Source of the DNA: Candidatus Doudnabacteria bacterium
GTDB taxonomy: Bacteria > Patescibacteriota > Doudnabacteria > UBA920 > 2-01-FULL-46-14
Assembly: GCA_023246055.1 (NCBI GenBank)
Contig: JAHFJD010000004.1
Span: 1 to 41,753, forward strand
Direction: 5' to 3'
Length of the DNA: 41,753 nucleotides
This document shows, one piece after another, positions 1 through 41,753 of this stretch. Position numbers and translations under genes: made by a program. Below the pieces are notes generated by a model. The model saw nothing but the letters and a program-made list of their open reading frames with translations. It did not search any database and was not told the DNA's origin. Within the stretch, counting starts at the first letter, position 1. Every line of letters begins with the position of its first letter.

Positions 1-10
1 CCCAGATCCA

Positions 11-391
11 GTGATCTCATGTACACAAACTAGCTGCACAGCAACAGATGATGCCGGTAACACGACGATTCTATCCTTTCAAAAGACCAAGGTCCTGACC
101 ACCAAAAACCTGAAGCTTTTGTCGGTTTCGTATAACGGGACGACATCAAGCTTTCAGCCAAATCTACTCGTCATAAATCTCGTGGAGAAATCAGGTTCGC
201 TGTTGGATTTTGACCAAGGATTTTGGCTCAAATCCAAGCAAGTGATTTACATAGACCTCAACAAACCGAAGAACCAATCCACGATTTATACTCTGAAAAG
301 CAACGGGACATTGACCAAAGAGGTGGTGAGGGGAATGAGATTTTTGCAACTCGGAACAGAAGGCGGTAATATTAAGGCAAATATTAAATAG
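11..391 (+). CDS. hypothetical protein, C-terminal part (truncated by window edge)
   Basis: Open reading frame likely continuing from upstream of the window; no recognised family. Confidence 0.5.
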   Translation: MISCTQTSCTATDDAGNTTILSFQKTKVLTTKNLKLLSVSYNGTTSSFQPNLLVINLVEKSGSLLDFDQGFWLKSKQVIYIDLNKPKNQSTIYTLKSNGTLTKEVVRGMRFLQLGTEGGNIKANIK

Positions 392-397
392 GAAGAG

Positions 398-697
398 ATG
401 ACAATAAATAAAAAGCTTTGGATAATTTTTGTTCTGATTGTTATAGTACCCTTTATTTTGGGTCTATCCCCTGATTCCTTGCTTAACACAATTGGATGTC
501 GGGGTGAAGTACCCATCTGTAATAACTTTAGATTTGTATTTTTTTCAATATCTATACTTGCTGCTGTATATGTCATTTATGCTAATCATTCAAGAGGTTC
601 AAGAGGAAATTTGTGGTATGCACTTGGACTTATTTTTTTGATCGTTGATGTTTTATTTGTTTTCACATTGTACTCTCTATCCAACTTTGGCTTCTAA
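398..697 (+). CDS. small hypothetical membrane protein
   Basis: 99 aa ORF with three hydrophobic segments. Confidence 0.55.
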   Translation: MTINKKLWIIFVLIVIVPFILGLSPDSLLNTIGCRGEVPICNNFRFVFFSISILAAVYVIYANHSRGSRGNLWYALGLIFLIVDVLFVFTLYSLSNFGF

Positions 698-923
698 ATG
701 TTTTTTGGTAATGATTTCTAGAAGCAACGCAACCTGTCGAACGTGTACAAAACCTGATTAACTTACATTGTCCAGAATTTTTCGACCGAAAAAAACGCGG
801 CAATTCATGCAGTGAGCTCAAAAGCCTTGTCACCAGGAACCTGGAGCGAAATTTCATTTTGCGCCGATATTGCCACTTTCCTTAGGCAGAGGTAAAATAT
901 GGATAAGACCTAAATTTATTGAT

Positions 924-2315
924 ATGGCCGATACTACCACCCCAAAAAAATCCCTCACAGAAACTCTCTACAAACAAAACGCCGAGCTGGCGATCAGAAA
1001 CAAAACTCTCTCCCTCCTCTCCAAGCTCTACGAAATCAGCATCCTGACCCTGACGCCAAAGGATTTGGCCGCCAAAATCAGCCCTATAGTCCAAGCGGAC
1101 CTAAATTTTGAGTTGGTCGGGATATTGCTTTTCGACAAAGAAAAAAACTCGTTTTTACCTCTGGATTTCTCAAGCTCCGAACGTCTCGAAAAAATTCAAA
1201 CGGCATTCAAAATCCAATTTGCTGGAATAAAGATTCCAACTTCAAAAAGTCTTTTTTGGAAACAGCTTGTTGATTCCAAGACCGTGGGATACACGGAAGC
1301 TTTACCTGAGGTGTGGAACTCGTTAGTGGCAGAAAAAATGCTCGCCGAGATCAGCACTGATGGTCATGTCCGCTCCTCCCTCGTCTACCCCCTACTCATC
1401 CAAAACGAAATTATCGGCGCATTGATACTAAGCCTCAATCGCCTGAAAAATGACCTCGTGGATTTTGAAAAAGAGTCAATCAGCAGCTTTGTCAATGTCA
1501 TTACAGTCGCTCTGGACAAAGCCATTGTCTCGGAAAAATTAAAAGAAGCCAATCAGCAACTGAAAATTCTCGATGCGGCGCGGGCCGAGTTCATCACCAT
1601 GGCCAGCCACCAGCTGCGCACACCGCCGTCCTCCATCAAATGGTTTCTGTCAGCCATCCTCGCCGATGAATTCGGAAAAATAGATGGCGAGCTGCGGGAG
1701 GCGCTTCGAAAAATCGATGCTACTAACAGCTCGCAAATTTCGCTCATCGATGCATTGCTTAACGTCTCCCGCATTGAACGCGGCAAGTTGGAATTCGTCT
1801 ATGAAGTGGCAGATCTCCTGGAAATTACCGCTCTCACAGTCGATCAGCTCCAACCTCTGGCTCAGCAAAAAAATCTCAAACTTCGCTTTGTGAAACCAAC
1901 AACTGGGCTTCCAAAGATTGTCATGGATAAAGAAAAAATTCACCAGGTGGTGAGCAACATGATTGACAATGCCATCAAATATTCGAAACAAGGTGAAATC
2001 CTAGTATCCTTGCAGCAAACTGCCACTAATCTTGAACTGAAGGTCAAAGATACGGGCAAAGGCATGGAAAAAGACGAACTTTATGCCGCTTTCCAAAAAT
2101 ACGGCCGGGGCAAAGACTCCAAAAAATACGCGGCTGGGCTGGGACTTGGCATGTATCTCGCTAAAGTCATTGTCGACCAGCACAACGGCAAAATCTGGGC
2201 GGAAAGCAAAGGCATCGGCCAGGGCTCAATATTCGCCTTCTCTCTGCCGATCGAGAGCAAACTCAAGCCTACCTCCCTGGTTTTTGACCTCACCAAAACT
2301 CAAAACGTAAAATAA
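924..2315 (+). CDS. GAF-domain sensor histidine kinase
   Basis: HisKA H-box 'FITMASHQLRTPPSSIKW', N box 'MIDNAIKYSKQG', G boxes 'DTGKGM' and 'GLGLGMYLAKVIVDQHNGKIWAES'; N-terminal GAF-like region; start set at MADTTTPKK (ATG 924). Confidence 0.9.
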   Translation: MADTTTPKKSLTETLYKQNAELAIRNKTLSLLSKLYEISILTLTPKDLAAKISPIVQADLNFELVGILLFDKEKNSFLPLDFSSSERLEKIQTAFKIQFAGIKIPTSKSLFWKQLVDSKTVGYTEALPEVWNSLVAEKMLAEISTDGHVRSSLVYPLLIQNEIIGALILSLNRLKNDLVDFEKESISSFVNVITVALDKAIVSEKLKEANQQLKILDAARAEFITMASHQLRTPPSSIKWFLSAILADEFGKIDGELREALRKIDATNSSQISLIDALLNVSRIERGKLEFVYEVADLLEITALTVDQLQPLAQQKNLKLRFVKPTTGLPKIVMDKEKIHQVVSNMIDNAIKYSKQGEILVSLQQTATNLELKVKDTGKGMEKDELYAAFQKYGRGKDSKKYAAGLGLGMYLAKVIVDQHNGKIWAESKGIGQGSIFAFSLPIESKLKPTSLVFDLTKTQNVK

Positions 2316-4934
2316 ATGCTCAAATCTAGATCCTGGCAGAGTCTCGAAATCCAACAAATCCTGGAAATTCTGAAACTCAATAACTCAAAAGGTCTCACTT
2401 CAGACGAGGTCGAAACACGACGCGCTGAGTACGGAGCCAATGTCTTGCCCGAGAGCCGGAAGCGTAGCGTGTTGCAGATGTTTTTTTCGCAATTTGCTAG
2501 CCCCTTAGTTTGGATATTGTTGGTTGCGGCACTCCTCGGCCTGTTTTTTCACGAACCGGGCAATTTTTTAGAAAAATATGGTGACCCCATCGTTATCCTC
2601 ATCGTGGTCATTGTCAACGCCTGTATCGGCCTGTTTCAAGAATACCGCGCGAACAAAATTTTTGAAAAACTCAAAGAAATAGTCCGGGTCAAAGCGATTG
2701 TGATTCGTGGAGGAAAAACTTATTCAGTTGACTCAGCCGATTTGGTGCCGGGTGATCTCGTGATGCTAAAAGGCGGCAATAAAGTTCCGGCTGACTCGAG
2801 ACTTTTAAAGGTCGCCAATCTCGAAGCCAATGAGGCTTTGCTCACAGGTGAATCCAAAGCAGTCAAAAAATCACTGGGCCTCATCGGAGAAAAAGCCCTG
2901 GTCGGAGACCGAACCAACATGGTGTTCACCGGCACGGTCATAGAACGCGGCGAAGGGCTCGGCCTGGTCGTGGCCACTGGTGGACTAACCGAAATTGGAC
3001 AAATTTCTACCCTCACCCAAAATACCGAGAACGAAGAGAGTCCCTTGCAGGCCCGGATGGGCAAACTCGGACGCTTTCTCACGGAAATCTTTATCGTCAT
3101 TTCTCTCGCCATTTTTATCCTCGGCCTTAGCGAGGGCGATCCTTTTATTGAAATGGTGCAAACGACTGTGGCTATGGCGGTCGCGGCAATCCCCGAAGGC
3201 CTACCGGCCGCAATATCCATAATCCTCGCGGTCGCCAGCCAAAAAATCTTGGCCCGCAAAGGCCTGGTACGAAAGCTTATCGCCGCCGAGACCTTGGGCT
3301 CAACTTCAGTAATTTGCACTGACAAGACAGGAACTCTCACCTACGGACAGATGAAAGTGGAGGAAATCATTGCGCGCAGTGACGAAAAACAAGTCCTCCT
3401 CGCCCTGGCTTTGGCAAATGAAGCCATACTAGAGGATCGCGATGGGAAAATGACAGTGAACGGAGAGGCCACAGACAAAGCCAAGCTGGAAAAATTTATG
3501 ACGACAGGAAAAAATCTACGCGACACGCTGTCCTCCCTCCCCCGCATCGCCATGGTACCGTTTGAAGAATCAAGGAAATATATCGCCTCCTTCCACCTGG
3601 ACGGCAAGATGCTAAAAATTTTCCTGTCTGGGGCGCCAGAAGCAATCCTTTTGAAAAGCAAGCTCAAGGAAACAGAAAAACGCCAGATTCGTGAAACCTA
3701 TGAGAACATGGCGGGACGCGGGTTTCGCTTAATCGCCGCTGCTTCCCGAAATATCGTGTTGTCGAAATCGAATTTTCGAGAAGGAATGGAGGTTTCTGAT
3801 CTCGTGAAATTCGTAGACGATTTGGAATATTTAGGCCTCGCTGCGATCCGCGACCCCATCAGGGAAGATGTGCGCGAAACCTTGGCCGTTACCCGCAAAG
3901 CTGGTGTCAAAGTCCTCATGGTTACCGGCGATCACATACTCACCGCCAAAGCTATTGGACTCGAATTGGGTTTTGGCACTGCTAGCGATGCTGTAATCAC
4001 TGGCGAGGAGTTAGACAAAATTTCCGACGGGGAGCTACAGTCTGTGATAAAAAACTTGGAAATCATTGCCCGAGTCAACCCGGAACACAAGCTCCGCATC
4101 ATTGCCGCTTGGCAAAAACACGGTGCAGTGGTCGCTATGTCGGGTGATGGGGTAAATGACGCACCAGCCCTGAAAGCGGCTGACATTGGGGTGGCCGTTG
4201 GCTCTGGCACGGATGTGGCCAAAGAAGCTTCGGATTTGGTGCTCCTCGATGATAGTTTCAGCACCATAACCGCCGCAATCGAAGAAGGTCGCACAGGTTT
4301 TGCAAATATCCGCAAAGCCACAGTCACCGTCATGTCCAACGCTTTTACGGAAATCATTCTCATTGCCTCAACTCTCGTCACTCATTCCCCTTTTCCTGTC
4401 ACTGCGATCCAAATCCTCTGGGTCAACATTGTGGAGGATGGTTTGCCTGTCCTAGCGATGGCTTTCGAGCCGTCAGAAGAAGGGATTATGAACACCAAGC
4501 CCATATCACCTCGAGAACCAATCTTGGATCGAGAGAGTAAGATGCTGATTTTTGTGGTAAGCTTGATTAGCGACCTCACTCTGGTCGCAATATTTTTATA
4601 TCTGCACCGCGTTCTGCATTGGGATCTCATGAAGGCCCAATCTCTGGTGTTTATAGCCACTGCCACACCCACGCTCGTCAACGTCTTTTCGTTTAAATCC
4701 TTGCGATTGCCTCTCCCCAAGATAAACCTCTGGAACAATAAATTTCTGCTCGCGTCCGTGGCAATCGGATTTGCCCTGATGCTCATCGCTGTGTATGTGC
4801 CTTTTTTCAATCACTTTCTCGGTACTGTGCCTTTGCCATTTTGGCCAGCGATCGCGAGCCTCGTCCTATTTCCTGTCTACAAACTTTCCCTCATTGAACT
4901 CACCAAAATGTGGTATCGAAGAAATCACAATTAA
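2316..4934 (+). CDS. P-type cation-transporting ATPase (Ca2+/Na+ P2 type)
   Basis: Phosphorylation motif 'CTDKTGTLT', 'LLTGES', 'AMSGDGVNDAPALKAADIGVAVGSGTDVAKEASDLVLLDD'. Confidence 0.95.
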   Translation: MLKSRSWQSLEIQQILEILKLNNSKGLTSDEVETRRAEYGANVLPESRKRSVLQMFFSQFASPLVWILLVAALLGLFFHEPGNFLEKYGDPIVILIVVIVNACIGLFQEYRANKIFEKLKEIVRVKAIVIRGGKTYSVDSADLVPGDLVMLKGGNKVPADSRLLKVANLEANEALLTGESKAVKKSLGLIGEKALVGDRTNMVFTGTVIERGEGLGLVVATGGLTEIGQISTLTQNTENEESPLQARMGKLGRFLTEIFIVISLAIFILGLSEGDPFIEMVQTTVAMAVAAIPEGLPAAISIILAVASQKILARKGLVRKLIAAETLGSTSVICTDKTGTLTYGQMKVEEIIARSDEKQVLLALALANEAILEDRDGKMTVNGEATDKAKLEKFMTTGKNLRDTLSSLPRIAMVPFEESRKYIASFHLDGKMLKIFLSGAPEAILLKSKLKETEKRQIRETYENMAGRGFRLIAAASRNIVLSKSNFREGMEVSDLVKFVDDLEYLGLAAIRDPIREDVRETLAVTRKAGVKVLMVTGDHILTAKAIGLELGFGTASDAVITGEELDKISDGELQSVIKNLEIIARVNPEHKLRIIAAWQKHGAVVAMSGDGVNDAPALKAADIGVAVGSGTDVAKEASDLVLLDDSFSTITAAIEEGRTGFANIRKATVTVMSNAFTEIILIASTLVTHSPFPVTAIQILWVNIVEDGLPVLAMAFEPSEEGIMNTKPISPREPILDRESKMLIFVVSLISDLTLVAIFLYLHRVLHWDLMKAQSLVFIATATPTLVNVFSFKSLRLPLPKINLWNNKFLLASVAIGFALMLIAVYVPFFNHFLGTVPLPFWPAIASLVLFPVYKLSLIELTKMWYRRNHN

Positions 4935-4945
4935 ATTGAACTTCT

Positions 4946-5506
4946 ATGGAAAAACCCGAATTCAAACCTAATATCTCCGATGATCTCAAAGAGCCGGTTG
5001 GCCACCTTATCGAACACCGTCTGCCGTGGCTGATTTTAGGGCTCCTTGGAGGCATCGTCACCTCGATCATTGTATCCAGCTATGAAAAAATTCTGTCCGC
5101 TGACCTGCGATTGGCCTTTTTTATTCCTGTGATCGTTTACATGAGCGATGCGGTCGGTACCCAAACGGAAACCATCTACGTCAGGCATTTACGAAAATCA
5201 GGCGGAGACTTCTCAAAATATCTTTTCAAAGAAACTGGTCTCGGCCTCTCTCTAGGTTCAATCTTCGGACTCGTCATCGGGTTATTCGCCGCCTACTGGC
5301 TGCACGCGCCAGCGATCGGAATAACTGTTGGGTTGGCGATGTTTATCAATGTAACCATAGCGCCTGTCTTGGCAATTTTCATTCCAGAAATTCTATACAA
5401 AGAACATTCAGATCCCGCCCTTGGCTCGGGTCCGCTCGCGACGATTATTCAAGACCTATTGAGTTTACTCATTTATTTTCTGATAGCAAGCTTGATTATT
5501 TTCTGA
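4946..5506 (+). CDS. MgtE-like divalent cation transporter membrane domain protein
   Basis: 186 aa, multi-TM, 'MSDAVGTQTETIYVR' resembles the MgtE/SLC41 membrane domain; cytoplasmic N and CBS domains absent. Confidence 0.8.
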   Translation: MEKPEFKPNISDDLKEPVGHLIEHRLPWLILGLLGGIVTSIIVSSYEKILSADLRLAFFIPVIVYMSDAVGTQTETIYVRHLRKSGGDFSKYLFKETGLGLSLGSIFGLVIGLFAAYWLHAPAIGITVGLAMFINVTIAPVLAIFIPEILYKEHSDPALGSGPLATIIQDLLSLLIYFLIASLIIF

Positions 5507-5520
5507 AAATCTGCTATAAT
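5492..5520 (+). promoter_or_regulatory. candidate sigma70-type promoter
   Basis: TTGATT - 17 bp - TATAAT, upstream of the ORF at 5555. Confidence 0.55.
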
Positions 5521-5554
5521 ATTTTCAGATTTATTAACATCGGAAACAAAAAAT

Positions 5555-5734
5555 ATGAGTTCGGCAATCGCTCAATATATCAAACACACGTGCGTTAAAT
5601 GCGGCAAAGCCAAGACGGGGGTGGAAGGAATCCACCGCTTTGGGGGTAAAACCTTTTGCTGCGAGGTTTGCTGCGGAAACACCTCCCAAAACGAACACAA
5701 ACAAAAAGTAGCCAATGCTTGCGAATTCTGTTAG
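5555..5734 (+). CDS. Cys-rich small protein (zinc-ribbon-like), 59 aa
   Basis: MSSAIAQYIKHTCVKCGKAKTGVEGIHRFGGKTFCCEVCCGNTSQNEHKQKVANACEFC*; CxxC pairs; not in ORF track (below length cut-off); overlaps next start. Confidence 0.7.
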   Translation: MSSAIAQYIKHTCVKCGKAKTGVEGIHRFGGKTFCCEVCCGNTSQNEHKQKVANACEFC

Positions 5735-6503
5735 CGTCTTATTTTATAGCTGTTTAATCATCGGGGTTTTCCTGATTGCGGCTCTGGTGAAAAAAGAGCC
5801 GAGTCAGAGCTTAAAACTCTTTTTATTTTTGGGTATGATTGTGCCGGCTGTATTTACGACCATCTATTTGGCGGCTGCCACAGTCATGGAAAATCGCGCA
5901 TCTGTCACCGCAGGTCCGGTCCACTGGCATGCGGATTTTCAAATTTATTCCTGTGATAAAAATCTTCAGGCCTCGAATCAGGTCCTCGGCCGGACCATCC
6001 TGCTTGCTCATGGAGGCGAAGAGGAAAACATGGGAAAAACATCCGAATCGGTTGATATGGTCGATCCGAAAGGGCTGTCCAATCGCGTGGGCACGTCAGT
6101 TTTTCACGAACACGGCGACAATCGCATTCATATCGAAGGCGTTGTCCGAAATCTTCGGGATATCAGGCTCGAAAAATTTTTTGAGGTAATCGGCGGACAA
6201 CTCACTCCCTCCTTTTTGCGGATTCCGACAAATCACGGAGAAGAAATTTTGCAAAACGGCATGAATTGCCCGAATGGCCAGCCCGGAACCCTGCAGACGT
6301 TCGTCTACAAAACTAAAGGCAATCGTATCACTCAAGAAAAACTCGCGGATTTTCCCAACTATGTAATTTCGCCTTACAGCAATATCCCTCCGGGTGATTG
6401 TCTCATTCTTGAATTTTCATCAGAAATCAAAAACAAGACGGACAAAATTTGTCCGTTCTACGAGATCGCCATCCAAAAAGGAGAATACAAGTATGAGAAT
6501 TGA
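5715..6503 (+). CDS. hypothetical membrane-anchored protein
   Basis: N-terminal TM segments, then soluble domain with 'GPVHWHADFQIYSC'. Confidence 0.65.
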   Translation: MLANSVSVLFYSCLIIGVFLIAALVKKEPSQSLKLFLFLGMIVPAVFTTIYLAAATVMENRASVTAGPVHWHADFQIYSCDKNLQASNQVLGRTILLAHGGEEENMGKTSESVDMVDPKGLSNRVGTSVFHEHGDNRIHIEGVVRNLRDIRLEKFFEVIGGQLTPSFLRIPTNHGEEILQNGMNCPNGQPGTLQTFVYKTKGNRITQEKLADFPNYVISPYSNIPPGDCLILEFSSEIKNKTDKICPFYEIAIQKGEYKYEN

Positions 6504-7348
6504 TAAGGTTCCAAAAACGTGGAGCGCACTCCGACCTTGTGTCGGAGCAACACGCGTTTTTGGAAAAAGGAGAGGCACGGATACCGGAGCAGCCCCGAGC
6601 GGCGTCGAGGAGATGCGAAGTGTATCCAAGGCTCGACGTGGGGATTGAGTCACAGCTTCCGACAATTTTCACGGTTCTGGTGACGGCGGTGATTGATTCC
6701 ATCAATCCCTGCGCCATTGGCGTATTGATCTTGATGATGTCTGTAGTCATGTCTTCTGGCGGTTCGATCAGACGAATGCTCTCTTTGGGCTTTGTCTATA
6801 TTGGTGCAGTCTATGTCACGTATCTAGCTGCCGGTCTGGGGCTAATCTATTTTTTTGCCCGCATTCCCCTGGTCGTAACTGAATACCTGTCGATTGGCGT
6901 GGCACTGTTTGTTACTCTGGCCGGTATTCTGGAAATCAAAGATTATTTCTGGTATGGCCGGGGTTTTTCTTTGGCCATTCCGGCCAGCATGGCAAAAAAA
7001 ATCGACCAATACGCGACGCACACGACAATCATCGGCATGGCGGCCTTGGGAGCTTTCGTGTCAGGCGTGGAACTGCCTTGCACGGGCGCGCCATATTTGG
7101 CAATAATCACCATTCTGTCGCAGTATTTTGATTTCAAGGCATTTCTGCTTCTGGTGTTTTACAATCTCATCTTTGTCTCCCCTCTGATCGTCATCCTCCT
7201 GATGGTCGCGACTGGAAAAAAGATTCAAGAAGTCAAGAAATGGAAACAGGACAATCGCGGATTCATGCGCCTGGCTATCGGTCTGCTTTTGATTGGCCTT
7301 TCCTGGCTGCTGATCTTGATCGCCAACGGCACAATTAATTTCGGTTAA
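6500..7348 (+). CDS. cytochrome c biogenesis (CcdA/DsbD-like) transmembrane protein
   Basis: 'VIDSINPCAIGVLILMMSVV' and 'GVELPCTGAPYLAII' CcdA-like Cys-Pro motifs; start uncertain (TTG 6500 or a downstream GTG); N-terminal stretch overlaps a palindromic insert. Confidence 0.8.
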   Translation: MIRFQKRGAHSDLVSEQHAFLEKGEARIPEQPRAASRRCEVYPRLDVGIESQLPTIFTVLVTAVIDSINPCAIGVLILMMSVVMSSGGSIRRMLSLGFVYIGAVYVTYLAAGLGLIYFFARIPLVVTEYLSIGVALFVTLAGILEIKDYFWYGRGFSLAIPASMAKKIDQYATHTTIIGMAALGAFVSGVELPCTGAPYLAIITILSQYFDFKAFLLLVFYNLIFVSPLIVILLMVATGKKIQEVKKWKQDNRGFMRLAIGLLLIGLSWLLILIANGTINFG

Positions 7349-7387
7349 TCCTTTTTTGTATTTTCGTAATAATTAGTATTTCGTAGT

Positions 7388-7657
7388 ATGCCACATATCG
7401 TAAAACGCAGAGGACATACAGAGCCTTTTGATTCCCGCAAAATCTATGCGGCAGTTTTCGCATCCTGCCGCAACGCTCATCTGTCGGAAATGCTCTCCGA
7501 AAACATTGCTGACAGTGTGCAAAACCGTCTGGAGGAGTGGGTCGAAGATAAACAGGACGTAACATCAGAGCAGATTTTCCGGGAAACCATCACTGTCCTC
7601 AAAGCCCTGCACCCAGACGCCGCGTTTCTGTTCGAAACTCACCGCGACATCTCATAA
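7388..7657 (+). CDS. stand-alone ATP-cone domain protein
   Basis: 'VKRRGHTEPFDSRKIYAAVFASCRNAHL' ATP-cone signature; no NrdR zinc ribbon. Confidence 0.75.
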   Translation: MPHIVKRRGHTEPFDSRKIYAAVFASCRNAHLSEMLSENIADSVQNRLEEWVEDKQDVTSEQIFRETITVLKALHPDAAFLFETHRDIS

Positions 7658-7710
7658 TTTGCAATTCTTTCCCTCCCCAGGCCTGGGGAGGGATCAAGGG
7701 AGGGGTCGCC

Positions 7711-8043
7711 ATGTCTGATTTAACTTCCAAACACTGTATCCCATGTGAAGGAGACGTTCCTCCCTTCACCCGCCCGCAAGCCGAAACCTATCTGCCCCAA
7801 GTTTCAGGATGGGAACTATCCCCGGATGCCCGATCAATCTCCCGAAAATTCAAATTCAAAAATTTTAAGGCCGCACTTGTTTTTGTAAACCAGATCGGCG
7901 AGATTGCCGAAGCCGAAGGCCATCACCCAGACATCTCTTTTGGCTGGGGTTATGTCCACATCAAACTCTCAACTCATGCAATCACAGGTTTATCAGAGAA
8001 TGATTTTATTCTGGCGGCAAAGATTAATCAGATTAGGAATTAG
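7711..8043 (+). CDS. phhB: 4a-hydroxytetrahydrobiopterin dehydratase
   Basis: 'FVNQIGEIAEAEGHHPDISFGWGYVHIKLSTHAITGLSENDFILAAKI' PCD/DCoH signature. Confidence 0.92.
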   Translation: MSDLTSKHCIPCEGDVPPFTRPQAETYLPQVSGWELSPDARSISRKFKFKNFKAALVFVNQIGEIAEAEGHHPDISFGWGYVHIKLSTHAITGLSENDFILAAKINQIRN

Positions 8044-8054
8044 ATCAACTAAAA

Positions 8055-8090
8055 AACCCGGACGAACTTCAGTAGTTCGCACGGGCTTGG
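8055..8090 (-). terminator. Rho-independent terminator
   Basis: minus-strand hairpin cccgtgcgaacta/ctgaagttcgtccggg followed by TTTTTT. Confidence 0.7.
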
Positions 8091-8095
8091 AATTT

Positions 8096-8572
8096 TTACC
8101 GTTGGGTCGGGGTAAGCGATTCACGATCCACAAGCTTTCCGGCCTCTTTAACACTCAAACCAAGATCCTTAGGAAGCAGGGGGTATTGGATAAGTAAGTC
8201 TCGGAGCTGATCGCGTGCCTCTTCATCACCGGCGAGAACCCGTTCTCGAAGCTTTGGACCATTCTTTTTTCCATACTCGACAAACCACGTTATGAGTCCT
8301 AACCTCGTGATTATCCCCGACCCATCTGTGGGGGCGTCCTGATAGACGAGTTGAAACTCAACATCGCTCACATAATATTGCAATATATGGGCAACATCAT
8401 ATTGGTTCTTGTGGTAGAAAGAGTTCAGACGTTCCTGCGCCCAGCCGGGACTGGTAATTAATGCCCCATATAAGGTTTCACAGCGAATTGGAAACTCATC
8501 TTCTGGTGCGTTCAGATACTTTGTGAGCATTATCGCCTTTTCTCTATACGACTTGATCCACAACTGTTCCAA
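8096..8572 (-). CDS. hypothetical protein
   Basis: 158 aa ORF, abuts the next minus-strand ORF, followed by terminator. Confidence 0.6.
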   Translation of the reverse strand: MEQLWIKSYREKAIMLTKYLNAPEDEFPIRCETLYGALITSPGWAQERLNSFYHKNQYDVAHILQYYVSDVEFQLVYQDAPTDGSGIITRLGLITWFVEYGKKNGPKLRERVLAGDEEARDQLRDLLIQYPLLPKDLGLSVKEAGKLVDRESLTPTQR

Positions 8573-8815
8573 TTATTTTTCAGACAACCTTAGTGTCTCC
8601 TGCAGCTTTGGATCAGAGCGCAGAGCTTGTCTCAATTCTCCCATCCCGTTATACCTGGCATGAATCGTGCAGATATCCTCGGAAATCGGCTCCAAGCGTA
8701 ATGTTGCAAGGATGTTTGCAAGATCACTGATTTCAAGTTTGTGCGGCTGGGCATTCGAAGCCACTGGAACCGCAAGCACAAAAACAATGGCCGCAACAAT
8801 ACTGAAATTTTTCAT
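8573..8815 (-). CDS. hypothetical secreted small protein
   Basis: 80 aa with N-terminal signal-like segment MKNFSIVAAIVFVLAVPVASNAQP. Confidence 0.6.
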   Translation of the reverse strand: MKNFSIVAAIVFVLAVPVASNAQPHKLEISDLANILATLRLEPISEDICTIHARYNGMGELRQALRSDPKLQETLRLSEK

Positions 8816-8890
8816 CGTCTCCTCCTCGAAATAGGTTCCTAACTCTTGCTAAAGCTTAGTTTAGTTTCCAAATCTTGTCTAGTTTCCGAT

Positions 8891-8934
8891 AATCACACGC
8901 TATTACCATACTAGTATGGTAATAGCGTGTGATT
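8891..8934. repeat. 44-bp perfect palindrome without loop
   Basis: aatcacacgctattaccatactagtatggtaatagcgtgtgatt is its own reverse complement. Confidence 0.95.
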
Positions 8935-8989
8935 CCAATTATAAAATTCTGACTTGCTTACAACTCTACAGCTTACTACTTACAACTTC

Positions 8990-10249
8990 CTAATAGTCTC
9001 TCAACTTCTGAATATGTTTGTGCTCTTTGATGCGCTCGAGGGCTTTGGCTTCGATTTGGCGGATACGCTCGCGCGTGACGCCAAACTCTTTGCCAACTTC
9101 TTCCAGAGTATGCGTCACCCCGTCTTCGAGCCCGAAGCGCATTTTCAAAATCTTTTGCTCGCGCGGATCAAGGTCTTTCAAAACATCGCCCACGTATTCG
9201 CGCAGTATCTGTCGGCCCGCTGATTCTGCGGGCATTGAGGTTTGCTCGTCAACGATGAAATCCCCGAGTCGCGAATCTTCTTCATCCCCCTCATCCCCCA
9301 CGGCTGTATCAATTGACACAGTTTCCTGGGAAATTTTTTGGAGCTGCAGCACTTTGGCTACCTCAATCCCCATTTCCGCGGCAATTTCCTCAACTGTTGG
9401 CTCGCGCCCTAACTCCTGCACGAGCGACCGCTCGGCTTGCGCGTATTTATTGAGAGTCTCCACCATGTGCACCGGAATACGGATGGTGCGCGACTGGTCG
9501 GCAAGTGCCCGGGTAATGGCCTGACGAATCCACCACGTCGCATAAGTGGAAAATTTATATCCTTTCGTCCAGTCAAATTTTTCCACAGCGCGAAACAGAC
9601 CCAGGTTCCCCTCCTGGATGAGATCAAGCAGTCCCAGGTTCCGACCCATATATTTTTTGGCAATGGATACTACGAGACGGAGATTGGCTTCGGTCAATTT
9701 TTTGCGGGCCGCCACATCGCCTTTTTGGATTCTTTTCGCGAGTTCCACCTCTTCCGCACCCTTGAGCAGCGAAACCTTGCCAATTTCCCGCAAATACATC
9801 TGGATCGAGTCATCATAAATATCCCCGAGGTCGTAACTCTCTGGGGTCGCGCTCACAGATTTGGAACGCGGTCCTTCCGGCTCAGCTTTGCTTTGCTCCC
9901 AAATGGAAGCCACCTCCTGATCCACCACCTCCACCCCGAGCCGATCAAGCTCTGAAAACAGCTTTTCCAGAGCCTCGAGGTTCTCTTCAAAATGCGGCAT
10001 GTTGTGAATTATTTCTGCTTCAGTCACAAAACCGCTCTGCTGGCCTTTTTTCGAGAGATCAAAAATGGCTTTGTCCCAATCAAACGCCTGTACCGGATGA
10101 CTTAAGGTTGTGTCGACCTTCCTGCCTCTTCGCTCTTCCCTGCCTTTCCTGTCTTTGCGACGCTTCCCGCCCTTTATCTTGTGAATCGATTTTTTAAAAT
10201 GTTTCGGCTTGGACTTCTTGTTTTTTTTCAATCTATGTTTAGCCATCAA
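8990..10249 (-). CDS. rpoD: RNA polymerase primary sigma factor
   Basis: '[54 protein letters not shown]' and '[14 protein letters not shown]...[22 protein letters not shown]'. Confidence 0.97.
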
Positions 10250-12033
10250 TTACGAAACTTGCTTAGTTCTCCCGCTAAATGATTAAATTCCAAGGACAAT
10301 GTCTTGACGAGCTCTGGATTGCCTGCCGTTTCCGCATTTTTGATCTCTGCGGTCAGCTGGCGCATACTCTTTCTGATTAAGGCCTCCCGAAACTGCCCCA
10401 AAAAATTCTGTTTCAAAGATTCTAGGTTCCCGCCACCCTCAAACGAAATCTCATTATCGAGAGCAAACACCAGAAGATTGAGATTGGTGGCGAGTTTTGG
10501 ATGCTCTGACAAGAGATTTTCCATATTGAGGCGGCCAGACGAGTATGCCTCGGCTATGGTCTGGAAAATTTCCCGATGGACGGGCAGAGAAAAATCTTCG
10601 GCCTTGAGACTCGGGATGTCAAGCGCCAGTTCCTCGGGAAATTTCAGAATCAGCCCGAGAACCCTGGCCTCCAGTATTTCTTGCTTTGTCTTTCGAGGAA
10701 TCGACTGGCTCGACTCCGAAGATCCACCTTGGGCGGATTTGAATTTCGATAGACCTGCTTTGTTTAGTAATTCAATTATGACCTTGGGGTCAACACTGAC
10801 AGCGCCGGCCAGTTTTTGTGAATAATGGACACGGTCTATGCTATCAGGCAGAAGTGATAAAAGCGGGAGAATTTCTCGCACCGCTTGTTTTTTGCCGGTC
10901 GCAGATTGTAAATCCATTGTAGCAAGAATCCGGGTAAAATAAAAGTCAAGGAAGCTTTGAACGCTTTTGACCGCGTTCTCCCAGAGGCTGGGGTCTTTGC
11001 GGATGAGCTCATCGGGGTCTTTGGCAAGAGCTCTGGGGATTGAGATAATCTTCACGTTAAACCCGGCTGCGAGAGCGAGCTCTACAGCGCGACGCGTTGC
11101 CACAACCCCGGCCGCATCTGCATCGAGCGCAAAACTGATGTTTTCGGTAAATCTTTTGAGACTCTCAAGCTGCGGATTTGTAAACGCTGTGCCAGAAGAG
11201 CCTACCACATTGGAAAATCCAAATTCATGGCAGGTAATCACATCCACATTCCCTTCCACTACAATCACCTCATCGCGCTTGCGGATTTCGGTTTTTGCGA
11301 GATTGAGTCCATAAATCAGCCGGCTCTTGCTGTAGATCAGGGTCTCAGGACTGTTAACGTATTTGGAAACTCCGTCCTGGTCTTTCAAAATCCTAGCTGT
11401 AAAGCCCACCACTCGCCCATGCATGTCAAACAGGGAGAACATCACCCGCTCATGAAATCGGTCAAAATAACTGCCGTCTTCTCTTTTGACTAGTAGTCCG
11501 GCGGTGGCGGCCTCCTGCTTTGTGTAACCTTTCTTCACAATAAATTCCTCAAACGCGTGAAAGCCATCTGGAGCGTAACCGATTTGCCACTGCTTGAGAG
11601 TCTCTGGCCTGAACCCGCGTTTTTGCAAATAATCGCGGGCAGGCTTGGCAGTCTGCGAATCCGACAAAACTTTCGAATAAAACAAAGCGGCCCAGTTGTT
11701 AATGTCGTAAAGATTCTTTTTCTGGTCAGGAGTGTAGGACACCCCACCCTCCGGCCGCCGCAATGTCACTCCGGCCCGCGCAGCTAAAATCTGCAGAGCT
11801 TCGGGAAAATCCACGCCCTCGCTTTGCTTCACGAACTCAAAAACATCCCCGCCGAGACCGCAGCCGAAGCAATGCCAGATCTGTTTCGCCGGTGACACTG
11901 TAAACGACGGCGTTTTCTCGGAGTGAAACGGACACAGACCGCGGAAATTCACCCCGGCTTTTTTGAGCCGCACTGTCTCGCCCACGAGATCCACAACATT
12001 GATTTTTTCTCTTATCTCATCCGTTGGCTGCAT
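10246..12033 (-). CDS. dnaG: DNA primase
   Basis: zinc finger '[34 protein letters not shown]', TOPRIM '[30 protein letters not shown]'. Confidence 0.97.
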
Positions 12034-12092
12034 ACGGTCTTTTCCCCCTCCCCAGGCCTGGGGAGGGATTAAGGGAGAGGTCGAACCAAACT

Positions 12093-12599
12093 TTATTCAC
12101 CATTCGCATGTGCCGCTTCCAATTCTTTCTCTGCTCTAGCCCGATCCTTAAACCCTTTTATCTCGATAATCTTATCCTTCTGGACTCCGAGCTCCTTGAA
12201 AAAATCTCTAAAAGTTTTCTCATAATCAAACTTCAAATCCCTTAGTTCTTGGAACCTGCCAAATTCCTTATCCGCTACGGCCACGGCGAGAATTTTATTG
12301 TCCACCTCCCCGCGGTCCAAAACCTCAATCATCCCTACCGCGCGGCATTCCACGACTGTTCCCTGCTCTAGCGGATGCGAACAAAACACAAACGCATCAA
12401 GAGGATCGCCATCACCCCCCAAAGTTTGCGACACAAATCCATAATCGAAGAGGAACTTAAAATCTCCCGTAAACACCCACTCGAGCTTGATGAGATCGAG
12501 GCCAGGATCATACTCGTATTTATTTGGGCTACCTTTTGGGATTTCAATCACGACATTAAACTTTGCCACTGACCCGAAAGGCAAATTCTTATAACTCAT
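12093..12599 (-). CDS. ppa: inorganic pyrophosphatase
   Basis: 'NVVIEIPKGSPNKYEYD', 'DGDPLDAFVF', 'AVADKEF'. Confidence 0.95.
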   Translation of the reverse strand: MSYKNLPFGSVAKFNVVIEIPKGSPNKYEYDPGLDLIKLEWVFTGDFKFLFDYGFVSQTLGGDGDPLDAFVFCSHPLEQGTVVECRAVGMIEVLDRGEVDNKILAVAVADKEFGRFQELRDLKFDYEKTFRDFFKELGVQKDKIIEIKGFKDRARAEKELEAAHANGE

Positions 12600-12611
12600 C
12601 TTTTTTACCCC

Positions 12612-12848
12612 TTAATTATACTCTGGCCGTCTCTCGATCTCATCGAGCATGCGATCAAAGGACTGGTACGCGGTCTTCAGATACCGGTGCAGGCCTTGCA
12701 AATTCTCGCGCGCGTCCTCGGCGCTGTCCACGCGGTCAGCCTGATAATAAGCAATAACGTCGCGGTCTAGCATCCGCTCCAACTCACGCACTCGTTCGAT
12801 GATTTGGCTTTGAAATTCCTGAACGCCGGAAGGATCAAATTCTGCCAT
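12612..12848 (-). CDS. small hypothetical coiled-coil protein
   Basis: 78 aa ORF adjacent to ppa. Confidence 0.5.
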   Translation of the reverse strand: MAEFDPSGVQEFQSQIIERVRELERMLDRDVIAYYQADRVDSAEDARENLQGLHRYLKTAYQSFDRMLDEIERRPEYN

Positions 12849-13327
12849 GTTTTTTAGAATTAATAATGGGGGCTGTCTGCCCCTATTTTAGCCAAAACGA
12901 GCTTTTTCGTCTATTTCGCGCTTTTATCATCCTCATAAATCCCGAAAAATTTCCTATGATAAAGGTTGATGAGGGAGCTTAGCGGCTAGTTTTCGACGCG
13001 ATCCAGTTGAGGGTTGCCAAAAAAATCCACGCCCATGGGAAAACCCCGATCAGCGTATCGCTGACCGAGTGGCTGTTCCGATCCGCAACCATGAACACCC
13101 AAGCTATGGCGGCAAAAACGAGAAGCGTTAAACATCACCCCGGAACGCTCACTGGCCAATGCACCCATCCCCATTTTCTAAACCAATAATTGTTCATCTA
13201 TCAATTACTCCAAAATCTTATGGCGGTGTTTGTTGGACAAAGTTCGAATATATTTCGAGCAGAATCCAAAGGACTAATGTGCTTGCCCCGCGCGCCCTGT
13301 GCACGCATAAATTCCTGAATCAAGTCG

Positions 13328-13531
13328 TTACTTTTTATATTCTAAAATATCTCCTGGCTGACATCCCAAAGCTTTGCAAATTGCCTCCAATGTTGATAAC
13401 CGAATGGCTTTTGCCTTTTCGTTTTTCAGTATAGAGATATTAGCCATCGTAATTCCGACTTTTTCGGCAAGCTCGGTTACACTCATCTTCCTTTTTGCCA
13501 GCATCACATCAATGTTGATTATAATTGCCAT
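13328..13531 (-). CDS. XRE-family helix-turn-helix regulator
   Basis: 'MLAKRKMSVTELAEKVGITMANISILKNEKAKAIRLSTLEAICKALGCQPGDILEY'. Confidence 0.9.
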   Translation of the reverse strand: MAIIINIDVMLAKRKMSVTELAEKVGITMANISILKNEKAKAIRLSTLEAICKALGCQPGDILEYKK

Positions 13532-13535
13532 AGAT

Positions 13536-14015
13536 TTATACCGTTAAATCGTTCTCAGATTTTATATCCACCGCATTTTGCAAAATTCGTTCAAACATCG
13601 CCGCCGCCGTGGCGATAACGACAGAGCCGAAGGTGATGAGGACACCCATGAAAACCCCGCCCGCAGGATCATCATTACCATGGTTCAACATAATGAAGAT
13701 TTCTTCTACCACAACAAAACTAATGATGGCTATTGCGCAATATTTTATAGTCCGCAGAGCTTTCACGGCTTCCGCTGAAAATACCTTATTTTGTCCGGCA
13801 TATCGGAGCACCTTGAACGCCTGATAGAGTGCTGCGAAAAAAGGAATAGACCCTATGTAGACAAGCGCTATGAACGGATCTTTGAAGTATATTTCAAAGT
13901 TCGTAGCGTGTACGTTCCTGCCCTCAATGTGGGGTTCCCAAAGCAGGAGGGCCAGAGCGCCGATGCCGATGAGCACAACGACCACCTGCAGAAAGATTGT
14001 GGAGCTTTTTTTCAT
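13536..14015 (-). CDS. DUF2975-like membrane protein
   Basis: Four TM segments; paired with a YozG-like XRE regulator as is usual for this family. Confidence 0.75.
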   Translation of the reverse strand: MKKSSTIFLQVVVVLIGIGALALLLWEPHIEGRNVHATNFEIYFKDPFIALVYIGSIPFFAALYQAFKVLRYAGQNKVFSAEAVKALRTIKYCAIAIISFVVVEEIFIMLNHGNDDPAGGVFMGVLITFGSVVIATAAAMFERILQNAVDIKSENDLTV

Positions 14016-14179
14016 GGTTGGTTCTTATAAATTATTTATGCCTGCATCTTAATTTATTGTTTATCGTTTGTCAATATGTATTTATCGTTATGTGTGGATA
14101 TCTCTAGCGGAGATGTGGGCAACCTTTTTCGCTCTTTTATTTCAAAAGTTTATCCACGCCCGCCCGGTGCGCGCACAAA

Positions 14180-14219
14180 TCCCCGCTGTTTTAGGAAAAA
14201 TTATAAAACGGCGGGGATT
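14180..14219 (-). terminator. strong hairpin, probable terminator
   Basis: atccccgccgtttta/taaaacagcggggat 15-bp near-perfect stem downstream of the 14260 stop. Confidence 0.5.
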
Positions 14220-14259
14220 GCTCCCACCACATCACTTTTCTTTTTGTGGTCTTTGCTCG

Positions 14260-14541
14260 TTACTCGAGCTTAAAGGAAACAGTTACTCGATCACCAACGG
14301 CTATTTTTTCTTCGTTTCTTACAGTCGCCTTAAGGGCTACGAAAAAATCACCACCTTTTTTCATCATAAGTTTTGTTTTCCATGATGTTTCGCCGACATA
14401 TGCAGTAATCGGGTACATGCCCCACGCGCGTCTTTGCGCCTTAAGTTCTTTTGTGTATTTTGTGGGTACAGCGACATACACCCAGCCGCCAGAGTCGGGA
14501 AATTTTTGCACAGTACCCTTAAAAGTAACATCCCGCTTCAT
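14260..14541 (-). CDS. DUF1905-like protein
   Basis: 'FKGTVQKFPDSGGWVYVAVPTKYTKEL...VRNEEKIAVGDRVTVSFKLE'. Confidence 0.8.
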   Translation of the reverse strand: MKRDVTFKGTVQKFPDSGGWVYVAVPTKYTKELKAQRRAWGMYPITAYVGETSWKTKLMMKKGGDFFVALKATVRNEEKIAVGDRVTVSFKLE

Positions 14542-14879
14542 GTTCGTTTTTTCGAAGCTTTTGCTCGTTTATTAAAATCAAGTGCGAGGTCAAGCCAATA
14601 TTTCAAATCTTTCTTACTCGCTGTCCCTTTGGGCCCAACAAAAACAAACCCTTTCATCGGCTTACCGGTAAAATCCATTGGCCGACAGCCCTTTTTCTTT
14701 AGTGCTGTCTCATATACATCAGGATTAAGCCGTACCATGAGATCATCTTTCAAGACACCAGCGCACATTTTACTGTTCACCATAAAAGTCAGTCCGCCCA
14801 TCATTTTCTTTTCGGCAACATCTTTTCGTTTACCCAGCGCTTCTCTTACTTTTTCTGCAAACGACTCGCTATATGCCAT
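14538..14879 (-). CDS. TfoX N-terminal domain protein
   Basis: 'KKMMGGLTFMVNSKMCAGVLKDDLMVRLNPDVYETALKKKGCRPMDFTGKPMKGFVFV'. Confidence 0.88.
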   Translation of the reverse strand: MAYSESFAEKVREALGKRKDVAEKKMMGGLTFMVNSKMCAGVLKDDLMVRLNPDVYETALKKKGCRPMDFTGKPMKGFVFVGPKGTASKKDLKYWLDLALDFNKRAKASKKRT

Positions 14880-14909
14880 AAAATTTATGCAAATTCGTTA
14901 TTTGAGATT

Positions 14910-15110
14910 TTATGCTGCTTCAAAGCGCGCTTTGTTCTCATCCATCCACTTCTGCATTTCCGACTTTTGTTCTTCTTCGGTTAAATTTGCCTTGCCCTTC
15001 ATAACTTCAGCATGCGCTTCGGCATAGTGGGGCTTAAGCGCATTCATCCACTCTTCAAAAGTTTCTCCTTGAGCTTCGTGATCACATAGATCGCATTTTA
15101 GTATTTTCAT
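14910..15110 (-). CDS. small hypothetical protein with Cys pair
   Basis: 66 aa 'MKILKCDLCDHEAQGETFEEWMNALKPHYAEAHAEV'. Confidence 0.6.
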   Translation of the reverse strand: MKILKCDLCDHEAQGETFEEWMNALKPHYAEAHAEVMKGKANLTEEEQKSEMQKWMDENKARFEAA

Positions 15111-15225
15111 AGGATTTTTGGTTAATTTAATAATTATTGTGCTCGACCTTTTAATTATACTACTTTTTATTCTCCAGATTTAGTTCGTCTGTTTGAAAAT
15201 ATCCGAACGGCCAGCCTTGTCTCTA

Positions 15226-15683
15226 TTAATTTTTATCCTGGCTCTTTTCTAACTCTTTTGGCAAGGAGGTAATTTTATAAAAGTTGTTTAAGGCAATATA
15301 GCCAAAAACTATAAAAAACAATGACCGGGCAATCACAGGAACGATTTGGGTACCGGCTTGAAAAATTCCTGATATGCCCCATAGCCCTCTGTATAAAACA
15401 ATATATGAGCAAAATAAATAAGGCACAAAACCAAGAAAGAAGACCAGGACATCCACGACCGTCGCGCACCGTCAAGTGCAGCCCTGCTGAGCGCACCATA
15501 CCCAAATATCAAGACAATAGAAATAAGAGATCCTAAACTTAGAAGTAAGTAATCTGAATTTAGGAACCCAAAGCGAAACCCTTGAATAACAGACACAATA
15601 AAAATAACCAACAAAGGTAATATGGCCCTAGTGATGTAGTGTGAAAAAATTTCGGTTGTGCTAAGTTCTTGGGTATTGATCAT
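15226..15683 (-). pseudogene. membrane protein split by an apparent frameshift
   Basis: ORFs 15333..15683 and 15226..15456 overlap in different frames; TM segments continue across the join. Confidence 0.55.
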
Positions 15684-15746
15684 ATGCCAGACCCCTTTAA
15701 TTTATTATTAACTCAATACCGCAAATTTAAGAGATATGCCAGCAGG

Positions 15747-16163
15747 CTAAATTTCTATTTCCTCTCGCATAAGATCTTCTATTCTGTTTAAAATATTATC
15801 TGGATCGCGGGACGATATGAAAGTAGATAATTTATCACGCAATTTTTTATTTTGGGTTATGAGAAAGGCCTCTGCTACCAATCCCTTAATTGCGTTCCTA
15901 CTTCTCCTCCATTCTTCAACTTTTCTATTATATTCTGCAACTTTTTCGACATGGTAGCTATCAACGCTACCGGCGATATCGTGTGGGTAGTTTCCTTCCG
16001 ATCTTATCGCGGATAAGAGTCTGCCATAAGCAGATATTTTAGTTTCCATAAGAGATTGAGTCTTTACGCGGCGCTTAGAAAGCCATGAACCTAACCAAAC
16101 TCCACCAAGCGAAAAAAGTCCGGTAAGTATGACTAAGAATAGTTCCATAGTAATTTTAAGCAT
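15747..16163 (-). CDS. hypothetical protein with one N-terminal TM
   Basis: 138 aa ORF. Confidence 0.6.
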   Translation of the reverse strand: MLKITMELFLVILTGLFSLGGVWLGSWLSKRRVKTQSLMETKISAYGRLLSAIRSEGNYPHDIAGSVDSYHVEKVAEYNRKVEEWRRSRNAIKGLVAEAFLITQNKKLRDKLSTFISSRDPDNILNRIEDLMREEIEI

Positions 16164-16265
16164 TTATAAAAGGTCCCGATGCATATGGGTTGCCCTCGAT
16201 AACAAGTTATCTGGCGGTGTATTCTAAAAATAGCTCGAACGGAATTCTGTCCAATCCGGGCAGAG

Positions 16266-16350
16266 CGGAGGCGGTGAGATTCGAACTCACGAGACCCCGA
16301 AGGGTCACGGCTTTCCAAGCCGTTGCACTAGGCCGCTATGCGACGCCTCC
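16266..16350 (-). tRNA. tRNA-Ser (anticodon GGA)
   Basis: Minus strand GGAGGCGTCGCATAGCGGCCTAGTGCAACGGCTTGGAAAGCCGTGACCCTTCGGGGTCTCGTGAGTTCGAATCTCACCGCCTCC: 7-bp acceptor, anticodon loop TTGGAAA, long variable arm, GTTCGAATC; CCA not encoded. Confidence 0.96.
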
Positions 16351-16545
16351 GCCCTATCCGGATTGACCAATTTTTTAAATACTTGCCCGCCTTTGTACTT
16401 TTTAATCTGTCACTCTCTCAACCATGTGGATTTTTTACCCGGGAATGCTTCACTCGGTCGAGTTCCGCTCGCCCCAAAAAATCAATAACCAATAAATTCT
16501 ACCATGAATTTTTAGTTTATCCAATTTTGTTGAACCTTTCGTAGT

Positions 16546-16581
16546 TGTGGCAAATTCCTGCGGCCGCAGGAATTTGCCACA
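16546..16581. repeat. 36-bp perfect palindrome (right behind stop codon of the Cas2-like gene)
   Basis: tgtggcaaattcctgcggccgcaggaatttgccaca. Confidence 0.95.
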
Positions 16582-16583
16582 TT

Positions 16584-17117
16584 TTATTTTAAACTAAATA
16601 CTTGCCTAAGCTCTCTTTCGTTATCTATCTCCATCACTGTGAGGTAGCGAAAATATTTTCGCAAATTCCACTCCCTTAGAAGCTGATCCAACTCCCCTGT
16701 CACTGGATATGGCGTTATATAAACACTCTCTTGCAATGGCCAGAATCCCAAATTGCTTTTTAATTCTGTTCGGATATACTCTCGCCATTTCTTAAGGCTC
16801 TCTGGCATATCAAAAATTACAATCCGCCAATGTCCATCCCACTTCTTTGGCCTAAGCTTTTCAAGACGTGCATATTTCAGAATGCCGAGTCTCCCTTTCG
16901 GCGTAAGATGAAAAAAGGACTGGTTATTCTTTTCCTTTTGCCGGACATATCCGCGTCTCTCCAGATCGTGCATTTTTAGGAACACGCTTCTATAATCCCA
17001 AGGCATCTCCCCTTTGAAATTAATTTCTGTAAACTCCCGCGATGACAATGCTCCTTTCTCAAGCAAAAGATTGAGAACAATGCGGCTCTTTTCATTCAAC
17101 TTTCTCCCTTTTTTCAT
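16584..17117 (-). CDS. PaaX-like protein: winged-helix N-terminus + Cas2-like ferredoxin-fold C-terminus
   Basis: wHTH region 'ALSSREFTEINFKGEMPWDYRSVFLKMHDLERRGYVRQKEKNNQSFFHLTPKGRLGILKY'; Cas2/PaaX-like 'KWDGHWRIVIFDMPESLKKWREYIRTELKSNLGFWPLQESVYITPYP'; start set at MKKGRK, downstream of the palindrome. Confidence 0.8.
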   Translation of the reverse strand: MKKGRKLNEKSRIVLNLLLEKGALSSREFTEINFKGEMPWDYRSVFLKMHDLERRGYVRQKEKNNQSFFHLTPKGRLGILKYARLEKLRPKKWDGHWRIVIFDMPESLKKWREYIRTELKSNLGFWPLQESVYITPYPVTGELDQLLREWNLRKYFRYLTVMEIDNERELRQVFSLK

Positions 17118-17133
17118 TTCTCGACTGATTACG

Positions 17134-17181
17134 TCTATTTGTGGCAAATACCTGCGGCCGCAGGTATTTGCCACAAATAGA
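17134..17181. repeat. 48-bp perfect palindrome (upstream of Cas2-like gene)
   Basis: tctatttgtggcaaatacctgcggccgcaggtatttgccacaaataga. Confidence 0.95.
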
Positions 17182-17219
17182 TAATAATTCGTTATGTAAT
17201 TTTGGTCAACTTTACTGGC

Positions 17220-18578
17220 TCAAAACAGAACGTTTTGTTTTTTTGAGTCAAATTTTCCTCTCTCCCCTTCTTCAAAGACTTTAATAATCCCATAAACTCC
17301 GTCGTAACCCGGTGTTTTTATCACCCGCTCTTCACGCACACGTTTAACCGCTTCGGCCACCAGCTCTCCGGCGACTGTCTTCAAATCCTCAATCGGCAGA
17401 TCGAGAATCACGGCAAATTCACTGCCCGCTCGGCGGATAAGCTTCCAATAAATATCCTGAATCTTTTTGCTCTTGGAGCCAACCTCAAAACAGTCAGCCA
17501 ATACTTCCTCAAGCGGCACCAAGTGTTTTTGGGGGATGAAATTTTTCGGAACAAATCCTTCCGGCCGATCTGCAAGATCACTGACTCGGGACACCACTCC
17601 GACGACTAACCCGCGACCGCAGACTGGGCAACGGCCACCGGCTCGGCGCGTTTGATCGGGAGTATAGAAAATTTTGCACGGTCCATGACCATCAAGGTGA
17701 TATTTCCCCTCTTCGGGAAAATACTCGATAGTGTATTTGAGGCGTGTGCGGTCTTTCTCTTTGAGGATTCGGAAATATTCAGCATAAGATAATGCGTCCT
17801 CCGGAATCTCCATGACTGTAGCCTCGCGCCCAATGCGCGGCAGAGAATGGGCATCCGAAGCGGAAACGATCGAGAAGCGATCCGTGATCGACACACGCCA
17901 ATTCATAGCCGGATCAGAGGATAGGCCAGTCTCAAAAGCGTAAATATATTTTGTCATATCCCCAAAACATTCCTCGATCGAATCAAAACCGGATTTACTG
18001 CCAAAAATCCCGAAATACGGCGTCCAGGCGTGTGCCGGGATCATCAGCGCAGTCTCGTCTGCATCAAGCAAATATTTCAAAATCTCCACGGAATTCATGC
18101 CCAAAATCGGTCGGCCATCGCTTCCGAGTTTGGCCCCGCGTTTTTCCAAAGAATTCGTGAATTTTTCGACAGCCGCAAACGATGGCAAAAGCAATACATA
18201 ATGCACCCGCCGCATTTTCTTTTCGCCCTGGGAATAGATACAGGCCACCTCGGATGACAGTATAAATCTCACCCCTCCCTCGCCCTCCCCCTCCAGGGGA
18301 GGGAAATTCGTATTTATTCCTTCCCCTTGTCCCACTTTTATTCCCCTCCCTTGATGGGAGGGGCTGGATGAGGGTGATCGTAATTTAAAAAATCCCTGTT
18401 CTGCTTCCTCCAGCTTTTCTCGGAGTTCCGCTCTCCACCCTGGATGCGTAAAATCACCCGTGCCCAGGAGATTGACGCCTTTGATCCGCCCCCATTTGTC
18501 TAAATTTTCCGGAATCAAATCCCGGGAACACGCCCGGGAATATTTGGAATGGATATGGATATCGGAGATAACACGCAT
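17220..18578 (-). CDS. PHP-domain endonuclease Q-like protein
   Basis: 'MRVISDIHIHSKYSRACSRDL', 'GTGDFTHPGW', 'SASDAHSLPRIGREAT', 'CPVCGRGLVVGVVSRVSDLADRP'; contains an in-frame repeat insertion. Confidence 0.85.
   Translation of the reverse strand: MRVISDIHIHSKYSRACSRDLIPENLDKWGRIKGVNLLGTGDFTHPGWRAELREKLEEAEQGFFKLRSPSSSPSHQGRGIKVGQGEGINTNFPPLEGEGEGGVRFILSSEVACIYSQGEKKMRRVHYVLLLPSFAAVEKFTNSLEKRGAKLGSDGRPILGMNSVEILKYLLDADETALMIPAHAWTPYFGIFGSKSGFDSIEECFGDMTKYIYAFETGLSSDPAMNWRVSITDRFSIVSASDAHSLPRIGREATVMEIPEDALSYAEYFRILKEKDRTRLKYTIEYFPEEGKYHLDGHGPCKIFYTPDQTRRAGGRCPVCGRGLVVGVVSRVSDLADRPEGFVPKNFIPQKHLVPLEEVLADCFEVGSKSKKIQDIYWKLIRRAGSEFAVILDLPIEDLKTVAGELVAEAVKRVREERVIKTPGYDGVYGIIKVFEEGERGKFDSKKQNVLF
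18269..18379. repeat. C/G-rich palindromic repeat inserted in EndoQ-like CDS
   Basis: cacccctccctcgccctccccctccaggggaggg...cccctcccttgatgggaggggctggatgagggtga, read through as 'RSPSSSPSHQGRGIKVGQGEGINTNFPPLEGEGEGGV'. Confidence 0.85.
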
Positions 18579-18671
18579 AATATGGATTATAAACAAAAGA
18601 GAGGCGAACCACAAAGGGTTCGCCCCACTAACAGGGGTTGTTACCAATTAAGAAGCACTATGTTGCCGGCC

Positions 18672-18824
18672 TTAAGGTCTACGGCTCGGACTTTTTTTGC
18701 TTCGGTGCGAGGATAACCGTTTGCGGTGAATTAATTGCTCCACTAGAACGTCTAGGGCAGCCTGTTTGCCGCTTGTGCTGGTTCGCGGATCCCGCTTCTT
18801 CTTGTGATCTCTGTGACCGCTCAT
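18672..18824 (-). CDS. small basic peptide, 50 aa
   Basis: MSGHRDHKKKRDPRTSTSGKQAALDVLVEQLIHRKRLSSHRSKKSPSRRP preceded by GAGGAGGATCT Shine-Dalgarno. Confidence 0.4.
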   Translation of the reverse strand: MSGHRDHKKKRDPRTSTSGKQAALDVLVEQLIHRKRLSSHRSKKSPSRRP

Positions 18825-18862
18825 AGATCCTCCTCTCGTTCAGGGGTTCCTTCCGATCACTG

Positions 18863-19180
18863 TTAATTACTTCCAGACGCGAATGCCCGCATATGCTCTA
18901 CGAGTTGCGGGATATGTAGATGGAATTTGCGGTCCAGTTGTGCACGCATACGAAGCGCATGCAAAGCCGCAACGACAGCTCCCCAGGACCTGGAATTTGA
19001 ACAATGCGGAAAAATCAATCCGCACTCCGCCGGACTGCCCATGCAGAACCGCCACAATTTGCCCTTCTCGTCCCGAAATACCCACATCTCTGAATTGCAG
19101 AGATTGCAGCGTCGGTCGTCCTCTTTCACAAATGCAGGATTACCGGTATCGTGAATGTACACGCCTTCTTCTTTTCGCAT
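18863..19180 (-). CDS. hypothetical protein with Cys motif
   Basis: 105 aa ORF with 'CNLCNSEMWVFRDEKGKLWRFC', preceded by AGGAGG. Confidence 0.6.
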   Translation of the reverse strand: MRKEEGVYIHDTGNPAFVKEDDRRCNLCNSEMWVFRDEKGKLWRFCMGSPAECGLIFPHCSNSRSWGAVVAALHALRMRAQLDRKFHLHIPQLVEHMRAFASGSN

Positions 19181-19280
19181 GAAGTCCTCCTGAATGACCG
19201 CAATACATAATATTAAAACAAGCCTGGCTTTTCAGCAAGCCTACCTCTCACCCTACCCTCTCCCCATCAAGGGCGAGGAA

Positions 19281-19616
19281 TCAATTGGGGAAATCCATCC
19301 GAAACTCGAGACCGTGATCGGCAAATCCAAATTTTTTGTAATAGCCATGCACGTCTTGTTTCTCGTGCCGCGCTGTGCAGATAAGTTTATAACATCCCCG
19401 AGCTTTCGCTTCCGCGATTACAACTTCTATAAGTTTCGAACCAACGCCCTGTTTGCGGTGGGATTCATCTACAAACACATCCTCCATAAAACCAAACGAA
19501 TCTTCATGTAGATCGTTTTTCAAAATATACAAATAAGCGCGACCAACGGTTTGACCATTTTCAGTGGCTAGGAATTTGATACCGGTTGCGCTAATTTGTT
19601 GTCGCTCAATTTGCAT
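19281..19616 (-). CDS. GNAT-family N-acetyltransferase
   Basis: 'EDVFVDESHRKQGVGSKLIEVVIAEAKARGCYKLICTARHEKQDVHGYYKKFGF'. Confidence 0.92.
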   Translation of the reverse strand: MQIERQQISATGIKFLATENGQTVGRAYLYILKNDLHEDSFGFMEDVFVDESHRKQGVGSKLIEVVIAEAKARGCYKLICTARHEKQDVHGYYKKFGFADHGLEFRMDFPN

Positions 19617-19659
19617 ATACTTAACCTCCCCAACCTCGCTCCTGCCCGAGGAGAGGAAT

Positions 19660-20640
19660 TTAGGAAACTAATCCATAAATAATCTTCGCGAGTTTTTTAC
19701 TGTCGTGCCGCAGAAAACTGCGCTGCAGAGCATCAGCCTTCACTTTACGATGATTATTTTTGGAAAGCAAATCTGCGGAGACCACTCGCACTCCCATTTT
19801 TTTCACAGCCTCGGGGTCTGGTTCCACAAATTTGGCCTTGGTTTTACGGTATTGGCTCAACACCGCGGGCTTTGGTATTTTCTTGTTCAGAATGACCAAA
19901 TCCAAACCTTTTGGACCCAGATATTTCTGCATCGCTTGCACGAAGTGCGAGACTTTGAAACTGTTAGTCTGGCCCCATTTGGTCATGAGGTTTACGATGA
20001 GGATTTTTTTGGCGCGCGACCTCTGTATCGCCGGAACAATGCCTTTGACTAGCAGATTGGGAACGGTGCTGGTATACAGGTCACCCGGCCCGAACACGAT
20101 CGCGTCTGCCTCTGTTATGAGACGCAAGGCCCGCGGATTGGCCGGACCGGAAGGATTCAATTTTAGATTCGTGATCTTCAAGGCGCCGTTGTGCCTCGGT
20201 TCGTCGATCGTATGCTCGCCGACAATCTTTTTACCGTTTTCGAGTATAGCCGTGAGTGTGGTCGGAAATTTCGTGACCGGCACGACCTGCCCGCGAACAT
20301 TGAGAATCTTGGCCGCGATCTTTATCGCCTCTTCATTGCTGCCCAGAGCTTTTTCCAATGCGGCCAGAATGATGTTTCCCGCAGTGTGGCCGGCAAGCGC
20401 GCCTTGATTAAAACGATAAGAAAAAAGTGCTTGCAGCGGCTTTTCCGTGTAGGAAAGCCCCAGCAAACATTGCCTGATATCCCCAGGCGGCATAATATCG
20501 AGCTCCTGGCGAAGCCTGCCAGTCGAGCCACCATCATCCGCGCTCGAGACAATTACCGCGTTGTTGGTTGGAAACTGCCGCAAACCAGAGAGAAGAGTTG
20601 AGGTTCCTGTTCCTCCGCCGATGATGACAATATTTTTCAT
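19660..20640 (-). CDS. YvcK-like gluconeogenesis factor (UPF0052/CofD-like)
   Basis: 'IIGGGTGTSTLLSGLRQFP', 'SSADDGGSTGRLRQELDIMPPGDIRQCLLGLS', 'FGPGDLYTSTVPNLLVKGI'. Confidence 0.95.
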   Translation of the reverse strand: MKNIVIIGGGTGTSTLLSGLRQFPTNNAVIVSSADDGGSTGRLRQELDIMPPGDIRQCLLGLSYTEKPLQALFSYRFNQGALAGHTAGNIILAALEKALGSNEEAIKIAAKILNVRGQVVPVTKFPTTLTAILENGKKIVGEHTIDEPRHNGALKITNLKLNPSGPANPRALRLITEADAIVFGPGDLYTSTVPNLLVKGIVPAIQRSRAKKILIVNLMTKWGQTNSFKVSHFVQAMQKYLGPKGLDLVILNKKIPKPAVLSQYRKTKAKFVEPDPEAVKKMGVRVVSADLLSKNNHRKVKADALQRSFLRHDSKKLAKIIYGLVS

Positions 20641-20653
20641 TGCTTGTTCTTTC

Positions 20654-20711
20654 TGTCATTCCCGCGAAAGCGGGAATCCAGTCTGGATCCCGGATCAAGT
20701 CCGGGATGACA
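20654..20711. repeat. 'tgtcattcccgcg...gggatgaca' palindromic repeat
   Basis: tgtcattcccgcgaaagcgggaatccagtctggatcccggatcaagtccgggatgaca; related copies at 34256, 35792, 36898. Confidence 0.9.
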
Positions 20712-20720
20712 AATTGATCC

Positions 20721-21950
20721 TTAATTTATCACTTTTAATTCTCTACCAACCTCTTCAAAAGCCGCAATGGCTTTATCGAGATGTTCTCGAGTATGGGCAG
20801 CGGAGAGCTGTACTCGGATCCGCGCTTTGCCTTTGGGGACTACGGGATAAGTAAATCCACGCACATAAATGCCTTTCTTGAATAGTGCTCCGGCCATATC
20901 AAAAGCTAATTTTTCTTCGCCCAGCATTACCGGAGTGATTGGATGTTTCCCGTCGCCTCCGAGTTTAAATCCCAGCTTGTCCATGGCAGATCGGAAATAA
21001 TTGGTATTGTCGCGCAGGGTTTCGAGTCGGGTACTGAACTCTATATCGAAATTCTTCAAAGTATAGAGCGCGGCCGCGGCAATCATGGGCGGCAAGGAAT
21101 TGGAAAAGAGCGAGGTGCGGGAACGTTGGCGCAAATATTCGATAATCTCTTTGCGACCCGCGGTAAACCCGCCGCCCGCCCCGCCTAGAGCCTTGCCAAA
21201 AGTTGAGGTGAGGATGTCCACACCACCCATAACGCCTGCCTGCTCAATACTGCTGCGACCAGTTTTGCCAAGCACTCCGGAAGCATGTGAATCATCCACC
21301 ATGACCATGGCCCCGTATTTGTCGGCCAAATCGCAGATTTCTTTTAGCTTGGCAGTATCGCCGTCCATGCTAAACACCCCGTCCGTGGCAATCAACATCC
21401 TCTTTCCCCTCCCTTGAGGGGAGGGGCTGGGGGAGGGTGATCTTGAAGAAAACTCTTTCAACTTCTCTTCCAAATCCCCCATGTCACTATGCTTGTATCG
21501 AAACCTTTCTGCTTTGCAAAGCCGCACACCGTCAATAATCGAAGCATGATTGAGCTCATCACTAAAAATCGCGTCCCCTTCCTGCAGAATGGTTTCGAAA
21601 AGCCCGGTGTTGGCATCAAAACACGAAGTGTAGAGAATCGCATCCTCTGTACCGAAAAATTTGGCGATTTCCGCTTCCAAGTCTTTGTGCACTGTCCCGG
21701 TACCGCAAATAAATCTCACCGAAGCCATACCGAAACCGTATCTTTCAAGTCCGTCTGCGGCCGCCGTTTGCATTTCCTCACTGCCAGCAAGACCCAAATA
21801 ATTGTTACCGCAGAAATTCAGAAGCTGCTTGCCGTCAACTTCAATTTCGGCTCCCTGTTTGCCGCTAATTGTCTTTTCCTCTTTCCACGTGCCAGCAAGA
21901 TGAATATCTTCCAAATCCTTTTCAAATTGTGATTTGTAGTTTGTGAACAT
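20721..21950 (-). CDS. kbl: glycine C-acetyltransferase (2-amino-3-ketobutyrate CoA ligase)
   Basis: '[12 protein letters not shown]', '[11 protein letters not shown]', '[15 protein letters not shown]', '[18 protein letters not shown]'. Confidence 0.93.
21402..21441. repeat. C/G-rich repeat inserted in kbl CDS
   Basis: tttcccctcccttgaggggaggggctgggggagggtgatc, read as '[14 protein letters not shown]'. Confidence 0.8.
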
Positions 21951-21952
21951 AA

Positions 21953-22663
21953 TTATTCTCTCTTTTTATAAACTGCCCATATCCTTGCAGTTTTTTTATC
22001 TGGTGTTTCTGCCGCTCTCAACTGTTCGTGTGGTTCTGCAGTGATCTCAAATCCATATTCTTCACCCAGTTGTCTCAACTCTTCTGCGCTGAAATAATGC
22101 TGGGCTATATCTTTTTTGATACCCTGTCGATCTGCACCAGTAAAGCCAAGTCCCTGCCCACGCATATCCTCGGTAATTTCCCTTTCTTCCGAATCATCAT
22201 TAACTGATCTACCCATGAACAGAAAATATTTCTCCGGTTTGAGGACTCTGTTTATTTCCTTGAATGATCCTCTCACTCCTTCAATATTATTGTGGTGGAT
22301 AGCGCCGGTACTGATGACAAAATCAAAGCTTCCGTCTCCAAACGGCAACTCGGCACTCTGGCCCTTTACGAAATTCGCTCGGAGATTCTGCTCTGCTAAC
22401 CTTCTCTGCGCTGCGCTGATCATCCCTTCTGACAAATCAAGGCCGGTGACATTAAATCCGTCCCGAGCCAAAGGCATAACATAACGCCCGTTTCCGCTGC
22501 CAACATCCAAAACATCGCGGCCCAATTCAGATTTGTGCTGTGCGCAGAATTGATTGAAAAATGGATCAGGGCCTTCGTCCTCTCTCCAGCCTCTCTCACC
22601 TTCTTTATCCCAGTAATCTCTGGCCTTTTCTAAATTGTTTGGTCGTAAATTTTCCGGTGGCAT
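21953..22663 (-). CDS. class I SAM-dependent methyltransferase
   Basis: '[33 protein letters not shown]'. Confidence 0.92.
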
Positions 22664-23970
22664 TACATTTGAATTAAAAATTTCGGATGATTATTGATCA
22701 TATTTTCAAACCGCTCTTTAGTGTACTCGCCAATCGGCAGAATAGTTCCTTGCCCTTGATCTAGTATAACATTATACAGCTTTTCCTGAATCTGGTTTTT
22801 GGGATCTTCGAGGAGTGCGCGTGTCATCTCCCACGTCCGCCAAATCTGCCGGCCGATTACAGCGTGCATGGTAAAACCATGCACTATGAGGCGGTTATAA
22901 TTCTCAATCACAAAATCACCGCTTTTGATGCCAAACAAAATGATCTCGCCACCGCGACGCGTGGCAAAGAGGCAATTGTTCACAGACGAGTTAAAACCAG
23001 ACATTTCAAACGACACATCCACCCCTACGCCTTTGGTGATGTTCATAATCTCGTCGGTGATTTCAGGATTGTGCGAATACATTTCACCCCTCCCTTGCCC
23101 TCCCCCTCGAGGGGAGGGAATAATACCGGGCTTCTCTGCATTTTCCTCCCCCTTGAGGGGGGATGTTGGGTGGGGGTGAGTTTTCAATGGAATGACGTAA
23201 TCTATCCCCAATTTCTTTGCCATGTTAATTGAAATTGGATTCGGCTCCACACCGATGATACTCTTCGCGCCCCTGGCCCTAGCAATCAGCAAGAGAAACA
23301 GTCCGATGGGTCCCAAACCAAAAATCGCCACTGTTTTGTCTTTCAGATCCACTTTGCTTGCAGCATGAACAGCGTTACCAAATGGCTCTTGCATGGCTGC
23401 TACCTCTGGCCGGATCTTGGCAGTGTTGGTTTTCCAGACAATGTGCGCTGGCACTCGGACATATTCTGCAAATCCTCCATCATGGGAAATACCCAAAATC
23501 TTCTCGTTAGTGCACACCTCTTTTTGCCCGCGTAGACACTGGTAGCATTGGTTACAAACCACGTGCGATTCACATGCTACAAAATCGCCTTTTTTGATCC
23601 CTTTCACACCTCTGCCAACCTCAACCACTTCTCCAAAGAATTCGTGACCAATTATTCTATAGGTATTTTCACCCCTCCCTTGCCCTCCCCCTCGAGGGGA
23701 GGGAATAGCCCCGGACTTTCCTGCATTTTCCTCCCCCTTGAGGGGGGAGGTTGGGTGGGGGTGAAATTCCGACTCTAAACTCCCCAAAATCTGCTCCTTG
23801 AACGCCTGCCGATACCAAATCCCCTTGTCTGACCCACACACGCCAGCATAATGGACCTTGATCATAACGTCCGTATCGCTTTCCACTTTGGGCATGGGCA
23901 CCTGCGCTAACTCGAAGCCAGTTGATTCATCCCACTTTGTTTTACTCTTGTCGAATATTAATGCGCGCAT
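22663..23970 (-). CDS. tdh: L-threonine 3-dehydrogenase-like zinc alcohol dehydrogenase
   Basis: 'HYAGVCGSDKGIW', 'IIGHEFFGEVVEVG', 'CNQCYQCLRGQKEVC', 'VAIFGLGPIGLFLLLIARARGAKSIIGVEP'; contains two in-frame repeat inserts. Confidence 0.9.
   Translation of the reverse strand: MRALIFDKSKTKWDESTGFELAQVPMPKVESDTDVMIKVHYAGVCGSDKGIWYRQAFKEQILGSLESEFHPHPTSPLKGEENAGKSGAIPSPRGGGQGRGENTYRIIGHEFFGEVVEVGRGVKGIKKGDFVACESHVVCNQCYQCLRGQKEVCTNEKILGISHDGGFAEYVRVPAHIVWKTNTAKIRPEVAAMQEPFGNAVHAASKVDLKDKTVAIFGLGPIGLFLLLIARARGAKSIIGVEPNPISINMAKKLGIDYVIPLKTHPHPTSPLKGEENAEKPGIIPSPRGGGQGRGEMYSHNPEITDEIMNITKGVGVDVSFEMSGFNSSVNNCLFATRRGGEIILFGIKSGDFVIENYNRLIVHGFTMHAVIGRQIWRTWEMTRALLEDPKNQIQEKLYNVILDQGQGTILPIGEYTKERFENMINNHPKFLIQM
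23084..23179. repeat. C/G-rich repeat, tdh insert 2
   Basis: read as 'HPHPTSPLKGEENAEKPGIIPSPRGGGQGRGE'. Confidence 0.92.
23669..23766. repeat. C/G-rich repeat, tdh insert 1
   Basis: read as 'HPHPTSPLKGEENAGKSGAIPSPRGGGQGRGE'. Confidence 0.92.
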
Positions 23971-24137
23971 AAAATCAGCCAATCTCGCCCCGTAGTGAAC
24001 GGTACTCCGTTCTACTACTGGCGTCAAAACCGCGGGAATTGTCCCAATCTGTTTTGGCTTTATTGAATATTAACGCTTGCATAGAGATAATTTATATGAT
24101 AATGTTGGGAATCCACAACTCCAAGGGGGGCACATAA

Positions 24138-24380
24138 ATGAGCGAAACACTTGACAAAAAATTCACCGGGCGTGGTCCTATATTTGTGAAGCTTGAAGGT
24201 ATGGAACGAAGAGTCGGGGTCACAATTGCGCCAGGTGACCCGCTGTCGAACGCCGTTCGGCAAGCGGCCAGCATGCTAATTCCGCGCTTCGTCGCTGGCA
24301 ATCTGAACGACCAATTCGAGATCGTCGAGGACAACACTTCCACCACCGGCTATCTCGTTATCCGCAAAAAGGGGGGGTGA
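24138..24380 (+). CDS. hypothetical protein, 80 aa
   Basis: SD AAGGGGGG upstream; ATGA-type overlap with next ORF. Confidence 0.6.
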   Translation: MSETLDKKFTGRGPIFVKLEGMERRVGVTIAPGDPLSNAVRQAASMLIPRFVAGNLNDQFEIVEDNTSTTGYLVIRKKGG

Positions 24381-24655
24381 TGGATGTCAATTGGGACACA
24401 GTAATTGAAACATCCGACCTCATTGTCGCTTGCGAAGGTTGGTGGAAGGGTTCTCCACAACTACTGGGAAGTTTCATGGTCAGAAGCGATTCTCGTCCAG
24501 CCACAGTGCGAGACATTGCCCTGATCGCGTATCAGCAGCTCCATCCTGGCCGCATGTCCGGTATCAGATTCATTGAACCGAAAGACGTCATGGGGATTGA
24601 CAAATTCGACCCTCATTGCAAACGGATCACGTTTCGGTTCAACCGGCCAGCGTGA
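24377..24655 (+). CDS. hypothetical protein, 92 aa
   Basis: Translationally coupled to the preceding ORF. Confidence 0.6.
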   Translation: MMDVNWDTVIETSDLIVACEGWWKGSPQLLGSFMVRSDSRPATVRDIALIAYQQLHPGRMSGIRFIEPKDVMGIDKFDPHCKRITFRFNRPA

Positions 24656-24765
24656 CTCGAAGCGGTTTGTCCACTCTAACTGGACTGACCGCCTTTTTTT
24701 ATCCACCTCATCGGCGGACCGCGCTTCGCTTGTTTACTTTACAAAGAACTTACAATTTTCCGATT

Positions 24766-24868
24766 CTCCCCCTCATGAGGGGGAGCTAAAGGGGGTCATA
24801 GTTGGCTTCGAAAATCTTCAAGGTTCTCTATTACCTCCCCTAACCCCTCCTCACGAGGAGGGGAAAAT
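24766..24868. repeat. C/G-rich palindromic repeat cluster (intergenic)
   Basis: ctccccctcatgagggggagctaaagggggt...cctcccctaacccctcctcacgaggaggggaa. Confidence 0.8.
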
Positions 24869-24872
24869 ACTT

Positions 24873-26807
24873 TTATTCTACAGTAACTGATTTCGCTAGA
24901 TTCCTCGGCCGGTCGACATCGCGGCCCAAATTCACTGCTATATAATAGGCAAAGAGTTGCAAGGGAATGGTGTTGAGAAGCGGCTCGAGGAGTTCCATAG
25001 TTTTCGGCACAAATATTATATCATCGGCCACTTCTTTTGCTTCCTCATCGTCTTCCGACGCGATTATCAAGGTCCGCGCGCCCCGCGCCCGCGCTTCCAT
25101 AATATTACTTTTCATTTTTTCAAACAGCTGATTGCGCGTCAAAATTGCGACCACTGGGAAATCCTCGGACACGAGCGCGAGGGGGCCATGTTTCATTTCT
25201 CCTCCCGCATAACCCTCGCTATGAATATAGGAAATTTCTTTGAGCTTGAGCGAGCCTTCCAGCGCCACAGGGTAGTTTACCCCACGGCCGAGAAAAAACA
25301 TATTTTTATAATGAGCATATTTTTTGGCAATTTTTTTGATGTTTTCGGCCTGCTTCAAAATCTCATTCATCTTCCCTGGTATCTCGAGCAGAGATTCCAA
25401 AAATCTTTTCCCTGTTGCCACGTTAACGTGCTTTAGTCGTCCCAACTGCAAGGCATTGAGCAAAAGCAGAGCAACCATGTTAGTGTACGCTTTGGTGGAC
25501 GCCACAGCCATTTCTAGACCTGCGTGAATATACGAACCAGCTTTGGTCTCGCGAGCGATTGTCGAGCCGACCACATTGATAATCCCTCGAACATGCGCGC
25601 CTTTTCGCTTGGCCTCTCTCACAGCCATAATCGTATCCGCAGTCTCACCTGATTGTGAGACAGCATAGACCAAAGTTTTTTTATCAACGATCGGATCGCG
25701 ATAGCGAAATTCGCTGGAAAAATCCACCTCGCAAGGGACTTGCGCCAGTCTCTCAAACGCATATTTGCCGACAAGCCCGGCATAGTAAGCCGTACCGCCT
25801 GAAATGATATTGATTCTTTTCAAATCCCGCAGTTGATCCTCGCTGATATTCAATCCTCCAAGATGGGCTGTCCCCTCTTCCATATCTAACCGCCCACGGA
25901 TCGCGTCCTCAAACACTGTTGGCTGTTCCATGATTTCCTTGAGCATAAAATGCTCGTAACCGCCCTTTTGCGCCTTTGCCTGATCCCAATCAATTTGCAT
26001 CGTACCTTTAGTAATCAGTTCGTCTTTTAGATTGGAAATGCGCAGGTTGTCCCGTGAAATCTCCGCTACCTCACCATCATCGAGAAAAGTCACTTGTTTG
26101 GTATAGGCGAGCATAGGGGTCACGTCAGAAGCAATATAATGCTCCCCTTCAGCCACGCCCACAACCAAGGGACTGCCGAGCCTCGCGGCAATAATTTGGT
26201 CAGGGTGATCAGCGTGCACTGCCAAGAGTCCATATGTGCCACGGACATCGCTAAGGGCTCTGCGCACAGCATTAGCAAGTGTATTTTCACCCCCACCTTT
26301 ATCCTCCCCCCTCAAGGGGGAGGAATTCCCCTCCCTTGCCGTGCCCGCCGAAGCTTCGTGCGAAGGCTGGGAGGGGAGGGGTTGGGGGAGGGTGGAATAA
26401 TAATCCGCAATCAAATGTGCCAGCACCTCGCTGTCAGTATCTGATGTAAATTTATATCCTTTTTTAACAAGCTTCTTTTTGAGCTCGCGGTAGTTTTCAA
26501 TGATGCCATTGTGTACTATGGCCAATTTGCCATCCATTGCGACGTGCGGGTGAGCGTTTTCTTCAGTCACTCCGCCATGCGTAGCCCACCTGGTATGGGC
26601 AATACCGAGCGTACCAGGATAATTTGAGTCTTTCAATTTCCCGACAAGGTTATCAATCTTGCCTACAGCACGAACCCGCTCAATCTTGTTTTCATGTAAC
26701 AAGCAGATACCCGCGCTGTCATAGCCGCGATATTCCAAATCCCGCAGTCCTTGAACGAGGATGGGCAGGGCTTGTTTATTGCCAATGTATCCGACTATGC
26801 CACACAT
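24873..26807 (-). CDS. glmS: glutamine--fructose-6-phosphate aminotransferase (isomerizing)
   Basis: 'MCGIVGYIGNKQALPILVQGLRDLEYRGYDSAG', 'TRWATHGGVTEENAHPH', 'ESLLEIP', C-terminal 'NLAKSVTVE'. Confidence 0.97.
   Translation of the reverse strand: MCGIVGYIGNKQALPILVQGLRDLEYRGYDSAGICLLHENKIERVRAVGKIDNLVGKLKDSNYPGTLGIAHTRWATHGGVTEENAHPHVAMDGKLAIVHNGIIENYRELKKKLVKKGYKFTSDTDSEVLAHLIADYYSTLPQPLPSQPSHEASAGTAREGNSSPLRGEDKGGGENTLANAVRRALSDVRGTYGLLAVHADHPDQIIAARLGSPLVVGVAEGEHYIASDVTPMLAYTKQVTFLDDGEVAEISRDNLRISNLKDELITKGTMQIDWDQAKAQKGGYEHFMLKEIMEQPTVFEDAIRGRLDMEEGTAHLGGLNISEDQLRDLKRINIISGGTAYYAGLVGKYAFERLAQVPCEVDFSSEFRYRDPIVDKKTLVYAVSQSGETADTIMAVREAKRKGAHVRGIINVVGSTIARETKAGSYIHAGLEMAVASTKAYTNMVALLLLNALQLGRLKHVNVATGKRFLESLLEIPGKMNEILKQAENIKKIAKKYAHYKNMFFLGRGVNYPVALEGSLKLKEISYIHSEGYAGGEMKHGPLALVSEDFPVVAILTRNQLFEKMKSNIMEARARGARTLIIASEDDEEAKEVADDIIFVPKTMELLEPLLNTIPLQLFAYYIAVNLGRDVDRPRNLAKSVTVE
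26286..26397. repeat. C/G-rich repeat inserted in glmS CDS
   Basis: read as '[38 protein letters not shown]' in the glutaminase domain. Confidence 0.9.
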
Positions 26808-26865
26808 AATTAGTAGCGAATAGAGATTAGAGAAAAACGAATAGTCTTAGAATAGAGAAAAGTAA

Positions 26866-27180
26866 CTACCATTCTCGCTCCGAAGTCTTAGTATTACTTA
26901 TCAACTTTGATAACATCTTTTGCACCTCAATAACTAAAGATTCGGCCTTATTATAATCGATATTTGAATACTGCGATTTGGCAACTATTAATTGTGTTTC
27001 TAATTCAGTTGCTGAACCAAATGAAATATTCATAAACCTTACAAATTCCACTTTATGGTTTCGCGCCCAGCCTTCGGCAATATTGGAAGCAATAGAAATC
27101 GCGGCTCGGGTCATTTGAGGAAACAAAATATATTTCTCATTCTCTGGTAACTGCTTGGCTATTGCGTAGACCTCTTTCAC
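26866..27180 (-). CDS. four-helix-bundle (S23/IVS) protein, possibly N-terminally degraded
   Basis: 'LFPQMTRAAISIASNIAEGWARNHKVEFVRFMNISFGSATELETQLIVAKSQ'; family N-terminus 'VWQKAIEL' lies upstream in frame after a stop codon, without an ATG. Confidence 0.85.
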   Translation of the reverse strand: MKEVYAIAKQLPENEKYILFPQMTRAAISIASNIAEGWARNHKVEFVRFMNISFGSATELETQLIVAKSQYSNIDYNKAESLVIEVQKMLSKLISNTKTSEREW

Positions 27181-27265
27181 TAGCTCAATCGCTTTTTGCC
27201 AAACTATTTAATCTTTAATAAGAATTTACTTTCATAACTATTCTCTATGCACTATTCCCTTTTCG

Positions 27266-28108
27266 CTATAACTTATTCCAAACAAATTCAAAAATCATCT
27301 TTTGCGTCTCGTAAAGGCCCTGGTCTTCTATGATAACACCAACTGGTTCGCCTGTCGCGGACAAAGATATCATGGCCACTTTCCCACCGTAAATAATCAT
27401 ATAAGTCGGCGTGCTTTCTTTTTCTGACAGGCATCTCCGCTCATCAAGACCCGCGAGCTCCCCGCCTTTGCCAAAAGCAATAACCCGGTTGGCTACACCC
27501 GCCTTGATTCGATCTTTGTTGAAATTGGAATAAGCTTTGTAGAGATATTGTTTGATGTCAGATGAAGAGTAGACATAATAAGTTGAATTCATAACTCCCC
27601 TTCCACCCCCTCTTATCTTAAGAGGGGGAACTCCTCCCCTTAAACTAAGGGGAGGTTGGGAGGGGTTATTACTCATTGTCGCTAGCACGTCCTGCAAGAT
27701 GATTCTCAAGCCTGCGCTACCTTCATAATATTTGGCCACAGGCCGCGCGCCGGATTTTTCGTACAAGGATTCCAATTCTGGCAAAGATTTGCTAATATGA
27801 ACCTTAAGTGTGTCCAAAGACCGCTTCTTGTTTTCGACAGCATCGAGAAGCTTCTGCGGCGGCTCAGCCACGAAATACTGCTTTTTCTGATCTTTCCCGC
27901 CAGAGGTGGATCGAGATTGGTATTGCTTGTAAAAACTCACCACACCAAGCTTCAGAAGCCGCTCGAGAATGTCATAAGTGGTGCCGCGATTGACTTGTGA
28001 CTGTTTGGCTATCGCGCTTGCTGGTGCTGGACCTAAAGAAATCGAGGCCAAATATACAGAAATTTCCTTTTCATCTAGACCAAACTGTAGGAGATTTTCT
28101 ACAATCAT
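27266..28108 (-). CDS. TrmB-family helix-turn-helix regulator
   Basis: 'LLQFGLDEKEISVYLASISLGPAPASAIAKQSQVNRGTTYDILERLLKLGVVSFY'; contains an in-frame repeat. Confidence 0.88.
   Translation of the reverse strand: MIVENLLQFGLDEKEISVYLASISLGPAPASAIAKQSQVNRGTTYDILERLLKLGVVSFYKQYQSRSTSGGKDQKKQYFVAEPPQKLLDAVENKKRSLDTLKVHISKSLPELESLYEKSGARPVAKYYEGSAGLRIILQDVLATMSNNPSQPPLSLRGGVPPLKIRGGGRGVMNSTYYVYSSSDIKQYLYKAYSNFNKDRIKAGVANRVIAFGKGGELAGLDERRCLSEKESTPTYMIIYGGKVAMISLSATGEPVGVIIEDQGLYETQKMIFEFVWNKL
27595..27669. repeat. C/G-rich repeat inserted in TrmB-like CDS
   Basis: read as 'NNPSQPPLSLRGGVPPLKIRGGGRGV'. Confidence 0.88.
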
Positions 28109-28374
28109 TGACAGAAATCTTAAAATAATGATAAAATAAGGGTATCAAACGCTATTCTTATTGTCAAGTATCTTCTACAGAAATATGTTGATAATTCTAA
28201 ATAATTTACCCGCCCTTCCGAAGTCCCGTCTGACTTGACGGAGGAGGGTCAAGTGAAGTCTACAAAATTAAGAAGCAACTTCTCCCCTTAAGCTAAGGGG
28301 AGATTGAGAGGGGTTATGAAATCCTCGTAACTCACCCGGCCCTCTCTTATCTTAAGAGAGGGAAGAAAAGACCC

Positions 28375-29127
28375 ATGTACGAAAAACAACTCAAAATTGC
28401 CATCGCCGCAGTAAAAGCATCGGAAAAAACCTTCCGGAAATATTTTGGCACTAAAACAAAACTGCAAAATAAATCCGGCGATTTTCGAAACCTCGTGTCT
28501 TTAGCGGACAAAACCATTGAAAAAGAAATCAGGAAATATATTCTTACCAAATTTCCTAAGCATGGGTTTGTTGGTGAAGAGAACGGCAGTGTGAATCGAA
28601 AGGCAGAGTTCAAATGGGTGCTTGACCCGATAGACGGCACCTCGAACTACATCAACGGACTATCGAGTTGCGTCATCTCCCTAGCGCTTTTAAAAAAAGA
28701 AAAAACGGTGCTGGCTGTCGTGTATGTGCCAATGTTGCGGGAATTGTATACAGCTATTCTGGGACAAGGAGCCTTATGCAATGGCCAACCCGTTCGCGTA
28801 TCAAATAAAACGGATTTACATCTCGGCTTTGGAGCCCTCGGCTGGAGCAGAGACATAAAATTTGCAGTTAGACTGTTTTCCAAGCTTCTCCCCAAAGTCT
28901 TGAGCCTGCGCGTCGCAGGATCGGGAACATTTACCCTCTGCAATGTCGCCAAGGGTAATTATGATTTTTTTGTTGGAAAAGGCAATCCTGCAATTTGGGA
29001 TATCGTGGCTGGCGAGCTGATAGTAAAAGAAGCGGGAGGAGCAGTAGTAAACCTCAAAAAAAAACCGCCAATACAAATCGCAGCTAACAAAATGCTGGCC
29101 GCGAAAATATTCAAACTTTTCAAATAA
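28375..29127 (+). CDS. inositol monophosphatase family protein
   Basis: 'GFVGEENGS', 'WVLDPIDGTSNYINGLSSCVISLAL', 'AIWDIVAGELIVKEAGG'. Confidence 0.95.
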   Translation: MYEKQLKIAIAAVKASEKTFRKYFGTKTKLQNKSGDFRNLVSLADKTIEKEIRKYILTKFPKHGFVGEENGSVNRKAEFKWVLDPIDGTSNYINGLSSCVISLALLKKEKTVLAVVYVPMLRELYTAILGQGALCNGQPVRVSNKTDLHLGFGALGWSRDIKFAVRLFSKLLPKVLSLRVAGSGTFTLCNVAKGNYDFFVGKGNPAIWDIVAGELIVKEAGGAVVNLKKKPPIQIAANKMLAAKIFKLFK

Positions 29128-29134
29128 TCCGATC

Positions 29135-29168
29135 TCCGCATTTTTATGCAATTGCATAAAAATGCGGA
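29135..29168. repeat. 34-bp perfect palindrome between convergent genes
   Basis: tccgcatttttatgcaattgcataaaaatgcgga; about 7 bp from each stop codon. Confidence 0.95.
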
Positions 29169-29174
29169 AAAAAA

Positions 29175-29648
29175 TTAACGGGGATTGTATTTTTTTTGTA
29201 GACGTGAAAAATCATCAGCCAGCCGTATGGCATCGTGAAGCTCTGGAGAGGAAACTTCCAAAACCTGCACGTTATCCTTCGGGGCTGATATCCGGTGAAC
29301 AGTCTGCGCCTGGCAATGAAACACCATTCCGGGTTTGGCTTGAAATTTTTTCATATCAAGAGCAATGGTTGGATGCCCTTCGAGAACCAGCCAGCTTTCA
29401 GCTTTGATCTTGTGCTTTTGCAGAGAAAACCTCTTACCCTTTTCAAAATACATTATTTTTCCGGCATAGCGGTTGGTAAAAATCAGCCACACCTCCCCGC
29501 CCCAAGGCTTTTCCTGAGCAATCGGCTTCACAAGGCCACTCCCACCCCGGTGTAGAGCTTTGCTCACAGCAAATCCGTCTTTGTAGATTTTTATTTTTCC
29601 AAAACGTTTTTCGATGAGCTTGCGGATTGCGGAATTCATAACTTTCAC
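29175..29648 (-). CDS. cupin protein, mannose-6-phosphate isomerase type II-like
   Basis: 'KPWGGEVWLIFTNRYAGKIMYFEKGKRFSLQKHKIKAESWLVLEG', 'CQAQTVHRISAPKD'. Confidence 0.85.
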   Translation of the reverse strand: MKVMNSAIRKLIEKRFGKIKIYKDGFAVSKALHRGGSGLVKPIAQEKPWGGEVWLIFTNRYAGKIMYFEKGKRFSLQKHKIKAESWLVLEGHPTIALDMKKFQAKPGMVFHCQAQTVHRISAPKDNVQVLEVSSPELHDAIRLADDFSRLQKKYNPR

Positions 29649-29681
29649 CCCTCCCTTGCCCTCCCCCTCAAGGGGAGGGAA

Positions 29682-30698
29682 TTATGTACTGATTCGATTA
29701 GCTAGATATTCGAGAAGGCTAGTGAGCTGGGTGACATAGCCCCATTCATTGTCATACCAGGCCAGGACGTTTACAAACGAGCCGTCCACGACCTCTGTGG
29801 ACAGCAAATCAATAGTCGCACCGGCAGGGTTGCCCTGATAATCGCGCGACACCAGGGGCAGGTCAGAAACCGCGAGTTGGCCTTTGAGATGAGTCTTACT
29901 GGCTTTGATAAATGCATCGTTAATAGTTTTTGCCATGGTCTTTTTATTCAATTGTGCGGAAAAGGCAAGAACGGACGGATCAAGCACTGGCACACGAAAC
30001 GACATGCCGGAAATTTTATCTTTAAGCTTTGGGAACATCTTGCCAATGGTTTGGGTGACACCTGTGGTTGATGGAATGATCGACTGACTTGCGGCCCTGG
30101 CGCGTCGCAAATCTCTATGGGAGTTGTCCACCAAGCTTTGATCAGATGTAAAGGCATGGACTGTGTTGATGAAACCCCGCTGGATGCCGAAATTTTCTTC
30201 GAGGACTTTCACAACGAGCGAGGAACAGATAGAGGTGCATGAGGCCCCGGATATTATTTTGTGCTTTTTTGGATCAAAAGTTTTGTGATTTACCCCGTAA
30301 ACCAGCGTGGCTTCTAGGTCGTGGCCGGGCGCGCTCACCACCACGTACCTGGCGCCGGCTTTAATATGCTGTGCGGCTTCTGCACGATTCTTATGTTTTC
30401 CGGTAGCGTCCAAGACCAAGTCGGTTTTGTACTTCCGCCAGGGCAAATCAAAGCTCTCGGTTTCTTGGATGAATGGAACGGCCTTGCCTTCAATAACTAA
30501 ATTCTTTCCCTTCACCTTCACTTCTTTGTCCCACAAGCCATAGGTAGAATCATATTTGAGAAGGTGCGCGTAGGTTTCGAGATCGGAACGGCTGTTGCTA
30601 GCCACAATCTCAAAATGCGGATTATTCCAGGCAATCCGGAGAAATATCCGGCCGATTCTCCCCAGTCCATTTATCGCAAGTCTAATTGGTTTTGCCAT
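29682..30698 (-). CDS. gap: type I glyceraldehyde-3-phosphate dehydrogenase
   Basis: 'INGLGRIGRIFLRIA', 'SGASCTSICSSLVVKVL', 'LAWYDNEWGYVTQL'. Confidence 0.96.
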   Translation of the reverse strand: MAKPIRLAINGLGRIGRIFLRIAWNNPHFEIVASNSRSDLETYAHLLKYDSTYGLWDKEVKVKGKNLVIEGKAVPFIQETESFDLPWRKYKTDLVLDATGKHKNRAEAAQHIKAGARYVVVSAPGHDLEATLVYGVNHKTFDPKKHKIISGASCTSICSSLVVKVLEENFGIQRGFINTVHAFTSDQSLVDNSHRDLRRARAASQSIIPSTTGVTQTIGKMFPKLKDKISGMSFRVPVLDPSVLAFSAQLNKKTMAKTINDAFIKASKTHLKGQLAVSDLPLVSRDYQGNPAGATIDLLSTEVVDGSFVNVLAWYDNEWGYVTQLTSLLEYLANRIST

Positions 30699-30732
30699 CT
30701 AGCTTATTCCTTATTAGCTTAATGCTTAACTT

Positions 30733-30810
30733 TATCCCGTTCAAAATCACGCCCGCGCTTACGCGCCCGAAGGGCCTGGGGGCGGGACTATTTTGAACGG
30801 GATAAATATT
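30733..30810. repeat. inverted repeat tatcccgttcaaaat...attttgaacgggata
   Basis: Nested with a cgcccgcgcttacgcgcccgaagggcctgggggcggg core; overlaps the pgk stop. Confidence 0.85.
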
Positions 30811-32020
30811 TCATCACCGGAAATTCTTTGCCCGCCAAGAACTCTAACGAAGCTCCCCCACCGGTCGAAACATGCGTAAACTTTCCTTGCCAGCCATAGC
30901 GCTCCACAATGCTTTCCGTATCGCCTCCCCCGATCACTGTTATGGCGGAGCTTCCGATCATGGCTTCGGCGATTTTTTTCGTGCCGATCGCAAACCGCTC
31001 TTCTTCAAACACTCCCATCGGCCCGTTGGCAAAAATCATTTTGGCGGTTTTTAAAATGTCTGAATAAAGGTCGATCGTCCGTGGACCGATGTCAAAATAA
31101 GACCAATTTTTTTCAAGGTGTTCGCCGGTGTCGAGATTTACCACTCTAATGTCCGAACTTTCGCCACTCTCCGCAGAAAGCATATCAATAGGCAGCACTA
31201 TTTTATCGCCTGCTTCTTGGAGCAGTCTCCTGCAAATTTCCAGATAATCCTGCTTCTCCCCCCGGGAGGCATCTACAAATACGTCCTCTACCTTTGATTT
31301 TTCAACAGCCATCCCTTTAGCCTTAAAGAAAGTGTTCGCGAGAGCTCCGCCGATTAGAATCCTGTCAGCCTTATGAATTAGGTTCTGCAGCACACCGACG
31401 CGATCAGAAATCTTGGCCCCGCCCTGCACCGCCACAAACGGATGTTTTGGTGCTTCCAATAATTCAGAAAGGATTCGGATTTCCTTTTCAAACAAAAACC
31501 CGCAACAGGATGGTAAAATTTCTAAAATTCCAGTGGTAGACGCATGAATCCGCATGGCTTGCGCAAAACCCTCATAAACAATAAATTCAAAACCTTTACA
31601 TAATTGTTTTGCAAATTCCGGGTCGGCGGCTTCTTCCTCGGGATGAAAACGGACATTCTCGAGCATAGTCAATTCCCCAGGCTTCATAGCTTTGATCTGC
31701 TTTTCCACCTCTGAACCGACACATTCTGAAAGTGCCTTGACCGGACGGCCAAGCAGTTTGGATAATCTGTCTGCGATCGGTTTTGTGCGCATCCCCTCGA
31801 CAACTTTTCCACCCGGTCTGCGCACATATGTCAAAAAACCTATGGAACAGCCTTGCTGCAAAAGATATTCAATAGTTGGCAGAGTCGCGCGAATCCGCGT
31901 GTCATCCGGGACTATCCAACTGCCATTTTTCTCAGTCAAAGTAATGTCATAAGGCGCGCGCAGCAGAATTTTTTTACCTTGCACATCTGCCTCCTTCAGG
32001 GTTTTTAGATTATATTTCAC
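30788..32020 (-). CDS. pgk: phosphoglycerate kinase
   Basis: 'VQGGAKISDRVGVLQNLIHKADRILIGGALANTFFKA', 'ANGPMGVFEEERFAIGTKKIAEAM', 'VIGGGDTESIVERYG', 'FTHVSTGGGASLEFLAGKEFPVM'. Confidence 0.96.
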   Translation of the reverse strand: MKYNLKTLKEADVQGKKILLRAPYDITLTEKNGSWIVPDDTRIRATLPTIEYLLQQGCSIGFLTYVRRPGGKVVEGMRTKPIADRLSKLLGRPVKALSECVGSEVEKQIKAMKPGELTMLENVRFHPEEEAADPEFAKQLCKGFEFIVYEGFAQAMRIHASTTGILEILPSCCGFLFEKEIRILSELLEAPKHPFVAVQGGAKISDRVGVLQNLIHKADRILIGGALANTFFKAKGMAVEKSKVEDVFVDASRGEKQDYLEICRRLLQEAGDKIVLPIDMLSAESGESSDIRVVNLDTGEHLEKNWSYFDIGPRTIDLYSDILKTAKMIFANGPMGVFEEERFAIGTKKIAEAMIGSSAITVIGGGDTESIVERYGWQGKFTHVSTGGGASLEFLAGKEFPVMKYLSRSK

Positions 32021-32098
32021 CCCGTTAGAAATCCTTGCGCTTAATTATCAAAGCTGCAAAAGTTTTTTCCATTCCATTAATTTGATTTCTAACGGGGC
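32019..32098. repeat. inverted repeat ccccgttagaaatc...gatttctaacgggg
   Basis: Related copy at 39732..39803; overlaps the pgk GTG start. Confidence 0.85.
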
Positions 32099-32944
32099 TC
32101 ATACTTTAAATTCCTTCATAACCTCTGCATAAATCTGTGGAGTAGAAACGTCATGCCACTCGCCCTCAAACGGATAACCGTATAGTTTGCCCTCACTAGC
32201 CAACCTGGGAAATAGATCTTGCTCAAGCCGCAAGGATTTGGAACCAATATATTTAAACACCCCCGGATCTAGAACGTAAATTCCTGCATTGATAAGGTGC
32301 GAACGAGTTTTGTTTTTCGGTTTTTCCACGAAATCTTTGATGCGATTACCTTCAATCGCGGCCACGCCCCACATGGATGGGTGCTCGACAGAAGCGAGCG
32401 CCATGGTGGCGATGCCGCGGTGAGAATTATGAAAATCCAGGAGGTCAAGAAAATTAATTTTTGTCAGAACATCCCCGTAGACAACCAAAAAAGGTTCTTG
32501 AGATAAATATTCTTTGGCTTGCAAGAGCGGCTGGGCTGTGCCGTTTCGACTCTCGGCTTGCTCAATATATTTGATACGAACCCCCAGTCTCGCGCCGTCG
32601 CCAAAATAATCTTTGATTTTTTTGCCAAGGTGCGCGACGGAGACATAAATATCAGTGAGGCTCTGTTCTTTAAGCGCGAGGAGCGTATGCTCTAAAAGCG
32701 GGCGGCCGTTTATCGGAAGGAGGGATTTGGGAAGCTCGTTCGTTAACGGACGAAATTTCACACCTTCTCCGCCGGCCAAAATCAAAACCTTTGTCGATTG
32801 CGGTACGAGGCAGCTCGACAGCAAATACTCGATCGCGTGCGAGCGGTTGCGGATTTTTGATCCGTCTATAGCAGCATCAACACGCTTCAGGATGTCTTCA
32901 TCAAGGGTTATGGTCAGGCGGGTTTTTGGCATATTAACATTCAT
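32099..32944 (-). CDS. sugar-phosphate nucleotidyltransferase with N-terminal ribbon-helix-helix domain
   Basis: RHH 'MPKTRLTITLDEDILKRVDAAIDGSKIRNRSHAIEYLLSSCL' fused to 'VLILAGGEGVKFRPLTNELPKSLLPINGRPLLEHTL'. Confidence 0.92.
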   Translation of the reverse strand: MNVNMPKTRLTITLDEDILKRVDAAIDGSKIRNRSHAIEYLLSSCLVPQSTKVLILAGGEGVKFRPLTNELPKSLLPINGRPLLEHTLLALKEQSLTDIYVSVAHLGKKIKDYFGDGARLGVRIKYIEQAESRNGTAQPLLQAKEYLSQEPFLVVYGDVLTKINFLDLLDFHNSHRGIATMALASVEHPSMWGVAAIEGNRIKDFVEKPKNKTRSHLINAGIYVLDPGVFKYIGSKSLRLEQDLFPRLASEGKLYGYPFEGEWHDVSTPQIYAEVMKEFKV

Positions 32945-32984
32945 ACGGTATCATATTTACTCACATTGGGGCAACTCACAATAT

Positions 32985-33010
32985 AAAAAGAAAGGCCACT
33001 TGGAGGGAGT
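32985..33010 (-). terminator. Rho-independent terminator
   Basis: minus strand GGCCACT-CCCTCCA-AGTGGCC-TTTCTTTTT. Confidence 0.75.
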
Positions 33011-33077
33011 GGCCGTGGTGATGCGAAGATTGGGGGTTTGGTGCGAGTTGTGGTCCATCAGGGGTGTTGGGGGGTTA

Positions 33078-33278
33078 TTAGGTATGATTGCAGAATTCGG
33101 TAAGATGGAGGGTGGCTTCGCGCCAGTTAAAGAGGGTGTCGGTGAGGTGTTCGGGAAATTGCTTTATGTAAGCGTGTGGTAGTTGGGGTAGATGTTGTAT
33201 TTGTGGGTGGTGTGTTTGGGGTTCAGTAAAAACAATTTCTCGGTGGTTTGGGACACCGTCCTCAATTTCTTTTCGCAT
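33078..33278 (-). CDS. putative small protein, 66 aa
   Basis: MRKEIEDGVPNHREIVF... preceded by AGCAGGAGGAATC; followed by the terminator at 32985. Confidence 0.45.
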   Translation of the reverse strand: MRKEIEDGVPNHREIVFTEPQTHHPQIQHLPQLPHAYIKQFPEHLTDTLFNWREATLHLTEFCNHT

Positions 33279-33389
33279 TTTTATGATTCCTCCTGCTAGT
33301 TCATACATTATCATACCCTATCATACTCTGTCTAGGGCAGTTATCCACACTTCTCCGATAAAGCTTCGAAGTGCTTGGCACCGCAAACA

Positions 33390-33409
33390 AAAACCCCCTT
33401 TTCTAAGGG
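33390..33409 (-). terminator. terminator after 5S rRNA
   Basis: minus strand CCCCCTTAGAAAAGGGGGTTTTTGTTT. Confidence 0.7.
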
Positions 33410-33525
33410 GGCAACGACCTACTTTCCCAACCGCATCGCGCGGCAGTATCATCGGCGCTGACGTCTTTCACGGCCGGGTTCGGGATGAGACCGGGTGGTT
33501 CAACGTCGCAAATGTCACCCTAGAA
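33405..33525 (-). rRNA. 5S ribosomal RNA (ends approximate)
   Basis: minus strand 'GTTGAACCACCCGGTCTCATCCCGAACCCGGCCGTGAAAGACGTCAGCGCCGATGATACTGCC...GGGAAAGTAGGTCG'. Confidence 0.95.
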
Positions 33526-33677
33526 AAGGGGGTTTTGACTTTGGAGGGGCAAACCCAGAAGGGTTTTTCCCCTTCCAACGGCCTCCCCTTTCCAATGTCA
33601 TCCAGGACACTAGCCAAGCTAGATGTCCTGGATTTAATTTGTGAAATGAGTAATTTTCCTGCCGAAGAGGCAGGATG

Positions 33678-33708
33678 GCTAACAATCATGAACTGCTAGT
33701 CAAACTAG
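33678..33708 (-). other. 3' half of the 23S precursor processing stem
   Basis: minus ctagtttgactagcagttcatgattgttagc pairs with 39599..39631. Confidence 0.75.
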
Positions 33709-34101
33709 TGGAAGTTGGAAGTGGGAGATGGGAAGTGGGAAAGAAGATTCCAGAGCTTCTCTATCCAACCTCTAACCTCTCACTTCCAACCTCCAACACT
33801 AAAACACTTTCGGTTGATTAGTAACGCTCGGCTGAATCCCTTACGGGACTTATACCTGCGCCCTATTAACGGGGTCGTCTCCCCCGAACCTCTCATTCCG
33901 CCTTGCGGCGGAACAACGACACTTAATCTTGAGGACGGCTTCGCGCTTATATGCCTTCAGCGCTTATCCAAACTAGGGTTTAGCTACCCGGCAATGCCCT
34001 TGACAGGACAACCGGTACACCAGAGCCCTATTCATCCCGGTCCTCTCGTACTAGGAATGAACCCTCTCAAGTATCGAACGCCCACAGCAGATAAGGACCA
34101 A

Positions 34102-34477
34102 CAATCATGTTACTTCGTAACAAAATTTCTAATTACTAATTTCTAAATAAATCCCAATGATTTAATTTCAAAATTAGAAACATTATTACGTGGCATGGAC
34201 ATTTCTGCCATGCTCTCTATGTCGCCATAGAGTTCAGACTATATCTTTACTCTCCTGTCATCCTCGGGCTTGACCCGGGGATCCAGAACTGGATTCCCGC
34301 CTTCGCGGGAATGACATCGAAAGATGTTGAGCGTGTAGTCGTTGAGGGTTCCTTAAAAAATTAAGATCTTCCCTGCTGATAATCCGCAATCGAAGATTAT
34401 TACGCAATAAATTACGTACTCCAATATACACGGGTTTTCCAGCATATAGCTCAATTTATAGACAGCTTTGGTCACTC
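34102..34477 (-). mobile_element. ORF-less group I intron at about E. coli 23S position 2604
   Basis: exon GAGACAGT^TTGGTCC; core motifs ATATGCTGGAAA, AATCAGCAGGGAAG, CCTCAACGACTACACGC, AAGATATAGTC; exon ends in U, intron in G. Confidence 0.9.
34256..34316. repeat. tgtcattcccgcg-family repeat in intron loop
   Basis: tgtcatcctcgggcttgacccggggatccagaactggattcccgccttcgcgggaatgaca. Confidence 0.9.
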
Positions 34478-34571
34478 ACTGTCTCACGACGTTTTGAACC
34501 CAGCTCGCGTACCACTTTAATAGGCGAACAGCCTAACCCTTGGTAGCTTCTTCACCACCAGGATGTGATGC

Positions 34572-35437
<866 letters not shown>

Positions 35438-35791
35438 TAGAGTAGCTTTTATCCGTTGAGCTTCCACCATACCACTATGGATGGTCGGATCACTAACTTC
35501 CACTTTCGTGCCTGCGCGGCGTGCTTGCCTTGCAGTTAAGCCAGCTTATGCGTTTGCACGACCAGCGCGATTTCCATCCGCGCCTAGCTGACCTTTAAAC
35601 GCCTCCGTTACCTTTTAGGCAATTATGTTACTCGTTCTTCTTTCTCCCCTTCGTGAGGGGGAGATTAAGAGGGGGTTATGGAATTCATAACCTCCCCTAG
35701 CCCCTCCTCACGAGGAGGGGAACGGGTACGCGCATTTCTGCCGCACTCTGCATGTCGCCATGCAGTTCAGACTATATCACTATCCTCACCT

Positions 35792-35865
35792 TGTCATGCC
35801 CGACCTGATCGGGCATCCAGACACAAAGGACTGGATTCCTCCGCCTTAGGCGGACGGGAATGACA
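35792..35865. repeat. tgtcattcccg-family repeat in intron loop
   Basis: tgtcatgcccgacctgatcgggcatccag...ggattcctccgccttaggcggacgggaatgaca. Confidence 0.88.
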
Positions 35866-35913
35866 GAAAAGGATACTCGGCGTGTAGTCGTTGAGGATTA
35901 TAATTTATGCTTA

Positions 35914-36156
35914 TCAAGATTCAGGTTGTCTATTCTCCAACCAATCTTTAATTGATGTTTTAACACCAACTACTATTCCGTTTTCAGTTATGGCCTCTTC
36001 ACCGGGTCTGAAAGCATAAAATTTACCTTCCGGCGAGATGACCCCCAGTCTGCCTTTTGCAGTAGTCCATTCTCCTTTTTCATTTTGACCAGGTTGAACC
36101 GTTAGTCTTTGTTCCGAGTCTGGACTAACTGAAAACTCTTTCCCTTTATTTGACAT
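35914..36156 (-). CDS. hypothetical 80-aa protein encoded inside the group I intron; not a recognised homing endonuclease
   Basis: MSNKGKEFSVSPDSEQRLTVQPGQNEKGEWTTAKGRLGVISPEGKFYAFRPGEEAITENGIVVGVKTSIKDWLENRQPES; SD GGAAAGGA upstream. Confidence 0.65.
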   Translation of the reverse strand: MSNKGKEFSVSPDSEQRLTVQPGQNEKGEWTTAKGRLGVISPEGKFYAFRPGEEAITENGIVVGVKTSIKDWLENRQPES

Positions 36157-36726
36157 AAATTATCCTTTCCTGCTGGTTGTCTGCACCAAGCTGATTTTCA
36201 CTTTGGCACATAAACCATTAATTAGGTTTATTATACCAAAGTACAGTTGGATACTCCAGATGTTCCAGCATATAGCCAAGTTTTTTTCTTCTAATGTTGC
36301 CATTAGAGGGCCCGGTATGACGCTTCCTCGACAAAAAGTCAAGGCGTAACGTATCGCGCCATACTTCCAGGCAACCGCCCCAGTTAAACTACCCACGAGC
36401 CACTGTCCCTGTGATGGTTAATCACGGGTTAGAATCAAAATTCATTCAGGGTGGTATTTCATATTGCGACTCCTCTCGAGCTAGCGCCCGAGACTCAAAG
36501 TCTCCCACCTATACTAAACAGAACAAATCTTGACCCAATGACACGCTATAGTAAAGCTTCATAGGGTCTTTCCGTCTTGCTGCGGGTAAACGGCATCTTT
36601 ACCGATAATGCAAATTCATCGAGCTATTTGTTAAGACAGTCCCCCACTCGTTATGCCATTCGTGCGGGTCGTAACTTACACGACAAGGAATTTCGCTCGG
36701 ACCATTGTTACTCATTCCGTGTAATA

Positions 36727-36820
36727 TTCCTCCCCCTCGATGGGGGAGGTTAGGTTAGGTGGGGGTGATTATTTAATAATTCACCCTTCCCTTGCCCCTC
36801 CCATCAAGGGAGGGGAATAA
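36727..36820. repeat. C/G-rich repeat in intron periphery
   Basis: ttcctccccctcgatgggggaggttaggttaggtgggggtga...tcacccttcccttgcccctcccatcaagggaggggaa. Confidence 0.85.
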
Positions 36821-36897
36821 ATCCCGGAATTGGTGCGATCGTTTCCGTCGCACTCTCTGTGTCGCCACAGAGCTCGGACTCTATCTTCATCTTTGTC

Positions 36898-36970
36898 TGT
36901 CATCCCAAACTCGATTTGGGATCCACGTCATGAATTCCCTCCGCCAGATGGCGGATTCGCGGGAATGACA
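36898..36970. repeat. tgtcattcccgcg-family repeat in intron loop
   Basis: tgtcatcccaaactcgatttgggatcc...tccgccagatggcggattcgcgggaatgaca. Confidence 0.88.
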
Positions 36971-38437
36971 ATCAAGAGGTGCAGCGTATAGTCTCTACGG
37001 GTTCGAATTACGTAATTAATTACGTAACAAGTCTTCCCTCGGAATTGTCTCATTGATGAGAGTTTTTCCGATATAGCTACATTTTACTATGGCAGCAAAA
37101 CCTTCTTTTCTGAAGTAAATTCCTCTACCATAGGACGATTATAGTTATCGCCGGCGTTCATCAGGGCTTGGCCCACCGGGTTGCCCCAGCGGGTTTAACC
37201 TTCTGACACTGGCCAGGCATCAGCCCGTATACATCAGCTTTTAGCTTTAGCACGGACCTGTGTTTTTGTTAAACAGTCGGGAGGGGGTCATTCGCTGCGA
37301 CCCCGTGTGATAGCGCTTGCGCGACATCACATGGGGCAGGCCATATACCGAAGGTACGGCCGCTTTTTTGCCGAGTTCCTGAACAAATATTGTCTCGTTC
37401 GCCTGAGGATACTCTCCTCATCCACCGGTGTCGGTTTGCGGTACGGTTGGCGCGAAATGTAAGGTTCGAACCTTTTCTTGGCACCTTGGGTCACACAAAT
37501 TTCCCTTGCGGGATTTCTCCAAATTTTCTAGCTTGTCCCGATAAATCGGAACGGCCTTCCGGATTTGCCTGAAAGACCATAGCTCTACGAATTCAGAAAC
37601 CTAAATAGTCAGATTAGGCTTGCACTACCATGATGCGTCAATCCGAAACAAATTTCGCGTCAGCGACGGAATATCAACCGTCTCATCCATCGCACGGCAC
37701 CATTGGGCACCGCACTTAGGGCCGGCTAACCCTGGGCTGATAAGCATTGCCCAGGAAACCTTGGATATTCGGCGTGCAGGATTCTCACCTGCATAATAAT
37801 TACTTATCCCAACATTCTCTCTTGTGAGCGCTCCACCGGCTCTCGCGAGTCCGACTTCGCAGCTGCTCACAATGCTCCTCTACCCCCTGCGCCTTGCGGC
37901 GCAGAGTCGTGTTTTCGGTACAAAGCTTAGCCCCTATACATTGTCGGCGCCCCTGTCCCTCTCCGCCTTCCGTAAAGTTGGCGGAGATTCGAGTAGTGAG
38001 TTGTTACACACTCTTTAAAGGGTGGCTACCTCTAAGCCAACCTCCTACCTGTCTTGGGACAGAAACATCCTTTACACTATAGCTTTGATTTGGGGACCTT
38101 AAACGACGATCTGGGCTCTTTCCCTTTGGACACATGAAGCTTAGACCTCACGGTCTGACTCCTCCGCATACGTTCCTGGTATTCAGAGTTTGATTCGAAC
38201 GAACGACTTGCGCCGCTCGATCCGATTCAGTGCTTTACCCCCAGAAACAAAACGGAAGGCTAGCCCTAAAGCTATTTCGAGGAGAACCAGCTATCACCCA
38301 GTTCGATTGGAATTTCTCCCCTACTCACAGCTCATCCCCTATTTTTGCAACAATAGTGGGTTCGGACCTCCCCCAAGTTTTACCTTGAGTTCATCCTGGC
38401 CATGAGTAGCTCACCGGGTTTCGGGTCTAACGCATAC

Positions 38438-38513
38438 CACCAACCAGCGCTTCGCGCTGGAAATATCGATATATCGAAATATCGAAATCTCCAGTGCGTT
38501 AGCACTGGCAACG
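38438..38513 (-). other. IVS-like insertion 3 in 23S (about E. coli 640-660 region)
   Basis: accagcgcttcgcgctggaaatatcgatatatcgaaatatcgaaatctccagtgcgttagcactgg replaces the usual helix. Confidence 0.6.
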
Positions 38514-38621
38514 GGCTATTAACCCTCGCTTTCACTACGTCTACGCCCGTGTGACGGGCTTAAACAAGCGATATACGTTAACTCGTTGGGTCATTCTTCA
38601 ATAGGCACGACGTTGCCCACT

Positions 38622-38738
38622 GCTTCGCAGATGGGAATTTCAAATTTCCAATATCAAATGTCAAATGAAATGCATAAAGTGCATCCTTTTGAAATTTGTA
38701 ATTTGGCATTTGACATTCCTAACTGCGGAGCAGTTAGA
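38622..38738 (-). other. IVS-like insertion 2 in 23S helix 25 region (about E. coli 545)
   Basis: long hairpin ggaatttcaaatttccaatatcaaatgtcaaatg...catttgacattcc between conserved 23S segments. Confidence 0.75.
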
Positions 38739-38797
38739 GCTTCGTCTCCTTGTAGATATACGGTTTCAGATACTATTTCATCGCCCTCACCGGGCTG

Positions 38798-38839
<42 letters not shown>

Positions 38840-39180
38840 AAAAAGTATTTAGTCTTAGATCGTAGTCGACCCAGTTTCGTGCAAGCTTTCACGTGTCTTG
38901 CACTACTTAAGAACCAATCAGGAAACAATTGTGGTCTTTCGCGTACGGGACTATCACCCTCTGTGGTCCGCCTTTCCAGGCAGGTTCTACTAGACAACAC
39001 AAGAAATTTTTCCCTCGCTTTTACAGAAGCGATCGATTGGTCTTGCGACCCCTTATTCACAACGGCTGTAACCTTTAAAGAAATGCAACTCCTAATAAAT
39101 TAGAAACTACACCCCCAACATGAATAAGGTTTGGACTGTTCCCCTTTCGCTCGCCACTACTAGGGGAATGCAACCGATCT

Positions 39181-39283
39181 CGCCTCGCTCGCTCGGAAAT
39201 CCAAATTACAAAATCCAAATGTCAAAATTTGACATTTGAAATTTGAGCTTTGTCATTCCGTATCGAACGAAGTGAGATACGGT
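39181..39283 (-). other. IVS-like insertion 1 in 23S 5' domain
   Basis: ccaaatgtcaaaatttgacatttgaaattt insert between GAAAAGAAAAC and CTAGTAGTGGCGAGCG. Confidence 0.7.
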
Positions 39284-39598
39284 AATTGTTTTCTTTTCCA
39301 CATGCTACTGAGATGTTTCACTTCGCATGGTACCCGAACTCTATATACCACTATAGAGACTTCCGAGGTTTACTCGGAAAGGTTTCCCCATTCGGACATC
39401 CCCGGATCAAAGCTTGTTTGCCAGCTCCCCGAGGCGTATCGCCGGCTCCTGCGTCCTTCATCGGCTTTTTGTGCCAAGGCATCCACCGTATACCCTTATC
39501 GGTGTTTTAGACTAAACGCAGACTTACACTGACTGAAACGCAGACTTACGCAGAAAAAATTCCGCGTTCGTCTGCGTCTAGTCCGCGTAGTTCCGCGT

Positions 39599-39631
39599 CT
39601 AGTAGTTGACTAGCAGTTCATAATCGCTAGC
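39599..39631 (-). other. 5' half of the 23S precursor processing stem
   Basis: minus gctagcgattatgaactgctagtcaactactag pairs with 33678..33708. Confidence 0.75.
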
Positions 39632-39731
39632 TTGATCGCCATCAGATCTTGAAGAAAAATCTGACGCGCGATCAATTTGAATTTTACCCCGACCAGTCAG
39701 ACTGGTCTGGGGTTGCCATTTACCCCGTTAG

Positions 39732-39803
39732 AAATCCCGTTTGAGACGAGACGACTAATCGGGGTAAATCCCGTAAAAAATCAGCAAAGATTTCTAACGG
39801 GGT
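39732..39803. repeat. inverted repeat ccccgttagaaatc...gatttctaacgggg
   Basis: Second copy of the element at 32019..32098. Confidence 0.8.
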
Positions 39804-40087
39804 TTACTCATTTCACCCACCTAAATTTCTTGAGAAATTTTGGCGGGTTCATCCCACCAAACGCGTTCGTTGGTTTGGTGAGATATATTCAGTTGTTAAA
39901 GTTCTTGCCATGCTTACTCACTTACCGCTTACTGCATACTACTCTTTACTCCCACAATCCACTCCGATCTAGATCGGGGTGAATTCTAGGAACAAATTCA
40001 ACACCAGATTTCGTATTTTCGTACAGATTCGCCCGCCTGCCAGACGCTTCTAGCGTCAGCGATTGCGGGCAGGTATTTCGTAGTACT

Positions 40088-40111
40088 AAAAAACCGCCTT
40101 TGGGAGGCGGC
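40088..40111 (-). terminator. Rho-independent terminator
   Basis: minus strand CCGCCTCCCAAAGGCGGTTTTTT. Confidence 0.85.
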
Positions 40112-40214
40112 TCTCACATTCACACGAAAATGCAAGTCAGTTCGGCAACCGCCTGGTTTTTATGAATAATGTTTGCTCGTTTCGCATATTTTGCCTGTTT
40201 ATGGAGTTTCTCAC
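40088..40214 (-). ncRNA. candidate ~125-nt leader or small RNA between a consensus promoter and a terminator
   Basis: Promoter at 40221..40249, terminator at 40088; alternative pairing AGGCGG(40149-40154) with CCGCCT(40105-40110). Confidence 0.45.
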
Positions 40215-40220
40215 ACCCCC

Positions 40221-40249
40221 AGTATACTTGTTTTTCTCGAGAAAGTCAA
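40221..40249 (-). promoter_or_regulatory. consensus-like sigma70 promoter
   Basis: minus strand TTGACT - 17 bp - TATACT. Confidence 0.8.
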
Positions 40250-40359
40250 GTTTTTTGAGGTATTTTAGAACGTAAAATCATTTTATGCTTCCCAACCTCT
40301 CATGTCAAGGCTGAAGCTGTCCCCACCTTTTCCACAAAGGAGCGAAGCAACATTGAAAC

Positions 40360-40535
40360 CCTCTCCCCGAATGGGAGAGGGGGGACCGGTACTCCGGTGG
40401 GTGAGGGATGGTGTAGCCAAGGCTACGCAGTGCACGGCAAGCATTTATTTTCCCTCCCCAGGCGTGGGGAGGGATTAAGGGAGAGGTCGTCGGTTTTTAT
40501 TCCCCTCCTCGTGAGGAGGGGTTGGGGGAGGTTAA
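40360..40535. repeat. cluster of three C/G-rich palindromic repeat units
   Basis: ccctctccccgaatgggagagggg; ccctccccaggcgtggggagggattaagggagaggtcg; cccctcctcgtgaggaggggttgggggaggtt. Confidence 0.8.
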
Positions 40536-40618
40536 GAGAATCCTACTCTGACTTGAAATCTCAATCCCGCCATGCTACTCTAAAGAGCTTTCAAAGCAAT
40601 GAATTCAACGGGGGACAA

Positions 40619-40966
40619 ATGAACATGAGCGTATCCAGGAAACCACTGCATGAGCTTTTACTAGATGAAATAGAAAGTAAGTTGCGAGTCCTTAACGATC
40701 CGTTTGAAAACCGGATATTATTAGACTCTACCCAAAAAAAAATAGAACGGTTAAATTACGAAGTGGTATTCGCATTGCGGCTGCTCGACAGCGGCAGTAT
40801 GAAACCGGAACATATGAGAGAAGTGGTCGCGAGGCTTCAAGTAATGAATTTCCCAGAGGGATTCAGTGTTCAGTCATCGGTGACGAAATTGGAAACCGAC
40901 GCCGCCATACTCGAAGCCGAGCGGGCCAAACAGACTACTGGTACAGCCGAAGGTATCACCAGCTAG
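40619..40966 (+). CDS. hypothetical protein, 115 aa
   Basis: MNMSVSRKPLHELLLDEIESKLRVL..., SD GGGGGAC; ORF-track start is extended through repeat sequence. Confidence 0.6.
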   Translation: MNMSVSRKPLHELLLDEIESKLRVLNDPFENRILLDSTQKKIERLNYEVVFALRLLDSGSMKPEHMREVVARLQVMNFPEGFSVQSSVTKLETDAAILEAERAKQTTGTAEGITS

Positions 40967-41052
40967 CAATGCAACAGCAAAGTTCACGAGAGCACGAGGC
41001 TCATCCCTCCGCGCTCTCTTTTTTTTATCTTCTTTTTCTCAAAAGTCCCTTC

Positions 41053-41086
41053 GCCAATTTCCATCGCGGCCGCGATGGAAATTGGC
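41053..41086. repeat. 34-bp perfect palindrome with GCGGCCGC core (solo copy)
   Basis: gccaatttccatcgcggccgcgatggaaattggc. Confidence 0.95.
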
Positions 41087-41148
41087 ACTCATGTTTATCC
41101 CGCACCTTTCCCCCGAAAACCCCTCGGCTTGCCGCGGGGATGAACTCG

Positions 41149-41753
41149 CTATCTCACCACCCGCCGCAAATGCTGCGGAATATGCACTACAATATCTAGA
41201 GCGATAGTATTGCAAAGTTTAGCCAAATTTTCCACTGAATTCTCGTCAAAGGCATTTGCACTCACCACGACAACTTCATCACCGGCCTTGGCCTCTGGCA
41301 CCTCGGTCAAATCTATGGTCGTGATGTTCATGCTCACACGGCCCAAAATCCTGCAAAACCTGTCTTTGTACTTGACCATACCGATGTTTGAAAGTCTGCG
41401 GTCCACGCCCTCAAAATATCCAAGCGGGAGAGTGCCAACCCTCATGTCTTTCTCTGCCTTGAACGTCATGCCATATCCGACCGAATCTCCGGATTTGATT
41501 TTTTTCACTCCTGTGATCCGCGCTCGCATCTCGAGTGTGGGCTCTGTCCCGACAATATTTCCCAAACCAAAAAGCCCCTTGCCTACTCGGACTGTATTGC
41601 TCTTGATGCTAGACAGGTGCCGCAGGCCAGTGGTGGCGGCAAGGTGAATGAATTTAAAAGGGAATTCGAGAGTCAGTTTTTCAACCAAAGGATTCCAGAC
41701 CTCAATTTGTTTCTTCGTATAATCATCATCCTCCCCATCTGCAAAATGCGAGC
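41149..41753 (-). CDS. alr: alanine racemase, partial (5' end beyond window)
   Basis: 'HFADGEDDDYTKKQIEVWNPLVEKL', 'AATTGLRHLSSIKSNTVRVGKGLFGL', 'VGYGMTFKAEKDMRVGTLPLGYFEGVDRRLSN', 'GRVSMNITTIDLTEVP'. Confidence 0.93.
   Translation of the reverse strand, partial: SHFADGEDDDYTKKQIEVWNPLVEKLTLEFPFKFIHLAATTGLRHLSSIKSNTVRVGKGLFGLGNIVGTEPTLEMRARITGVKKIKSGDSVGYGMTFKAEKDMRVGTLPLGYFEGVDRRLSNIGMVKYKDRFCRILGRVSMNITTIDLTEVPEAKAGDEVVVVSANAFDENSVENLAKLCNTIALDIVVHIPQHLRRVVR

What the first reader, a model, noticed from the sequence alone, without database searches (positions are those of the whole stretch)
23084..23766. Two copies of one palindromic repeat inserted in frame in the same enzyme (tdh)
The tdh ORF contains 'HPHPTSPLKGEENAGKSGAIPSPRGGGQGRGE' and 'HPHPTSPLKGEENAEKPGIIPSPRGGGQGRGE', encoded by two near-identical ~96-bp C/G-rich repeats. 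They lie before 'YRIIGHEFFGEVVEVG' and between the NAD-binding region and the C-terminal part. Both are stop-free in this frame. Known precedent: Rickettsia palindromic elements (RPE) in coding genes.
Basis: partly seen in the sequence, partly recalled or inferred. Interest (0 to 1): 0.72.

Follow-up and report, generated by a model that had tools for sequence, protein, structure and literature searches.

The report
Mobile DNA repeats inside enzyme genes
In a tiny, uncultured bacterium (Ca. Doudnabacteria), short hairpin-forming DNA repeats have landed again and again inside essential genes without breaking them, adding floppy loops of about 30 residues to enzymes such as threonine dehydrogenase, repeatedly at the same few tolerant spots.

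Summary
Two 98-bp repeats (23082-23179, 23667-23764; 93% identical, same orientation) lie in frame in a threonine-dehydrogenase-like gene (tdh) and add ~34 residues at two loops that are empty in other homologues. The genome belongs to Ca. Doudnabacteria (Patescibacteria/CPR). Each repeat is a head-to-head dimer of two ~38-bp half-units. Hairpin plus G-rich tail follow a mirror rule (0/1000 tail shuffles reach it), the hallmark of the BoxC/"TM" intrastrand-triplex motif, which is reported as strictly intergenic in E. coli. In 236 kb of this genome, 33 of 50 such elements sit inside genes, all in frame, including secA, guaA, prfB, tsaD, murE, carA, glmS and kbl. This is close to the share expected for random placement, and no broken gene was found. 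Across relatives, the same two TDH loops and one KBL loop carry unrelated repeat classes (triplex-type or CGTC-like REP dimers), at least seven changes in TDH. AlphaFold gives a normal TDH fold with only the two inserts disordered. Translation is inferred; the mobility enzyme and any function are unknown.

The parts
22663..24027 (-). tdh: zinc-dependent L-threonine 3-dehydrogenase-like ORF carrying both inserts (likely ATG start at 23970)
   Evidence: ADH_N and ADH_zinc_N; best NCBIfam hit L-threonine 3-dehydrogenase, below its cut-off; fold matches solved TDHs 2dfv/2d8a; near kbl
23667..23764 (-). insert 1 (N-terminal): head-to-head dimer of half-units type a + type c; adds FHPHPTSPLKGEENAGKSGAIPSPRGGGQGRGEN before TYRIIGHEF
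   Evidence: residues 70-100 have pLDDT<50
23082..23179 (-). insert 2 (C-terminal): second copy, 93% identical, between the NAD-binding half and the C-terminal part
   Evidence: residues 265-294 have pLDDT<50
21403..21440 (-). single half-unit (type b) in frame in kbl (2-amino-3-ketobutyrate CoA ligase), loop before [15 protein letters not shown]
   Evidence: same loop holds other inserts in 5 relatives and is empty in 5
26286..26394 (-). dimer-like element with an extra nested hairpin, in frame in glmS
18266..18377 (-). dimer (a+b) in frame in a TIGR00375-family gene (ORF 17223-18647)
29643..29685 (.). single half-unit between a GAPDH gene and a cupin/mannose-6-phosphate isomerase-like gene
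36724..36827 (.). intergenic tail-to-tail pair of half-units (c and b)
40451..40533 (.). further triplex-type pair, other subfamily, near the N terminus of a 189-aa ORF
27592..27668 (.). further triplex-type pair, other subfamily, in a 280-aa ORF

Best explanation
The two inserts are copies of a non-autonomous repeat: a head-to-head dimer of BoxC/TM-type intrastrand-triplex half-units (pyrimidine arm - loop - purine arm - linker - purine tail that mirrors the purine arm). Copies spread through the chromosome with no visible preference against genes. Because the sequence is almost free of stops in most frames, some insertions extend a gene in frame. Only those with a net length divisible by three, in tolerant surface loops, survive. 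The extra codons are then translated as a proline/glycine-rich, disordered loop in an otherwise normal TDH; they are not spliced or bypassed. The same loops are hit repeatedly because they are the tolerant places in the fold. Shown: repeat family, mirror rule, in-frame placement, true insertion, re-use of loops, predicted disorder. Inferred: translation, enzyme activity, near-neutrality. How copies move is unknown; without a RAYT-type transposase, copying at stalled or single-stranded replication intermediates is my favoured guess (about 35%), ahead of any single other route such as an unrecognised or lost transposase.
For: Repeat family and dimer structure. Mirror (triplex) rule: 66 distinct units, mean triad score 0.85 against 0.61 for the direct orientation; tails dealt at random among units 0.590 +/- 0.023, 0/1000 reach it. 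Inside genes, in frame: 32 of 50 elements by script plus tsaD, which the gene filter missed; random 70-nt intervals fall inside genes 67% of the time. No broken gene where checked: elements between HD/DUF559/DHFR and PPase/DnaG genes separate distinct genes. Insertion borders: solved TDHs and relatives lack the segments. The same sites hold unrelated repeats in relatives; minimum 3 and 4 changes on the TDH tree; one KBL loop likewise. AlphaFold: the only two segments with pLDDT<50 are the inserts; the rest matches solved TDHs, TM-score 0.89-0.90 by target length. TM class: PMC4666352.
Against: No transcript or peptide evidence, so translation and lack of excision are inferred. No mobility enzyme found. 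Mobility is inferred from spread and from filled/empty sites between species, not between strains. The genome is a draft MAG at 92.8% completeness, and only 236 kb, chosen because it holds hits, was surveyed. 'Inside' was scored by an ORF spanning the element, so frame-breaking copies had to be looked for separately and were checked in only a few places. The structure model used 13 sequences.
Confidence: 0.82

Rival explanations
1. The repeats are REPINs mobilised in trans by a REP-associated tyrosine (Y1) transposase, as in Pseudomonas or E. coli.
For: Inverted dimer of hairpin units, dispersed single and double copies; Y1_Tnp occurs in 27 of 50 genomes of the order.
Against: Y1_Tnp is absent from this genome and from all three other genomes of its family, two of them 99-100% complete, although one of these (G003) holds many similar copies. 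No GTAG or CGTC tag beside the stems (A1). The purine tail follows a triplex mirror rule instead.
Confidence: 0.12
2. The inserts are removed after transcription or skipped in translation (mini-intron or bypass element), so the enzyme is wild type.
For: Strong RNA structure, z -3.3 to -3.9, as in some bypass elements (own knowledge).
Against: All intragenic copies examined keep frame and lack stops, which skipping would not require. Single half-units and unrelated repeat classes occupy the same loops. No splice or intein features seen.
Confidence: 0.04
3. The inserts were recruited and kept for function (loop diversification, regulation, partner binding).
For: Same loops re-used in several species; two GT4 paralogues carry inserts at the equivalent loop.
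Against: Unrelated sequences at the same loop, empty sites in relatives, and disordered low-complexity composition fit tolerance rather than a specific function.
Confidence: 0.1
4. Pseudogenes or assembly artefacts.
For: Draft MAG in 67 contigs.
Against: Invariant TDH residues intact; same phenomenon in independent MAGs from other projects; many core genes affected.
Confidence: 0.02

Closest known systems
Rickettsia palindromic elements (RPE; Ogata et al. 2000, 2002) and the Wolbachia equivalents
   Same: ~100-150-bp palindromic repeats, open in frame, inserted in conserved proteins of small-genome bacteria; no transposase named for them; Gmk with an insert is translated and active (described in PMC2229807)
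   Different: Architecture here is triplex half-units with a mirror tail; different phylum; the same loops re-used by unrelated repeat classes
BoxC / PIT / TM intrastrand-triplex motif (Hoyne et al. 2000, as cited there; Holder et al. 2015, PMC4666352)
   Same: G-strand hairpin plus antiparallel purine tail (class II triads), ~37 nt, single or inverted pairs of two different subtypes; BoxC-like units also occur in this genome
   Different: Reported as always intergenic in E. coli and not linked to mobile elements; here about two thirds are inside genes, in frame
GTAG/CGTC REPs and REP dimers/REPINs (Di Nocera et al. 2013, PMC3733652; REPIN paper PMC3116915)
   Same: Head-to-head dimers; some intragenic, including two insertions in one ORF. 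CGTC-like dimers occupy the same TDH loops in G026, G032 and G044
   Different: The tdh inserts studied here lack the tags; no RAYT gene found in the family

Membership tests
BoxC/TM intrastrand triplex motif | Hairpin with purine arm 6-15 nt and short loop, followed after a short linker by a tail forming class II (G*G:C, A*A:T, T*A:T) antiparallel triads | tested here: met
   66 units, tail-arm match beyond all 1000 shuffles; the type a half-units of both tdh copies and the type c half of the N-terminal copy score 8/8
BoxC/TM intrastrand triplex motif | Folds as a triplex in vitro (CD/NMR) | not testable with these tools
   shown for the E. coli motif in PMC4666352, not for these sequences
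BoxC/TM intrastrand triplex motif | Inverted pairs combine two different subtypes (reported 5/5 in E. coli) | tested here: met
   14 of 14 dimers heterotypic (one assignment tied), P 0.007 for random pairing
BoxC/TM intrastrand triplex motif | Strictly intergenic location (as reported for E. coli) | tested here: not met
   32 of 50 inside genes (33 with tsaD). I treat this as a property of the E. coli set, not as part of the motif definition
Rickettsia palindromic element | Palindromic ~100-150-bp repeat inserted in frame in conserved proteins | tested here: met
   (98 bp)
Rickettsia palindromic element | Sequence homology to an RPE family | not tested
   no RPE sequence was aligned, so it is not filed as an RPE
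REPIN / GTAG or CGTC REP | GTAG or CGTC tag next to the stem | tested here: not met
   read off the 23 half-units in A1: no such tag
REPIN / GTAG or CGTC REP | Cognate Y1 (RAYT) transposase in the genome or lineage (GTAG REPs, REPINs) | tested here: not met
   none in 4 of 4 genomes of the family (drafts, 93-100% complete)

The most novel reading that the evidence does not exclude
Intrastrand-triplex motifs of the BoxC/TM class, so far seen as intergenic and not mobile, are mobile elements in Patescibacteria that move without a Y1 transposase and repeatedly colonise the same loops of core enzymes, so that unrelated repeats settle independently at fixed tolerant points of a protein fold.
Probability: 0.45. 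Interest if true: 0.7.

Novelty: new variant of a known kind. Interest (0 to 1): 0.6.

Why it matters
In-frame selfish repeats are classic for Rickettsia. Here they occur in the candidate phyla radiation, in essential genes of a small genome, and the repeat is of the triplex class reported elsewhere as strictly intergenic. Re-use of the same loops by unrelated repeats gives a natural insertion map of where a protein tolerates 20-45 extra residues, and a set of filled and empty sites with which to find out how palindromic repeats spread without a recognisable transposase. It also warns annotators: such inserts lower family scores (TDH falls below its NCBIfam cut-off, although divergence may also contribute).

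Tried and rejected
A first TDH alignment used the wrong strand and was redone. carA looked frame-broken (N-side only 6 aa), but reading on into the adjoining stretch showed it in frame. Suspected broken genes near BoxC-like copies in L044 and at window 12046 turned out to be separate genes. A mechanical mirror score on raw hairpins was weak for near-symmetric arms and was replaced by the triad score with shuffles. Rejected: RAYT-mobilised REPIN as first choice, intron/bypass, pseudogene or artefact. Literature searches for a CPR report of this found none in the open-access library; subscription papers are mostly not covered.

Full report
Observation. The tdh ORF (22663-24027, minus strand) contains two 98-bp elements, 23082-23179 and 23667-23764, 93% identical and in the same orientation. 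Phmmer against solved structures breaks at these segments: Pyrococcus TDH aligns before and after, with the inserts missing. In the alignment of 13 relatives the two segments are absent from several TDHs at otherwise well-aligned positions. Three of six frames through each element are open and two more stop only at the last codon, so an insertion with the right length is often harmless to reading.

Where it lives. Named relatives of the gene are Candidatus Doudnabacteria and other Patescibacteria. The genome is a 1.16-Mb draft in 67 contigs, 92.8% complete.

What the repeat is. Each element is a head-to-head pair of ~38-bp half-units separated by ~20 bp; half-units also occur singly. Three subtypes (a, b, c) were found. 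On the G-rich strand each reads pyrimidine arm - loop - purine arm - 2-5 nt - purine tail, and the tail is the mirror image of the purine arm (for example GGGGAGGG then GGGAGGGG; GGGGGAGG then GGTGGGGG). I tested this on 66 distinct units from 236 kb: the mean triad score (G*G:C, A*A:T, T*A:T, antiparallel) is 0.85, against 0.61 for the same tails read in the direct sense. Dealing tails at random among units gives 0.590 +/- 0.023, and none of 1000 reaches the observed value; shuffling bases in the flank gives 0.26. This is the anatomy of the BoxC / PIT / TM intrastrand-triplex motif, for which triplex folding was shown by CD and NMR in E. coli (PMC4666352). BoxC-like units (CCCTCTCCC hairpin GGGAGAGGG, tail TTGGGGTGAGGG) also occur in this genome. 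That paper reports E. coli inverted pairs as always combining type A with type B; here 14 of 14 dimers are heterotypic, one with a tied assignment (P 0.007 for random pairing). A likely reason, inferred, is that two identical halves would form a long perfect palindrome, which cells tend to delete.

Where the repeats sit. In the 236 kb surveyed (contigs with BLAST hits, so density is inflated but the coding share should not be), 50 elements were found: 32 inside genes, 2 at gene edges, 16 intergenic; one of the 16 is in fact inside tsaD, giving 33. Random intervals fall inside genes 67% of the time, so there is no visible depletion in genes. 'Inside' means that an open frame spans the element, so being in frame is part of the count; the independent finding is that I saw no conserved gene split by an element. 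Pfam and NCBIfam confirm that many hosts are ordinary core proteins and that many inserts interrupt a domain: secA (two elements), guaA, prfB, tsaD, murE, carA, glmS, kbl, comEC, a PGA_cap protein, a G5-domain protein and GT4 glycosyltransferases. Two GT4 paralogues carry different dimers at the equivalent loop. Intergenic elements that looked like gene-breakers proved to lie between different genes.

Same loops, different repeats. In TDH, loop 1 holds a triplex-type repeat in G000, G003 and G002 (different sequences) and a CGTC-like dimer (GTCATTGCGAGC with GCGAAGCAATC) in G026, G032 and, decayed, G044. Loop 2 holds triplex-type repeats in G000, G028 and G032 and a CGTC-like dimer in G026. 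Other relatives are empty. On the TDH tree this needs at least 3 and 4 changes. A third loop, in KBL before [12 protein letters not shown], is filled in six species (window, L053, L054, L055, L057, L059) and empty in five (L052, L056, L058, L063, L064). The two tdh copies are each other's closest relatives (93%, shared spacer), while most other dimers are 67-88% alike, so one tdh copy probably derives from the other or they undergo conversion.

Effect on the protein. AlphaFold with 13 relatives gives mean pLDDT 78. The only segments below 50 are residues 70-100 and 265-294, the two inserts. The rest matches Pyrococcus TDH (2dfv, 2d8a; TM-score 0.89-0.90 by target length). Invariant TDH residues are intact. 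The simplest reading is a normal enzyme with two floppy loops; in Rickettsia, Gmk with such an insert is translated and active with altered substrate affinity (PMC2229807). The mRNA of each element is strongly structured (z -3.3 to -3.9).

Mobility. Y1_Tnp (PF01797) is absent from this genome and from the three others of its family, but present in 27 of 50 genomes of the order. No GTAG or CGTC tag flanks these half-units. A RAYT origin is therefore not supported, though draft gaps remain. The mobility enzyme is unknown; copying at stalled or single-stranded replication intermediates is a guess.

Comparison and novelty. In kind this is the RPE phenomenon; intragenic REP dimers, even two in one ORF, are also known (PMC3733652). 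New here: the host lineage, the triplex-class repeat inside genes (reported as always intergenic in E. coli), the near-random share in core genes, and the re-use of the same loops by unrelated repeats. I found no earlier report for CPR in the open-access library. Verdict: new variant of a known kind.

Noticed in passing
20654-20682 and 34288-34316: CGTC-like palindromic repeat (TGTCATTCCCGCGAAAGCGGGAATCCAGT), inverted copies; a second repeat class in the same window, the first copy between cofD-like and kbl genes.
   Followed up: partly
23930-23971 and 24042-24083: The first ~14 codons of tdh appear twice: an upstream 42-nt stretch, 74% identical, reads MQALIFNKAKTDW on the minus strand, like a remnant of a partial tdh duplication.
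   Followed up: no
16542-16581 and 17136-17175: Two near-identical palindromic stretches of 40 nt (TGTGGCAAATTCCTGCGGCCGCAGGAATTTGCCACA) 594 bp apart.
   Followed up: no
34200-34254, 35733-35787, 36840-36894: Three copies of a 55-nt repeat (CATTTCTGCC...GTCGCCATAGAGTTCAGACTATATC); could be a structured RNA or another mobile repeat.
   Followed up: no
26286-26394 and L048:3379-3493: Half-units that themselves carry a nested second palindrome (in glmS and a GT4 gene), still in frame: repeats inside repeats.
   Followed up: no
L044:10449-10482, L044:10821-10853, L043:1311, L046:3886-3920: Units close to the E. coli BoxC/TM motif in this CPR genome; one (L046) lies inside murE in frame, 177 codons from the start.
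   Followed up: partly
L061:1936-3318: A more distant TDH homologue has a further insert at a third site (after IVKIGSKV) besides loop 2.
   Followed up: no
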